Shown here one piece after another: positions 1-64,000 of a stretch of DNA of 64,000 bases. The stretch is from an uncultured Lachnospiraceae bacterium (GTDB lineage: Bacteria > Bacillota > Clostridia > Lachnospirales > Lachnospiraceae), in contig CANQVT010000001.1 in the NCBI GenBank assembly GCA_947627365.1, positions 115,353-179,352 on the forward strand, given 5' to 3'. Within the stretch, counting starts at the first letter, position 1, and the number at the start of each line of letters is the position of its first letter. The notes under the pieces were generated by a model. The model was not told the DNA's origin, did no database searches, and worked only from the letters and a program-made list of their open reading frames with translations. A program made the position numbers and the translations under genes.

Positions 1-1373
1 GTCCCGCTATCCGCCAGCCGGTATGAGACAATCCCCGCTGCCAGCAAAATCCCGTAATACAGCGCAATCCGCCAGACAGCCGGACGCCCCGCGACCCACA
101 CGGACAGCGGCAGCCCTTCTTTGAGCCTGCAGAGCAGTTCAAACAGACCCAGAATGTAGTGCACGGGCGCCACGAGAAAAATACCCAGAGGCAGCGAGAA
201 CAACCCAACCATCCCGGCAAGCAGTCCGCAGACCATGAGCGCCGTCATCAGCGGGACGACCGCCAGATTGATCAGAATGCTCCACGGCACTGCCTGATAG
301 AAAAAATACAAGGTGACCGGTAGCGTCCCGAGCCAGATTGCCAGACCGGGGAGAAACACCCTGAGCAAATTCCGTACAAACCTCGGCGAATCCATCACTT
401 CGCGGAAACTCCTCTTCAGACAGGGAACCAGCAAGGCAATCGTCAGAACCGCCGCGAACGAGAGCAGAAACGACGATTGTGACAGATTTCGCGCGTCGGC
501 AAGAAGCAGAAGCATCGCCGCGGCCGCGGCAGCCGTAATCATGTCGTACTTCCTGCCCCAAAACTGCGCGCCCAGCCAGAACGCGAACATGATCAGCGCG
601 CGCACGGCAGAAACCCCGGCCCCCGACATCAACACATAAAATACGACGGCCGCGCCTGAGACCGCACAGCAGCCCCCAAACGGCGCACCCAGCTTCCGAA
701 GCAGACGGTACAGGCACATCCCTATCAGAGAGATGTGCAGTCCCGAGATCGCCAGGATATGCGCGATGCCGCCCTCCTGATAAAATTCCTTCCACTCCTG
801 TGTGAGCAGCTCCCGTTCTCCGAGGCAGATCGCCTCCATCGTATGAGCCTCCTGAGTTTCCAGGATCGCCTCGAAGGAGCTGCCGAGCCTGCGGCGCACG
901 ATGCAAAGCGCCCTTGCAAGACTCATCCGCCCCGGCCGCATTTCACTGATCACAGCATCGGAAATCATGCAGATGGAATCCTGCGCGAAATAGTACGCCT
1001 GCGCGTCGAACTGTCCGGGATTCGCGGCCGGTTCCCGGAAAACAGCCTTCCCCGAGGCCACGATCTCATCCCCCGGCAAAAGCTCCTTATATTCTGTTGT
1101 GATAGTCACATTCAAATCTGGAAGTAAAGATTGTTCCGAATTGTCTTTTTTCTGAATGGTAAGATGATCCACCGACAGGCGTACGCCTGAAGATACTGCA
1201 CTGCACTTTGCCACGATTCCCGCAAGAGTGATCCTTTCCCCGTCCTCTGCCTCTTTCTGAAGCAGCGCGGCGGCTTCCCGCGGCGGCCCGTCCCTGTCCG
1301 GATGGGCTGCCGCGCACCACATGGCCGAAAGCGCGGCGAGCGCTGCGCAAAACATTGCAAATGGTCTTTTCAA
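1..1373 (-). CDS. comEC: ComEC/Rec2-family DNA uptake channel protein (truncated by window edge; probable TTG start)
   Basis: Minus-strand reading (not in the ORF track because it is open at the edge) gives ...EFYQEGGIAHILAISGLHISLIGMCLYRLLRKLGAPFGG..., a hallmark ComEC motif; GGAG precedes a TTG start at 1373. Confidence 0.85.
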   Translation of the reverse strand, partial: MKRPFAMFCAALAALSAMWCAAAHPDRDGPPREAAALLQKEAEDGERITLAGIVAKCSAVSSGVRLSVDHLTIQKKDNSEQSLLPDLNVTITTEYKELLPGDEIVASGKAVFREPAANPGQFDAQAYYFAQDSICMISDAVISEMRPGRMSLARALCIVRRRLGSSFEAILETQEAHTMEAICLGERELLTQEWKEFYQEGGIAHILAISGLHISLIGMCLYRLLRKLGAPFGGCCAVSGAAVVFYVLMSGAGVSAVRALIMFAFWLGAQFWGRKYDMITAAAAAAMLLLLADARNLSQSSFLLSFAAVLTIALLVPCLKRSFREVMDSPRFVRNLLRVFLPGLAIWLGTLPVTLYFFYQAVPWSILINLAVVPLMTALMVCGLLAGMVGLFSLPLGIFLVAPVHYILGLFELLCRLKEGLPLSVWVAGRPAVWRIALYYGILLAAGIVSYRLADSG

Positions 1374-1440
1374 CTGTTCTCCTCTATTACCTGCGCGCGG
1401 CACGATACGGCTGTTTCCCGCAGCCGTCCGCTCCATCACG

Positions 1441-2415
1441 CTATCCCGCTGATTCCTCGGTCTGCATTTCCCTCGTCTCGATAAGGTCACGGTTCATCAC
1501 GAAAACTTGTCCGAGGTCTACATCCTCCCGGAACTTTCCGTCCTCGTTTCCCTCAATCTCAAAACGCACGCCCGTGATGTCGTCGCAGGTCGCGCAGATC
1601 GAATTGACGATCGCATACAGCGCGGTCTCGGGATCCGGCGTATTCTCCGCCGGCTGCTGCTGCGCCGCGGCGTTGAACGTGATCGTACAGATCCCGTTCT
1701 GGATGTAAAGGTTCTGAACCCGTACATCCCCGGCAAAAATCGGGTAAAGTCCCTCTTCCTCCGGTCCCTTGATCAGCTGTTCCACCACGACGCGCTCGAG
1801 AACCATGTTGCTGGAATAGTGAAGATTCCGCATCTCTTTCGCGAGCTTATCGTCCTCTCCCCCTGCGAAATAAAGCTCCAGCGTCGCATACTGGTAGGAA
1901 TTGATACCGCCTTCCTTTGTATCGATGAACGAATTCGCATCCATCGCCGGCACCGGCTCTCCCTCGAGATCCTTAAGCTGCTCCTTCTCGACCGTGATCA
2001 TCACCTTCGTCACACCTGGCACCTGAGAAAACGTCTTAACGACCGCCGCCCGCAGAAGCACCTCCTGTGTATTGCTCAAATCATAGTATTCCTTCGAAAA
2101 ATCAATGCGCAGCGCGTCGATGCCCCGCTCATATCCGTTGAAAGCGACATTCTCCGGGACTACGCTCTGATAACCGGCCGGAGGCGTGACAAGCTGCTCC
2201 CAAAGCTCATCCATCATCTCCTCGAAGGTCTGCGCGCCCGGAACATAACTTTGCTCCAAAAGCCTTGTCCCTGACGGGTTGATATAATAGACTGTATAAC
2301 TGTTTTCCTCTTTCTGCTTCCTGCCTCCACAGCCGGCAAGCAGGATAAGCGCCGCCAGCGCAAACAGGCAAAGCGTCTTTCTTCTGTTCACAAGCTTCCT
2401 CCTGTACGTCTCCAC
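1441..2415 (-). CDS. GerMN domain-containing lipoprotein
   Basis: Lipobox LILLAGCGG; two GerMN-like halves (YYINPSGTRLL..., LELYFAGGEDDKLAKEMRNLHYS...LIKGPEEEGLYP). Confidence 0.75.
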   Translation of the reverse strand: METYRRKLVNRRKTLCLFALAALILLAGCGGRKQKEENSYTVYYINPSGTRLLEQSYVPGAQTFEEMMDELWEQLVTPPAGYQSVVPENVAFNGYERGIDALRIDFSKEYYDLSNTQEVLLRAAVVKTFSQVPGVTKVMITVEKEQLKDLEGEPVPAMDANSFIDTKEGGINSYQYATLELYFAGGEDDKLAKEMRNLHYSSNMVLERVVVEQLIKGPEEEGLYPIFAGDVRVQNLYIQNGICTITFNAAAQQQPAENTPDPETALYAIVNSICATCDDITGVRFEIEGNEDGKFREDVDLGQVFVMNRDLIETREMQTEESAG

Positions 2416-2453
2416 ATAACCCGGCGCTCCGCCGGATGTTCCGCCTGCCGCGA

Positions 2454-3917
2454 TCAGGGCACATACTTCAGCGGGATGCGCACGGTGAATGTCGTGCCTT
2501 CCCCTTCCTCGCTGTAGACCTTGATCGCCCCGTGGTGCATCAGCACCGCGCTCCTCGTGATGGCAAGCCCGAGCCCCGTGCCGCCGATCTCGCGCGAGTG
2601 CGATTTGTCCACGCGGTAGAAACGCTCGAAGATATTCTCCTGATCCTCCTGCGGGATGCCGATGCCGGAATCCTCCACCTTCACATAGAAGTATTTACTG
2701 TCTACATTGAGCGATATGTGGACCCAGCCGTCTTCCTTGTTGTACTTGATCCCGTTCTCGATCAGATTCGAGAGCGCAAGGCTTAACTTCGTCTCATCCA
2801 CCTCAGCCATGACAGGCTTGTAGCTCTCCAGCACAAGGTCTATGCCTCTTGCCGCCGCAATCGGGCGGAGCCGCTTCAGAAGCGTATCAATCAGATGATT
2901 GATGTTTGCCTCCTGAATGTTGATGTCGGATGAACGCTTATCCATCTTGACCAGAGAGAGCAGATCCGAAATAATCTTGTTCTCACGGTCAATCTCCTCC
3001 GCGATATCTTTCATAAATTCCCTGTACAGCTCGTTCGGCACCGCGTCCTGCGCCAGCAGCGAATCCGCGAGCACCTTCATCGAGGTGATCGGCGTCTTCA
3101 GCTCGTGCGAGACATTCGAGACGAACTCCTGCCGGGAGTCCTCCTGCACCTTCAGACGGTGCAGCATCTGATTGTACGCCTCAGAGAGGAGCTTCGTCTC
3201 CGTATAGTCCGGTATGGAGATCTCCTGCTCCGAGACGTCGCCCTGCACGCCCTCCAGAGAGCGCGTAATCTTGCCGAAAGGCTTTGTCAGCACGCGCGCC
3301 ACATAATAAGCGGCGACAAAGATGAGAAGGGTGAGCACGATCTGCAGGATCAGAACCGTGTTGCCCAGGGCTTCCTTTCCGTCCTTGACATCCTGCGTCG
3401 TCACGCTGACGATCATGATCCCCTCGATCTGTCCGCTCCCCGGATTCTTCACCGGCAGCGTCAGCTCGAGAAATTCGTCGTCCGGATTGTAATTTGTGGA
3501 ATCCGTGCCCAGAAAACACTGCAGCACTTCCTCAGAAATGATAACCTTATCTTCGTCGATCTCATACGTATCCCGAACAATGCGGAAATTGCTGTTGACA
3601 ATGATCACGCGACCGTTGTAAATCGTCGCCAGCTGCGTGAGCTGCCGGTCCACCTGCTTGTTCTCCACATTCCGGATATAGCCGGAGCTGCCGACCTGAT
3701 CGACGATCTGCTGGCACTGATTCTGAATCAGCGTGCTTTTCTGCTGCGCCGACTGATCTTCATAATTGTCCAGGATCAGATTTTTCATCAGAAAGATCGG
3801 CACCAGCCCTACCAGGAGCACGATCACGAAAATGCGGGCCCGCAGGCTCTTGAGATATTTGAGTACGCTATCCTTAATGCTGGAAATAATAACCCACTCC
3901 CCACTTCGTATGTACAT
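2454..3917 (-). CDS. Membrane sensor histidine kinase (WalK/PhoR-like)
   Basis: SHELKTPITSM H-box, N-box (NLIENGIKYN), G1/G2 boxes (DSGIGIPQEDQENIFERFYRVDKSHSREIGGTGLGLAI); two TM segments and HAMP-like region; overlaps the upstream response regulator. Confidence 0.9.
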   Translation of the reverse strand: MYIRSGEWVIISSIKDSVLKYLKSLRARIFVIVLLVGLVPIFLMKNLILDNYEDQSAQQKSTLIQNQCQQIVDQVGSSGYIRNVENKQVDRQLTQLATIYNGRVIIVNSNFRIVRDTYEIDEDKVIISEEVLQCFLGTDSTNYNPDDEFLELTLPVKNPGSGQIEGIMIVSVTTQDVKDGKEALGNTVLILQIVLTLLIFVAAYYVARVLTKPFGKITRSLEGVQGDVSEQEISIPDYTETKLLSEAYNQMLHRLKVQEDSRQEFVSNVSHELKTPITSMKVLADSLLAQDAVPNELYREFMKDIAEEIDRENKIISDLLSLVKMDKRSSDINIQEANINHLIDTLLKRLRPIAAARGIDLVLESYKPVMAEVDETKLSLALSNLIENGIKYNKEDGWVHISLNVDSKYFYVKVEDSGIGIPQEDQENIFERFYRVDKSHSREIGGTGLGLAITRSAVLMHHGAIKVYSEEGEGTTFTVRIPLKYVP

Positions 3918-4563
3918 ACTTCGGCTCGCTCGGGTTCGCCTCGATCTTCTCGCGCAGTCTCCGAATATGTACGTCTACGGTCCTGACGTCGCCCGGATAC
4001 TCATAGCCCCACACGATGTTCAGCAGATTTTCCCTGCTGTATACCTTATTCGGATTGAATACAAGAAGCTCAAGCACGTCGAATTCCTTCGCCGTAAGAT
4101 TGACTTCCTTCCCCGCGATGCTGACTCTGCGGCCCTCGCAGTCGATCGTCAGATCCCCGACCTCGACAATCTTGCCCTTTGGCTCGGCCGCCGCCTTCTG
4201 AGACGTTCTTCGGATGATCGCCTTCAGGCGCGCCTTGACCTCCAGAATATTGAACGGCTTCGTAATGTAATCGTCCGCGCCATACTCCAGACCCAGGATC
4301 TTATCCATGTCCTCGCCCTTCGCGGTGAGCATGACGATCGGCACATCCGAAAACTCTCTGATCTGCTGGCAGACCTCCAGTCCGTCCAGCTTCGGGAGCA
4401 TCAGATCCAGAAGGATAATGTCGTACTCCTTCTCCTTCGCCATGCGCACGGCCTCCTCGCCGTCATACGCGCAGTCCACTTCCATATCGTCCTGCTCCAG
4501 ACTGAAGCGGATGCCCTTTACGATCAGTTTCTCGTCGTCTACTACCAATACTTTCTTAGCCAT
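3874..4563 (-). CDS. OmpR/PhoB-family response regulator (WalR-like)
   Basis: VLVVDDE, DIILLDLMLPKLDG, TAKGED, winged-helix C-terminus (DVHIRRLREKIE...VGYYF). Confidence 0.92.
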   Translation of the reverse strand: MAKKVLVVDDEKLIVKGIRFSLEQDDMEVDCAYDGEEAVRMAKEKEYDIILLDLMLPKLDGLEVCQQIREFSDVPIVMLTAKGEDMDKILGLEYGADDYITKPFNILEVKARLKAIIRRTSQKAAAEPKGKIVEVGDLTIDCEGRRVSIAGKEVNLTAKEFDVLELLVFNPNKVYSRENLLNIVWGYEYPGDVRTVDVHIRRLREKIEANPSEPKYVHTKWGVGYYFQH

Positions 4564-4693
4564 GCTCTCTCTCCTTTATATTGCGCTTGCTGCGGTTATA
4601 TTCGTCTTTCCCACTGCCTGGTGGGTGTCTGCGCCGCCGGATCTGTCCCCGGCGCTTCTGTGCCGCGGACACGATCTGTATATGTGAAATTTT

Positions 4694-5365
4694 TTATACC
4701 GTGATTAAATCTCTGATCTTCGAAAATACGGCGCTCTTGATCCCGGAGATATTCCGGATCTCCTCGATGGATCCAAACGATCCGTGCTCCTCGCGATACC
4801 GAATGATCGCATCCGCCTTCGCGTCCCCGATGCCCGGCAGCGTCTTCAGCTGCTCGCGGTCCGCCGTGTTCAGGTTCACTTTCTGTCCGGCTGAGCCTGA
4901 CTCGTCCGGCTGCCCGTCCGCACGCATGTTCTCTGCGAGCACGCGCGTCTCTTCCTGCGTATACACATAGAGACGTTCCCCGTCCTGCAGAAGCTCCGCC
5001 TGATTCAGCCATTCTCTGTCTGCGTTCTGCGCAAACCCTCCGGCCAGCTCCAGCGCTTCAAAAACACGCATCCCCTCATGCAGCGGATACACGCCGGACC
5101 GCGCCACCGCGCCGCAGACGTACACATACCCCTCGGATTCGTTCTCTGCCTTTGCCTCTTCCGCATCCGACTTTCCGGCGGATACGGCGCTGTCGTCAAT
5201 TCCTGACGTCTGTGCTTCCTCCGTCCGAATGTTTCGTGTCTCCTGCTCCCGCACTCCGGCCGTATAGACCTCTGCGCGCCCGGAGCAGCCGGACAAAGCG
5301 AAGCTCAGGACAAACAACAACACAAATAGCAGGGTGGCTTTCCATCCCTGAAACTGGTTTTTCAT
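4694..5365 (-). CDS. comEA: ComEA-family helix-hairpin-helix DNA-binding protein with lipoprotein signal
   Basis: SLBB-like domain (VYVCGAVARSGVYPLHEGMRVFEALELAGG) and HhH (KVNLNTADREQLKTLPGIGDAKADAIIRYREEHGSFGSIEEI); probable start MKNQF at 5365. Confidence 0.88.
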   Translation of the reverse strand: MKNQFQGWKATLLFVLLFVLSFALSGCSGRAEVYTAGVREQETRNIRTEEAQTSGIDDSAVSAGKSDAEEAKAENESEGYVYVCGAVARSGVYPLHEGMRVFEALELAGGFAQNADREWLNQAELLQDGERLYVYTQEETRVLAENMRADGQPDESGSAGQKVNLNTADREQLKTLPGIGDAKADAIIRYREEHGSFGSIEEIRNISGIKSAVFSKIRDLITV

Positions 5366-5486
5366 ATTTCCCAGCGGCAGCCGCCTCCGGTTTCCCTTAC
5401 ACAACTACATTTTAACCAAAAAGTAAAATTTTTGCAACATTTTTTTCAAAAGGAGCAGATAACTGCGGCCCGGCACACCCGGGCTT

Positions 5487-7625
5487 TCAGCTTTTTATCT
5501 GGCGCCCCGTGAACACCGCGACCGAGCGCGGGCGCAGCGTATAGCTTCCGTCGACGCGGATCTCGTCTTTTTCCGGATATACATACCGCCCCTGCCCATC
5601 ACCCCAGGTATCCACGCTGAGATACCAGTGCATCGCGCCGGACAGAGCCGGAAGCGTGATCGTCACATCCTCCCAGTATGTATTGATCGAAATATATACC
5701 AGATCGTCCGCCCCTCGCTCCGCGTCGTACCCGGCGAAGCTGATCGAGAAAGTGCGGGTATTCTCCGGCAGGTTTGTGTTCTCCGCCTGCACGTCATGCG
5801 CGTGAATCGGCTCCATGCCGCAGACCGCGTCCGGAAGCTTTTTGCGGATGATCACATGCCTGTGGCGATAGTCGATCATGAAGCGGAAAAAGTCAAACAG
5901 CTCGCGGTTCTTCTCCAGCAGCCGCCAGTCCAGCCACGACAGCTCGTTGTCCTGACAGTAGCAGTTGTTGTTGCCGTTCTGCGTGTTGCCGAACTCATCG
6001 CCCGCGAGAAACATCGGCGTCCCCCGGCTGCACAGCAGCACAGCGCAGGCGTTGCGGATCATCCGGCCACGCAGCTTCAGCACCTCCGGATCGTCGGTCT
6101 CGCCCTCCGCGCCGCAGTTCCAGCTGCGGTTGTTGTCCGAGCCGTCCGTGTTGCCCCAGCCGTTGGCCTCGTTGTGCTTGCCGTTGTAGGAATAGAGGTC
6201 GTAAAGCGTGAACCCGTCGTGACAGGTCAGGAAATTCACGCAGGAATTGTAGCCCGCGTACGTCGTATTATCGTCCGGCGTGTATCCGCCGTACATGTCC
6301 CCGGATCCGGCGATGCTCCAGGCCGCCGCCCAGGATTCCCAGTTGTCTCCCTTCAGAAAGCCGCGGATCACGTCGCGGTATCTTCCGTTCCACTCCGCCC
6401 AGCGGCGGCTCGCCGGAAAGCTGCCGACCTGGTACATGCCGCCCGCGTCCCAGGCCTCGGCGATCAGCTTGACGTTCGCGAGCACCGGGTCAAAGGTCAG
6501 CGTCTTCAGAAGAGGCGGATTGTCCATCGGCGACCCGTCCAGGTTGCGTCCGAGGATGCTCGCCAGATCGAAGCGAAAACCGTCCACACGGTAACTGACC
6601 GTCCAGTAACGCAGGCATTCAAGGATCATCTGCTGCACCGTCGGATGATTGCAGTTCAGCGTATTGCCGCAGCCGCTGAAATTGTAATAATTCCCGTCCG
6701 GCGTCAGCATGTAATAGATCTTGTTATCGAAGCCCTTGAAGCTGAACGACGGCCCGTGCTCGTTGCCCTCCGCTGTGTGGTTGAACACGACGTCCAGGAT
6801 CACCTCGATATCGTTGTGGTGAAGCTCGCGGATCAGCTCCTTGAGCTCCGTGCCTTCCTTGTTGTACTCTTCAGCCGCCGTGTAGCTCGTGTTCGGCGCG
6901 AAAAAGCCGACCGTATTGTAGCCCCAGTATTCCAGAAGCTTCTTTCCATCCACCTCACGGGCGTTCCTCGTCTCGTCAAACTCAAAGATCGGCATCAGCT
7001 CGACCGCGTTGATCCCAAGCTTCTTCAGATAGGGTATTTTTTCTCTCAGGCCGGCGAAGGTGCCTCTGTGCTTCACCCCGGACGACTCATGCATCGTGAA
7101 CCCGCGCACATGCAGCTCGTAGATGACAAGATCGCTCATCTCGCGCTTCGACTGCGGCATATCGCCCCAGTCAAACACATCCTTCACGACCCGCGCGTGG
7201 TAATTCTTCTCCTGCCGCTCTCCCCAGTGCCGCTGGCCGGTCACCGCCTTGGCGTACGGATCGAGCAGGACATTCTTTTTGTCGAAGCGCATCCCCTGCT
7301 CCGGCTTCCACGGCCCGTCGATCCGGTAGGCGTACTCAAAATCCTCGATGTTCAGCCCAAACACGATCATTGAGTAGACGTCGCCGACCCGGTAGGCCTC
7401 CGGGAACGGCAGCACGGCGTAGGGTTCATCCTCTCCTTTGTGATACAGCAAAAGCTCGCACGACGTCCCGTAATGCGTGTGCAGCGTAAAATTCACCCCG
7501 GCCGGCAGCGCCGTCGCGCCGTTCACGTCGAACATCCCCGGCCGCACCGGAAATCCGTTTATCTCCGCCATTGGCTGCACCGACGTCGGCAGATCGATCG
7601 TTGTTTTCTTTTTGTAAAATTTCAA
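5487..7625 (-). CDS. Glycogen debranching enzyme / isoamylase (GH13, GlgX-like)
   Basis: 712 aa; GH13 motifs DVVFNHT, GFRFDLAS, LIAEAWD, NFLTCHDGFTLYDL; N-terminal CBM48-like region. Confidence 0.9.
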   Translation of the reverse strand: MKFYKKKTTIDLPTSVQPMAEINGFPVRPGMFDVNGATALPAGVNFTLHTHYGTSCELLLYHKGEDEPYAVLPFPEAYRVGDVYSMIVFGLNIEDFEYAYRIDGPWKPEQGMRFDKKNVLLDPYAKAVTGQRHWGERQEKNYHARVVKDVFDWGDMPQSKREMSDLVIYELHVRGFTMHESSGVKHRGTFAGLREKIPYLKKLGINAVELMPIFEFDETRNAREVDGKKLLEYWGYNTVGFFAPNTSYTAAEEYNKEGTELKELIRELHHNDIEVILDVVFNHTAEGNEHGPSFSFKGFDNKIYYMLTPDGNYYNFSGCGNTLNCNHPTVQQMILECLRYWTVSYRVDGFRFDLASILGRNLDGSPMDNPPLLKTLTFDPVLANVKLIAEAWDAGGMYQVGSFPASRRWAEWNGRYRDVIRGFLKGDNWESWAAAWSIAGSGDMYGGYTPDDNTTYAGYNSCVNFLTCHDGFTLYDLYSYNGKHNEANGWGNTDGSDNNRSWNCGAEGETDDPEVLKLRGRMIRNACAVLLCSRGTPMFLAGDEFGNTQNGNNNCYCQDNELSWLDWRLLEKNRELFDFFRFMIDYRHRHVIIRKKLPDAVCGMEPIHAHDVQAENTNLPENTRTFSISFAGYDAERGADDLVYISINTYWEDVTITLPALSGAMHWYLSVDTWGDGQGRYVYPEKDEIRVDGSYTLRPRSVAVFTGRQIKS

Positions 7626-7637
7626 AAAAATTCCTCC

Positions 7638-8072
7638 CTACTGTTCCCATTTAAAGATGACGATCCCGGCGATCGCTATCAGCATCCCGATCACCTTGCG
7701 CCACTCAAACGGCTGCTTCTCGACCTGAAAGATCCCGAACAGCTCGATCAGATACGCGACGATCAGCTGAGAGATCACGATCAGCATCGCCGCCCGCGCC
7801 GGCCCTAAGGAGCCCATCGCCTTCACGACCGTAACCGTGATGAACGCGCCGATCACGCCGGAGAAGAGCATATACTTGTGCTCCACCTGAGCGAGCGACG
7901 TCAGGTTTGTCCGATCAGAGATCAGCCACGCCGCCAGACAGACCAGAAGCGCGGTAAACTGCACAAAAGCAGACGATACCCAGAGGCTCGTCTGCTTCGT
8001 CACTTCTGTGTTGAACACGCCCTGCACGCTCATCAGCGCGCCGGACAAAAGCGCGATCAGAATTCCCCACAT
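7638..8072 (-). CDS. DMT-family (YdcZ/DUF606-like) transporter
   Basis: 144 aa, four predicted hydrophobic segments, GALMSVQGVFNTEV... motif. Confidence 0.7.
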   Translation of the reverse strand: MWGILIALLSGALMSVQGVFNTEVTKQTSLWVSSAFVQFTALLVCLAAWLISDRTNLTSLAQVEHKYMLFSGVIGAFITVTVVKAMGSLGPARAAMLIVISQLIVAYLIELFGIFQVEKQPFEWRKVIGMLIAIAGIVIFKWEQ

Positions 8073-8194
8073 ATCGATTCTCCTTTACTTTCTCCATACT
8101 GCGATTACAGGAAGAGTATATGTGGTTTTTCTTTTTTTATTCTTACAGCCTTGCCGCCTCTGTTCTGCTTCTGTCCACACCGGCTTTGCCGCCG

Positions 8195-9103
8195 TCATTC
8201 TGCCTCTGTCTGTGCCAGCTCCGCCGCCGTTATCCCGGCTTCCGTCTCCGACTCCGACTCCGCTTCCGGCCATACCTCAAACTCCGGCTCCGGCAGGGTC
8301 TCCGGCTTCTCCATCACAGGCAGCGTACCCGGATCCGGCTGTTCGACAAGCACGGCCTGCACGAGAAAACGATGCTCCGGATCATTCTGATAGCAGGTAG
8401 ACAGCGTCAAAATATGGCTGTCCGACGTCACCTTATCAAAGAGCCTGCGGTCGAAGGTCCGCACGTCCGCGCAGCGCTCCTCCACCTTGTCGAGGTACTC
8501 CTGCCGGTCCTTGCGGGAGCGCGTGTTCACGCCGCCGAGCTGGTGCATATTGTCCGACACATAAGCGGCGAAAATCCAATATTCGAGCGTGCGGTCCGGC
8601 AGATAAATATAGATTACATTGTGATCCCACAATGTCCCGAGATCCGCGAGCTCCGACAGCCAGCCGAACATCGTGTCGTCCTTCATATTGTGCCCGTAAA
8701 TGATCGTATTAAAATCCGAAAAATCCTTCTCGTTGTATCTCTGCGTATAAATCGAACCGTAGATATCTTCGTTTCCTTCGATGTCATGCGTCAGGTAGAA
8801 ATCCTCTTCGCCCACGCTCTGAAGCACCGGATAATTGATCACCGTTCCCGGTATCCGGATCCACGCATAAATATCCGAATTCAATTCCCACAGTCCCTCA
8901 AAGTCGATCGGGGATTCCGTCTCAGTCTCCGTCTCGGATTCTGTTTCCGTTTCGAATTCTGTTTCTGTCCCGGCTTCTGTCTGCGCCGCGGCCTCTGCTC
9001 CGTTTCCTGATGGTTCTTCGCCGGCCTGCGCCGCGACCCCTGCCAGACAGCCGAACGCGAGCAGAGCACAGAGCACCCTTCGCATCTTTTTCTTCTTAAT
9101 CAT
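8195..9103 (-). CDS. Class B sortase with Glu/Thr-rich N- and C-terminal extensions
   Basis: YPVLQ..., FNTIIYGHNMKD (catalytic His), ILTLSTCYQ (catalytic Cys), RFLVQAVL (Arg). Confidence 0.88.
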   Translation of the reverse strand: MIKKKKMRRVLCALLAFGCLAGVAAQAGEEPSGNGAEAAAQTEAGTETEFETETESETETETESPIDFEGLWELNSDIYAWIRIPGTVINYPVLQSVGEEDFYLTHDIEGNEDIYGSIYTQRYNEKDFSDFNTIIYGHNMKDDTMFGWLSELADLGTLWDHNVIYIYLPDRTLEYWIFAAYVSDNMHQLGGVNTRSRKDRQEYLDKVEERCADVRTFDRRLFDKVTSDSHILTLSTCYQNDPEHRFLVQAVLVEQPDPGTLPVMEKPETLPEPEFEVWPEAESESETEAGITAAELAQTEAE

Positions 9104-9135
9104 TTATTCCCCCACCACAAAGTGTTCTCTTCACG

Positions 9136-10866
9136 TCACAGCTTGAATAGCGTGCTCAGAATGCCCCTTCCGAGAGAGGCGCCTACATTTCCCCCAAGCC
9201 GCTTGCCAAACGAGCCGGCGACTGAATTGCCGACCTGGTTGCCCAGCTCGCGCCCAAGCGTGCCGATCGCGCTGCTGGCCACCTTCTTGACCTCAGATTT
9301 CATCTGTCTGTCACGCTTCTCTGCCGCTTTCTCAAGCGCCTTCTGCTGCGCTTCCAACTCCTTCTGCCGTTTCTTCTCCTCGGCCTCAAGCTCCCTCTGT
9401 CGGCGCTTCTCCTCGGCTTCAAGCTCCTTCTGTCGCTGTTTTTCCTCCGCTGCCTCTTCCTTCAGGCGCTGTTTCTCCGCTGCAGCCTCTTCCTTCTGCC
9501 TCTGCTTCTCAGCCTCGGCCTCCTCCTTCTGGCGCTGCGCTTCCTCAGCCGCCTGCTGCTCCGCCTCGGCGTCCGCCAGGGACTTTCTTTGCAGGAACTC
9601 GTACGCGGAATCACGATCCTGCGCCTCCATGTAACGCGTATACAGTAAGCTGCCCTTGATCTGCGTGTCGCGGACTGCGTCGTCCAACGCCCCCATCTGG
9701 CTCTGCGGCGGCAAGATCGTACAACGCTTCACGACTGTAGGAACACCGTCCTCGTCCAGCACGGAGACAAGCGCCTCGCCCGTCCCGAGCTCGAGCAGCG
9801 TCTCATAGGTATCAAACTCCGGATTCTCGCGGAACGACTGTGCGGCCGCCTTCGCGCCCTTCTGCTCCGCCGGCGTGTAAGCATGCAGCGCGTGCTGCAC
9901 CTTGTTGCCGAGCTGACTCAGCACGCCGCCTGGAATGTCAGACGGGTTCTGCGTGACAAAATAGATACCGACGCCCTTCGAGCGGATCAGCTTCACCACC
10001 TGCTCGATCTTGCTGAGCAGCACCTTGGAAGCGTCGTCAAACAGCAGATGCGCCTCATCGAAGAAGAAGATCATCTTCGGCTTCTCCGGATCGCCCACCT
10101 CCGGCAGCGACTCGAACAGCTCAGACATCATCCAGAGCAGGAACGTCGCGTACATCGTCGGATACTGGATCAGCTCGCGGCAGTCGAGCACCTGGATCGT
10201 CCCCCTGCCGCTATTGTCTGTGCAGAGCCAGTCGCCGATGTTCAGCGCAGGCTCGCCGAAGAACAGGTCGCCGCCCTCCGCCTCGAGCGCCATCACCGAG
10301 CGGAGTACTGCGCCGAGGCTTTGCTTAGATATGTTGCCGTATTTCAGTGTATATTCTTTTGCGTTCTCGCCCACATACTGCAGCATGGAGCGCAGATCCT
10401 TGGAATCGATCAGCAGTAGCCCTTCGTCGTCCGCGATCCGGAAGATCACCGTAAGGATATCCGCCTGCGTGTCGTTCAGGCCAAGGATGCGGCCCAGAAG
10501 CAGCGGTCCCATCTCGGATATCGTCGTCCGCAGCGGAAGCCCGCCCTTACCGTACACATCCCAGAAGCAGGTCGGATACGCCTTGAAATCAAAGCCGAGC
10601 TGCGCAAGCCCCATGCCCGTCACACGCTTGTCCACGTTCTCATTTGACACACCGGGACAGCACATGCCGGCCAGATCGCCTTTCACATCAGCCAGAAATA
10701 CCGGCACGCCACAGTCGCTGAACGACTCTGCAAGCACCTTCAGCGTGACCGTCTTGCCCGTACCGGTCGCACCGGCGATCATCCCGTGGCGGTTCGCCAT
10801 CTTCGGGGAGATGCACACCGGCTCGTCCCCTGATTTTCCCACTAAGATCTTGTTCTCCCAATACAT
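9136..10866 (-). CDS. HerA-like helicase/ATPase, DUF853 family
   Basis: Walker A AGATGTGKTVTLK; FFFDEAHLLFDD; long charged coiled-coil near the C-terminus. Confidence 0.85.
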   Translation of the reverse strand: MYWENKILVGKSGDEPVCISPKMANRHGMIAGATGTGKTVTLKVLAESFSDCGVPVFLADVKGDLAGMCCPGVSNENVDKRVTGMGLAQLGFDFKAYPTCFWDVYGKGGLPLRTTISEMGPLLLGRILGLNDTQADILTVIFRIADDEGLLLIDSKDLRSMLQYVGENAKEYTLKYGNISKQSLGAVLRSVMALEAEGGDLFFGEPALNIGDWLCTDNSGRGTIQVLDCRELIQYPTMYATFLLWMMSELFESLPEVGDPEKPKMIFFFDEAHLLFDDASKVLLSKIEQVVKLIRSKGVGIYFVTQNPSDIPGGVLSQLGNKVQHALHAYTPAEQKGAKAAAQSFRENPEFDTYETLLELGTGEALVSVLDEDGVPTVVKRCTILPPQSQMGALDDAVRDTQIKGSLLYTRYMEAQDRDSAYEFLQRKSLADAEAEQQAAEEAQRQKEEAEAEKQRQKEEAAAEKQRLKEEAAEEKQRQKELEAEEKRRQRELEAEEKKRQKELEAQQKALEKAAEKRDRQMKSEVKKVASSAIGTLGRELGNQVGNSVAGSFGKRLGGNVGASLGRGILSTLFKL

Positions 10867-10949
10867 TCCTGCGCCCTCCTTCTGCTTCCGTCTAATAATA
10901 ATTATTATTGTATCATCTTCGTTTTAAGAAAACAATCCTGCATTTGGGT

Positions 10950-12080
10950 CTAAACTAACCCGCGCTTCAGTTTCATGATCAGGATCCGTTTCACAGAGGC
11001 GTTGATCTGCGATCTGCTGATCTCCCCCTGCCGAAATGCCTTCACGACCGCTTCGTACTGCGTCTTGTAGCTCGTCGTGCAGATCATGTCGTTGCCCGCC
11101 TGAACCGCTTTCACCGCCGCCTTTGCGCTGCCGCCGACAAAGGATGCCGCGCCCGTCATGCAGATATCGTCTGTGATGATGACTCCGTCAAAACCCATCG
11201 TTTTCCGAAGATATCTGTGTACCTTCTTCGAGAGCGACGCCGGCAGACTCCTGTCAAAACAGTTCACTACATTGTGGCTGACCATGATCATATCGCAGCC
11301 TGCCCGGATCCCTGCTGCAAAAGGCTTTAGGTCCCGCTTCTCAAACGTGCTCTTCGAGCGTGTGTCGCGAATCACCAGCGTATGTGTGTCCCCGTTCCCG
11401 CCGTATCCGGGAAAATGCTTCAGCGTGCTGACAAGATTTTTCTTCCCCATCTCCTTTACGACAGTCTTTATGTACTTCGAGACAGAGGATGCATTGGTTG
11501 AAAAACTCCTTTTGTAGATAAAATTCGAGCTGCGGTACGGAACATCCGCCACCGGCGCAAGATTTGTGTTGACGCCCAGCTTCTTCAGAAGAGACGCCTT
11601 CTCCCTTGTGTCCTTTTTGATTTTGCTGAATCCCCCGCTGACGTACAGCTCCCGCGGAGACGCAAACCTCTGACTCCGATAGCCTGGCAGTCCGGACACG
11701 CGCGTCACGGTGCCGCCCTCCTCGTCAACCGCAATCAGGGCTTTCACCTTCGACGCTTTCTGAATTTTCTGGATCAGGGCTTTCGCCTGCTTCGGAGTCC
11801 TCGTGCTGAAGTCATCCCTGAAAAACACATAGCCTCCGAACTGGTATTTTTTCTGAATTGTGTCCGCCCGACTCTTCGGAACGGCGACCACGAACATCTG
11901 TGCGATCTTTTCCTTCCAGGTCATCGTTTTCAGAATTTCCTGCGCGCGTTTTTCGTAATTCGTTTTGGCCGCGGCAGCAGGCAACGTGTTCATGCAGCCG
12001 AGCAGAATTCCCAGACAGCAGACAGCGGCAAATACTCTCTTCTGCCTGCGCAAACCCTTCGCAGATCTTATAAACGACAT
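10950..12080 (-). CDS. Secreted GH3 beta-N-acetylhexosaminidase (NagZ-like)
   Basis: Signal peptide; IAVDEEGGTVTRV; STLKHFPGYGGNGDTH; GFDGVIITDDICMTGA. Confidence 0.88.
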   Translation of the reverse strand: MSFIRSAKGLRRQKRVFAAVCCLGILLGCMNTLPAAAAKTNYEKRAQEILKTMTWKEKIAQMFVVAVPKSRADTIQKKYQFGGYVFFRDDFSTRTPKQAKALIQKIQKASKVKALIAVDEEGGTVTRVSGLPGYRSQRFASPRELYVSGGFSKIKKDTREKASLLKKLGVNTNLAPVADVPYRSSNFIYKRSFSTNASSVSKYIKTVVKEMGKKNLVSTLKHFPGYGGNGDTHTLVIRDTRSKSTFEKRDLKPFAAGIRAGCDMIMVSHNVVNCFDRSLPASLSKKVHRYLRKTMGFDGVIITDDICMTGAASFVGGSAKAAVKAVQAGNDMICTTSYKTQYEAVVKAFRQGEISRSQINASVKRILIMKLKRGLV

Positions 12081-12108
12081 ATCGCAGCGCCCCTCTCCTA
12101 TTCGCTCC

Positions 12109-13005
12109 TTACGCTTTTTTGAGGAAGCCTATTCCCAACGGATACGGACCGGTATGCACAGCGATCCCGGCGCCGATCTGATACAAGCAGATTTGATCCA
12201 CATCCAGTACGCCGCGAAATCTGTCTTTGAGCTTTTCGAGAAAGGCCTCCGCCTCCGGGATATCGTAGCCGTAGCCCACATCCACCACATAATCCGCCAT
12301 ATTCTCTCCGGCGGCGGTCAGAGATTTCATATGACTGTCCAGCAGGTTCATCACCGCCTCCAGAGATCTCCTGCGGCTTCTCGACAGCCCGGACGGAAAG
12401 ATCTCTCCCTCCTTCAGCGTGATCAGCGGCCGGATCCCCAATATAGAGGCCGCGATACCAGAGAGCTTTCCGATCCTTCCCCCATGCTTTAAGTATTCCA
12501 CGTTCCCCACCGTGAAAAAAATCCTGCCCGTTTCCCGGATATTCAGAAGACGTTTTACAGCTTCCTCATAAGGCACGCCCTGATCCCGCAGCTTCACCGC
12601 TTCCAGCACATACATGCCCTGCAGCACCGTATTGATCATGGAATTAATAACCTCTATCTTCGCGTCCGGGTAAGTTTCCAGCAGAATATTCTTTGCATTC
12701 ATCGCCGCTTGGTAGGAACCGCTGAACTTTACGGTGATGCAGATGCAGATAATGGGAATCCCCTGCTTGACATATTTTTCAAAAGAGGTGATGTAATCTT
12801 CAATCGATGGGAGCGACGATTTCGGAAAAACAACATTTTCCTTCTCCACCATCAGATCGTAAAACTTCCGTATGGGCATTTCCGATATTTCTTTGTAATA
12901 AGTCTTTTCATCAAAAGAGACATAGAAGGGAACCACCTCTACCCCTTTATCCCTCGCCAGCTGTTCCGGCAGATCGCATGAACCGTCACTGATAATCTGA
13001 TACAT
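12109..13005 (-). CDS. DegV family (fatty-acid binding/FakB-like) protein
   Basis: IISDGSCDLP, SSLPSIEDY, KHGGRIGKLSG; GGGGGA RBS before the ATG at 13005. Confidence 0.9.
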   Translation of the reverse strand: MYQIISDGSCDLPEQLARDKGVEVVPFYVSFDEKTYYKEISEMPIRKFYDLMVEKENVVFPKSSLPSIEDYITSFEKYVKQGIPIICICITVKFSGSYQAAMNAKNILLETYPDAKIEVINSMINTVLQGMYVLEAVKLRDQGVPYEEAVKRLLNIRETGRIFFTVGNVEYLKHGGRIGKLSGIAASILGIRPLITLKEGEIFPSGLSRSRRRSLEAVMNLLDSHMKSLTAAGENMADYVVDVGYGYDIPEAEAFLEKLKDRFRGVLDVDQICLYQIGAGIAVHTGPYPLGIGFLKKA

Positions 13006-13065
13006 AAATTTCCCCCACATTTTCTCGTGCAGCAAACCCTATGATTTGGTTTCTGTTTTTTTATT

Positions 13066-13086
13066 ATGTAGTTTATTTTACTACAT
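13066..13086. promoter_or_regulatory. Inverted repeat ATGTAGT-N7-ACTACAT upstream of degV (possible operator)
   Basis: Perfect 7-bp arms read directly; located about 60 bp upstream of the DegV start. Confidence 0.4.
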
Positions 13087-13113
13087 GCCAGAGATTTTGC
13101 AAGCTTTTTGTAA

Positions 13114-14479
13114 TCAGATCCCCCAACATACGCTTCCGAAGAGTACGATGACAATGAGAAATTCTATTAATGTCCGCGCTTTGTCATAATATGTATTTGC
13201 ACCGTCCTTGACCGAATAATACTTTTGGACAATCGCCCGCTGCTTCCGGAGAGGCGGGACGGGAATTCTGATTGCCCCGATTTCATCGCTGTTAATATTG
13301 CACTGCCCTGCCGTTTGCCTGCTGACAGTATCAATTTGTATTCTTACAATAGGGAGCATAAACAAGATGTTTATATACTCCGGCAAGACTATTGATGTAT
13401 TAAACACCTGTATCTTATAACGTACGATGCATATGTATAGTCTCTGTCAAGATTAAAAACCGCCGATTTCCCGACCAGTTCTTTGCTGTTTGTTCTGTTA
13501 ATCAGAAAGTCTCCTTTGCGGAGAAGCCATTTATCTGGCTCCCTTGATGTGACTGCACTTTTGTAAGGAAGGTATTTGAGTCCACTGCAGTCGATTTCTC
13601 CATTAACAATGTTAGACATACGAAGCATTGGTATCATGCCTTTTTTCTGTGTTGAGGATGCTTTTACATACAGTCCAAACAACGATTCGGTTTGCAGCTC
13701 AGATATCGAATAGGAAGGCCATTTAAAACTGTTATATATACGCTCCGGCATACCTCCTTTAAGGCCGAACGTCACTTCCCATCGGGATACTGATAAAAAA
13801 GATATTATTTGTATAATCGAGCCGGCTTGACTATCTGATTGTTCTTGCCTCTTCAAATCTGAAACCTCAGACTGGATATCGTACAACAGTCCATCGCTAA
13901 AACCATTGCCCTTTGCATTATTTTTATCGGCCTCGGCAAGAGTGTCATTGTATTCCGCAAGTATTTTTTTGTGTTCCGGTATTGACGGCAGGGGAATTTC
14001 GAAATTCTTTATGAAATCATAACGGGCTCGTGTTTTCATTCCTTTTGGCTTTACGGAAGCAACATGTTCCATAAAAAGATTACACCTTAACGCGTAAAAC
14101 AAAAAATCAGGAAGTATTGCTTCATTATCAACCATGTATGATGTGTAATCAGTGGACGCATACACATCTCCCCATATATTTATGGCAAATGCGCCCTTTT
14201 CAAAATTGATACTGGATACGAGAAGATCATTCCTGCATGATTTGTTCATATCATTTTTATTTTCCTATCTTTAAAGAAGACTGCTCCGTCGGTAAATCTG
14301 ATTTTGGACACAACTAATCTATCGGCCGGTATTTCCACAGGCTTCCTTTTTTCTTTGCGGGGAATAATAATTCTTTCAAGCTTCACCAGCGGATATGTAC
14401 TATACAATTCTCTGGAAAATAGAATCATATCAATGTTCCAGTCTTTGAATTCGGAAAGTTTTTTTGCCGTAAGGATCAT
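13114..14479 (-). pseudogene. Type I-like restriction specificity subunit S, split into three frames
   Basis: ORFs 14246-14479, 13389-14249 and 13114-13407 read through as one S-type protein with two TRD-like halves (ADRLVVSKIRFTDG..., KWLLRKGDFLINRTNSKELVGKSAVF..., QCNINSDEIGAIRIPVPPLRKQRAIV). Confidence 0.8.
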
Positions 14480-16865
14480 AATTTTCTTTTCTCCTTACCA
14501 TTAACATAACTGTAATATATATCTTGCGAATCCACTTTATAGGAAAATTCGGCGGCTATCGGATTCCAAAGTCGATTTTTTGTGCTGTACTCCCTATATT
14601 CCTCAACCAATTCAGGAAGCTGATTCCCTTCCGATGCAGCGCCTGTTGTCGTTATTCCGGCATCATCCACCTTGGCGACAGGAATATCATAGTCAATCTT
14701 TTTCTTAAGAATCGGCTTAACCTCTTCCTCCATCTGTTTTTGCAAATCTTTTATCGCCTTTTCGGCATCTTTCTTTTCGCCCCTGTTGTCCCTCTGCTCT
14801 TGAAGGATTGCCTCGATTTCTATTGCAATTGCGGAGATGTCTCTTTTTTCCTTTCTCGCCCGCTTTAATCTGGCACGTGCATTCCCGAGATCAGCTTTAA
14901 GTGAATCAGCCTTGTTATCACAATTTGAAATGGTTGCGTTTAACGCGTCGATTTCAGATTTATGGAATGCGGCAACTTCATCAAAAGCAGCTTTTTTACA
15001 TTTGGCATATTTAATTTCTTCCTCTGTGGTAAATTTCCGCATAAAAACAAGGCTTGGCTTTACAGTCGCACCAGCGGCGATAAATACATCCTGCGGAATG
15101 GAACAAATGAGAATCAATTTTGCCTTTCCTTCAAAATACTCCCTAACCGATGCGAGGTTTTTATTATTGAGAACACCTTCCGGGAGAACCATGCCCATAC
15201 GGCCGCCTTTTTTGAGCAAACGAAGGCACCGCTCCATAAAAAGCACTTCTGTGAGCGTGCTTGTACTGCCAAGATCATAGAGCGACAGCAGAGATTCGCC
15301 AATGTGGTCATCGACCTGTTTCAACGCTTCATCATAAGCTTTCCCATATTTTTTTCTATATTTCTTTTTCATTTCTTCATCCGTAAAACGGTCAGACTCA
15401 GAGATAAGTTGATTGCGGTCGACATTCTGACCGAATGGAGGATTTGTCAGAATCACGTCAAGTCTTTTCCCAAATATGCCGCTTACATTAAGCAGCCCAT
15501 CGTGATGATATACTCCCCCCCCCGTGTCCATCACCATGCATAATCATATTCATTTTGGATGTACGCGCCATACGGGGATTTGCATCCGTACCATAGATGC
15601 AATTGTGCGAGAGCTGATACATACGGCTTCCCTCTATACCCGTGTCGAGTTCAGTGTTTAGCGCCGTTTGCATCCCGTCAATTTTATCGCTGATTGCTAT
15701 CTGCTCTTCTTCCGATTTGCTGTCATAGTCAACGCCCTCAAGTGAGGACCTTAAGTTTTCCTTATGCTTTCTGATATCAGCCTCTATTTTTTCACGCACG
15801 TACTCAAAAGCCTTGATAAGGAACCCGCCTGAACCGCAGGTTGGGTCGCAAATAATCTCGCCTTCCTGTGGGTCGAGTATCTCCGTCATAAAGTCCACAA
15901 TCGTTCTCGGTGTAAAAAACTGTCCGAGTTCTCCACGGAAGGTTGTTCCGAGAAATTGCTCAAAGGCTATTCCTTTTACATCGTCCTGCGTATCAGACAG
16001 ATTGTAATTTTCGAGTTTTTCCAAAATCTGAACGAAACTGTTCTCTCTGATTTTGATTTCATCATTATCCTCGAAAAGATGATCTTCCTTAAACTCAATT
16101 TTAGCGGTATCAAAAAGATTCTGCATATAAGGCTGGTCAATGCCTTTCATTTTCAAACCGGGGCGTACATTTTTTTCGTAGTTTTCAGCCTGCGCCAAAT
16201 ATTCTGCCCTGGTAAATACCTTTGTACCTCTTTGCTGGCGCTCGTATCGTATTTTCATGAAAAGCAATTTACTAATCTCGTCAAACGCTGCCTCGGGTGA
16301 AAGCTTGTCATTATTGCGAATGATATTGTGACAAGCCTGCAGTGTCTTTGTAAATTCCTCGCGTGTAAAGGTCTTTGTCTGATTTTTTATCTGTTCAATC
16401 TTTTTGGCATTATCGATATCTTCAGCCGTAGGAATAGCAACAACCTCTTCCAGCTTTTGCGGGAGAAACGCAGGAGCAACGTTAAAGAATTTTGTCTCCT
16501 TTTCATTTGTGGTGACAAAAAATCAGCATGAGCCCACGCTGCGTAATTAAACCCCTGATAATAATCCTCAACGCGTATCTTTACATTTTCTGCCTTGCAT
16601 TCGACAACGATAAACGCAGCCTTCTTATCGTCTTTGTCTTTCTTACTTTTCCAGATAACAATATCAGCACATGCCTTTCCCTGCCCGCGCTGAGAATTAT
16701 TTACCTTTTTTCCTGCGCCATCTGCTCCAATGAATATCCATAGCTGTTCACCAGGACGCAGATGTACCGTTGTCTGACTTTTTCTTCCGGTTTTGCTATA
16801 AGCCATTTATTTATCAACGGGCAAAATACCTTGCCGTCTTTTTCCTGATATTCAAGCTTTGCCAT
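14476..16865 (-). pseudogene. HSDR_N-like nuclease domain fused to N-6 adenine DNA methylase (HsdM), broken in three places at homopolymers
   Basis: Conceptual read-through gives MAKLEYQEKDGKVFCPLINKWLIAKPEEKVRQRYICVLVNSYGYSLEQMAQEKKVNN...ADIVIW...FIVVECKAENVKI (PD-(D/E)XK-like) followed by FFTPRTIVDFM, DPTCGSGGFLIKAF, MIMHGDGHGG/VYHHDGLLN, VILTNPPFG. Breaks at T6 16706-16711, A6 16518-16523, C9 15515-15523. Confidence 0.85.
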
Positions 16866-17066
16866 CGCTGTTTCCTCCATATTAACGGTTCTTTTGTCCC
16901 GTCCTCCTCCGTGCGTGTTCAGGAATATATGGAGATATTATATCACATTGGCGTGACCTTTTCAATGCAAGGACAGCTGCTTTCTGGCTAAAGCATCTAA
17001 AGCATAATCTGTATATCTTCCGCAGGAAAAATGAATGAGCAGCCTGACGTATGCCAGCGCACAGCC

Positions 17067-18581
17067 TCAGCACAAGGGGGTTGCGCTGTCCGCCACCAGC
17101 TCATACTTCACAACATTCATCCTGACCCGGCCATCCGCAAAGAAAGAAATCCCGTCTGCGGCCTGCTCCGTGTAAATCGTCGCCGTCATGACTTGCCTGC
17201 CGTCATTCACAAAAACCTCCACACTGAACCGATCCAGAATCAGCCGAAGTCTGATCCGCCCGTTTTCCGACGGCACCTTGCTCCTGCGCTGATGGATAAT
17301 CGCCCTGCGCGAGCCGGAAAACTTGCGGTCAATCTTCAGCACCTCCTCATACGGACGGTAGCTGATTGACGTCTGATAGTCCTCGTTCTGCGCAAAGCGC
17401 ACCGCAAACCGACGATACCCACTTTGCTCATCCTCCGGCGCCACCTCAACCTCCATATCAACCTTCCGTCCTTTCACACCTTCCAGTTGAATCGTACCGT
17501 CAACGATCACATTGTCATAGCGCACCTCATTTCGACGAAGCTGCTCCAACTCACGAACCGGCTGCTGGTACAGGCGTCCGTCACGTATGGAAAGCTCCCT
17601 CGGGACGCTCATCTGCCCGAACCATTTATGTTCATCCGTCTGCCTGTGCATATTGCAGGTATCCCAGTTCTGCATCCAGCCGATCATGACTCTGCGTCCG
17701 TCCGGCGTCAGAAGGGTCTGCGGCGCATAGAAGTCTATGCCATAATCTACGGACTGGTTCGCCTCCTCGGTGAAAATATCCGTCTCCTCATCATAGCTTC
17801 CGATCAGGCAGAGCGTGCCGTTTCCGTTGTGGTACTCAAAGCCCTGCGGCAGCATATCCTGCGGGCTCGTCAGGATCACCTGCTTGCCGTCCAGAGGAAA
17901 ACAGTCCGGACACTCCCACATCTTACCATACCGGTTATTGTTCGCAAGGAGTACTTTCTTAAAGCGCCAGTGAAACGCGTCTTCGCTCTCAAACAGAAGA
18001 ATCTGTCCGCTCCCGTCCGTCCGGCAGTTTCCGACCACGCAGCGATAGGTCCCGTCTTTTGTCTGCCAGAGTTTCGGATCCCTGAAATCAAACCTGCTTG
18101 CACCCTCGGGAAGATCGTGCTCGTCCAGCACAGGATTGTCCTCGTATTTCTCATAGTCCACTCCGTCCCCAATCGCCAGGCACTGTGCCTGCACTTCGCA
18201 GACTTCCCCATTCTGCTGGGGTTCCTGTATCACGCCCGTGTACATGAGCAGCTGTCTCCCGTCCGGGAGCGTGACCGCACTTCCTGAGAAACAGCCATCC
18301 TTGTCGTACGGCTCATCAGGAGCCAACGCCACAGGAAGATACCTCCAGCGGAGCAGATCCCCACTCACTGCGTGCCCCCAATGCATCGGCCCCCAGTGGC
18401 AATCATACGGGTGATACTGATAGAACAGATGATACTCTCCGTTGTAGAAAGAAAATCCGTTTGGATCGTTCATCCAGCCCACGCGTGTGGAGAGATGGAA
18501 CTCTGGCCGTCCCTCATCCCGAATCAGTTTTTCTGCTGTCTCCTCATATTTTCTGGCGTCGCGCAATGTCTGGCTGTTCAT
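17067..18581 (-). CDS. GH32 family sucrose/fructan hydrolase
   Basis: GWMNDPNGF, FRDPKLW, WECPDCF motifs; AGGAGG RBS before the ATG at 18581. Confidence 0.92.
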   Translation of the reverse strand: MNSQTLRDARKYEETAEKLIRDEGRPEFHLSTRVGWMNDPNGFSFYNGEYHLFYQYHPYDCHWGPMHWGHAVSGDLLRWRYLPVALAPDEPYDKDGCFSGSAVTLPDGRQLLMYTGVIQEPQQNGEVCEVQAQCLAIGDGVDYEKYEDNPVLDEHDLPEGASRFDFRDPKLWQTKDGTYRCVVGNCRTDGSGQILLFESEDAFHWRFKKVLLANNNRYGKMWECPDCFPLDGKQVILTSPQDMLPQGFEYHNGNGTLCLIGSYDEETDIFTEEANQSVDYGIDFYAPQTLLTPDGRRVMIGWMQNWDTCNMHRQTDEHKWFGQMSVPRELSIRDGRLYQQPVRELEQLRRNEVRYDNVIVDGTIQLEGVKGRKVDMEVEVAPEDEQSGYRRFAVRFAQNEDYQTSISYRPYEEVLKIDRKFSGSRRAIIHQRRSKVPSENGRIRLRLILDRFSVEVFVNDGRQVMTATIYTEQAADGISFFADGRVRMNVVKYELVADSATPLC

Positions 18582-18885
18582 TCCGATACCTCCTGTTTTC
18601 ATTCTTGGTCTTTTCTCTTCCATTGTTGCATAAAACGTATCATATACTTGCCTATTTGCTATCAAAAAAGCATTTTTGTTGCATCAAAATTTTGCTTTTG
18701 TAAAATCAACGCCGGGAGCTGCCGTAAAACAGACCGTTCCATCCCCATTCGGTCAGGATTCCTGTTCCACAGCAGCCCCCGGCTTTTTAAATGCCCGGTC
18801 CTGTCTGCCCGCTGCTGCCGTTACAGTTCAGGTCAGGCTGAAACACCGGCCGCCGAGGCCGTATCAATGTTTTCTGAAATAGCGC

Positions 18886-20529
18886 TTACTCCGCCTCTAC
18901 ATAACGGTCATACGCGTCCTGGTATGCCTGCAGGAGGTCTTCCATACCACAGCCATAGGTCAGGTTGTCGAGGTACTCCGCCCACTCGTCGTCGGACGGG
19001 CCGCCATCGCGGAGCCACAGGCCCTCGTTCTCAGCTACCGTGTTCTCAAAGTCAACCTTGTACATATCGATCGTATCCAGCTCATCCGACGTAAACACGC
19101 AGTCTACCGGATAGGTCGTCGTGTCGGATACGTAAGGCATCCAGAAGTCGTTCAGATCGGTCAGACGCTCGATCGCGCGATCCTCCATCTTGAAGGTCGA
19201 CTGATAGTAATCGCTGAGGATCAGCTTCGGACCATAAACTTCATATTCACCCTTGAGCTCGCCCGCGCCCTTGCCAAACTGCTCCTGCGCCTGCTCGTCG
19301 GTGATGCTGAGCCATACGCCGTTCTCGTCCTGCTCCGTGAAGTAGGTGCCGATCGGGCCGTACTGAAGCTGCATGACGTTCTCCGGCTCATACCACTGAT
19401 CGAAGAATTTCAGAAGGTTCGCCGGGCTCTCGCACTCCTCCGTGATGCTCAGGTTACCGCTGTTCGTAGCGCCGCCGGTGCGAACTGTGACATTGTGCGT
19501 GCCGTCCGGGCCGTCCAGAATCGGAAGGAATACATAATCGTCCGCATAGTCGCCCATCAGCTCCTCAATATACCACCAGGTGGAAACGCCCACATAGCCC
19601 TGGCTGCACTTTGCCATCAGCTGCGTGTCGCTCTGACTGAACATCTCAACGTCCATCAGACCCTCTGCAAACCAGTCGTGGAAGTAGGTGATCGCGTCAC
19701 GGTATTTGTCGGTCGCGCAGACAAACTCCACCGTTCCGTCCGGATTCAGCACCAGATCATTAATAACATCATTCGGCCAGTTTGTAAAGCCGAAACCAGC
19801 GTAGAAGACATTCTGTCCCCAGCACCACTGATCGAAACCGGTGCTCATCGGGATTGTGCTGCCCGCGTCGTTGCCGTAGTATTTCGCGCTCATGTCGTTC
19901 TCCTTGAAAGCGACCAGAGCGTCGTGCAGCTCGTCGAGCGTGGTCGGCACCTCAAGTCCGAGGTCGTCCAGCCATGCCTTGTTGATCATACTGAACTGCG
20001 GGATCGTGTAGATGCTGTAGTCATTCTCCGCGCCGATGCCCGCGGTGCCCATCTGCTCGCCTGCCGGCAGGCCGTAAATACCGCCGTCCTCCATCGTGAT
20101 CGCGCTGCGGATCTCCGGATGCTCCTCGAGGATCTTCGCCAGGTTCGGCATATACTCTTCGGTCAGATACGGGCTCAGGTCGATGAACGTGCCGTCTGCG
20201 CCGTAGTTCGTCAGGTCGTAGTTCGAGAAGCCGACGCCCATAAACGCGTCCGGAAGCTCGCCGCCCGCGATGCGGATGTTCACCTGCTCAGCCAGGGAAT
20301 CGCTCATCGTCTCCCAGTCGATCGAGATGCCTGCTTCTTCCTGCATTGCGTTCAGGACTTCGTTGTCCTCATAGCCGCGGCTGAGTGCGCTCATGCCACC
20401 CAGGATCGTAAACTCTGTCTGCGAGGTGTCCGTGTTGGCCTCCGCGTTCGCAACTCCCGCAAAGGATGCTGCCACCATGCCGGCCGCCAAAAAACCCGAA
20501 AGTGCTCTGCGATACATTTTCTTGTTCAT
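18886..20529 (-). CDS. Extracellular solute-binding protein of a carbohydrate ABC transporter
   Basis: Signal peptide MNKKMYRRALSGFLAAGMVAASFAG; family 1 SBP-like sequence; directly downstream of two permeases. Confidence 0.85.
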   Translation of the reverse strand: MNKKMYRRALSGFLAAGMVAASFAGVANAEANTDTSQTEFTILGGMSALSRGYEDNEVLNAMQEEAGISIDWETMSDSLAEQVNIRIAGGELPDAFMGVGFSNYDLTNYGADGTFIDLSPYLTEEYMPNLAKILEEHPEIRSAITMEDGGIYGLPAGEQMGTAGIGAENDYSIYTIPQFSMINKAWLDDLGLEVPTTLDELHDALVAFKENDMSAKYYGNDAGSTIPMSTGFDQWCWGQNVFYAGFGFTNWPNDVINDLVLNPDGTVEFVCATDKYRDAITYFHDWFAEGLMDVEMFSQSDTQLMAKCSQGYVGVSTWWYIEELMGDYADDYVFLPILDGPDGTHNVTVRTGGATNSGNLSITEECESPANLLKFFDQWYEPENVMQLQYGPIGTYFTEQDENGVWLSITDEQAQEQFGKGAGELKGEYEVYGPKLILSDYYQSTFKMEDRAIERLTDLNDFWMPYVSDTTTYPVDCVFTSDELDTIDMYKVDFENTVAENEGLWLRDGGPSDDEWAEYLDNLTYGCGMEDLLQAYQDAYDRYVEAE

Positions 20530-20674
20530 TTTGCTCTCCTTTTCTTTTAATTGGTTTGTGCTTGGTTGACGGGTTCCTATTTCATGTTTCCTATTTCTAT
20601 GAATGCTCAATTTCATGGAGTGGCCCATGCCGAATCGCCAAGGCTTCCGTTTTCTTGTCCACGGCAGCGCGGAC

Positions 20675-21598
20675 TCAGCCCTTCACCGCGCCTGCCATGA
20701 AGCCCTTCTCGAAATACTTCTGCACGAACGGGTAGATCACAAGCATCGGAGCCGCAGCCACCATGATTGACGAGAATTTAATCATCTCGGTCAGCTTGTT
20801 CAGCTCTGCGTATCCGCCGGAGATCGTGCTCGCCTGGCTCGCGCTCGCCGAGCTCTTGATCAGGATGTTCCGCAGCACGAGAGGAAGCGGAGCCTTCTCC
20901 TGTCCCGGCAGGTAAATCAATGCTGTGAACCAGTCGTTCCAGTAGGCCACCATGCTGAACACGACCATAACCGCCATGATGGAACGGCTCAGCGGTACGA
21001 TGATCTTAAGGAAGGTCGTCCACTTGGACGCACCGTCGATCTCCGCCGCCTCGACCATCTCCTTCGGAATACTGTTCTCGAAGAAGTTGCGGACGATGAT
21101 CATGTTGCCGACCGCCACGCCGCCCGGGAGGAACAGCGCCCACATGTTGTTGATCAGGCCGGTCTGCTTGACGACTAAGTAGGTCGGGATCAGGCCGCCG
21201 CCGAAATACATGGTGATGATGAAGAAAATACTCAAAAACGTTCTGCCCGGCAGGTCCTTGATGCTCAGCGGATAAGCCGCAAGATACAGGACCACGACGG
21301 AGAAGATCGTGCCGATCACCGTGTACTTGATGCTGTTGAGGAAACCGGTAAAAATATTCTTGTCCGCGAACACCGCCTTGTACCCGTTGAGCGTGAATTC
21401 ACTCGGCAGAAGGAAGGTTTTGCCCGCATACACGTCATACGGGTTGGACACGGAAGCGATCAGTACGTAGTAGAGCGGGTATGCCACCAGGAATACGACG
21501 ACAAGGCAGAGGGCTACCAGGATAATATCGCTGGTCCGATCGGACAGGCCTCTGAGCTGTCCTGCTTTTTTCTTTCCCATGCTGCACCTCCTACACAA
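20675..21598 (-). CDS. Carbohydrate ABC transporter permease (LplC/AraQ-like)
   Basis: EAA loop EMVEAAEIDGASKWTTFLKIIVPLS; six TM segments. Confidence 0.9.
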   Translation of the reverse strand: MCRRCSMGKKKAGQLRGLSDRTSDIILVALCLVVVFLVAYPLYYVLIASVSNPYDVYAGKTFLLPSEFTLNGYKAVFADKNIFTGFLNSIKYTVIGTIFSVVVLYLAAYPLSIKDLPGRTFLSIFFIITMYFGGGLIPTYLVVKQTGLINNMWALFLPGGVAVGNMIIVRNFFENSIPKEMVEAAEIDGASKWTTFLKIIVPLSRSIMAVMVVFSMVAYWNDWFTALIYLPGQEKAPLPLVLRNILIKSSASASQASTISGGYAELNKLTEMIKFSSIMVAAAPMLVIYPFVQKYFEKGFMAGAVKG

Positions 21599-22547
21599 AG
21601 CTTACGTCTTCTGACAGCTTGCTCGCCAGCTTGTTGACGACAACCAGAAGGATGATGTTGACAGCCGTGTTGAACAAGCTGATCGCGGTCGAGTAACTGT
21701 ATTTCGCGTTTTCAATACCCTGCTGATACACGAACACGGAGATAATGTCGCTCGTCGCCTTGTTCAGATCTGTCTGGAGCAGGAATACCTTCTCGAAGCC
21801 TACGTTCATCAGGTTGCCGGCGCTCATGATGAGCATCAGCACGATCTGCGGAAGCAGCTCCGGAAAGTCAATGAAACGGATCCTCTGAAACATGGAAGCG
21901 CCGTCGATTCTTGCCGCCTCATAATGAGAAGCGTCGATGTTTGCCAGCGTCGCCATGTAGACGATGATGCCCCAGCCTGCGTCCTGCCAGATACCGGACA
22001 CGATATAGATCGTGCGGAACGCGGCCGACTGAGACAGGAAGTCGATGTTCGTGCCCGCGATCAGGTTGATCAGACCGCCGGACGGGCTTAAGAAGATGCG
22101 GATCATACCACAGACGACCATGGTAGAGATAAAGTGCGGCGCATACAGCACCGTCTGTACCGTCCTCTTAAACTTGTTGAACCGCAGCTGGTTGATCAGC
22201 AGAGCCAGGATGATCGGAACCGGAAAGCTCCAGAGCAGGCTGTAAAAGCTGAGCAGGATCGTGTTTCTGATCATGCGGACACAGTTCGGCGACTTGAAGA
22301 AGCGCTCAAACCACTGGAGTCCGACCCACTCGCTCCCCAGATAACCCCGGTTCGCCTTGTAGTTCCGAAATGCAATCTGAATGCCGTACATCGGTATGTA
22401 CTTATAAATAACAGTGAGTACGACAGGAATCAGAAGCATCAGGTACAGCTGCCAATATGCGCGGATCCGCTGCGAGACTGATTTATTCGTCGCCCTGGCA
22501 GCTGCTTTTGACTTACTCATAAATCTCTCTCCCTTCTTTCGTTCCAT
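21591..22547 (-). CDS. Carbohydrate ABC transporter permease (LplB-like)
   Basis: EAARIDGASMFQRIRFIDFPELLP EAA loop; overlaps the next permease. Confidence 0.9.
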   Translation of the reverse strand: MERKKGERFMSKSKAAARATNKSVSQRIRAYWQLYLMLLIPVVLTVIYKYIPMYGIQIAFRNYKANRGYLGSEWVGLQWFERFFKSPNCVRMIRNTILLSFYSLLWSFPVPIILALLINQLRFNKFKRTVQTVLYAPHFISTMVVCGMIRIFLSPSGGLINLIAGTNIDFLSQSAAFRTIYIVSGIWQDAGWGIIVYMATLANIDASHYEAARIDGASMFQRIRFIDFPELLPQIVLMLIMSAGNLMNVGFEKVFLLQTDLNKATSDIISVFVYQQGIENAKYSYSTAISLFNTAVNIILLVVVNKLASKLSEDVSFV

Positions 22548-22560
22548 AAAATGCCATTTA

Positions 22561-22570
22561 TTTCATGAAA
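22561..22570. promoter_or_regulatory. Palindrome TTTCATGAAA, candidate LacI-family operator 1
   Basis: Read directly; just upstream of the permease start. Confidence 0.6.
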
Positions 22571-22704
22571 CGTTATTTTGTTTGTGATATGAGAATAACC
22601 CCTACTCCCTGTTTTGTCAACGTATTTTCAGTCCAAATGAACACTTTCATCGCTTTTTCACAAATTTATTTTGTCTATTTTGTGCATTGTGCTGATATGA
22701 ACCG

Positions 22705-22714
22705 TTTCATGAAA
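22705..22714. promoter_or_regulatory. Palindrome TTTCATGAAA, candidate LacI-family operator 2
   Basis: Second copy in the same divergent intergenic region. Confidence 0.6.
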
Positions 22715-22759
22715 ATGTTTCATTTTTTCCTTTACAACTCCGTGAAACTGATGTATAAT

Positions 22760-22773
22760 CATTTCATGAAATG
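22760..22773. promoter_or_regulatory. Palindrome CATTTCATGAAATG, candidate LacI-family operator 3
   Basis: Perfect 14-bp palindrome; third copy of the TTTCATGAAA core. Confidence 0.65.
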
Positions 22774-22890
22774 TTCACCGCGCGTCGGGATACATCTCGT
22801 CAGACACGGTGCAATTTCGGGCGAACAGTCAGATAATCCTGGCAGCCTTTACTTCAATATATCATCAGAAAGAAAGGATTATACATAACA

Positions 22891-23880
22891 ATGAGAACAA
22901 AAAGCACAACTCCCACAATCAAGGACGTGGCAGCAGAGGCAGGAGTCGCGCTCGGTACCGTCTCCAAAGTGATCAATGGTCTCCCAGTCGGCGAGAGCTA
23001 CCGCATCCGCGTAGAGGACGCGATCCGAAAGCTGGACTACCATGTCAACAGCTACGCGCAGGGCATGAAGGCCGGCAAAACACATACGGTTGCGCTGCTG
23101 ATCCCGAACACCCAGGAGCCGTATTTCGCGAGGCTTACCTATCACATCAACCTCGCCTTATTAAAAAGAAATTATCGGATGCTGCTGTGCTCTACGGATT
23201 ACAATCAGACGGCCGAGCAGGAATACATCACGATGGTTCAGCAGAACAAGGTGGATGGAATCATCGGACTGACCTACAATCCTGAGCTCACGATTGCAGA
23301 GAACATTCCTTTTATCTCAATCGACCGTTCCATCGGGCCGCATGTGCCCTGTGTCGCCAGCGACAACTTCGCCGGCGGACAGATGGCGGCGGAGAAGCTC
23401 GCGGATCTCGGCTGTCGGCACGTGGCCTTTCTGCGGATCGGCTCCTCGCTTTCCAACGAGCCAAACAAGCGCAAAGCTGGCTTCGAGAATGGCTGTCTGG
23501 CGAGAGATCTTTCCTATAATATGAAGATTCTTGAGGACGGGGATTCTATAGATGAGTTCAATGACTTTCTAATGGAGCACATGCACGACGGCAGGCTCGA
23601 CTTCGACGGACTGTTCTGCGTGACGGACCATGTCGCCTTCCAGGTGCTGAAGATGCTGCAGAAGCTGAAGGTGCAGGTTCCCGAGGATGTGCAGGTGATC
23701 GGCTTCGACGGCACGCGCGCCTTCGGCAAGGAGGAATACGTCTGCTCCACGATTGTTCAGCCGACGGAGGATATCGCAGAAATGTGCGTGGAGCTGTTGC
23801 TCCAGGAGAATCTGACGGCGAAGCCCCCGCTCGTGTGCCTGCCAGTCTCCTACGGGCACGGTTGGACGACGCGGGAATAA
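22891..23880 (+). CDS. LacI-family transcriptional regulator
   Basis: N-terminal HTH TIKDVAAEAGVALGTVSKVING; C-terminal sugar-binding domain. Confidence 0.93.
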   Translation: MRTKSTTPTIKDVAAEAGVALGTVSKVINGLPVGESYRIRVEDAIRKLDYHVNSYAQGMKAGKTHTVALLIPNTQEPYFARLTYHINLALLKRNYRMLLCSTDYNQTAEQEYITMVQQNKVDGIIGLTYNPELTIAENIPFISIDRSIGPHVPCVASDNFAGGQMAAEKLADLGCRHVAFLRIGSSLSNEPNKRKAGFENGCLARDLSYNMKILEDGDSIDEFNDFLMEHMHDGRLDFDGLFCVTDHVAFQVLKMLQKLKVQVPEDVQVIGFDGTRAFGKEEYVCSTIVQPTEDIAEMCVELLLQENLTAKPPLVCLPVSYGHGWTTRE

Positions 23881-23901
23881 GATCAGAAAGAAGGGCAAAA
23901 A

Positions 23902-24771
23902 TTGAAGAACTGGTGGTACTACCACAAATGGTATGTCGTCTGCTGCGTGATCCTACTGCTGATCGCAGGGGATCTGCTCGCGAGCAAATTCGGCTGGTTC
24001 AAAAAACAGCCCGATCTGCAGATTGCCTATATCGGAAAGACAAAGCTCCCTGAGGACACTGTCGCCGCACTTGAGACAGTCTTTGCCTCCCTCGCTGACG
24101 ACTACAACAAAGATGGAACCGTGCTGGTGCAGGTCAACCAGTACGCGACCTCTAATCCGGAGGTGCAGACAGACGCAGCTTTTTCCGGCACTGTCGGTAC
24201 AGAGGCAGACAATCATTTCTCTGCTGCTTCAAACGGTGACCCTGCGGCAGTTGAAAATCCGGCTTCGGTGTCAGATGCCCATACCGACACATCGTCTGAT
24301 GTCGCGCCCATCGGCGACACCGGTATCGTGACATCCGGCGTCGGCAACGGCATCACGGGCGTCGGCTCCACCTTCTCCGGCGATCTCTCCTTTTATCAGA
24401 ATGCATACGAGATCCCGTTGATCGGAGATATCACGGACTGTACCAGCTATCTTTTCCTGATGGAGGATCCGAAGGAATTTCAGCTTATGTATCAGCTGCT
24501 TGCGATGCCGGACGGAAGCTGCCCGGACGACAAGGATTTCTCCGTGGACAACAAGGTCTTCCGCTGGGATTCCTGCAGCCTCTTGTCCGATGCAGAGCTC
24601 GGAGACTACAGCGACTCGATGCTCGGCGAAGAGGTTTCCGGAGAAAACAAGGATCTCCTCTCCGGCCTGTACCTTGGTCGGCGCTGTTTTTTCACCGACA
24701 AGCGCTCCGCCAACGAGGATGGATGCGCCGGACTGTGGGAGGAGCTTGTGAAGCACCTTCGTGTTCAATGA
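23902..24771 (+). CDS. Single-pass membrane protein of unknown function (probable TTG start)
   Basis: WWYYHKWYVVCCVILLLIAGDLL TM segment, then extracellular domain with a Ser/Thr/Ala-rich insert; immediately follows lacI. Confidence 0.65.
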   Translation: MKNWWYYHKWYVVCCVILLLIAGDLLASKFGWFKKQPDLQIAYIGKTKLPEDTVAALETVFASLADDYNKDGTVLVQVNQYATSNPEVQTDAAFSGTVGTEADNHFSAASNGDPAAVENPASVSDAHTDTSSDVAPIGDTGIVTSGVGNGITGVGSTFSGDLSFYQNAYEIPLIGDITDCTSYLFLMEDPKEFQLMYQLLAMPDGSCPDDKDFSVDNKVFRWDSCSLLSDAELGDYSDSMLGEEVSGENKDLLSGLYLGRRCFFTDKRSANEDGCAGLWEELVKHLRVQ

Positions 24772-24796
24772 ATCCAATTCAAGGAGGATACGCATT

Positions 24797-25390
24797 ATGA
24801 ATATTCGAAAATTCCTTCTCCTGGCCGTCGGCACAGCGCTGCTTCTGACCGGCTGTGCCGCCTCCGCCCCGAAAACTGCGGCGGATGGTCAGACATGGAG
24901 CGAAGACTGGGTCATGGTCGGAAATAGACTTGGGATTGAAGCTCCGGAAGGGCTCTCGCTTTTGGGAAACAAAGATATCCTGGCAGCAGAAGGCCTCTAT
25001 TACGCGACTTGGACCAAGGGTGATTCCGTTCCCTACGAGAACGACGACGGAGACACAGTTGACCTCTACGACGCGCAGATCTATCTTCTGGCCGGTGAGT
25101 CCCGCAGCGCCGAAAAAGCACAGGACAATATGGAAACCTGGCTTGCCGCCGCCAAAGGAAACTATGATGTGACCTCCGAGAAGACAGTGACCTGCAACGG
25201 TCAGGAATATACGCTGCTCACCTATACGATCACGAAGGAAGACTCTCCCTACGAGCGCGGTGTCTCCGCCCTGGGCTGCTGCAATACCGAAGCAGTCTGC
25301 GTGGAGCTCACCTGTGTCAAAAGCTTTGAGGAAGATCTGGAGCCGATACTTACCGGCTTTTTGGAAGGCTGCCACTATGCGGCCAGATGA
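24797..25390 (+). CDS. Lipoprotein of unknown function
   Basis: Lipobox LLLTGCAAS; AAGGAGG RBS. Confidence 0.7.
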   Translation: MNIRKFLLLAVGTALLLTGCAASAPKTAADGQTWSEDWVMVGNRLGIEAPEGLSLLGNKDILAAEGLYYATWTKGDSVPYENDDGDTVDLYDAQIYLLAGESRSAEKAQDNMETWLAAAKGNYDVTSEKTVTCNGQEYTLLTYTITKEDSPYERGVSALGCCNTEAVCVELTCVKSFEEDLEPILTGFLEGCHYAAR

Positions 25391-25447
25391 GAAATGCAAA
25401 CAATATTTATTGTGCCGCAGGAAAAAAGCGGCGGAATGGAGCGTATC

Positions 25448-26284
25448 ATGGGACTGATGTTTAAGAAAAATCTTTATCGCGCAGGCAGCGGAAAACGCCT
25501 GACCGGAATGGCACGCTATACCGAGGTGCTGGAGCGTGATTTCAAAAAGCTGTTTCTGGCAAATTTAGTGACTCTGGTCTGCTTCCTCCCCTTTGCCGCC
25601 GGAGTAGTTTTCTCCATTCTCACATCCAGCGTCCTGGTGTTGATCCCCACCTGCATCGTCGGCGGACTGATCGCAGGCCCGGCGCTCTCCTGCATGTATG
25701 ATTCCATCTTCCGCGGGCTGCGCGACGCCTCTGGCAAATGGTGGGACAACTATCGTCACGCATGGAAACAGAACTGGCGGCAAGCGCTCCTTCCAGGCGT
25801 CGTCTTTTGCCTGATGCTCGGATTCTATGCGTTCATGGTGATGCTGTTCTGGTGGGCCACACGCTTCCCCGGCTGGGGCACCATCGCAATCTTCCTGTTC
25901 AGCCTGCTGCTCTTCACCACTTTTTTCGAAATCTACTGGCCGCAGGTCGCTCTGTTCGACCAGTCCGCCATAGCAGGCGCGCGAAATTGCCTGCTGTTTG
26001 TGCTGCGCTTCCCACTCAAATCACTCGGCACAGCGCTGCTGCAGCTTCTCTACTGGACAGTCTATATTCTGTTTTTCCCGTGGTCGCTCTTTCTGCTGCC
26101 GCTGATCGGTTTCTGGTTCATCCTGTACACGGCAAGCTTCCTGCTCTACAATACCTTCGAGCAGAGCTTCCAGCTCGAAGAGCAAATTGCGGAGGCTTTC
26201 CCGGAACAAGCTCCGTACTATGAAGACGACGAGACGTGGCTAAAGCGCAAGCAGGCGGAATCACGTGTTCACAAAGACGACTAG
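25448..26284 (+). CDS. DUF624 (YesL-like) membrane protein
   Basis: Multi-TM; FKKLFLANLVTLVCFLPF...PTCIVGGLIAGPALSCMYDSIFRGLRD typical of DUF624; start Met at 25448. Confidence 0.75.
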   Translation: MGLMFKKNLYRAGSGKRLTGMARYTEVLERDFKKLFLANLVTLVCFLPFAAGVVFSILTSSVLVLIPTCIVGGLIAGPALSCMYDSIFRGLRDASGKWWDNYRHAWKQNWRQALLPGVVFCLMLGFYAFMVMLFWWATRFPGWGTIAIFLFSLLLFTTFFEIYWPQVALFDQSAIAGARNCLLFVLRFPLKSLGTALLQLLYWTVYILFFPWSLFLLPLIGFWFILYTASFLLYNTFEQSFQLEEQIAEAFPEQAPYYEDDETWLKRKQAESRVHKDD

Positions 26285-26307
26285 GGAAAGTCCATTCTTT
26301 CATAAAT

Positions 26308-26640
26308 TCAACGCAGATCATCCGGAATCGTCTCCTCTATCGGCTGCAATAACTCAGCAAGGTCGTATTGCCGCCCTATATTTGTGGAGTCCATTTTCCT
26401 GACACAGTTTTTGATCCACGGAAATTTCTGTTTTAAGTCACCTAACAGATCGTAAATATCAGCATTTGTCATTTTTACATTCGAGGTATATCCGGAACCC
26501 TGACGATGTGAGAAGTTCTGATATGCGAAAAAACGACGTAAGTCCTCATACGCCAAACGATAATTTGACCCAGGATAATATTCCTGTAGTTGATGTGTGT
26601 CGAGATCAAAATTAATTGCCTTATAATATCTTCTTTCCAA
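26308..26640 (-). CDS. VapD-like (Cas2-related) endoribonuclease family protein; TTG start
   Basis: KAINFDLDTHQLQEYYPGSNYRLAYEDLRRFFAYQNFSHRQGSGYTSN...LKQKFPWIKNCVRKM follows the VapD consensus. Confidence 0.75.
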   Translation of the reverse strand: MERRYYKAINFDLDTHQLQEYYPGSNYRLAYEDLRRFFAYQNFSHRQGSGYTSNVKMTNADIYDLLGDLKQKFPWIKNCVRKMDSTNIGRQYDLAELLQPIEETIPDDLR

Positions 26641-26643
26641 ATA

Positions 26644-26982
26644 TTACACTCCTGCCATCTGCTTTTCCCGGTAATGTTTCAACAGATCCTCCTCATCGAA
26701 ATCGTTCGGGTCTTCAGAATCATCATTGCTGCACAAAAGCCAGACTGATACATTATCCATAAACCATGGCTGCTTTTTCAGAAAATTTACAATAACCCCG
26801 AAATACGCAAAATCAACCGGTCTGTCCGCACCGCAGTAGACAAGCGTTCTATTCGATTCAGGCAACTTCGTAAGCCCCCTTTTCATGAATAGTTTGTCAA
26901 TCGTGCTATAGATACTCTCTAACGGATACCTTTTTTCGATATTTATCTTATCGTCATTCATGCGGATAACCATCTTCATCAT
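26644..26982 (-). CDS. Uncharacterised 112-aa protein, translationally linked to the VapD-like gene (candidate antitoxin/partner)
   Basis: AGGAGG RBS; stop codon lies 3 nt upstream of the VapD-like start; acidic C-terminus. Confidence 0.65.
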   Translation of the reverse strand: MMKMVIRMNDDKINIEKRYPLESIYSTIDKLFMKRGLTKLPESNRTLVYCGADRPVDFAYFGVIVNFLKKQPWFMDNVSVWLLCSNDDSEDPNDFDEEDLLKHYREKQMAGV

Positions 26983-27135
26983 TATGGAAAATCCTCCTAC
27001 TGCAATATTGCATAAATACCTGCTCCCTTTTCAGTCTGCGCATAAACATCATATCATGCATTGGTTCCGGCGTCAACTTATAATTTGTGAATATAATATT
27101 TTTTAAGTGATATATTTGGTTTTAAGTAACTTCTA

Positions 27136-27170
27136 AAAACGGCAGGCCATACGGCCTGCCGCAATTTTTT
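27136..27170. terminator. Bidirectional intrinsic terminator
   Basis: GGCAGGCC-ATAC-GGCCTGCC hairpin flanked by A-rich and T6 tracts. Confidence 0.75.
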
Positions 27171-27180
27171 GTCTCAAAGC

Positions 27181-28812
27181 TTACGATGCCTCCGGCATCG
27201 CCGCCTGACTCTCCGACGTCTCAGGATCACCTGCGTTATTCGGCTGCGTCATCTGCGCAACGAGAGCCGCGATCTGGTTGATTAATTCATCCGGCACACC
27301 AGCTTTCTTGCAGTTCTCCATGATCGCCTCCAAGTGAAGATCCGCGGCGTACGTCTCCATCTCCTCCTGGCTGTCCGCCCGGTACACTGTTCCCTCGCCG
27401 GCGCCGCTGCCAGTCAACAGTTCCTCGTCCTGTCCCGACTTCAGGTAAAGAGTCGCAATCGGCTCATCATTCATCGTCAGACTCACGGAGAGATTGTTGA
27501 TTTTCTCTTTCGCCCTCTCCTCCACGTCAAAAATCAGCGCGAAGTCCTCAAGCGGCATCGACCCCTGCGAATCGTCCGTCTCCCCCACGTAGGTCAGCTT
27601 ATAGGTGCCGTCCAGGTCGCTCGGCTCGGCATTCACATCGTAATCGCTCACCTCGATCTTGCACTGAAGGAGACCGTTCTGTGTCACCATGTACTCGCCG
27701 TTCAGCCTGCCGTCCGTGATCGTGCCGACGCCCGAGAGGACACCGCTTTCCCCGCTCTGTCCATCGCCCGCAGCATAGTACATGCGCAGCGCCGCCTGAT
27801 CGTCTTCCAGGACATTGAGCCAGGCAATCTGAGCCTCCGTCTCTCCATCCGAGACGACTGAGAATTCCCGGCCCGCGCACTTGCCGTCCGCATCCAGCCA
27901 TACCTTCGCGGAAATGTAGTTGTCCTCGCCGTACTCTCCGGCCCCCGCAATCTCGTCCTCCAGATTGCTGATCGCCTCATCCATCGCCTGCTGATATTCC
28001 TCGTAAATATTCTCCTGCTGGGAGAACGTCCCAAGGTTCTCAATCATCTCCTTTAGCTGCTCGTCGTCCCTCGCCTGCTTCGCCATCTCCAGCACGACAG
28101 AGTACACATCGTCCGCGTAGAGACGTCCCTCCTCCACCGTGAAAGTCTGTTCGAGGTTCGCCAGTGTCTCCGTCTTCTCCTCGGAGGATGCGTCCGTCAT
28201 TTTGTCAAACAGAATATCCCCATAACGCTTCAAAAGCTCTGCCACCTCGTCGCCGTCCGCCGCGAGCTCTGCCAGAAACTCCGGATTCATCACTTCCTTC
28301 AGGCGCTGCCACTGCTGCCTCGCCTCCTCCGTCTCAAACTCAAACGGAGCCCCGATATAGTTCTCGCTGATCTCCGGCACCCGGAATTTGACCGCATCGT
28401 TCCCGAGATCGATCGGCAGCTCCAGCGTGGCCAGCACCGTGTCGTTCAGGCACAGACCGATCACCGCATTGATCACATTGCTCTCCTCACTGCCAACCGC
28501 GGCCTTGAGCCCGATGCTCTCAAGCCAGGAAAAATCCATCGCTTCTCCGTCCGACGTCGCGAGAATACTGCCAAGCATCGTGCGCACGAGATCCCCGAAC
28601 TCAAGCTTGAGCTCCCCGGAGGAAATCTCACTCTCCTGAGATTCTGCCATCGCCTCATCCCACAGCCCTCCGTAGAGATCGGCGAACGCCGCCCAGTTCC
28701 CACGCTCCGTGTCGACATAAGCCGCCGAGGCCGTAAGCGGGCCAAACCCCGCAAGCGCAAGCGAACCAGCCGCAAGTACCGCCGTAACCTTCTTTCTAAA
28801 CCCTGTTCTCAT
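27181..28812 (-). CDS. Secreted protein of unknown function
   Basis: Signal peptide MRTGFRKKVTAVLAAGSLALAGFGPLTASA; no recognised domain. Confidence 0.7.
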   Translation of the reverse strand: MRTGFRKKVTAVLAAGSLALAGFGPLTASAAYVDTERGNWAAFADLYGGLWDEAMAESQESEISSGELKLEFGDLVRTMLGSILATSDGEAMDFSWLESIGLKAAVGSEESNVINAVIGLCLNDTVLATLELPIDLGNDAVKFRVPEISENYIGAPFEFETEEARQQWQRLKEVMNPEFLAELAADGDEVAELLKRYGDILFDKMTDASSEEKTETLANLEQTFTVEEGRLYADDVYSVVLEMAKQARDDEQLKEMIENLGTFSQQENIYEEYQQAMDEAISNLEDEIAGAGEYGEDNYISAKVWLDADGKCAGREFSVVSDGETEAQIAWLNVLEDDQAALRMYYAAGDGQSGESGVLSGVGTITDGRLNGEYMVTQNGLLQCKIEVSDYDVNAEPSDLDGTYKLTYVGETDDSQGSMPLEDFALIFDVEERAKEKINNLSVSLTMNDEPIATLYLKSGQDEELLTGSGAGEGTVYRADSQEEMETYAADLHLEAIMENCKKAGVPDELINQIAALVAQMTQPNNAGDPETSESQAAMPEAS

Positions 28813-29314
28813 AGTTGCCCTCCTTATTATGATACATACTCTAAAATTCCGTCATCGGTGTATCATTAATTCTCCCGATTTCGTTTCACACCGATTGTAA
28901 CACAAATCCCGCATTCACACCAGTAGTCTTATCAATAAAATAAATGATCCGAGGAAATGAAACCTGTGGGCAGTGTGCCAGCCAAGAAAAGCAGGCGCAA
29001 AAAATCACACCAGCCGGAGCGTGTTCCCGGGATAAGCAAGTGTGAGACCGGACACCTCCGATACGGGCTTGCCGCACTCCTCCCGGAACTGGTGTGACAT
29101 ATCCATTATAAAGTTCTGTCCAAATAATTTCAAGTGTTTATACTTTCCGCGCATCGCCTCCCGGCAGTCCCTGCATCTTTCCACAATAAAGCGCCCCTAT
29201 TCTGATCAAATAAAGCTCTTTCCTTTTGTCAGAAAAGAGACTATAATAAAAAAGAATTCGACGGAGGATCCGATCTTCAAAACCGGATTTTTAAATTGTC
29301 AGAAAGGGATTAGG

Positions 29315-30091
29315 ATGGACAGTAAGATTGTTAAATTTAAAAAGACAGCGCTGGACGACGATGCCGCGATCTACCAGCGCTCCAAGGACACGATCACAAA
29401 AGAGGAGCTCAAAAATCTTCCGTTCAGGCAGAAGCTGGGCTACTACAAGGATTACTATCTGAAAATCACGATTGGGATAATCATAGCGGCCGTGCTTATC
29501 TTTTCCATTCTGAATACAACCGTCTTCAACCGCTCCGAATGCCGTCTCTCCCTGTGCTTCCTGGATGGCGCCCTGCCTGAGCGCAGCGAGGAGATGGACA
29601 GCTTCTTCGAGGAAGCGATCGGTCTGGAGAACAAGAACGACTTCATACACTCCGACACCTATGTGCTGGGCAATTACCAGATGGAAATGGCGTACAGGAC
29701 AAGACTCATGGCAAGGGCGATCGACCTGGTCGTCTGCCCGCGCGATGTCTTTCTCGAGCAGTCCGAGCAGGGTCTTTTCTGCGATCTGCGCGAGCTTTTG
29801 CCGACGGATATGTACGCTCAGCTCTCCGATCTGATGATCGAGAATAAGATAGCCGAGACTGACGACGCGGGCGAGGTCGTCTCCTATTCGGAGCCTATGC
29901 CAATGGGGATCGACCTGTCCGGCAGTAATTTCTACAAGGAATACGGCGGATTACTCGAACAGCCGGTGCTCTGCGTCACATGGAATCCGGAGAACAAAGG
30001 AAACGTCCTCAAGGCGATCACGTACTTCACCGGGATCGACGTCTCTCTTTCAGAGACAGAAGAAGCCTCCGAGGAGGCTTCTTCTGAGTAA
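29315..30091 (+). CDS. Single-pass membrane protein of unknown function
   Basis: YYKDYYLKITIGIIIAAVLIFSIL TM segment; start ATG at 29315. Confidence 0.65.
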   Translation: MDSKIVKFKKTALDDDAAIYQRSKDTITKEELKNLPFRQKLGYYKDYYLKITIGIIIAAVLIFSILNTTVFNRSECRLSLCFLDGALPERSEEMDSFFEEAIGLENKNDFIHSDTYVLGNYQMEMAYRTRLMARAIDLVVCPRDVFLEQSEQGLFCDLRELLPTDMYAQLSDLMIENKIAETDDAGEVVSYSEPMPMGIDLSGSNFYKEYGGLLEQPVLCVTWNPENKGNVLKAITYFTGIDVSLSETEEASEEASSE

Positions 30092-30157
30092 TCTTCTAAA
30101 TGATTATCTGCGTAATCTTTTGAATCATTCTCTCTGAACAATCTGAGGATCTCTTCG

Positions 30158-30580
30158 CTATTTCATCAGCTTTTGGATCGTGCCGCAGAGCTCATCCACG
30201 GCCTCGTGATTGCCCTCACGGATATCGTCGACGACGCAGGTCTTGATATGGTTCGACAGCAGAGCCTTGTTGAAGCTGTTCAGCGCGGACTGCACCGCCA
30301 TCACCTGTGTCAGAATGTCCACGCAGTAGCGCTCCTCCTCCACCATGCCCTGTATACCTCGAATCTGTCCTTCTATGCGTTTCAGACGGTTCATCAGGTT
30401 CCGGTACTCTTCGTTCTCGCGGTGCTTCATCCTGCAGCCGCATTCTGAGATCATATTCTCCGCCGGCTGCTCCTCCGCCTTCTTTTCTTCCGCCACTTTT
30501 TCTTCTATTCTTTTTTCCTGCATCTTTCGCTCCCCGCAATCCTCTCCGCAACCGCTGCTTCCTGTCTCCGGCATTTGCAC
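30158..30580 (-). CDS. CsoR/FrmR-family (DUF156) metal-sensing repressor
   Basis: NLMNRLKRIEGQIRGIQGMVEEERYCVDILTQ...ALNSFNKALLSNHIKTCV; true start may be an internal Met (MKHREN or MISECG). Confidence 0.85.
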   Translation of the reverse strand: MQMPETGSSGCGEDCGERKMQEKRIEEKVAEEKKAEEQPAENMISECGCRMKHRENEEYRNLMNRLKRIEGQIRGIQGMVEEERYCVDILTQVMAVQSALNSFNKALLSNHIKTCVVDDIREGNHEAVDELCGTIQKLMK

Positions 30581-30615
30581 ACCCGATATGCTTTTCTGCG
30601 CTACTGTGTTCTCTT

Positions 30616-31521
30616 TTAGCGAGAGCCCGCCAGTGTCTCTTCTTTAAGGATTCCCTTTTCTGCAAGGATCTTCCTTACAGTCTCTTTTGCCATGGAAAGC
30701 TTCTCGGCAATGGCCTCGACAGAAAGATGCATTTCCGTGTAATATACTTCAACCTTTCCTATTGCCTCACCGCGTGCTTTTCCGCGCGCCTCACCGCGTG
30801 CTTCAGCTTCTTCACAGTGCACCTCAAGATCGGTCTCATAATCGTATTCAGCCATCATCATATTGATAACCTCCTTGCCTTTTCGCCCGAGATAATCTGC
30901 AAGGATGTCTTCTTTGATACATTCCTTTACGGCTCTCTCAAGCTTGCTTTTGTCTCCGCCAAACTGCCGCGTCTTCTTAACAAATTCGCTGTACTGACGA
31001 AGTGTGCCACATTTCTCTAGAAGCTCATGCTTTTTATCCGTGTTGATGTTGACTACTCGGACCTCCAGTTCCAGCTTTCCGTTTGGTCCGCATCGTTCCG
31101 CGAACGCATCTGAAAGCCTCAACACCTGTTCCTCAGGCTGGTCTTCCTCTCCATTATATAAGACAAGAAAGGACGGCGCCATCAGCTGATACTGCAACTC
31201 TGAATACCTGGCCTTTACCGGTATCAGCTTTTCATACTCGCGCGCAATGTACATCAGCATGCGCACTGGCATATTCGGGTTGATTGTACTTTGATGTTCG
31301 CTCAAAATAATTCTTCGATCTCCAACCGAAAATGCCACATCATTCTTCATATTCTTAAACAGAACATCTTCCAGTCGTACTTTCCTGATCAGAGAAGTAT
31401 CTTGCAAGCTTGTATCAAAAAGCCCGTTGTACAGCTCCAGCAGATTTTTCTCCGCAGTTTCATCTAAATAGTAAAGATCACAAAATACACTATCCTTATA
31501 TTCTCTATTCTCTTTTGCCAT
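30616..31521 (-). CDS. Rpn-family recombination-promoting nuclease / PD-(D/E)XK putative transposase
   Basis: KDSVFCDLYY..., NDVAFSVGDRRIILSEHQSTINPNMPVRMLMYIAREYEKL; ARGEARGKARGEAIGK C-terminal motif. Confidence 0.8.
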   Translation of the reverse strand: MAKENREYKDSVFCDLYYLDETAEKNLLELYNGLFDTSLQDTSLIRKVRLEDVLFKNMKNDVAFSVGDRRIILSEHQSTINPNMPVRMLMYIAREYEKLIPVKARYSELQYQLMAPSFLVLYNGEEDQPEEQVLRLSDAFAERCGPNGKLELEVRVVNINTDKKHELLEKCGTLRQYSEFVKKTRQFGGDKSKLERAVKECIKEDILADYLGRKGKEVINMMMAEYDYETDLEVHCEEAEARGEARGKARGEAIGKVEVYYTEMHLSVEAIAEKLSMAKETVRKILAEKGILKEETLAGSR

Positions 31522-31775
31522 TGTTTCCTCGCTTTCTATGGCATCTCCCAGAAAACGGAAACTTTTGGGAATGGCAATTATATTCTACTGCACCGCTCTT
31601 TTCGCGTCAAGAAAAAGCGCGGCGCTTTTCCCTGTTTACATTCTGGCACTTTTCAATTATACTTGTGTTTAGTGTACAAACAGCAACGAGCCCTGCACAC
31701 TCGAAAAGCCTTCGGCTTTTCTCGTTCGCGGGCAGTCGCCCTATAAATACGCTGGAACACGAAAGGAAATACCCC

Positions 31776-32651
31776 ATGAAATACATCGATCTTCACGTCC
31801 ATTCCAATCAGTCCGACGGCACCCTTACTCCAAAAGAGCTGGTCCGCCTGGCCGCGAAGCAGGGTCTGTCCGCCTTCGCCCTGTCCGACCACGACAATAC
31901 CTCGGGCGTCGCAGAAGCACTGGCTGCTTCCTCCGAATACGGGGTGGAGGTCATCCCGGGCGTCGAATTCTCGACAGAGTACCTCGGCATAGACATTCAC
32001 ATCGTAGGGCTCGAATTTGAATTAGAAAATCCAGAGTTTCAAAAGCAGGTTGCCGAATATCGGGACGAACGGCTTTTCCGCAATCGGAAGATGATCGACC
32101 GCATGGCCGCGGACGGAATTGATATCAGCTGGGAAAAAATGGAGCAGTCTTTCGGGCCGATCGCATGGACGCGGGCGCATTTCGGCCGCTATCTGCTCGA
32201 CCACGGATATGTGAACGAGATCAGCGAGGCTTTCAGCACCTATATCGGCGAGGACTGCAAATACTTTGTTCCCCGCGAAAAGAGCACTCCGTACGATGCG
32301 GTGCGCCTGATCCGCAAATACGGCGGTATTCCGATTCTTGCGCACCCGTTTCAGTATCATTTGTCGCGGGAACAGCTTGAGGAGCTGATCGGCGGGTTGA
32401 AGGACGCCGGTCTTATCGGGATGGAGGTATACTACTCCACGTACAACAAAGAACAGAGCGCCAAACTGCTTGCGCTCGCACAAAAATACGATCTGGCTCC
32501 TTCTGGCGGGTCGGATTTTCACGGGGATAACAAGCCTCTGATCTCTCTTGGCACAGGGATAGAAAATAACCTGAAAATCCCCTACTCCATTCTGGACGAG
32601 CTGCGCGCCAGGCGAAAGGAGGCAGCCGACCATGCCGGCAAACAAAAATAG
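31776..32651 (+). CDS. PHP-domain phosphoesterase
   Basis: DLHVHSNQSDGTLTP, ALSDHDNTSG, VEFSTEY, GGSDFHGDNK. Confidence 0.9.
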   Translation: MKYIDLHVHSNQSDGTLTPKELVRLAAKQGLSAFALSDHDNTSGVAEALAASSEYGVEVIPGVEFSTEYLGIDIHIVGLEFELENPEFQKQVAEYRDERLFRNRKMIDRMAADGIDISWEKMEQSFGPIAWTRAHFGRYLLDHGYVNEISEAFSTYIGEDCKYFVPREKSTPYDAVRLIRKYGGIPILAHPFQYHLSREQLEELIGGLKDAGLIGMEVYYSTYNKEQSAKLLALAQKYDLAPSGGSDFHGDNKPLISLGTGIENNLKIPYSILDELRARRKEAADHAGKQK

Positions 32652-33462
32652 AAAAATATTGTTCACAGATCTGGACGGGACTCTTCTGAATGATGAAAAA
32701 CAGATCTCTCCGGGCAATCAGGCCGCCATCGACGAGGCCCTCGCCAAGGGGCACGCCATCGTGATTTCTACGGGCCGTTCTCTGCCGAGCGCGCTTGCAC
32801 TGGCTGACCGTCTTGGCTTCTCAGGGGAAGGCTGCTATATCATTGCCTGGAACGGCGGGCAGATCTATGATTTGTATCGTGAAAGAACCATCTACAGCAG
32901 AACGCTTCCGCGTTCTCTGGCACGGCCGTTGTTCGATATGGCAGCTGCGCGAGAGATTCATATTCAAACCTATGATAGCATACATGTCCTCTCCGAGCAT
33001 GACAATCAGATGCTCCGCGACTATGAGCGCTTCACCGGCCACCACTACCGTGTCGTCGCGAATATCGAACAGGTTTTGAATGTGGATCCCTACAAGATGC
33101 TCGCAATCCTCTACGACTGTGATGCCCACAATCGATTGGAAACCTTTCGTCAAGAATTGCTGTCAGCTTACCCGGACATCATTTCAAGCTTCTTTTCCAG
33201 CGACACTTATCTGGAAATCGTGCCAAAGGGCGTCTCCAAAGGCTCCGCAATCCGATGGATGTGCGATTACATGGATATCCCGCTTGAGAACTCCATCGCC
33301 GCCGGGGATGCCCAAAACGATATCTCCATGCTGGAGGCAGCGCACATCGGCGCCGTCATGCGCAACGCTTTTTCGGGCGTCGCGGAGCATGGGAACTACG
33401 TCACAGAGGCGGACAACAACCACGATGGCCTTGCAGAAATCATCCGCCGGTTTATGCTTTGA
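32632..33462 (+). CDS. Cof-type HAD-IIB family hydrolase
   Basis: LFTDLDGTLLNDEKQIS; GDAQNDISMLEAAHIGAVMRNA. Confidence 0.92.
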   Translation: MPANKNRKILFTDLDGTLLNDEKQISPGNQAAIDEALAKGHAIVISTGRSLPSALALADRLGFSGEGCYIIAWNGGQIYDLYRERTIYSRTLPRSLARPLFDMAAAREIHIQTYDSIHVLSEHDNQMLRDYERFTGHHYRVVANIEQVLNVDPYKMLAILYDCDAHNRLETFRQELLSAYPDIISSFFSSDTYLEIVPKGVSKGSAIRWMCDYMDIPLENSIAAGDAQNDISMLEAAHIGAVMRNAFSGVAEHGNYVTEADNNHDGLAEIIRRFML

Positions 33463-33518
33463 CGCCGTTTCAGGCTTTGACGCCGTCTTCTTTCTCAAAC
33501 TAATTTGATCCTGCGAAA

Positions 33519-33573
33519 AAATGCTCCCTCTCCGTGACCGGCCTTTTCGCCTGTTCTCCGGAAAGGGAGCATA
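33519..33573 (-). terminator. Intrinsic terminator of the surface-protein gene
   Basis: On the minus strand ATGCTCCCTTTCCG...CGGAGAGGGAGCATTTTTT. Confidence 0.7.
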
Positions 33574-33656
33574 TTATTTGTTTCGCTTATTTCACGGATC
33601 TTGCTGATCCGGCTTCTTCACAGCCTCTCTGCCGGTTTTTGCAGATCATGCCACAC

Positions 33657-36600
33657 TCAGGAACGTTTTCTCCTGCGAATGAACACGCTCAACAGAAGGA
33701 GGAACAGCAGGCAGGAAGCCCCCGCCAATACTACCATTATCGCGATCGGCGTCTCATCGCCGGTCTTCACTGCCTCCGCCGGTGTCAGTACCCGGAAGGT
33801 CACCGATCTGGTATCTGTCGTTCCGTCCGGTACCCAGTTGGTCCCGTCAAATACGTCCTTCGCATAATTGACCTTCAACGTGTAGTCCCCGCGTGCCTTG
33901 ATCGACATGGAAGTCGTGTACGGCGCCGCCTGCCAGGAACCGGTCACGTTTCCGATCTGATAGCCGGTCGGACGATAGCGGTAATCACCCGGGTTCGGAT
34001 TGGAATTGTCCATCCCGGCGCCTGCCGCTGTGAACTTGATCGTGCTATCTGTAATGTACTCTCCGCCTGCCACGAGATCCAGAATCTGGTTGCTGTTCGG
34101 TGACGGGCCGTCCTTGTATGCGGCGCTGACTGTCACATCGCTCGCCGGCATCGTGAACGTCGTCTTCCATCTGGAAGAGTCTCCGAATGTCACCTTTCCG
34201 CTGACAGCCTTCCACTGGTCGAACTCTCTGCCACTCGCCGGATAGTTGGAATAGATCGTAACCTCCTGTCCCATGTAGTAGGTGTCATTGTCCGCATAGC
34301 CGTTCTGCACCGTCACATGATACTCTTTCATTCTGTAGTAAGCAGACACCTCAACATCCGCAGTCGGCATCTGGAAAGAGGTGGTCGCCTTGTTGGCGTT
34401 CTTCAGGGTCACGTTTCCGCTGTCCACCTTCCAGTAGTCAAACTCCATTCCCTCCGGAGCCTCATCTGCCGTGATCTTCACCTTCGTGCCGCTGGCCGCC
34501 TTCGTATAATCAGCGGTACCGTCATTTACCGTGATGCTGTATTCGATCGGAACAAATTCCGCCGTCACCGTCACATTGGAAGCCGGAACCGTAAAGTTCG
34601 TCGTTGTTTCTCCCACTGCCGTAAACATGGAATCTGCAATTGCCTCGCCTGCCTCTGTCTTCGCAGACCATTTAGAGAACTTCATCCCTGCAGCCGGCAC
34701 GTTCGCCTGAAGCTGAACCACTTTTCCTGCTTCAAAAGAACCGGATGCTGTTCCCGTCGCCGTGACAACACCCCCGGAGACAGTCACCGTATAGGTGGGC
34801 GCCGGTGTCGGCTCCGTCTGAATCTCAGTGTACTTAGCCTCAAGCGTCACATCCGCCTTCGGCATTGCAAACTTTGTCGTCTCTGCGTAAGCATCCTCGA
34901 GCGTAGCATTTCCTGATGTAACCACCCAGTTGCTGAACCGGAGATTTTCCGTCTCTCTGTTGTTTGCCGTAACAGTGACGGTCGCTCCCTCCTCAAAGCT
35001 GCCTTCCGCAGCCGCAGTTCCATCTACATCCACTGTTCCGTGAGTCACCGTAACCGTATAAGTCGTCGGCGGTGCAGGCTCCTCGATCGGCTCCGGCACA
35101 GACTGGATCGGTCCATAGCTGGCAGCGACCGTTACATTCACCGCCGGCATAGAGAAAGTCGCCTTATACGGGTTCCCGGCGTCTGTGCTCAAACCGACGG
35201 AGTCGCCTGTCACTGACCCGTCGTCGGACGTTACCGTCCATCCGAGGAATTCAGAACCCTCGGCAGTCTTATCAGACGCTTCAACCGTCACTACAGTACC
35301 TGCCGTGAAAGAAGCGGTCTGATCATTCGTCCCGTTCTCCGAGACTACCGTCCCATTCCCATCTTCCATGGTAACAATGTACGTTATCGGTTCATAGCCT
35401 GCCGTCACCGTCAAATCCATGTCAGGCATCTCAAAGCTTGCGGTCAGCGGATCGGCGCCCGCAGTGAAGCTGATACTATCAACCTGAATATCCTCCCCTG
35501 TCGCCGCATCTGTCGTGCTTGCCGTCCAGCCTGTAAACCTGTGCGCCTGCTCGGTATTATCCACGGCCGTTACCGTTACCGTCTTTCCGACTTCCACGTC
35601 GCCCGGAAGAGTAAGCGCAGCTCCGTCCACCGTCGCCGTACCGCTGTTCACGGCTAATTTTCTTGTCTGAACCAGAGGAGCTACCTCCGGATCTGCCACC
35701 GGCGTACCGTTAGCATCCACATACTGCGCAGTAAGGGTGACGCCGCTTTCCGGCATCGTAAAGCTAAACGGAGAAACATTATCTGCCGGATCCGGAGTAA
35801 TATTTCCTTCTATCTGCCAATAAGAGAACGTATACCCGTTCATGCTGTAATCATTTGCCGTGACAGTAACACTGGTTCCCGCCTGGAAAGCATAGCTTTC
35901 CGGCACTGTTCCCGCGGCGCTCTGACCATCAACGGTCCCGCGGTACACATCCAGAGTATAGAGATCCAGGCTTCCCAGACCCAGACCGCTGCCGCTCATA
36001 TCTGCAATTTCCGGATCGGAATTGTACTCATCGTTCGTGGTGATCGGAAAGGCCTCGTCGTCCCCCGCGCCGTCAAAGATGCTGTCAGCCGGAATGCCTG
36101 CATCCGGATCTGCCGGAATTTCCGTGTTCGGATCCACGCCATCTCCTACGACTACCACATCCGGCTCTCCTGTGCCTTCCACATTCGGATCAACCGGAAC
36201 CTCTGCGTTCGGATCCGCCGGAACTTCTACATTCGAGTCTGCCGGAACTTCTACATTCGGGTCTGCCGGAACTTCTACATTCGGGTCTGCCGGAACTTCT
36301 ACATTCGGATCTGTCGGAACCTCTGCGTTCGGGTCTGCCGGAACTTCCGCATTCGGGTCCGCCGGAATCTCTGCGTTCGGGTCTGCTGGAACTTCCGCCT
36401 GCACTGGACGGTAATTCGCTGTGATCGAAGCCTTCTTCTCCGGCATCGTCAAAGTCGTCTCGCTACTCAATTCATCCGTGAGGACGATATCGCTGCCCTG
36501 CGGCTCAACCGTCCACTTATCAAACTCCATACCCTCTTCCGGCTCATCCGCCTTGATCTTCACAAGCGTATACGCCGGATAATACGCGCGGTCTTTCTTT

Positions 36601-36989
36601 GGCGCGTTCTCATCCAGAACCTCGTCAGCTGCCGGAACATAATGTCCGCCAACAGCCTCTGCCGTCTCATCAGCCTCAGACGTGCCGCCGATGACATCCA
36701 GCTCGTAACCTGCCAGCGTAAGTGCAACGGAACCGTCCTCCGCTGCCGCGGCGCTGTACACCTTGCCTTCGCTGTCGTTCGTCCACGCCGTCTCTCCCTC
36801 GCCAAGCGCGACCGGCTCCCCGTCCAGTGTGACTGGTACAAGGATACCTGTCAGCTCGTCGCCTGGAAACAGGACGGGCGTCGGATCCATCACGCTCGCG
36901 TCATACGTCTGCGCAAGCGCCTGCATCGCAGGAAGACAGATCATCAGGCATGCCATCACAATCCCCAAAAATCTTCTTGTCTTTTTCAT
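33657..36989 (-). CDS. Large cell-surface protein with divergent InlB B-repeat-like modules, Pro-rich tandem repeat stalk and KTGD sorting signal
   Basis: Signal peptide; repeated modules of the type GTVDVDGTAAAEGSFEEGATVTVTAN...FSNWVVTSGNATLEDAYAETTKFAMPKADVTLEAKY; C-terminus AVKTGDETPIAIMVVLAGASCLLFLLLLSVFIRRRKRS. Confidence 0.85.
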   Translation of the reverse strand: MKKTRRFLGIVMACLMICLPAMQALAQTYDASVMDPTPVLFPGDELTGILVPVTLDGEPVALGEGETAWTNDSEGKVYSAAAAEDGSVALTLAGYELDVIGGTSEADETAEAVGGHYVPAADEVLDENAPKKDRAYYPAYTLVKIKADEPEEGMEFDKWTVEPQGSDIVLTDELSSETTLTMPEKKASITANYRPVQAEVPADPNAEIPADPNAEVPADPNAEVPTDPNVEVPADPNVEVPADPNVEVPADSNVEVPADPNAEVPVDPNVEGTGEPDVVVVGDGVDPNTEIPADPDAGIPADSIFDGAGDDEAFPITTNDEYNSDPEIADMSGSGLGLGSLDLYTLDVYRGTVDGQSAAGTVPESYAFQAGTSVTVTANDYSMNGYTFSYWQIEGNITPDPADNVSPFSFTMPESGVTLTAQYVDANGTPVADPEVAPLVQTRKLAVNSGTATVDGAALTLPGDVEVGKTVTVTAVDNTEQAHRFTGWTASTTDAATGEDIQVDSISFTAGADPLTASFEMPDMDLTVTAGYEPITYIVTMEDGNGTVVSENGTNDQTASFTAGTVVTVEASDKTAEGSEFLGWTVTSDDGSVTGDSVGLSTDAGNPYKATFSMPAVNVTVAASYGPIQSVPEPIEEPAPPTTYTVTVTHGTVDVDGTAAAEGSFEEGATVTVTANNRETENLRFSNWVVTSGNATLEDAYAETTKFAMPKADVTLEAKYTEIQTEPTPAPTYTVTVSGGVVTATGTASGSFEAGKVVQLQANVPAAGMKFSKWSAKTEAGEAIADSMFTAVGETTTNFTVPASNVTVTAEFVPIEYSITVNDGTADYTKAASGTKVKITADEAPEGMEFDYWKVDSGNVTLKNANKATTSFQMPTADVEVSAYYRMKEYHVTVQNGYADNDTYYMGQEVTIYSNYPASGREFDQWKAVSGKVTFGDSSRWKTTFTMPASDVTVSAAYKDGPSPNSNQILDLVAGGEYITDSTIKFTAAGAGMDNSNPNPGDYRYRPTGYQIGNVTGSWQAAPYTTSMSIKARGDYTLKVNYAKDVFDGTNWVPDGTTDTRSVTFRVLTPAEAVKTGDETPIAIMVVLAGASCLLFLLLLSVFIRRRKRS
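36180..36405 (-). repeat. 24-bp tandem repeat encoding (P-A-D-P-N-[AV]-E-[VI])n
   Basis: About ten near-identical units read directly (e.g. ggaacttctacattcgggtctgcc). Confidence 0.9.
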
Positions 36990-37197
36990 AGCTGCTCCTT
37001 CCTCTCCTTTTACTGCTGAGCGCAGTTTACATATTTTAAGATGCGAATCATATCGCCGCCGTCCGTTTCATGTCGGCAGCGCTTTATCTTCTGTAACGTG
37101 ATTATAACATGTGTGCAATTAAAAACAATGAATGGTTTCCGTTTAGTTTTCTTAAGAATTTTCTAAGAAATGAAAGTCCTGTGAAAAACAACGCAAA

Positions 37198-37265
37198 AAC
37201 AGGGCAGGAGCTTTCCCGTCAGGAAGTCTGCACTGATCCTTTCGGGAGCCGCCTGCCCCTTTCTT
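37198..37265 (-). terminator. Intrinsic terminator downstream of the copper ATPase gene
   Basis: On the minus strand GGGGCAGG...CCTGCCC followed by TGTTTTTG. Confidence 0.55.
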
Positions 37266-37283
37266 GCTGTAAATCTTCCATAA

Positions 37284-39881
37284 TCAGCGGATCGCGGTCA
37301 CCTCATAATCCTGATCCGTAACCGCTTTTTTGAGCACGTCATCCGCAACCGCCGCACTGAGCTTCACAACCGCCGTGCCGTTCTCATGGCTCACGATCGC
37401 CTCTGTCACCTCCGGCAAAGCCTCGAGCGCTTTCTTTACGCGCGCCTCGCAGTGCCCGCACATCATTCCCTTGATCTCCATTGTCTTTTCCATCTCTTTT
37501 TGCTCCTTTCGATTTTTCTTTATTATCTTTCTGTCCCGCGACGTGTCGTACATCGAGAACAGGTTCAAACGCAATGCGTTCGTCACCACGCAAAAGCTCG
37601 ACAGGCTCATGGCCGCCGCGCCGAACATCGGATTCAGCTTCCAGCCAAACAACGGATACCATACTCCGGCCGCCAGAGGAATCCCGATCACATTGTAAAA
37701 GAAGGCCCAGAACAGGTTCTCGTGGATGTTGCGCAGCGTCGCCCGGCTTAATCGGATTGCGGCCGCAACATCCGGCAGAGTGCTCTTCATCAGCACCACG
37801 TCGGCCGCGTCGATCGCGACGTCCGTCCCCGCGCCAATCGCAATGCCAATGTCCGCCCTTGTGAGCGCCGGAGCGTCGTTGATACCGTCGCCGACCATCG
37901 CCGTCTTCCCCTGCTTCTGCAGGCGACGGATCACGCTTTCCTTCCCGTCCGGGAGCACCCCTGCGATCACCTCATCCACGCCCGAGACCGCTCCAATCGC
38001 TTTCGCGGTCCGTTCATTGTCGCCCGTCAGCATGACGACACGGATTCCCATGTTCTGAAGCTCCTTGACAGCCTGCGGACTGTCCTCCTTGACGACGTCA
38101 GCCACCGCGATGATGCCCAGAAGCTTCCCGTCTTCGCTGAAGAACAGCGGCGTCTTCCCCTCGGAAGCCAGCGCGGCTGCCTTCTCTTCCATAGCTTCCG
38201 GAATCTCGGCCATGGTGCGGATAAATGCGAGATTACCGCCCGCAAGGCTGTGCCCTTCGCAGGTCCCACTCAGACCGTTGCCAGGAAGCGCCCGGAAATC
38301 ATCCGTCTCGCGCACCGGCAAAGCACGCTCCTGCGCCAGGGCGATCACCGCCTTCGCCAGCGGATGCTCGCTCCTGCGCTCTAACGCGAACGCAGCGCCC
38401 AGCAGACGTGCTTCGGCTGAAGCTTCGCCGCCCATATCTGCACTTCCTGCAGATATATTCTCCACCGGGCATACATCTGTGACACGCGGTTCCCCGCTCG
38501 TGATCGTTCCGGTCTTGTCAAGCGCAACGATCTCCACCTTGCCGGTCTCCTCCAGCGATACCGCCGTCTTGAACAGGATTCCGTGCTTTGCGCCCATGCC
38601 GTTGCCCACCATGATAGCGACGGGCGTAGCGAGACCAAGCGCGCACGGACAGCTGATCACCAGCACCGAGATTCCCCTCGCCAGTGCGAAGCCGACGCTC
38701 TGCCCTGTGATCAGCCATGCCACGATTGTCACGGCAGCGATTGCGATAACCGCAGGCACAAATACGCCCGATACCCGGTCCGCAATCTTGGCGATTGGCG
38801 CTTTCGTCGCCGCCGCGTCGCTGACCATCCGGATAATCTGTGCCAACGTCGTATCCTCGCCGACGCGCGTCGCCTCGCAGGTCAGAAAGCCTGACTGGTT
38901 CACGGTCGCCGCAGAGACGCTGTCCCCCGCCACCTTGTCGACCGGGATGCTCTCGCCGGTCAGCGCAGACTCGTTGACCGCGCTGCTTCCCTCGAGGACG
39001 ACGCCGTCCACCGGAATATTCTCGCCCGGACGCACCACGAAACGATCCCCGATGCGCACCTGGGCGATACCAACCTCTACTTCAGCCCCATCCCTCAGCA
39101 CCATGGCAGTCTTCGGCGCAAGCTTCATGAGCCCCTTGAGCGCGTCGGTCGTCTTTCCCTTGGAGCGTGCTTCGAGCATCTTGCCGACCGTGATCAGCGT
39201 CAGGATCATCGCCGCAGACTCAAAGTAAAATTCATGCATATAGCTCATAACGGACGCGTGGTCGCCGGATGCCTGCGCGCCGGTCATCGCGAACAGCGCA
39301 TAGACACTGTAGCCGAAGGATGCCCCGGCTCCGAGCGCGACGAGCGTATCCATATTGGGCGCGCCGTGCAGGGCGCCTTTGACCCCGTTTACGAAAAATT
39401 TCTGATTGATAATCATGACCGCGGCGGTGAGCAGAAGCTGCAGCAGCCCCACTGCGACATGGTTCCCGTCAAAAAAGCGCGGCAGAGGCCAGCCCCACAT
39501 CATATGCCCCATCGAGACGTACATCAGCGGGAGCAGCAGACACAGCGACGCGATCAGTCTGCGCTTCATCTTCGGCGTTTCCCTGTCAACCAGCGCGTCA
39601 TCGTAATCCGGCGCCGCCGAGACGGACGCGGCAGGTGCAGCAGACTCGCCGGACACATCACGCCTTCCCTTCAAGGATGCGCCGTATCCTGCATCCTCGA
39701 CAGCCTTTATAATCGCCTCGGGGGATGCCGTTCCCTCTACGCCCATGGAATTTGTCAAAAGGCTCACGGAACATTCCGTGACTCCCTCCACCTTCCGGAC
39801 CGCCTTCTCGACCCTGGCACTGCAGGCCGCGCAGCTCATCCCGCTTACCAGATATTGCTCCATACGCTCACCTCTGACCAT
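37284..39881 (-). CDS. copA: Copper-translocating P1B-type ATPase with N-terminal and C-terminal HMA domains
   Basis: N-terminal [16 protein letters not shown] motif ([12 protein letters not shown]), [18 protein letters not shown]-terminal [15 protein letters not shown]. Confidence 0.92.
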
Positions 39882-39896
39882 CTTCCTTCTCTCTGT

Positions 39897-39913
39897 ATAC
39901 CCCTGTGGGGTAT
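39897..39913. promoter_or_regulatory. CsoR-type operator ATACCCC-TGT-GGGGTAT upstream of copA
   Basis: Perfect inverted repeat 16 bp upstream of the copA start, matching the known G/C-rich CsoR operator pattern. Confidence 0.75.
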
Positions 39914-39999
39914 CTTTTCTGTATTATATCTCAGCGCAAAGAGAAATGCAAGCCTTATTTCACGAAACAATGAAATAATGAAAAAAGTGGACGATACGC

Positions 40000-40072
40000 G
40001 AAAAGGGCTGCCGCGAAACAGCAGACGTCCGATTCCATGCAACGAACATTCTGCTTCGCAACAGCCCCCTCA
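40000..40072 (-). terminator. Long-stem intrinsic terminator downstream of the HPr-like gene
   Basis: On the minus strand GGGCTGTTGCGAAGCAG...CTGCTGTTTCGCGGCAGCCCTTTT. Confidence 0.6.
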
Positions 40073-40091
40073 TGTTCTCTGCCGCGCTGCC

Positions 40092-40319
40092 TTACGCAAC
40101 CGCGTACTTATCTAATACCTTGCCGAAAAAGCGATCCTCCGGAGAATACTTTACCGTCAGTGGCTTTGTCAGGTCCATGCTCATAACCCCAAGGAGCGAC
40201 TTGGCATCTACGATAATCCTGTTGTAGAAAATATCTACGTCAAATTTGCACTTCGCAGCCTCGTTGACAAACTCCCTGACATCGTTGATCGTTTTCAGAC
40301 GGATTTTCTTATCCAGCAT
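40092..40319 (-). CDS. HPr-family phosphocarrier-like protein
   Basis: 75 aa; FVNEAAKCKFDVDIFYNRIIVDAKSLLGVMSMDLTKPLTV resembles the HPr fold (SLLGVMSL). Confidence 0.75.
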   Translation of the reverse strand: MLDKKIRLKTINDVREFVNEAAKCKFDVDIFYNRIIVDAKSLLGVMSMDLTKPLTVKYSPEDRFFGKVLDKYAVA

Positions 40320-40502
40320 ATAAATCCCTCCTATCTATTTCCTGCCTTTCAGATTATGTGCTTGATTCCAATGTGTTTAATTTTTGACATTATGGCACGA
40401 GTTTATTCATTCGTCAAGGAAGCATTTCGCTTATATTTTCTCACAGGCGAAATAATTTTTCGATATTTTGCCTAACGAGATTTTTGATTTTGTTAAAATA
40501 AA

Positions 40503-40530
40503 CAAAAAAGGACTGCCGAAGCAGTCCCTT
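40503..40530 (-). terminator. Intrinsic terminator downstream of the DUF1858 gene
   Basis: On the minus strand GGACTGC-TTCG-GCAGTCC followed by T6. Confidence 0.8.
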
Positions 40531-40543
40531 CTTAACCAGATGT

Positions 40544-40756
40544 CTATTTCTCCAGTGCTTCCAAAAACGCGTTCAGCCTGGCAAGCAGCACGTCCAACTC
40601 GATCCCGTGTACCATCGCCGCCTCTTCCAACGTCTCCATCTGGGAGGACGGGCATCCTACGCAATGCATCCCGCCTGCCATGAGAACCGGGGCAAGCCCC
40701 TGATTTACCTGAAGAATCTCTCCGATTGTCATATCCTTAGTGATCTTCACCGCCAC
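40544..40756 (-). CDS. DUF1858 domain-containing protein
   Basis: [47 protein letters not shown]. Confidence 0.88.
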
Positions 40757-41043
40757 CTTGTATCCCTCCTTCGTCCACTTCTGTAATCCTTCGGATGAGC
40801 CGTATGCTTTCTGTCATCCGAGCCGGGCCGGAAACCCTCACGCCACATTATAATACGTTTCCGGACATTATGCAAGGCGGAACTCTGGCGATTACCAATG
40901 TTTCTGGCGATTGCCAGTGTTTCCACAGAAATACATCACAAAATCAAATATTTCTGCTTGTGTATTTCGCAGATTTGTATTAGAATAAGACAGAGATTCC
41001 ACGAGGGATCTATAATTCGTATTCTAATAAGGAGGATTCGACT

Positions 41044-41214
41044 ATGGCATATGTAATTTCTGACGAATGCGTAGCTTGCGGCACATGCGCAGGCGAATGC
41101 CCGGCAGACGCGATCTCTGAGGGCGATGGAAAGTACGTAATCGACGCTGATGTCTGTCTTGAATGCGGCACATGCGAAGCTGCCTGCCCGACAGGCGCTA
41201 TCTCCGCAGAATAA
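41044..41214 (+). CDS. 2[4Fe-4S] ferredoxin (56 aa, absent from the ORF track)
   Basis: MAYVISDECVACGTCAGECPADAISEGDGKYVIDADVCLECGTCEAACPTGAISAE; AAGGAGG RBS. Confidence 0.95.
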   Translation: MAYVISDECVACGTCAGECPADAISEGDGKYVIDADVCLECGTCEAACPTGAISAE

Positions 41215-41331
41215 ATCATCTGCTTACATAGCGACAGCACACAGTACGCCGGAATTTCCGGCACGGAAGGACTGCGCGGATCGGTTCAACCCGTTGGGTG
41301 AATTGGTCTGTTGCAGTCCTTGTTATTTGTG

Positions 41332-42003
41332 TCACTCCCTGCGAAACAGTCTTCGCAACACACGTCCCAGTACCCCGCCGCGCCTCGCATCTGCTTCCAG
41401 CGCCACGGCCGCCTCGCGCGCAATCTGCTCATATTGCTGATAAAATTCTTCCAGCTCATCCTTGAGCCGCATCGTGATCGACTCCTCCAGCCTTTCGTTT
41501 TGCTCTGAGACCACCTCTTCCATCAGACGGCGCAGGATCTGTTCAAACTGCTGCACCGGCTCTGGCTCGCCCACAGAAACAATCTCCGCGCGAAGGATCT
41601 CGGGCTCGTCCGCTGCGCTGCCTGCCTCATTCACCGTGCTCGCGCCGTCTATTCCGCTCGCCGTGCTGTCCGGCTTTCTCGCCGCACCTTCCGACCGCCC
41701 TGTCTGCCTCTCCCCGGCAAGCTCCTTAAGCTGTGCTGCAAATTCACTCTCTTGCGCCCTCACACTGAAATCCAGATGCCCCTGCCCATCCAGCAGAAGG
41801 CGGATCGCCTTGAGCTGCAGTCCTTTTTCCTTCAGCTCTTTGATCTGCCGAAACGTATCAATATTCTCCTCGCTGTAGAGCCTGTGCCCCTGCGCGCTGC
41901 GATGAATCTTTAGCGAGAGCTCCTCCTCCCAATAACGCAAAACGTGCGACTCAACACCTATGAGCCGCACTGCCTCCGAGACTGAATACTCTTTCTCTTC
42001 CAT
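41332..42003 (-). CDS. MerR-family transcriptional regulator
   Basis: YSVSEAVRLIGVESHVLRYWEEELSLKIHRSAQGHRLYSEENIDTFRQIKELKEKG. Confidence 0.85.
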   Translation of the reverse strand: MEEKEYSVSEAVRLIGVESHVLRYWEEELSLKIHRSAQGHRLYSEENIDTFRQIKELKEKGLQLKAIRLLLDGQGHLDFSVRAQESEFAAQLKELAGERQTGRSEGAARKPDSTASGIDGASTVNEAGSAADEPEILRAEIVSVGEPEPVQQFEQILRRLMEEVVSEQNERLEESITMRLKDELEEFYQQYEQIAREAAVALEADARRGGVLGRVLRRLFRRE

Positions 42004-42128
42004 GCGATTCTCCCCTTATCTGCTGCGCCTGCTCCGGCAGCATGTCCAACACCCGAGCCCTCAAGGTCGAGTCAGTTTTACATGCTTCCCTACTAAATAT
42101 ATGGCGGAGCGCGGCAAAAAAGAACCGC

Positions 42129-43457
42129 TTATTTTTTCAAATTTGCAAATTTTGTAAAACGCGGCAGCCATGCAAGCTCGATCGTGCCGATTGGGCCGTT
42201 CCTCTGCTTGGCAATGTTGACCTCCGCAATATCCTTCTTTTCCGTATCCGGGTTGTAATAATCGTCTCGATACAGGAACATCACAACATCCGCATCCTGC
42301 TCAATCGCTCCGGACTCTCTCAAATCCGACAGCATCGGGCGGTGATCCGGCCTCTGCTCCACCGCGCGGGAAAGCTGCGAAAGCGCAACCACTGGAATCT
42401 GAAGCTCTCGGGCGATCTCCTTCAGCGAACGGGAGATATCCGAGATCTCCTGCTGTCTCGACTCCGAGCGCCGACTTCCCTGCATGAGCTGAAGATAGTC
42501 AATGATAATGATATCAAGATTATGCTCTAGTTTATATTTTCTGCACCTGCTGCGAAGCTCCTGGACCGAAATGCCTGGCGTGTCGTCGATGATCATGTTG
42601 GAGCGTCCGATTGTACCTGCAGCTTCGATCAGGCTGGTCCAGTCGCTGTCGCTCAAATTGCCTGTCCGCAGAATCTGCGAATCCACGCGGGACTCCAACG
42701 AAAACAGCCGATTGACCAGCTGCTCCTTCGACATCTCAAGACTGAAAATCGCAACCGTCAGATTGTTTCGAAACGCCATATACTCTGCAATGTTCAAGGC
42801 AAACGCCGTCTTGCCCATGGATGGGCGTGCCGCGATGAGGATCAGATCTGACGGCTGAAAACCGGAGGTCTTGTAATCCAGATCGATAAATCCGGTCGCC
42901 AGACCGGTCACATTTCCCTTTGCCCGGCTCGCCGCCTCAATCTTGTCCAGGGCATTCAGCACGATCTCCTTGATCGGAGTGAACTCATCTGACGTACCTC
43001 GCTGAAGAACCTGGAAAATTTTCTTTTCCGTTTTCTCCATGATGTCGTCTATGTTGTCTTTGTCCTCGTAGCACGCAGACGCGATCTCTTCGTTCGTCCG
43101 GATCAGCCGGCGAAGCATAGCCTTCTCAGCAACAATCTGCGCATAATACTTTACATTGGCGGAGGTCGGAACCGCAGTGATCAGATCTCCGGCAAATTCC
43201 ATGCTGCTGATCTCCGGCGGAACATCCTTCGCCTTCAGCCGATTCTGGAGAGTGACCAGATCGACCGGCATATCTTCATGGTAGAGCTCGGACATCGCCT
43301 CGAAAAGGATTCCATACTGTTTCTGATAGAAATCTTCCGCAGTCAGCATTTCCGTCGCCACTATGACCGCATCCCGATCCATGATCATGGCTCCGATCAC
43401 GGACTGCTCTGCCTCCACGCTGTGCGGCATGACCCGCTTGAGCATCGACTCTTCCAC
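42129..43457 (-). CDS. dnaB: Replicative DNA helicase DnaB
   Basis: PHSVEAEQSVIGAM, LILIAARPSMGKTAFALNIA, DYLQLM. Confidence 0.95.
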   Translation of the reverse strand: MEESMLKRVMPHSVEAEQSVIGAMIMDRDAVIVATEMLTAEDFYQKQYGILFEAMSELYHEDMPVDLVTLQNRLKAKDVPPEISSMEFAGDLITAVPTSANVKYYAQIVAEKAMLRRLIRTNEEIASACYEDKDNIDDIMEKTEKKIFQVLQRGTSDEFTPIKEIVLNALDKIEAASRAKGNVTGLATGFIDLDYKTSGFQPSDLILIAARPSMGKTAFALNIAEYMAFRNNLTVAIFSLEMSKEQLVNRLFSLESRVDSQILRTGNLSDSDWTSLIEAAGTIGRSNMIIDDTPGISVQELRSRCRKYKLEHNLDIIIIDYLQLMQGSRRSESRQQEISDISRSLKEIARELQIPVVALSQLSRAVEQRPDHRPMLSDLRESGAIEQDADVVMFLYRDDYYNPDTEKKDIAEVNIAKQRNGPIGTIELAWLPRFTKFANLKK

Positions 43458-43563
43458 AATATCTCTCCTTTCCGCTTATCCTCTGTATCCAGGCAGCCCC
43501 TACGACAGCCGTGTATTTCTCCAGCCATCCGGCTCCTTCCAGGCTCATTGCCCTTGCTATTTC

Positions 43564-44010
43564 CTACAGCGCGGCGACATTCACCTTGATCTCTGTCGTC
43601 ACCTTCGGGTGCAGCTTGATAGAAACCTCAGTCACGCCCAGCGTCTTGATCGGGCTGTCCAGAAGAATTTTCTTCTTGTCGACCTCGCGCCCAAGCTGCT
43701 TTTTGATTTCCTCCGCGATCTCCTTCGAGGACACGGAACCAAATACGCGCCCGCCGTCTCCGGCCTTCACAGCCACCTTGACTTCCTTGCCTTTGAGCTC
43801 CTTGCCCAAAGCCTCAGCCGCCTCCTGCGTCTCCTTCGCGATCTTCTCCGCATTCGCCTTTTGCAGCTTCAGATCGTTCATATTTCCGCTCGTAGCTTCC
43901 TTTCCCATGCCCTTCTTGAGCAGCATATTGCGAGCGTACCCCTCGCTGACCTCCACAACATCGCCCTTCTTCCCGAGGGCTTTCACATCCTGCAGCAAAA
44001 TAACCTTCAT
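43564..44010 (-). CDS. rplI: 50S ribosomal protein L9
   Basis: MKVILLQDVKALGKKGDVVEVSEGYARNMLLKKGMG. Confidence 0.97.
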   Translation of the reverse strand: MKVILLQDVKALGKKGDVVEVSEGYARNMLLKKGMGKEATSGNMNDLKLQKANAEKIAKETQEAAEALGKELKGKEVKVAVKAGDGGRVFGSVSSKEIAEEIKKQLGREVDKKKILLDSPIKTLGVTEVSIKLHPKVTTEIKVNVAAL

Positions 44011-44012
44011 AA

Positions 44013-46103
44013 CTAAATCGCTCCTTCTTTTGTCATCTGTGTAAGAACTTCCTTCAATTTTGTGCGAGCTTCCTCAATGCTTACATTGTCAAGCTGCGCG
44101 CCGGCGATGTCCATATGTCCGCCACCGCCTAGCCGCTCCATGATAATCTGCACGTTCACCTCATCGATTGCACGCGCGCTGATATAGATCTTCTGCTCAA
44201 ACTCCGTCAGCACGAAGGAGGCCTTGACCCCGACGATATTCAACAGCTCGTTCGCAGCCTGCGCCCCGATCACCGTCGGGCTCTCAAGCCCTTCGCTCGG
44301 GCAGACACTGATCGCATAGCAACCCATGAATGCCTCCGCATGTCGCACCGCCTCTGCCCGCGCCTTGTAGGTCTCTATATCGTTCCGGAAATACTTGCGC
44401 ACGCGCGTCATATCAGCGCCGTTCCTCCGCAGGAAAGCGGCCGCCTCGAAGGTTCGCATTCCCGTCTTCGCCACGAAATTGTTCGTGTCAACAATGATGC
44501 CTGCGTAGATGCTGTCCGCCTCGACCGGCTTCAGTCGTATGCCTTCATCGTAATACTGAAGGATCTCCGCAATCATCTCACATGCCGACGACGAGGATGG
44601 CTCAATATAGGACAAAGAGGCATTCTCAATCTTCTCGGTCCCCTGCCTGTGATGATCCAGCACGACGATTGTCCGCGTCAGATAAAGCAGCTCCTCGCAC
44701 TCTACCATCGCCGGACGGTTCGTGTCGACGACAACCACCACGGTATTCTGGTTGGTCATCTCAATCGCCTGCTCATGCGTCAAAAACAGCTTTTCCTCAT
44801 GTCCCTCTCCCTGCAGCGCCGCCACCCAGGGACGAATCGCGCTGTTGATATCGCCGAGGACGATGTGCGCGGGCTTTCCTGCCTCCTGCGCTGCCCTGCA
44901 CACACCGACGCTCGCGCCAAGAGAGTCAATATCCGTAATCTTGTGTCCCATTACGACAATACGGTCCTTCGTATTGATCAGCTCGCGAAGAGCCTGTGCC
45001 TTCACTCTGGCCCGCACACGCGTATTGCGCTCCGCGCGCTGCGTCTTGCCGCCGAAGAACGACAACTTCTCGCGATCCTTAACCACCACCTGGTCGCCGC
45101 CACGGGCCAGAGCCATCTCCATCGCCCCGCGCGCAGCTTCATAATTCTGCGTATAGTCTGAATTGTTTAGCCCGATACCGATACTGATCGTCATGCTGAT
45201 GGGATTTCCGATATTTACCGACTTCACGTCCTCGAGGACGGAGAACCGATCCTCCTCCATCCCGGAAAGCCCTTTTCGGCTCATCACGAGCAGATATTTA
45301 TCCTTCTCAAGCTTCTTGATCAGACCGCCCATGGCGGAGACATACTTCGTGATCCTTCGGTCGATCAGGGCCTCCAGCATCGAACGTCTGACATCCTCGA
45401 CACTGTCTACCGCCTCGTCATAATTGTCCATGTAGAGCAGGCCGACGATTGGCTTCTGCTCGAAGTTTTCCTTCTTAAGTGCGTTCAGCTCTGTGATGTC
45501 AAAAAGATACATCGCCACGACATAGCATTCATCCGTCGCAGCTTCAACCCCTGGGAGCTCCCGTATCATCTCATCTAACTGAATCCGATCCAACCGGACG
45601 CTGTATGTCCTGTCATTGTGGCTGATCTCGATCTGGCTTTCCTCTTCTTTCGTCGGAAAATCTCCCGGCCCGATCTGCGGAAACAAGGCCGAGATACTTC
45701 TGCGGCCAGCCGTCTTCTTGCCGGCAAGCTCCAGCAGCACATCATTCATCCAGAGAATTCGGCCGTCCGCCTGAAGCAGCCCCTGTGGAACTGCAGACTT
45801 CACAAGCAGCTCATGCTCGACACTGTGGTACTGATTCGCGAAATCCACCAGCTCCGCCAGTACACGGGGCCTGTAATACAGATCCAGAACCACCACCGTC
45901 AGCAATATCACCGCGGTAAAGCCACCGACAATGCAGCCTGCAAGCGTATCCACATACAACACGGCTGCTGTCAGCCCAAGCAGCAGAAGCGGCAGAAGTA
46001 CGCACCAGTACCAGTGCCGCATCAGCTTGCCGCTGTATTTCAAATGAACTTTATTTCTAATCTTGTCCTCTTTCATAGCTGTCTCCACAGAATATGGGTA
46101 CAT
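44013..46103 (-). CDS. gdpP: GdpP-type cyclic-di-AMP phosphodiesterase (DHH/DHHA1)
   Basis: Two TM, degenerate GGDEF-like region, VMGHKITDIDSLGA, VVVDTNRP, LDHHRQG, GGGGHMDIAGAQL. Confidence 0.9.
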   Translation of the reverse strand: MYPYSVETAMKEDKIRNKVHLKYSGKLMRHWYWCVLLPLLLLGLTAAVLYVDTLAGCIVGGFTAVILLTVVVLDLYYRPRVLAELVDFANQYHSVEHELLVKSAVPQGLLQADGRILWMNDVLLELAGKKTAGRRSISALFPQIGPGDFPTKEEESQIEISHNDRTYSVRLDRIQLDEMIRELPGVEAATDECYVVAMYLFDITELNALKKENFEQKPIVGLLYMDNYDEAVDSVEDVRRSMLEALIDRRITKYVSAMGGLIKKLEKDKYLLVMSRKGLSGMEEDRFSVLEDVKSVNIGNPISMTISIGIGLNNSDYTQNYEAARGAMEMALARGGDQVVVKDREKLSFFGGKTQRAERNTRVRARVKAQALRELINTKDRIVVMGHKITDIDSLGASVGVCRAAQEAGKPAHIVLGDINSAIRPWVAALQGEGHEEKLFLTHEQAIEMTNQNTVVVVVDTNRPAMVECEELLYLTRTIVVLDHHRQGTEKIENASLSYIEPSSSSACEMIAEILQYYDEGIRLKPVEADSIYAGIIVDTNNFVAKTGMRTFEAAAFLRRNGADMTRVRKYFRNDIETYKARAEAVRHAEAFMGCYAISVCPSEGLESPTVIGAQAANELLNIVGVKASFVLTEFEQKIYISARAIDEVNVQIIMERLGGGGHMDIAGAQLDNVSIEEARTKLKEVLTQMTKEGAI

Positions 46104-46199
46104 GTTAAGCCCTACTGACAGATTCCCATTGAAATAAAGTATAGCATATTCTGCCGGTATAGAAAAGTCTTTTCTTTTGCACGCGACGCCCGTAAAAAA

Positions 46200-49100
46200 T
46201 CATCGTTTCTTCCGCGGCAGACAGCGCCGTCTTGCGAGGCCCACGCAGACTGCCGTGCACGCCGACACAGCCAGCATTACCAGCCAAGGCGTAAGCTTCG
46301 TGTCGTCGCCCGTCTTCGGAGCACTGTCCGGCTTTTTCTCCGGCTCCCTCGCGTCTTTCATCACAACCGTTTGTATCTTTCCTGTATTTTTTACCTTGAA
46401 TTCGATCTCCTCTGCGACCAGGTATCCCTCCGGCGCGATCTCCTCTCGCAGCGTGTAGGTCTTTCCTGCCTCCAGTCCCTGGATCATATGCGGACTCGTC
46501 CCGGATGTCCAGCTGTCCACAATATCGCCGTTTTTGTCCCTCACCTGGAGATGGGCTCCAGGCAGTTCTGCCCCTGTTGTAATATCCGTCTTGGATACCT
46601 CTACCCTGGTTGGACGATTCGTGAACGTGAAATCATAGACCAGCTGTTCTGTATTCTCCCCTGTATCCGAGAAGGTAAAACGTTTTGTCTTGTCTGTCCT
46701 CACATACCCGGCCGGCGCCTTTATTTCCTTGACGTAGTATGTACCTCCGAACGGAAGATCTGCCAAAAAGCTGAGTCGCCCGTCTTCCCCAGTCTCCTTC
46801 TGCTCGATCACCGTATCCTTTTCCATAAGTATTTCCCCGTCCGCTCCGGCAATATCCTCCCCGGCGCAGAGGGCAAAGACGGCTCCGGACAGCTTTTGTC
46901 CTGTACCTTTCTCCTTCTTCAGCACCGTCACTGTCACTGTCTGACGTCTATTCTGCCATTTTTCATCGTAGAGCACGACAGGGGTATCCTGATCCCGATA
47001 GCTCAGATCGATCTCCCTTCGCTCTCCATCCAGCACATAGCCCTCCGCCGTTTTCTTCTCGACCACATAGTACCTTCCGAGCGGGAGATCATCCGTCTTC
47101 GCGTATCCGAGCGCATCTGTGGTGATCGTTGCCACCAGGTCGTCCTTCTTGTAATAGTCGGCGCTCACACCGTCGGCCGCCTTGATGTCCTCCGCCGCAT
47201 GCACCTCGAATACAACCTCTTTCAGCGAACCAGAGACATAACCGAAAACGGCCTCCAGCGTTCCTGCTACCATCTCACCCCAGGTGACAGAATTCACAAG
47301 CTCGCCTGTCTTGCTGATGACGATGCGACCGACCGGCACACCATCCTCCATCTTGACCTCCTGGATCTCCCCGCTGTCCGACACAGTAAATTCTACTTCC
47401 TCCGCACGGAGATAGCCATAGGGCGCAAACTCCTCGCGAAGCCGATAAGTCTCCCCAATATGCAGACCACTGATAAAATGCGGTTCATCTCGTTTAGAGA
47501 CCCAGGCATCGATCACATTGCCCTCTTTATCCAGCACGCTCAATGAAGCTCCCTCGAGCTGTACCCCCGTCGTAATATCCGACTTTGTCACCTTTACCGT
47601 CGTCGGCTCGTTCTCCAGCACCGCCTCAAATGGAACCGTCGCCGTCTCCTGGCCTTCATATGAGAATGTGAGATCCACAGTCTCCTCCGTGAGAAGAAAT
47701 CCTTCCGGCGCCTGAAGCTCTCTGACATAATACGTTCCAAACGGAAGCTCCAGATCAAACACAGCTTCTCCATCTTCTCCCGTTACCGCTGTCGCCAGCA
47801 GCGTGTCGGCTTCGACGATCGTCTCTCCATCCTGTATCAGATCCTCTTTCGCATAGAGACCAAACTCCGCTCCGGAAAGGAATGCCCCATTTTCTGCGTT
47901 TTTCTTGACAGCAGTGACGGACGCCTTCTGCAGCTCATTCACAAACTCCACGCGCTCCACCACAACCGGCGTGTCCTGATCCACGTAGACAAACTCTACA
48001 TACTGCTCTTCATCGCTGCGCACATATCCCTCCGGAGCAGTCTTCTCTACAATCCGATATCTCCCAAGAGGCAGATCCTCCAGGCTGCCCTCGCCGTTCT
48101 CTCCCGTAGTCACCAGGCCGACGAAAGCTCCCTCGGCATACTCCAGGATTCGTTCTCCTGTCTCATCTCTTTGATTATCTGCCGTGTAGATATTCTCCGC
48201 CGCGTACACTTCATAGGATGCGCCGGAAAGTGGCCGTTCCTCATAGATAAAATCTTTATCATAACTCTGCAGAACCTGTCCTTTTTTGATGATCTTAAGC
48301 TGTCCCTTGACCGGATGATTCGCCGCAATCGCCTCTACCAGAAAGTCTCCGGAGCTGTCGTCCATCCGGTACGCCACGTTTCCGTCCACGGTCACCTCCA
48401 GCGTATTTTCGCCGGCCGTATATCCATCCGGAGCCGTGACTTCCTCGATCCGATAGTGCCCGCGAGGCAGACCCTGAGGCAAGGTCAGACTTCCCTCTTC
48501 GTCCGTGAAGTAGGATGTATGCTTTACTTTTTTCGGATATTCTGTCACCTGCTCCACATATTCCCCAGTATCCATATTGTATACCCGGAACTCCGTGTTT
48601 TCCTTCAGAACATTCCTCTGTGTCTCATCATCCTTCTTGACGATCCTAAGCTTTGCCTCAAATTCCTTGTCCTGCAAAACCCTCCACGCCTGGGGCTTGT
48701 CCGGGCTGTTCTGCGTGATCCTCACCTCAAAATCGGCCACCGGCGAAAAGCCTGCCGGAACTGTCGTCTCTCGCACAATATAAGTGCCAAAAGGCAGTGG
48801 AATCGAGACCGCATACCCGTTCTCGTCCGTAAAGATCTCCGTCTCGCCGTTTTTCCCCAGTACGACCGGCGCTGCTGACGTAAAATCATAGGAACCGTCT
48901 TTCCCCTTTTTCAGCGAGCTTGCAAGCCAGGCGGAAAAGCCTGCCCCTTTCAGAAGATCCGTGTCCGACTTTCCGTTCCCGGCGATCTTGATGAGCTGGA
49001 ACGGCTGGCGGATCACAGTCTCAGCCGAGACGCATTCCTTTTCGATCACCGCTTCAGTGCCATCCGGATTCTCGAACGAAAGATCATATTCCTTTTCATC

Positions 49101-51137
49101 GAGCAGGTAACCGTTCGACGGACTGATCTCTTTGACATAATATTTTCCCGGATATAGATTATCGACCGAGGCCTTCCCCTCCGCGTCCGTCGTGAGTGTC
49201 GCCACCTGCTGCCCAGCCTGAAATAGCACGCCGCTCGAACCATCTGGATGCACGATGTCCGCGCGGGCATACACTCCATAGACCGCATGCTCCAGCACCG
49301 CGTCCCCCTGCGGCACGCCTGTCTGAGCATCCTTTTTGATCAGCCGGATCCTTGCCCGAACACTGTCATTTGTTATCTTGTAAGTGAATGTGCTCTCCTT
49401 TTCGCTTGTGTTTATCGTGTATACCTGCGGATTGTACACATAACCATTCGGCGGAGCGATCTCCTCCAGGTACAGAACCTCCTGGGTCGGGATCAGATCC
49501 ACAGAGGACGTTCCCGTATCATCCGTCTCCGGAAGCTCCATGAACACGTGGCTGCATTCCTTATCCGTAAACACTGCGAACAGCGCGCCCTGCAATCCTT
49601 TCCCTGTCTCTCTGTCACTCTTGTAAATACTGATGTGAATTGGCTCGAGCCATTTCACGGAAAGACTGACGCTTTGCTCTTCCTCTATACCGTCTCCGAA
49701 TACCAGGGCAAGATCCTGCTGGGAAGCTCCCGTAGTGATCTTATATGCGGAATAATCCTTCGTGACGCTTCCCTTCATGGTAGACGACCAGGACGCTCCG
49801 ACATCGACTGCCTGATTCAGTGGTGCCGACAGGTAAAATTTGGTTCCTCCTTCTATCGTCACCTTTGCCCCGGCGGCACTTTCGTCTCCCGTCGACAGAT
49901 TGTGCAGCACAACGCCGGAAGGCAGCTTAAGCGTGATCGTCTGCAGCTGATCTGCCTCAAATCTGATCTCTTTGGTTCTCTGTCTCCGAGGATCCTCTTT
50001 GTCAACGTAAGCCGTCACCTTTGTGGCAGACAGGCTCATATCTGTCTCCGGGATATCCGGCTGCATCATACAGTATTCATACAGCTCCATCGCAAGAGAC
50101 TGCGCGAGCTCGGTCGCGCCCGTGAAGGCGTCAGGGCTTCCATTCGCGTAGGAAGCGGCAATGTGAGTGATAACGAATCTCTGTCCCTCCGAAAAATCCG
50201 GATGCATATCCGCGAAAAAGCCTTCTTTTCCTGCGGCTTTCGTTCCATAATAGCAGACCTTCGCAAGCGCCTTTGCCCCTTTTAGCTTTGTGATCTTATA
50301 GGATTTGCTGCTGCCCGGCGCAACGTTGGTCGGCTGGATGCAGTACGCGGTAGCGGTGATATCGTTAAACGATACCGTGTATTTGTATGTGTGAAGATTT
50401 CCATACCCGTAATCTGAGTACTGGTACGGAACGGTAGATTTTGTCACAGTGACCGCCGTCACCGCCATTGTCATGATCCCGTTCTCCGGTTCAGGCGACG
50501 CATAAAAAGTCAGCGACTCACCAGGCGCCAGGCCAAGAAAATCAATGTTCTGCTCTTGTGCGTCCTCCAGCACTTCCTCAAGTGTGAGCCCTGCGTCACT
50601 TTCTTTCTCCTGTCCAAACATGAGCTCCGCATCGCTCTCTTTCTCCTGCACGGGTGCGAGTCCCATAGCGCTCTCTTCCTCCTCTCCCAGCGTAAGTCCC
50701 GTATCGCTCTCTTCCTCCTCTCCCGGCTCAAGCTCTGTATCGCTTTCTCCCTCCTGTCCTGGTGCAGGATCTATCACACCGTCTGTTGTCTCTTCCTCCG
50801 TATCCGGCAAAAGACTTACGGTTTCGTTTTCTTCGGGTATTTCCGTCTGACTCTTTGAACTTTCACTTTCTCCTGAAATTTCCGTCTGGCTCTCTGAGCC
50901 CAAGCCGCTGCCTGAAGCCTCCGTCTGCTTTTCTGATTCCACGGCCGTATTTTCCATGCTCTTCTGTTCCTCCTGCGCTGTCTCAGATTCAGTGGAAGAC
51001 CCGGAGCTCTCCGCCACAATACCATCTGACAGGTCACTCTCCCTGGCCTGCAGATACGCACTCATAGAAAACAGAATCAAAACCATACAGGCGAGACAAA
51101 GCGCGCCTGCTCTCTTCAATCCTTTTAAATTTTTCAT
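46200..51137 (-). CDS. Giant SpaA/Cna-B-repeat surface adhesin with PKTGD sorting signal and possible N-terminal thioester domain
   Basis: 1645 aa; signal peptide, Glu-rich low-complexity region, YCIQP...ELAQSLAMELYEY, about ten SpaA-like modules (e.g. GKYYVKEISPSNGYLLDEKEYDLSF), C-terminal APKTGDDTKLTPWLVMLAVSACTAVCVGLARRRCLPRKKR. Confidence 0.88.
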   Translation of the reverse strand: MKNLKGLKRAGALCLACMVLILFSMSAYLQARESDLSDGIVAESSGSSTESETAQEEQKSMENTAVESEKQTEASGSGLGSESQTEISGESESSKSQTEIPEENETVSLLPDTEEETTDGVIDPAPGQEGESDTELEPGEEEESDTGLTLGEEEESAMGLAPVQEKESDAELMFGQEKESDAGLTLEEVLEDAQEQNIDFLGLAPGESLTFYASPEPENGIMTMAVTAVTVTKSTVPYQYSDYGYGNLHTYKYTVSFNDITATAYCIQPTNVAPGSSKSYKITKLKGAKALAKVCYYGTKAAGKEGFFADMHPDFSEGQRFVITHIAASYANGSPDAFTGATELAQSLAMELYEYCMMQPDIPETDMSLSATKVTAYVDKEDPRRQRTKEIRFEADQLQTITLKLPSGVVLHNLSTGDESAAGAKVTIEGGTKFYLSAPLNQAVDVGASWSSTMKGSVTKDYSAYKITTGASQQDLALVFGDGIEEEQSVSLSVKWLEPIHISIYKSDRETGKGLQGALFAVFTDKECSHVFMELPETDDTGTSSVDLIPTQEVLYLEEIAPPNGYVYNPQVYTINTSEKESTFTYKITNDSVRARIRLIKKDAQTGVPQGDAVLEHAVYGVYARADIVHPDGSSGVLFQAGQQVATLTTDAEGKASVDNLYPGKYYVKEISPSNGYLLDEKEYDLSFENPDGTEAVIEKECVSAETVIRQPFQLIKIAGNGKSDTDLLKGAGFSAWLASSLKKGKDGSYDFTSAAPVVLGKNGETEIFTDENGYAVSIPLPFGTYIVRETTVPAGFSPVADFEVRITQNSPDKPQAWRVLQDKEFEAKLRIVKKDDETQRNVLKENTEFRVYNMDTGEYVEQVTEYPKKVKHTSYFTDEEGSLTLPQGLPRGHYRIEEVTAPDGYTAGENTLEVTVDGNVAYRMDDSSGDFLVEAIAANHPVKGQLKIIKKGQVLQSYDKDFIYEERPLSGASYEVYAAENIYTADNQRDETGERILEYAEGAFVGLVTTGENGEGSLEDLPLGRYRIVEKTAPEGYVRSDEEQYVEFVYVDQDTPVVVERVEFVNELQKASVTAVKKNAENGAFLSGAEFGLYAKEDLIQDGETIVEADTLLATAVTGEDGEAVFDLELPFGTYYVRELQAPEGFLLTEETVDLTFSYEGQETATVPFEAVLENEPTTVKVTKSDITTGVQLEGASLSVLDKEGNVIDAWVSKRDEPHFISGLHIGETYRLREEFAPYGYLRAEEVEFTVSDSGEIQEVKMEDGVPVGRIVISKTGELVNSVTWGEMVAGTLEAVFGYVSGSLKEVVFEVHAAEDIKAADGVSADYYKKDDLVATITTDALGYAKTDDLPLGRYYVVEKKTAEGYVLDGERREIDLSYRDQDTPVVLYDEKWQNRRQTVTVTVLKKEKGTGQKLSGAVFALCAGEDIAGADGEILMEKDTVIEQKETGEDGRLSFLADLPFGGTYYVKEIKAPAGYVRTDKTKRFTFSDTGENTEQLVYDFTFTNRPTRVEVSKTDITTGAELPGAHLQVRDKNGDIVDSWTSGTSPHMIQGLEAGKTYTLREEIAPEGYLVAEEIEFKVKNTGKIQTVVMKDAREPEKKPDSAPKTGDDTKLTPWLVMLAVSACTAVCVGLARRRCLPRKKR

Positions 51138-51297
51138 AGACTCTCCTTTACTTATATTTCTTCTTCATCAAAAAACTGAAACTGGGAATGGTCGGCGAAT
51201 GCCGTTGTTTTTCAGATGTTATTTAACATGATAACACAATTTAAGTGATTAATCAATAGCTTTTTGTGATTTCTTTCTGGCAAAAAACAACATATTT

Positions 51298-52248
51298 TTA
51301 CTGATCCCGGTACCGTTTGCATGTCTTGAGAAAATCCTTCAGCACAATCTGCCCGGTGCTGCCCATATATTCTGGATGCCATTGCACACCGAGCACCGGG
51401 AGCGTTTCATGCTCCAGCCCCTCTACATTCTTATCGGACGCACGTTGCGTCACCTTAAGCTCATCCCCGATTTTATCTGCCGCCTGATGATGGTAGCTTA
51501 TCACACGCAGCGAACCTCCGTACAATTTCCCTAGTCGGGACTTCTTTACAATCGTGGTGGCATGGTGCAGGCCGCGGTGATAGGGAATATTCTGTTTCAA
51601 TGTACCTCCAAAATATACATTAATCAGCTGTAGTCCCCTGCAAATACCAAAAACAGGTTTCCCGGCTTTCACAAATTTGTCAATCAACGCAAATTGCAGA
51701 CTGTCTAAACTTCTATTAATCCCAACGCTCCCCCTGTTTTTCTCTTTATACCGCGCCGGATCAATATCCGTCCCTCCGGGAATCACCAGACCATCGTAAT
51801 CCTTTACATTGCAATTTTGGACAATTGCCACAGATGCTCCCGCGCGTTGCAGCGCTGTTCTTGCGGCAGCCGCATCCCCGGAAGCACTGTACGCCACCGC
51901 AATTTTCAGCTTTTTCGCAGGGCATTTTACTGTGATCTTGCATTTTGAGGTTTTCCCGCCAAGCTTTGCAGTAATGGTAGCCTTACCAGCCTTTTTAGCC
52001 GTGACATTGCCAGAGGAACTGACTGTGGCAACTTTCTTATTACTGCTGTACCATTTGACTTTTCCCCCGCTGCCAGTAACAGTCGCCTTTAATTTGACGG
52101 TTCTTGTACCATTGGTATAAAGGGTAACAGAAGATTTGTTCAGCTTGATTTTTACAGAAGCGGCCTCTGTCCGATAGCCGAGTAGTAAAAACAGCGAGAA
52201 CAGGAACACGATAAAAACAAGAATGGAATGTCTAATTTTTGCTTGCAT
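51298..52248 (-). CDS. Secreted Big2 (Ig-like) domain + peptidase C26 / gamma-glutamyl-GABA hydrolase-like protein
   Basis: Signal/TM N-terminus; Big2 signature KVKWYSSNKKVATVSSSGNVTAKKAGKATITAK; class I amidotransferase motifs DGLVIPGGTDIDP, FGICRGLQLINV, GVQWHPEYM. Confidence 0.88.
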   Translation of the reverse strand: MQAKIRHSILVFIVFLFSLFLLLGYRTEAASVKIKLNKSSVTLYTNGTRTVKLKATVTGSGGKVKWYSSNKKVATVSSSGNVTAKKAGKATITAKLGGKTSKCKITVKCPAKKLKIAVAYSASGDAAAARTALQRAGASVAIVQNCNVKDYDGLVIPGGTDIDPARYKEKNRGSVGINRSLDSLQFALIDKFVKAGKPVFGICRGLQLINVYFGGTLKQNIPYHRGLHHATTIVKKSRLGKLYGGSLRVISYHHQAADKIGDELKVTQRASDKNVEGLEHETLPVLGVQWHPEYMGSTGQIVLKDFLKTCKRYRDQ

Positions 52249-52382
52249 AATTTTTCTCTCTTTATTGCGTTCTCGAATATTTGCATGATTTTAACATGCA
52301 AAAGCAAGAACTTTTTCTATATTATACTCTATTCATCTGGCAATAACAAGATGAATATCAGGTAAAAATTATGCATAAAAAA

Positions 52383-52425
52383 AGCCCTTAAATACTATAT
52401 TTCTCAGCATTTAAAGGCTTTTTAT
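52383..52425 (-). terminator. Intrinsic terminator of the rpsF-ssb-rpsR operon
   Basis: On the minus strand AAGCCTTTAAATG...TATTTAAGGGCTTTTTTT. Confidence 0.75.
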
Positions 52426-52447
52426 TCATGTTCTCATCCTATGACGC

Positions 52448-52711
52448 TCACTCCGCGACATACGGCATAAGTGCAACGTGACGAGCTCTCTTGATCGCTA
52501 CGGTCAACGCGCGCTGATGCTTTGCGCAATTGCCGGTGATTCTTCTCGGAAGTATCTTGCCCCTCTCCGACACGTATCTCTTGAGCTTATTTACATCCTT
52601 GTAATCGATCTCGTTGTTCTCTTTGCCGCAGAACACGCAGACTTTCTTTCTCCTGCGGATGCCATTTCTTCTCTTCATTGGAGCGTCCGCTCTATCTTTA
52701 CTGAATGCCAT
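52448..52711 (-). CDS. rpsR: 30S ribosomal protein S18
   Basis: [63 protein letters not shown]. Confidence 0.97.
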
Positions 52712-52776
52712 TGTAATTCCTCCTTTTACGCACGATCTCTGAATCTCGCGCGGCCTGCGCAGGCCGCCGACCTTAA

Positions 52777-53247
52777 TTAGTTAAACGGAAGCTCTTCATC
52801 GATCCCATCCGGGATATTCATGAACCCATCCGCTGGAGAAGCCTTGCTTGGCTCCGGATTCGCGTATGCTGCCTGCGTCTGCTGCGGCTGATAAGCCATA
52901 CCGCCACCTCCGCCGGACGACGCCGCCTTGCTCTCCGCAAACTCCTGATCTTCAACCACCACATCGGTCGTATAGACCTTCTGACCCTCGCGGTTGGTAT
53001 AGCTGCCTGTCTGGATTCGGCCAGTCACGCAGATCTTTGTCCCCTGATGAAGATACTTCTCCGCAAACTCGGCACTTTTGCCAAATGCAACACAGCCGAT
53101 AAAATCTGCCGTCTGGTCGCTGCCATCGCGGCGAAATCTGCGATCAACCGCCAGCGTGTACCTGGCAACAGCCGTTGAATTCTCACCTGCGGAATACCGC
53201 ACCTCAGGATCTCTTGTCAAGCGTCCCATCAAAATAACTTTGTTCAT
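52777..53247 (-). CDS. ssb: Single-stranded DNA-binding protein
   Basis: [38 protein letters not shown]-terminal acidic tail [10 protein letters not shown]. Confidence 0.97.
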
Positions 53248-53266
53248 CGTATCTCCTCTTTTCTAT

Positions 53267-53554
53267 TTATGCATCCTGTCTAACGCACAAATATCTGATG
53301 ACATCTTCCATGATCCGGACACGTCTCTCAACCTCTGCCGGACATGTAGCATCAGCCTCGAAGCGAACAAAGTAGTAAAAGCCTTCACGCATCTTCTGAA
53401 TCTCGTAGGCGAGTCTCTTCTTGCCCCACTCCTCTACTTCCGTGACAGTTCCGCCGAAACGAGTAATGTGCTCCTTCACCTTCTCGATCACCGCAGCTCT
53501 GTCTTCGTCTTCGAGCTTTGCGTTGACAACTACTGCTAATTCATACTTGTTCAT
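53267..53554 (-). CDS. rpsF: 30S ribosomal protein S6
   Basis: MNKYELAVVVNAKLEDEDRAAVIEKVK...EWGKKRLAYEIQKMREGFYYFVRFEA; operon with ssb and rpsR. Confidence 0.96.
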   Translation of the reverse strand: MNKYELAVVVNAKLEDEDRAAVIEKVKEHITRFGGTVTEVEEWGKKRLAYEIQKMREGFYYFVRFEADATCPAEVERRVRIMEDVIRYLCVRQDA

Positions 53555-53706
53555 GCTACTTGCACCTCCTTATGGTCTCTGGCCCCTTTTCGACGAAAGG
53601 AGCAAGGAAATAATATATCACAGCTAGATATATTAACACAGACTTTTGTCAAATTCAAGCATTTTTTCTGACCTTTCCCAACAGTCTGCGCGTCTGTGCT
53701 TCAATC

Positions 53707-53892
53707 TCAAAGAGCCCCGGGGCGAAGCCCTCTCGTATTTTTCTCCACAAGCTTACGCGCGATCATGATCTGATGACCGCAGCCCGCGCACTTCAGTCTG
53801 AAATCCGCGCCGACGCGCAGGATCTCCCACTCCTGGCTCCCGCACGGATGCTTTTTCTTTAATTTGACGATCTGGCCTACCTCATAATCCAT
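53707..53892 (-). CDS. DUF951 domain-containing protein
   Basis: YEVGQIVKLKKKHPCGSQEWEILRVGADFRLKCAGCGHQIMIARK. Confidence 0.92.
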   Translation of the reverse strand: MDYEVGQIVKLKKKHPCGSQEWEILRVGADFRLKCAGCGHQIMIARKLVEKNTRGLRPGAL

Positions 53893-53910
53893 ATGCGCAA
53901 CGCCTCCGTT

Positions 53911-54636
53911 TTACAGCTGAATGGCGCCGAGCACCGCCCCGATGCTGTCCTGGATGAGCAGATCCGCGTATTTGTCGCGCGGCGTCGCCGACTTGTTGAT
54001 CACGACGAGATGACTGCCATTGAAATAATCGATCAGTCCGGCCGCCGGATACACCGCCAGCGAAGTGCCGCCGATGATCAGCACGTCGGCGTGGGAAATG
54101 TAGTAGACGGACTCCTGGATCGTGTTCTGATCCAGACCCTCCTCGTAGAGCACGACGTCCGGCTTGATCACTCCGCCGCACTCGCATTTCGGGATATCTC
54201 CCTCATAGTTCAGCATGTAGGAGGCGTCATAGCTCTTCCCGCACTTCTGGCAGTAATTCCTGTGCACGCTTCCGTGAAGCTCGAGCACCGTCCTGCTGCC
54301 CGCCATCTGATGCAGCCCGTCGATGTTCTGTGTCACAACCGCCTTCAGCTTGCCCTTCTGCTCCATCTCGGCGAGCTTTTTATGCGCCGCGTTCGGACCC
54401 TTGTCGAGGCAGAGCATCTTGTCACGGTAAAAACGGTAGAATTCCTTTGTGTTCCGCATAAAAAATGTATGGCTCAGGATCGTCTCCGGCGGATAATCGT
54501 ACTTCATATGGTACAGCCCGTCCACGCTCCTGAAGTCTGGGATCCCGCTCTCGGTAGATACGCCCGCGCCTCCGAAAAAGACAATATTGTCCGTGTTGTC
54601 CACGATCTCCTGCAGTTTTTTTACAGCATCCTCCAT
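53911..54636 (-). CDS. Sir2-family NAD-dependent protein deacylase
   Basis: GAGVSTESGIPDFRS, TQNIDGLHQMAG, ELHGS, CxxC zinc motif CQKC...CECG. Confidence 0.95.
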   Translation of the reverse strand: MEDAVKKLQEIVDNTDNIVFFGGAGVSTESGIPDFRSVDGLYHMKYDYPPETILSHTFFMRNTKEFYRFYRDKMLCLDKGPNAAHKKLAEMEQKGKLKAVVTQNIDGLHQMAGSRTVLELHGSVHRNYCQKCGKSYDASYMLNYEGDIPKCECGGVIKPDVVLYEEGLDQNTIQESVYYISHADVLIIGGTSLAVYPAAGLIDYFNGSHLVVINKSATPRDKYADLLIQDSIGAVLGAIQL

Positions 54637-54705
54637 GCCTGCTCAGCTCCTCTCTGCACTCGCAAATCTCTCCGGCTTTCGCCGAACTGTCATCCGGGCT
54701 GTCTG

Positions 54706-55614
54706 TTATTTTGAAACGTACACCTGCGCCAGCTTGCCCATCACGGCAAAGCGCGTCGCGTCGTCGCCGGTGCAGGTCGAGAGCGTCACGATGCGGTCCT
54801 CTTTCGTGACATTCACCTCACTGGCCTCGATCTCCGAATGCTCAAACGCGTAATTGATGAATTCGTCAAACTGCTCGTCGGTAAAGGACGTCTGGTATGT
54901 AAGTCCTGTCTTGTTCACGACGGTAGCCGCGAAAATACGATACTGGTAGATGAAATCCGGAGTAAAGATCCAGAAGAACTTACTCTTCTCATATGTTCCC
55001 TCCTCGCGGAATTTCTTCAGCTTGCCGAACATGGAGAGATCCTTCATATTGTGCCCGTATATGATGGAATTCTGATCGGTCAGATCCGGCTTATTCACAT
55101 AGTTGAGGAAAAGGCAGCCCGCGAAATTGTCCGTCTTTTCAAATGTGCGGTGAAGATAGAAATCATTGTCCTCTCCCTGCACAACCGGGTACGAGATGTC
55201 CAGCGCACGGATCCTCAGCCAGCCGACAATGTCTTCATTGAGAGCCAGCAGCGCGTCAAAATCAATCGGGTTTGCCATCACAGGAAGCGTGACCGTCCTG
55301 CCATTCTCGACGACAGTCGCCGTCTCATGCCCGGCAAAACTGCCTGCGCCATCTCCGCTCTGTTGCTCGGCCTCCTCAATGCTCTGGAAGCTCTTCAGCA
55401 CCTCATCGTCCTCGAGCGCGTCGAAGTCCTCCGTCTGATCCTCCACCGCATAGCTTCCCTCGAGGTTGTCATATTCGTCCGCGCTCTTTTTGTATTCCTT
55501 GTAGAAGCCGTACAATGTGTACCCGGCAAAGACGAACACGCCGAGCGCCACCACCATCAGCAGCGTAGTCAGAAAGTCACCGAACGTCCTTTTTCTTTTT
55601 TCTTTTCCTGCCAT
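54706..55614 (-). CDS. Class B sortase
   Basis: ISYPVVQGEDNDFYLHRTFEKTDNFAGCLFLNY..., NSIIYGHNMKD, IVTLSTCTGDDATRFAVMGKL. Confidence 0.92.
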   Translation of the reverse strand: MAGKEKRKRTFGDFLTTLLMVVALGVFVFAGYTLYGFYKEYKKSADEYDNLEGSYAVEDQTEDFDALEDDEVLKSFQSIEEAEQQSGDGAGSFAGHETATVVENGRTVTLPVMANPIDFDALLALNEDIVGWLRIRALDISYPVVQGEDNDFYLHRTFEKTDNFAGCLFLNYVNKPDLTDQNSIIYGHNMKDLSMFGKLKKFREEGTYEKSKFFWIFTPDFIYQYRIFAATVVNKTGLTYQTSFTDEQFDEFINYAFEHSEIEASEVNVTKEDRIVTLSTCTGDDATRFAVMGKLAQVYVSK

Positions 55615-55659
55615 AAATACCTCCTTTTATTACTCTCCCCATTACGACCTGTTAGGCTG

Positions 55660-55755
55660 TGTCGCGAATCTGCGCTTCGCGCTAACGTCTTCGCTCCGTG
55701 CTCATACGTTCGCTCGCCAAATCCTGCCAGATTCATGCATGCATGAATCTGTCGC
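55660..55755. repeat. Intergenic palindromic element including the perfect 24-bp palindrome CAGATTCATGCATGCATGAATCTG
   Basis: Palindrome at 55728-55751; GCGCTTCGCGC hairpin at 55672-55682. Confidence 0.6.
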
Positions 55756-55776
55756 ACCTGGCTCGCTTGATTCGCT

Positions 55777-57165
55777 TCATTGCAGGCTTCCGACAGTACG
55801 CGGATACGGAATCACGTCGCGGATATTCGAGATACCAGTCAGATACATGACGCAACGCTCGAAGCCAAGCCCGAAGCCCGCGTGATGCGTCGTGCCGTAC
55901 CTGCGCAAATCCATATAATAGCGATAGTCTTCCTCGCGCATGCCAAGCTCCTTGATCCTCTGCTGCAGCTTATCGAAATCGTCCTCCCTCTGGCTGCCGC
56001 CGATGATCTCGCCGATCCCCGGCACGAGGCAGTCCATCGCGGCGACCGTCTTCCCGTCGTCGTTCTGCTTCATATAAAACGCCTTGATCTCCTTCGGATA
56101 GTCCGTCACGAAGAGCGGCTTTTTAAACACCTGCTCCGTCAGATAGCGCTCATGCTCCGTCTGCAGGTCACAGCCCCAGGAGACCTTGTACTCAAATTTG
56201 TCGTTGTTCTTCTCAAGGATCTCGACCGCCTCGGTGTAAGTCACATGGCCGAACTCGGAATTCAGCACATGGTTCAGGCGCTCCAGCAGCCCCTTGTCAA
56301 TAAAGGAATTGAAGAAGCTCATCTCCTCCGGAGCATGCTCCAGCACGTAGCGGATGATATATTTGATCATATCCTCGGCAAGGATCATATCGTCCTTCAG
56401 GTCCGCGAACGCGATCTCCGGCTCGATCATCCAGAACTCCGCCGCGTGGCGCGCCGTGTTCGAATTCTCCGCGCGGAATGTCGGCCCGAAGGTGTAGACA
56501 TTGCGGAACGCCTGCGCGAACGCCTCGACGTCGAGCTGGCCACTGACCGTCAGGTTCGTCATCTTTCCAAAGAAATCCTGCGTGTAATCGATCTCGCCCT
56601 TATCGTTTTTCGGAAGATTATCCAGGTCGAGCGTCGTCACCTGGAACATCTCGCCCGCGCCCTCGCAGTCGCTTCCCGTGATCAGCGGAGTATGCACATA
56701 CACGAAATCCCGCTCCTGGAAAAATTTGTGGATCGCGTAAGCGATCAGGGAACGCACGCGGAACACCGCCTGGAACGTGTTCGTCCGCGGGCGCAGATGC
56801 GGGACCGTCCTCAGATACTCCATCGAGTGGCGCTTCTTCTGCATCGGGTAGTCCGGCGTGGACGCGCCCTCCACCTCCACCGAGGAGGCCTGTATCTCAA
56901 ACGGCTGCTTCGCGTCCGGCGTAGCCACCAGTGTGCCCTTCACAACAACTGCCGCGCCGACGTTCAGCTTTGAGATCTCCGCGAAATTTTCCAGCCCGTC
57001 CGAGTAGACGACCTGCAGCGTCTCAAAAAAGGTGCCGTCGTGCAGAACGAGGAAGCCAAACGTCTTCGAATCGCGGACGCTGCGCACCCAGCCGCCGACC
57101 GTGATCTCTTTTCCTGTATATTTCCCGCTGTCGCGATACAGCTCTCTAACCGTAGTAAATTCCAT
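55777..57165 (-). CDS. asnS: Asparaginyl-tRNA synthetase
   Basis: Class II aaRS motifs; [66 protein letters not shown]; start MEFTTVREL at 57165. Confidence 0.95.
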
Positions 57166-57190
57166 GTCTTTCGTCTCCTTTTTGTAAGTC

Positions 57191-57319
57191 TGAGCCGTGC
57201 CGAGCACGAAAAAGCAAAGCTTTTCCGTGCTCGCGGGCGTTCGCCCTATCATCCGTCAACGAACCAGGCGCTTATGAGCAAGCTCCCGCGTCTGGTTCGT
57301 TTCCTTCTGGCACGGCTCA
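57191..57319 (-). other. Structured multi-hairpin element in the asnS 5' leader
   Basis: Outer arms TGAGCCGTGCC/GGCACGGCTCA enclose GAGCACG...CGTGCTC, GGGCG/CGCCC and ACGAACCAG...CTGGTTCGT hairpins. Confidence 0.6.
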
Positions 57320-57564
57320 TTGCTTTCGCGAATATTATATCCTTATTTTTCCCATCGCGCAAGGCTAAAAAGAGGCATCAAAAAGCGTTTAAGAAAAGAT
57401 TAACCTTTTTGTGGAGGAACGCGCCGAAACTGCTTGTCAGTCTCTTGCGAATATGTTTATACTTGAGATGAAAAAAACTTTTTTTAAATTTTTTCTGACT
57501 CGATGCAACAATCCTGTCCTGAAGCGACACTTATTATATAGAACCACGCAGAAAGGAGCGAGCT

Positions 57565-58065
57565 ATGAACCCGACAAACGAACTTATCCGACAGGCGCAG
57601 GCAGGCGATGCGCACGCCTTTGCCCTGCTGTACGAATCGGTCTACAAGGATCTCTACCGCTTCGCCGTCTATACCCTGCGCCATACGCAGGATGCGGAGG
57701 ATGCCGTCAGCGAAACGGTGGTCGATGCGTTCGCGCAGATCAGGGGGCTGCGCGAGGCGGGAGCGTTCCGCTCATGGATCTTCCGCATCCTGAGCGCCAA
57801 GTGTAGCCGACGTATCCGCCAGTACATACAGGCGCCCGGAGAACTGGATGATGAAATCAGCGCACCGGAAACTGACCTCAACGAGCAGGCCGACGTGCGA
57901 CGCGCGTTTGACACACTCCCGCAGGAGGATCGGCTGATCCTCTCCATGAGCGTGTTTGCCGGGTATTCCAGCCAAGAGATCGGCGATCAGCTCCAGATGA
58001 ATTCGAACACCGTGCGTTCCAGACAGAGCCGCGCGCTGAAAAAGCTGGCGGAGCAGCTCGCCTGA
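57565..58065 (+). CDS. ECF-type RNA polymerase sigma factor
   Basis: Sigma-70 region 2 (FALLYESVYKDLYRFAVYTLRHTQDAEDAVSETVVDAF) and region 4 (RLILSMSVFAGYSSQEIGDQLQMNSNTVRSRQSRALKKL). Confidence 0.9.
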   Translation: MNPTNELIRQAQAGDAHAFALLYESVYKDLYRFAVYTLRHTQDAEDAVSETVVDAFAQIRGLREAGAFRSWIFRILSAKCSRRIRQYIQAPGELDDEISAPETDLNEQADVRRAFDTLPQEDRLILSMSVFAGYSSQEIGDQLQMNSNTVRSRQSRALKKLAEQLA

Positions 58066-58149
58066 AACTCAGCCGGTCCCGTCTCGGCTTTCCCTCTTGC
58101 CGAGTCTGAATCACTCTCAATTTTGTTAAGCAGACGAAAGGAGATTGCC

Positions 58150-60750
58150 ATGAACGAAAAGGAAATCCTTCAGAAAATAAAAAATGACGCCGAGAGCCTT
58201 ACCCCACCTGCTTCCCTGCAGCCGGATGCGATCGAGCGGATGCTGAAAGAGCAGGCTGAGAAAAGTCAGAATACACAAGATCAGCCGGAAAGCCCAACGC
58301 AGGCCACAGAGCAAAGCCTGACTGGTCAGGCTGCAGCCAAACCGGATGCAGCAACTACGCCGGCAGGCACGGCACAGACCATAGACAACAAGAAAATCGT
58401 CGCCCTCGCGGCAAAAAAGAAGCGCTACCGCCGTATCGCACAGTTCGGAAGCGTCGCGGCCGTCTTCGCGCTCGCCTTCCTCGTCTTTTCCCGGTCGGAA
58501 CGTCTCAGAAAGACCGAGCTCTCCGAGCAGGATAACGCCTCGCAGAATACCGGTAAGGCTGTAGTGGAACTCACCACAGAGGATGCAGGTTTGGACGCTG
58601 CGAATGTGGAAGAAGAAATTTCTGCTGAGAATGCGGAAGACGCTGCAGTTCCGAAAGCTGACGCAGCTATGGCACAGGCCGACGCAAGCACAGTGCAAGC
58701 CGATACCGACACATCTCAAGTTGATGCCACTGCAACGCAAACTGACTCCGACGCAGCACAGACCAACTCTGACGCAGTACAAGCCGGTGCCGGATCAGCC
58801 ATGGATAACGCAAAGGCCGCCCCTCTCACCGAGGCCCTCACCTATGCCTCCAGCTATGAGGAGGTCTACGACGCCCTGAGCGAGCAGTTCGGATCGAACG
58901 GCCTGTACCGCAGCTACGACATGAAGACAATGAACGCAATGGACACAGACTCCGTCAACCTTATGGGCGGTATGGGAGACATAGCGATGGAATCGGCGCA
59001 GTCCGCCGAGATGGACGCAGACGGCGCGGCAGTCAATTCCCCCGCAGCCCCCGCTCCCGCTGTCGCGGAGGACGGCGCAGCGGATTATTCCGATACGAAC
59101 GTACAGGAGAAGGGCGTCGACGAGGCTGACATCGTGAAGACGGACGGCAAATATCTCTACATCCTGCGGCAGGACGGTTCTCTCGCGATCGTGAGCGCGG
59201 ATCTTAGAGATCCGACCCTGATCAGCGTCACCGTACTCGGCGCCCCGGCACCGGCATCGGAACAGACGGCACAGGATGAGGACTTCAGACCTGCGGACGA
59301 CGTCACGACCCATGAACTGTATGTGGGCGAATCCGGACAGATGAGACCCTACAGCGACATCATGATCCATGAAATGTATCTGGACGGCGACACTTTAAGC
59401 GTCATCACAAGCTGCTACGCGAATACGCTTGAGGCCGAGGGAGATATCTACTACACCAACTACGGACGCGAGACGAAGATCTGCACCTACGACGTCAGCG
59501 ATCGGGAACATCCGGCGCTTGTCGGCACGGTCGCTCAGGACGGCTCCTACGAGGATTCCCGCAAAAACGGCTCCTATATTTACCTTTTCACCTGCTACCG
59601 CCCGACGATCGGAGAGACCTACGACGAGAGCGCGATCGTTCCGAGGATCAATAAGACACAGCTTCCCGCGGATGATTTCTATGTGCCGAAAAAGCTTCAC
59701 GACAGCTCTTACCTCGTGATCTCCTCGATGGACACGAAAATACCAGACGAGACGATCGACAGCAAGATCCTTGTCTCCGGCGCTACGGACTACTATGTCA
59801 GCCCGGAAAACATTTACATCGCCAACGAACATTACAATGGCAGCTACTCGACTTCTACCACAGAGCTCGTCAAATTCCACTATGAAGACGGCACGATCAC
59901 CGGAACAGCCGCGGGCGTCGTCAAAGGCACTCTCAACGATTCCTTCTCGTTGAACGAGTACAACGGGATGCTCCGCGTTGTTACCACCTACGAAGGCGAC
60001 GCCTTCAGCGGAGTGCGCGAGTTCGTCGGGGATCTTCTGAACACCTACTATGAGGATAACTGGATCGAGCATAACGCGCTGTATGTGCTGGACGAAAAGC
60101 TGCAGACCGTCGGCTACATCGGCGATCTCGCGGAGGGCGAGACGATCCGCTCCGCCCGCTTCTTCGGCGACATCGGATATTTCGTTACCTTCCGTCAGAC
60201 CGACCCGCTGTTCTCCGTCGACCTCTCCGACCCGGCGAACCCGAAGATCCTGGGCGAGCTGAAGATTGACGGCTTCTCCTCCTACCTGCATTTTTACGGC
60301 GAGAACCTGCTGCTCGGCATCGGCTACGAGGCGGACGAGGAGACCGGTATCACGAGCGGGCTGAAGCTCTCGATGTTCGACATCTCCGATCCGACCGACG
60401 TGCAGGAAGTAAGCCGCTACACGATCCCCGGCGTCACCTGGTGCCCGGCGATCGAGGACTACAAGGCGATCATGGTCTCGCCGGAAAAGAATCTCTTCGG
60501 CTTCTTCTGCGACGACCGCTACCTGCTCTTCTCCTACGACGCTGAGACCGGCTTCACCCGCGAGCTGCTCTACGACTTCTTCGCAGACGGCTTCTCGAAC
60601 GCGGCCGAGTACAACAATCTGCGCGGCCTCTACATCGGGGACGGCTTCTATCTCGCGGGCGACGCGTTCGTAATCACGTTCGATATGGAAAATGGCTTTG
60701 AGAAGGCGGCGGTGCTGCCGTTGGATCAGACAGAGGAAGAGATTAAATAG
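58150..60750 (+). CDS. Membrane-anchored secreted beta-propeller protein, possible anti-sigma partner
   Basis: Cytoplasmic N-terminus, TM IAQFGSVAAVFALAFLVF, Asp/Gln/Ala-rich linker, then VQEKGVDEADIVKTDGKYLYILRQDG...beta-propeller domain (Beta_propel-like). Confidence 0.85.
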   Translation: MNEKEILQKIKNDAESLTPPASLQPDAIERMLKEQAEKSQNTQDQPESPTQATEQSLTGQAAAKPDAATTPAGTAQTIDNKKIVALAAKKKRYRRIAQFGSVAAVFALAFLVFSRSERLRKTELSEQDNASQNTGKAVVELTTEDAGLDAANVEEEISAENAEDAAVPKADAAMAQADASTVQADTDTSQVDATATQTDSDAAQTNSDAVQAGAGSAMDNAKAAPLTEALTYASSYEEVYDALSEQFGSNGLYRSYDMKTMNAMDTDSVNLMGGMGDIAMESAQSAEMDADGAAVNSPAAPAPAVAEDGAADYSDTNVQEKGVDEADIVKTDGKYLYILRQDGSLAIVSADLRDPTLISVTVLGAPAPASEQTAQDEDFRPADDVTTHELYVGESGQMRPYSDIMIHEMYLDGDTLSVITSCYANTLEAEGDIYYTNYGRETKICTYDVSDREHPALVGTVAQDGSYEDSRKNGSYIYLFTCYRPTIGETYDESAIVPRINKTQLPADDFYVPKKLHDSSYLVISSMDTKIPDETIDSKILVSGATDYYVSPENIYIANEHYNGSYSTSTTELVKFHYEDGTITGTAAGVVKGTLNDSFSLNEYNGMLRVVTTYEGDAFSGVREFVGDLLNTYYEDNWIEHNALYVLDEKLQTVGYIGDLAEGETIRSARFFGDIGYFVTFRQTDPLFSVDLSDPANPKILGELKIDGFSSYLHFYGENLLLGIGYEADEETGITSGLKLSMFDISDPTDVQEVSRYTIPGVTWCPAIEDYKAIMVSPEKNLFGFFCDDRYLLFSYDAETGFTRELLYDFFADGFSNAAEYNNLRGLYIGDGFYLAGDAFVITFDMENGFEKAAVLPLDQTEEEIK

Positions 60751-60770
60751 AATTGAGTAATAAAACACGG

Positions 60771-60813
60771 CCCCATACGCTATGATTCTATAATAAAGAT
60801 ATAGCGTATGGGG
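60771..60813. repeat. Perfect 13-bp inverted repeat CCCCATACGCTAT-N17-ATAGCGTATGGGG
   Basis: Read directly downstream of the beta-propeller gene. Confidence 0.8.
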
Positions 60814-60911
60814 TATATGCTCATATTAATGCTTATTTTTACATTTTTTCATTCGTAAAAAATGTTCCAATTTACATTTTTCAAAACACAACAAACGAAA
60901 CTTCGCGCGGA

Positions 60912-61871
60912 TCACTCGGCCTTCCTATGCCTCCGGAAAAACTCGCACTCCTCATCATTGCACTTCTTCGCATACTCGCTGCGGACGTCGCAGTGGAATA
61001 CATGCCCCGGCTTCGTCTCCTCGTCGCCGTAGATGTGCAGCTCCGCCTCGACTCCCTTCTCTGTCAGAAGATCCGCCATCGGCTGCGCGCACTTCAGCAG
61101 AAAATCTCCGGTCGAACTCATGACGAAAGCCGGCGGAAATTCTGCTGTGATATGCCCGAGAATGTCCTGCTGCTTCGCGAACTGCTGATAGTCCTTTCCG
61201 GCATAGCACACCATCAACTCCTCGCCAAGCTCGTTCATGTCATAGACGCCGCAATTGAGCGCGGTCGCCCGCAGCGTGAATTCCGGAATGTCCAGATCGA
61301 GAAGCGCCGCATACTCCGGATTCGTCACCGCCGCGCTGTACTGGGCGTTCAGATGCCCTCCGGCGGAATCGCCCACAAAGAAAATATTCTCCGTGTCAAT
61401 ATGGTATTTCTCCGCATGCGCGCAGACATAGCGCATCACCGTGTTCGTATCCTCGATCTGCGCCGGATAGCGGCTCTCGGGAGCGACCCGGTAGGAGAAA
61501 TTGACAACCGTGAATCCGCGCTGCGCGAGGTTCATGCAGTAATACTGATACACGCCCTTATCTCCGTAGACATAGCCGCCGCCGTGGATGCTGACGATCG
61601 TCGGCAGAATTCCTTCCATTCCCTTCGGGTAGTAAATGTCCATTGTCTGCAGCCTGTGCTCTCCGTATTTCAGATCGTCTATACGTGTGATGTCAGCCGG
61701 TGTCTGAAGTCCCTCGTCCCGCTTCCGGTCGGAACGGCTGAACTGGATCCTGTTCTTCCACGCCAGCATGTACGGCTCGAATTTCGGAATAATGACCGGC
61801 CCCAACGCCGCGCCGACTCCTGCTGCCGCCACCAGTCTCCCAACGCCTATCTTCTGTTTCTTCTTGCTCAT
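60912..61871 (-). CDS. Alpha/beta hydrolase (HSL/BD-FAE-like esterase)
   Basis: VSIHGGGYVYGDK, FFVGDSAGGHLNAQ. Confidence 0.88.
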   Translation of the reverse strand: MSKKKQKIGVGRLVAAAGVGAALGPVIIPKFEPYMLAWKNRIQFSRSDRKRDEGLQTPADITRIDDLKYGEHRLQTMDIYYPKGMEGILPTIVSIHGGGYVYGDKGVYQYYCMNLAQRGFTVVNFSYRVAPESRYPAQIEDTNTVMRYVCAHAEKYHIDTENIFFVGDSAGGHLNAQYSAAVTNPEYAALLDLDIPEFTLRATALNCGVYDMNELGEELMVCYAGKDYQQFAKQQDILGHITAEFPPAFVMSSTGDFLLKCAQPMADLLTEKGVEAELHIYGDEETKPGHVFHCDVRSEYAKKCNDEECEFFRRHRKAE

Positions 61872-62003
61872 ATGATCCGCCTCCCTTGATCCTTTTTGTT
61901 TTTATGATACGTACGCCGCATTCGGCATTCCTCTTCATTGCCTTGTCAGACAGACAATCCACAAATGGAGGATGCACTCTTCGTTACCGTAGTTCCGAAA
62001 TCC

Positions 62004-62942
62004 TCAGCTCAGCAGCCCGCTTTTCTCCATCCACGCAACGACGTCCTCGTACACCTGCTCCTTGTCCAGCTCGTTCAGGATCTCGTGCCGATCCTTCGGA
62101 TACAGCCTGCACTCCACATGCTCCATCCCAAGCTTTTGGAATTTTCGCGCTACGCTTCGCACGCCCTTTCCGAAATTCCCAACCGGATCCTCCTCGCCGG
62201 CGATGAACAGCACCGGCAGCTTTTTCGGCATCTGTCTTAGGTTTTCATCGCGGAGAATTTTGGAAATGCCGAGAAACATATTGTAATACCCATTCACCGT
62301 AAACGCGAATCCACACATCGTATCCTGAATATATGCGTCGACGACCGCCTCATCCCTGCACAGCCAGTCGCAGTCCGTGCGCTGCGGCTTGAATTTCGCA
62401 TTGTAGCTGCCGAATGTCAGAAAACGCAGCAGACGGCTTCTGTGCCTCCAGCCGAAAAGCTTCGCCTCCACCCTGCTGATCATCATTCCCATCCGCACCG
62501 CGGCCATCGGCTGGTCTCCGGTTCCGCAGATCACCGCGCCGTCAAATCCTGCCCCATGCTCGCACAGATACTGTCTGGCGAGAAACGAACCCATGCTGTG
62601 CCCGAACAATACATATGGGACGTCGGGGCAGCGCTCCTTCACCAGCTGATACACCCGGCGAATGTTCTGGATCATGATCCGGTTGCCGTCCTCCTCGGCA
62701 AAATATCCGTAATCTTCCTCAGACGCCGCGGTTTTACCGTGACCGAGGTGGTCGTGTCCCACCACCAGAATCCCTTTTCCTGCCAGATACTCCGCAAACG
62801 CGCGATAGCGCTCGATATGCTCCGACATCCCATGCAGGATCTGCACAACGGCCCGCGCCTTGCCCTCCGGGATCCAGCACATCCCATGGTTTTCAATCAT
62901 GCCGCCTTCTGTTGTAAAGTGAAAATGCTCCTCACGAATCAT
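62004..62942 (-). CDS. Alpha/beta hydrolase (monoacylglycerol lipase-like)
   Basis: VQILHGMSEHIERY, VLFGHSMGSFLARQYL, GEEDPVGNFGKGV. Confidence 0.9.
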   Translation of the reverse strand: MIREEHFHFTTEGGMIENHGMCWIPEGKARAVVQILHGMSEHIERYRAFAEYLAGKGILVVGHDHLGHGKTAASEEDYGYFAEEDGNRIMIQNIRRVYQLVKERCPDVPYVLFGHSMGSFLARQYLCEHGAGFDGAVICGTGDQPMAAVRMGMMISRVEAKLFGWRHRSRLLRFLTFGSYNAKFKPQRTDCDWLCRDEAVVDAYIQDTMCGFAFTVNGYYNMFLGISKILRDENLRQMPKKLPVLFIAGEEDPVGNFGKGVRSVARKFQKLGMEHVECRLYPKDRHEILNELDKEQVYEDVVAWMEKSGLLS

Positions 62943-62954
62943 AAAACACCTCCG

Positions 62955-63815
62955 TCATTGTCCCAGCGCATCGGAAAGCGCCGCGAACTGCGCAAGCGTC
63001 AGAGTCTCGCCGCGCACGTTCTCCGAAAGTCCGGTCTGCTCAAATGCCCGCAGGATCTCCTCACGGCCAAGCGGAAGCTCAGGCGCATTTTTCAGTCCGT
63101 TCAGCAGCGTCTTGCGCCTCTGGTTGAACGACGCCCGGATCAGCGCGAACATCAGCCGCTCGTCCTTCACCTGCACCGGCGGCTTGGGATACCGTGTCAG
63201 CCGGATCACCGCGCTCCCGACGTTCGGGCGCGGAATAAAGCAGTTCGGCGGGACGTTTGCCGCCAGATACGGCTGCGCGTAATACTGCACCGCAAGCGAG
63301 AGCGCCCCGTAATCCTTCGTCCCCGGCTCCGCCTGCATCCGCTGCGCGACCTCCTTCTGCACCATCACCGTGATACTGTCCACCGGCACCTGACTCTCAA
63401 ACAGGCCCATGATGATCGGCGTCGTGATATAATACGGCAGGTTCGCGACCACCTTGATCGGCCGTCCGCCGTTCTTCTCCCGCGCGATCGCCGCAATGTC
63501 CGTCTTCAGCACGTCCTGATTGAGGATCGTGACGTTGGTGTAATCCGCCAGCGTCTCCTGCAGGATCGGGATCAGCTTGCGGTCGATCTCGACCGCCGTC
63601 ACCTCGCGCGCAGCCTCAGCCAGAGCCTGCGTCATCGTCCCGATGCCCGGCCCGATCTCCAGCACAAAATCATCCTTCGTGATCTCAGCCGCCGCAATGA
63701 TCTTGTCCAGCACGTGCGGATCGATCAGAAAATTCTGACCGAACTTTTTCTGGAAATCAAAGCCATGCTTCCGGATCACTTCAATTGTCTTCTGCGGGTT
63801 GGAAAGCTTGTCCAT
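62955..63815 (-). CDS. rsmA: 16S rRNA (adenine1518-N6/adenine1519-N6)-dimethyltransferase
   Basis: KKFGQNFLIDPHVLDKI, VLEIGPGIGTMTQALAE, VVANLPYYITTPIIM. Confidence 0.96.
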   Translation of the reverse strand: MDKLSNPQKTIEVIRKHGFDFQKKFGQNFLIDPHVLDKIIAAAEITKDDFVLEIGPGIGTMTQALAEAAREVTAVEIDRKLIPILQETLADYTNVTILNQDVLKTDIAAIAREKNGGRPIKVVANLPYYITTPIIMGLFESQVPVDSITVMVQKEVAQRMQAEPGTKDYGALSLAVQYYAQPYLAANVPPNCFIPRPNVGSAVIRLTRYPKPPVQVKDERLMFALIRASFNQRRKTLLNGLKNAPELPLGREEILRAFEQTGLSENVRGETLTLAQFAALSDALGQ

Positions 63816-64000
63816 ATGTTCTCCGTCTCTAATATGTTTATTTCGTGCTTAATTCACATATTTGCTACCCGGACGCCGCAGAAACCGATATGCGTGCCCA
63901 CCGCAAACACGTTGTTCTCCTTAATTCGCTGCGCCGCCTATGGACAGCTGTCTCCGCAAACTCGCTTCGCTCAGACATGCTCCGACAGCTGTCGCTATGC

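Follow-up and report, generated by a model that had tools for sequence, protein, structure and literature searches.

We find that two adjacent genes on the minus strand of the window (the whole stretch of 64,000 nt of DNA from an uncultured Lachnospiraceae bacterium that was analyzed) very probably form a chromosomal type II toxin–antitoxin (TA) module of the VapWD family with a mechanism as in its homologs, and we put the probability of this reading at about 0.92. The pair is a published type of TA system and not a new kind: VapWD was first described in 2025, and in that description VapW is a catalytically dead paralog of VapD that neutralizes it (Gilep et al., mBio; PMC11980593). Our analysis establishes membership of the family, the predicted folds, the loss of the catalytic Asp in one protein and its retention in the other, and the conserved pairing and order of the two genes.

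The upstream gene, vapW (26644–26982, minus strand), encodes a protein of 112 aa from an ATG start with an AGGAGG motif ~8 nt before it, and the downstream gene, vapD (26308–26640, minus strand), encodes a protein of 110 aa that starts with TTG and keeps the catalytic residues D12 and S49. The gap between the vapW stop codon and this TTG, read from the sequence, is exactly 3 nt. The two minus-strand ORFs, the AGGAGG motif, the gap, and the TTG start are present as given in a preliminary description of the locus, and the AT-richer pocket that it placed here is seen in the GC profile of the window, where GC content is ~0.40 over 26250–27250 versus ~0.55–0.60 on either side. A predicted sigma-70 promoter, TTGACG-17-TATGAT (27048–27076, minus strand), lies upstream of vapW with a TG before its −10 box; the call is a consensus match only, at 10 of 12 positions. 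A short, possible palindrome spans its −35 box. The vapWD unit is bounded upstream by a terminator-like hairpin that belongs to the preceding gene (27140–27161, minus strand), which was found on the plus strand and has a symmetrical 9-bp stem, with GTTTTTAG coming next on the minus strand.

The 110-aa protein matches the NCBIfam model NF041506 (e value 6.6e-31, over the curated cut-off), and its nearest solved structure is VapD from C. jejuni (9KAN chain A, phmmer e value 1e-17). The same chain, 9kan_A, is matched in a Foldseek search (e value 7e-9) with the AF2 model of the window protein (pLDDT 90.7), and the two proteins are ~36% identical over the fold alignment, bearing out the earlier assignment of a VapD-like, Cas2-fold protein. 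D12 and S49 of the window VapD align with the catalytic D11 and S46, respectively, of the C. jejuni protein, and both are invariant in 45 of 45 sequences.

The 112-aa partner looks uncharacterized at first because Pfam, NCBIfam, PHROGs, and PADLOC give no meaningful match to it, and its relatives are likewise covered by no model in Pfam or NCBIfam. A phmmer comparison with PDB sequences, however, returned a single entry, chain B of 9KAN, which is the VapW antitoxin (e value 2.6e-4), and a profile built from 53 VapW sequences found 9kan_B as its sole significant match in PDB (e value 1.9e-13). The AF2 model of the protein (pLDDT 89.1) has the element order beta1-alpha1'-alpha1-beta2-beta3-alpha2-alpha2'-beta4, then beta5-alpha3, the same order as in the published VapW (PMC11980593), and predicts a ferredoxin fold like that of VapD, plus an extra helix at the C terminus. 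Foldseek with this model ranks chains B and D of 9KAN first (TM 0.75–0.76), with VapD from H. influenzae also among the matches (TMt 0.74), and identity between the window VapW and C. jejuni VapW is ~22% over the fold alignment. A homolog on a Campylobacter fetus plasmid, encoded directly upstream of an annotated vapD, is 33% identical to the window VapW and matches C. jejuni VapW (9KAN) at 8.6e-26; at the level of sequence, this homolog is a bridge from the window VapW to an experimentally tested VapWD system. No homologs of the window VapW were found among 50,697 phage records at an e value of 0.01.

With the VapW profile aligned to the 3ui3 VapD, the site of the VapD catalytic Asp falls on Arg7 of the window VapW (codon at 26962–26964, minus strand); across the family, 43 of the 53 VapW sequences have Lys or Arg at this site and none has Asp. 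The counterpart of the VapD catalytic Ser is either Thr46 or Leu47 of the window VapW. Beyond 9kan_B, the VapW profile matches four VapD chains in register at e values of 0.16–0.34 and, among proteins encoded in the genomes, some VapDs at 5e-4 to 1e-2, matches that are weak on their own and consistent with the published paralogy. Because a direct profile–profile comparison of VapW and VapD, although in register, is weak (e value 0.076), the case for paralogy rests on the fold and on the published work (PMC11980593).

We scanned a genome collection for VapW and identified 59 VapW loci, most of them in Lachnospiraceae. VapD is encoded directly downstream on the same strand at 44 of the 56 loci with enough downstream sequence; judged by profile coverage, it is near full length at 39 loci and a fragment at seven, the others having no detectable VapD or reaching a contig end. 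One of the 39 near-full-length copies (L077) sits in a frameshifted gene. Among 397 genomes of the family, VapD is present in 24, VapW in 15, and both in 12 (Fisher p 4e-14), and nearly all the other VapDs of these genomes have immediately upstream of them a diverged VapW that a profile search detects. At the exception (L123), frames resembling a frameshifted and very diverged VapW could be read by eye. Another very diverged VapW-like gene, again read by eye, is located upstream of vapD and beside a replication-initiator-like gene (L022). The nearest relatives of the window pair have 56–58% identity in VapW and 61–66% in VapD and mostly share the spacing of 3–4 nt and the TTG start. With dozens of genomes carrying the pair, the arrangement is more than chance. 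A lack of conserved pairing was among the outcomes that the preliminary description named as refuting its proposal, and the pairing is conserved.

Protein distances of VapW and VapD are strongly correlated (r = 0.94), and none of 5,000 permutations reaches this value. A dN/dS of ~0.07 for both genes, which is a rough estimate given that synonymous sites are near saturation, indicates purifying selection. Sixteen loci with a full VapW have a missing or truncated VapD, and the reverse case, a broken VapW beside an intact VapD, was seen once at most (L125). This one-sided decay is partly ascertainment, since a VapW-first search favors intact VapW. Truncated or remnant VapD beside full-length VapW at L061, L076, L054, L075, L082, L092, and L097 suggests that the toxin was lost and the antitoxin retained there. 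Some VapW genes have no neighboring VapD, and one locus (L008:1114–2458) has three tandem VapW genes with no VapD nearby, the third of which is fused to a TnpV domain (PF14198, e value 1.1e-24).

In the 39 intact pairs, VapW starts with ATG in 37 and VapD with a non-ATG codon (TTG or GTG) in 22, and most loci of the branch nearest to the window have a TTG 3–4 nt past the VapW stop codon. The earlier proposal that the non-ATG start of the toxin gene would favor an excess of the upstream partner is therefore consistent with a conserved feature.

Five congeners keep the upstream gene of 543 aa (61–72% identical) with no vapWD after it, and one of them (L141) has a similar hairpin behind its ortholog of that gene, where vapWD is absent. 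Upstream of the vapW promoter region, relatives differ in sequence from locus to locus; at the place of the window promoter they have TATAAT-type boxes, many of them inside a conserved GATTGTAGAA ... TATAAT block. In many loci (L043–L059), a block of GATTGTAGAA, a spacer, and TGNTATAAT precedes vapW while the DNA further upstream differs; this block is possibly a regulatory element, and the window has TTGACG-17-TATGAT instead. Some related loci are near relaxase, TnpV, or replication-initiator-like genes (the last identified by eye) and some are on plasmids. From its placement, the vapWD module looks like a mobile unit. Elsewhere in the window, an ORF at 30616–31521 (minus strand) has a weak match, below cut-off, to the YhgA-like putative transposase model (PF04754, e value 0.0016), and its product is perhaps an Rpn-type protein; the ORF at 30158–30580 (minus strand) encodes a metal-sensitive transcriptional repressor (PF02583, e value 3e-32).

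Three other explanations of the pair can be weighed against this evidence. The partner could belong to a novel antitoxin family that is unrelated to VapW and paired with VapD, as the preliminary description supposed when it proposed a TA module with a new antitoxin. Its two-gene TA arrangement stands; the new and uncharacterized partner does not, as the protein falls in the VapW family published in 2025. The silence of Pfam, NCBIfam, PHROGs, and PADLOC about the 112-aa protein would suit a novel family, yet VapW of 9KAN is the protein singled out by sequence and by fold alike (profile e value and TM score as above), and the C. fetus intermediate links the window partner to VapW, leaving this explanation hardly credible.

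That the two proteins form a two-subunit regulator or enzyme, with VapD as a housekeeping nuclease that its upstream neighbor modulates rather than a toxin with its antidote, would agree with the fold class common to both. This is nonetheless very improbable: the distribution of VapD is patchy (24 of 397 genomes), VapD is often lost or broken where VapW stays, vapWD is missing from the same site in congeners, and homologous pairs have been tested and behave as TA systems (PMC11980593). Several related loci with broken VapD genes raise the further idea that the window holds a decayed or unexpressed TA remnant, but here both genes are full length, with the start, ribosome site, promoter-like sequence, and VapD catalytic residues intact, and the family dN/dS is that of a constrained pair, so that we consider a remnant scarcely plausible.

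For the VapWD reading, the pairs from C. jejuni and S. equi supply the experimental precedent: their VapD is toxic, VapW rescues the cells, the two proteins co-purify, and SOS is induced (PMC11980593). By homology we expect toxicity, rescue, binding, and SOS induction to carry over to the window pair. VapD would be a dimeric Cas2-fold nuclease with Asp12 and Ser49 in the active cleft. VapW, a duplicated VapD without the catalytic Asp, would be made first, from the strong start, and would cover the VapD surface through which dimers stack into hexamers, holding VapD inactive; were the level of VapW to fall, free VapD would halt growth, probably through cleavage of nucleic acid that leads to an SOS response. 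The module may serve maintenance of the region or defense.

In the 9KAN crystal structure, VapW sits on the hexamer-forming surface of VapD and leaves the cleft open, and R57 and R61 of VapD grip an acidic patch of VapW (PMC11980593). The equivalents of these arginines are A60 and D64 in the window VapD, and the two positions are rarely basic in relatives, being mostly Ala/Leu and Asp, so that the exact VapW–VapD contacts in the window pair probably differ from those in 9KAN; the arginine grip is a structural detail of a single member and does not define the family. Acidic C-terminal residues of VapW are kept all the same (E98 in 48 of 53 sequences and D99 in 49 of 53). Because this acidic part is strongly conserved while the matching VapD arginines are absent, we propose, as a speculation that is more likely wrong than right, that in this large branch from gut Firmicutes VapW neutralizes VapD via a rewired interface, maybe on another VapD surface and possibly as a nucleic-acid mimic. 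Lachnospiraceae and other gut Firmicutes thus have scattered VapWD systems, whose VapW goes without a name in the family libraries searched, and this diverged pair offers a test case for a dead toxin copy that acts as an antidote.

Among known systems, Cas2 shares its fold superfamily with VapD, but the top match of the window toxin is VapD and not Cas2, and no cas1 was recognized among the neighboring ORFs that were read. The VapXD system of Haemophilus influenzae has a VapD toxin of the same fold as the window VapD, and its antitoxin VapX folds into a beta-barrel and blocks the toxin by plugging the active cleft (PMC11980593). We rejected VapX as the identity of the window partner, in agreement with the preliminary description, since the model is alpha/beta and ferredoxin-like with VapW as its best match. 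In VapYD of Muribaculum, a VapD toxin is encoded beside a protein antitoxin as in the window, and VapY has an SH3-like fold (PMC11980593); this identity was also rejected because the ferredoxin-like model is without such a fold. The VapWD systems of C. jejuni and S. equi share with the window pair the antitoxin–toxin order, the lost Asp of VapW, and, for each protein, the sequence profile and the predicted fold, and tandem copies such as those reported for VapWD (PMC11980593) occur in relatives of the window pair (L008, L033, and L039). The window branch differs from these systems in the replacement of the C. jejuni interface arginines of VapD and in a toxin gene that starts with TTG 3 nt past the antitoxin stop codon.
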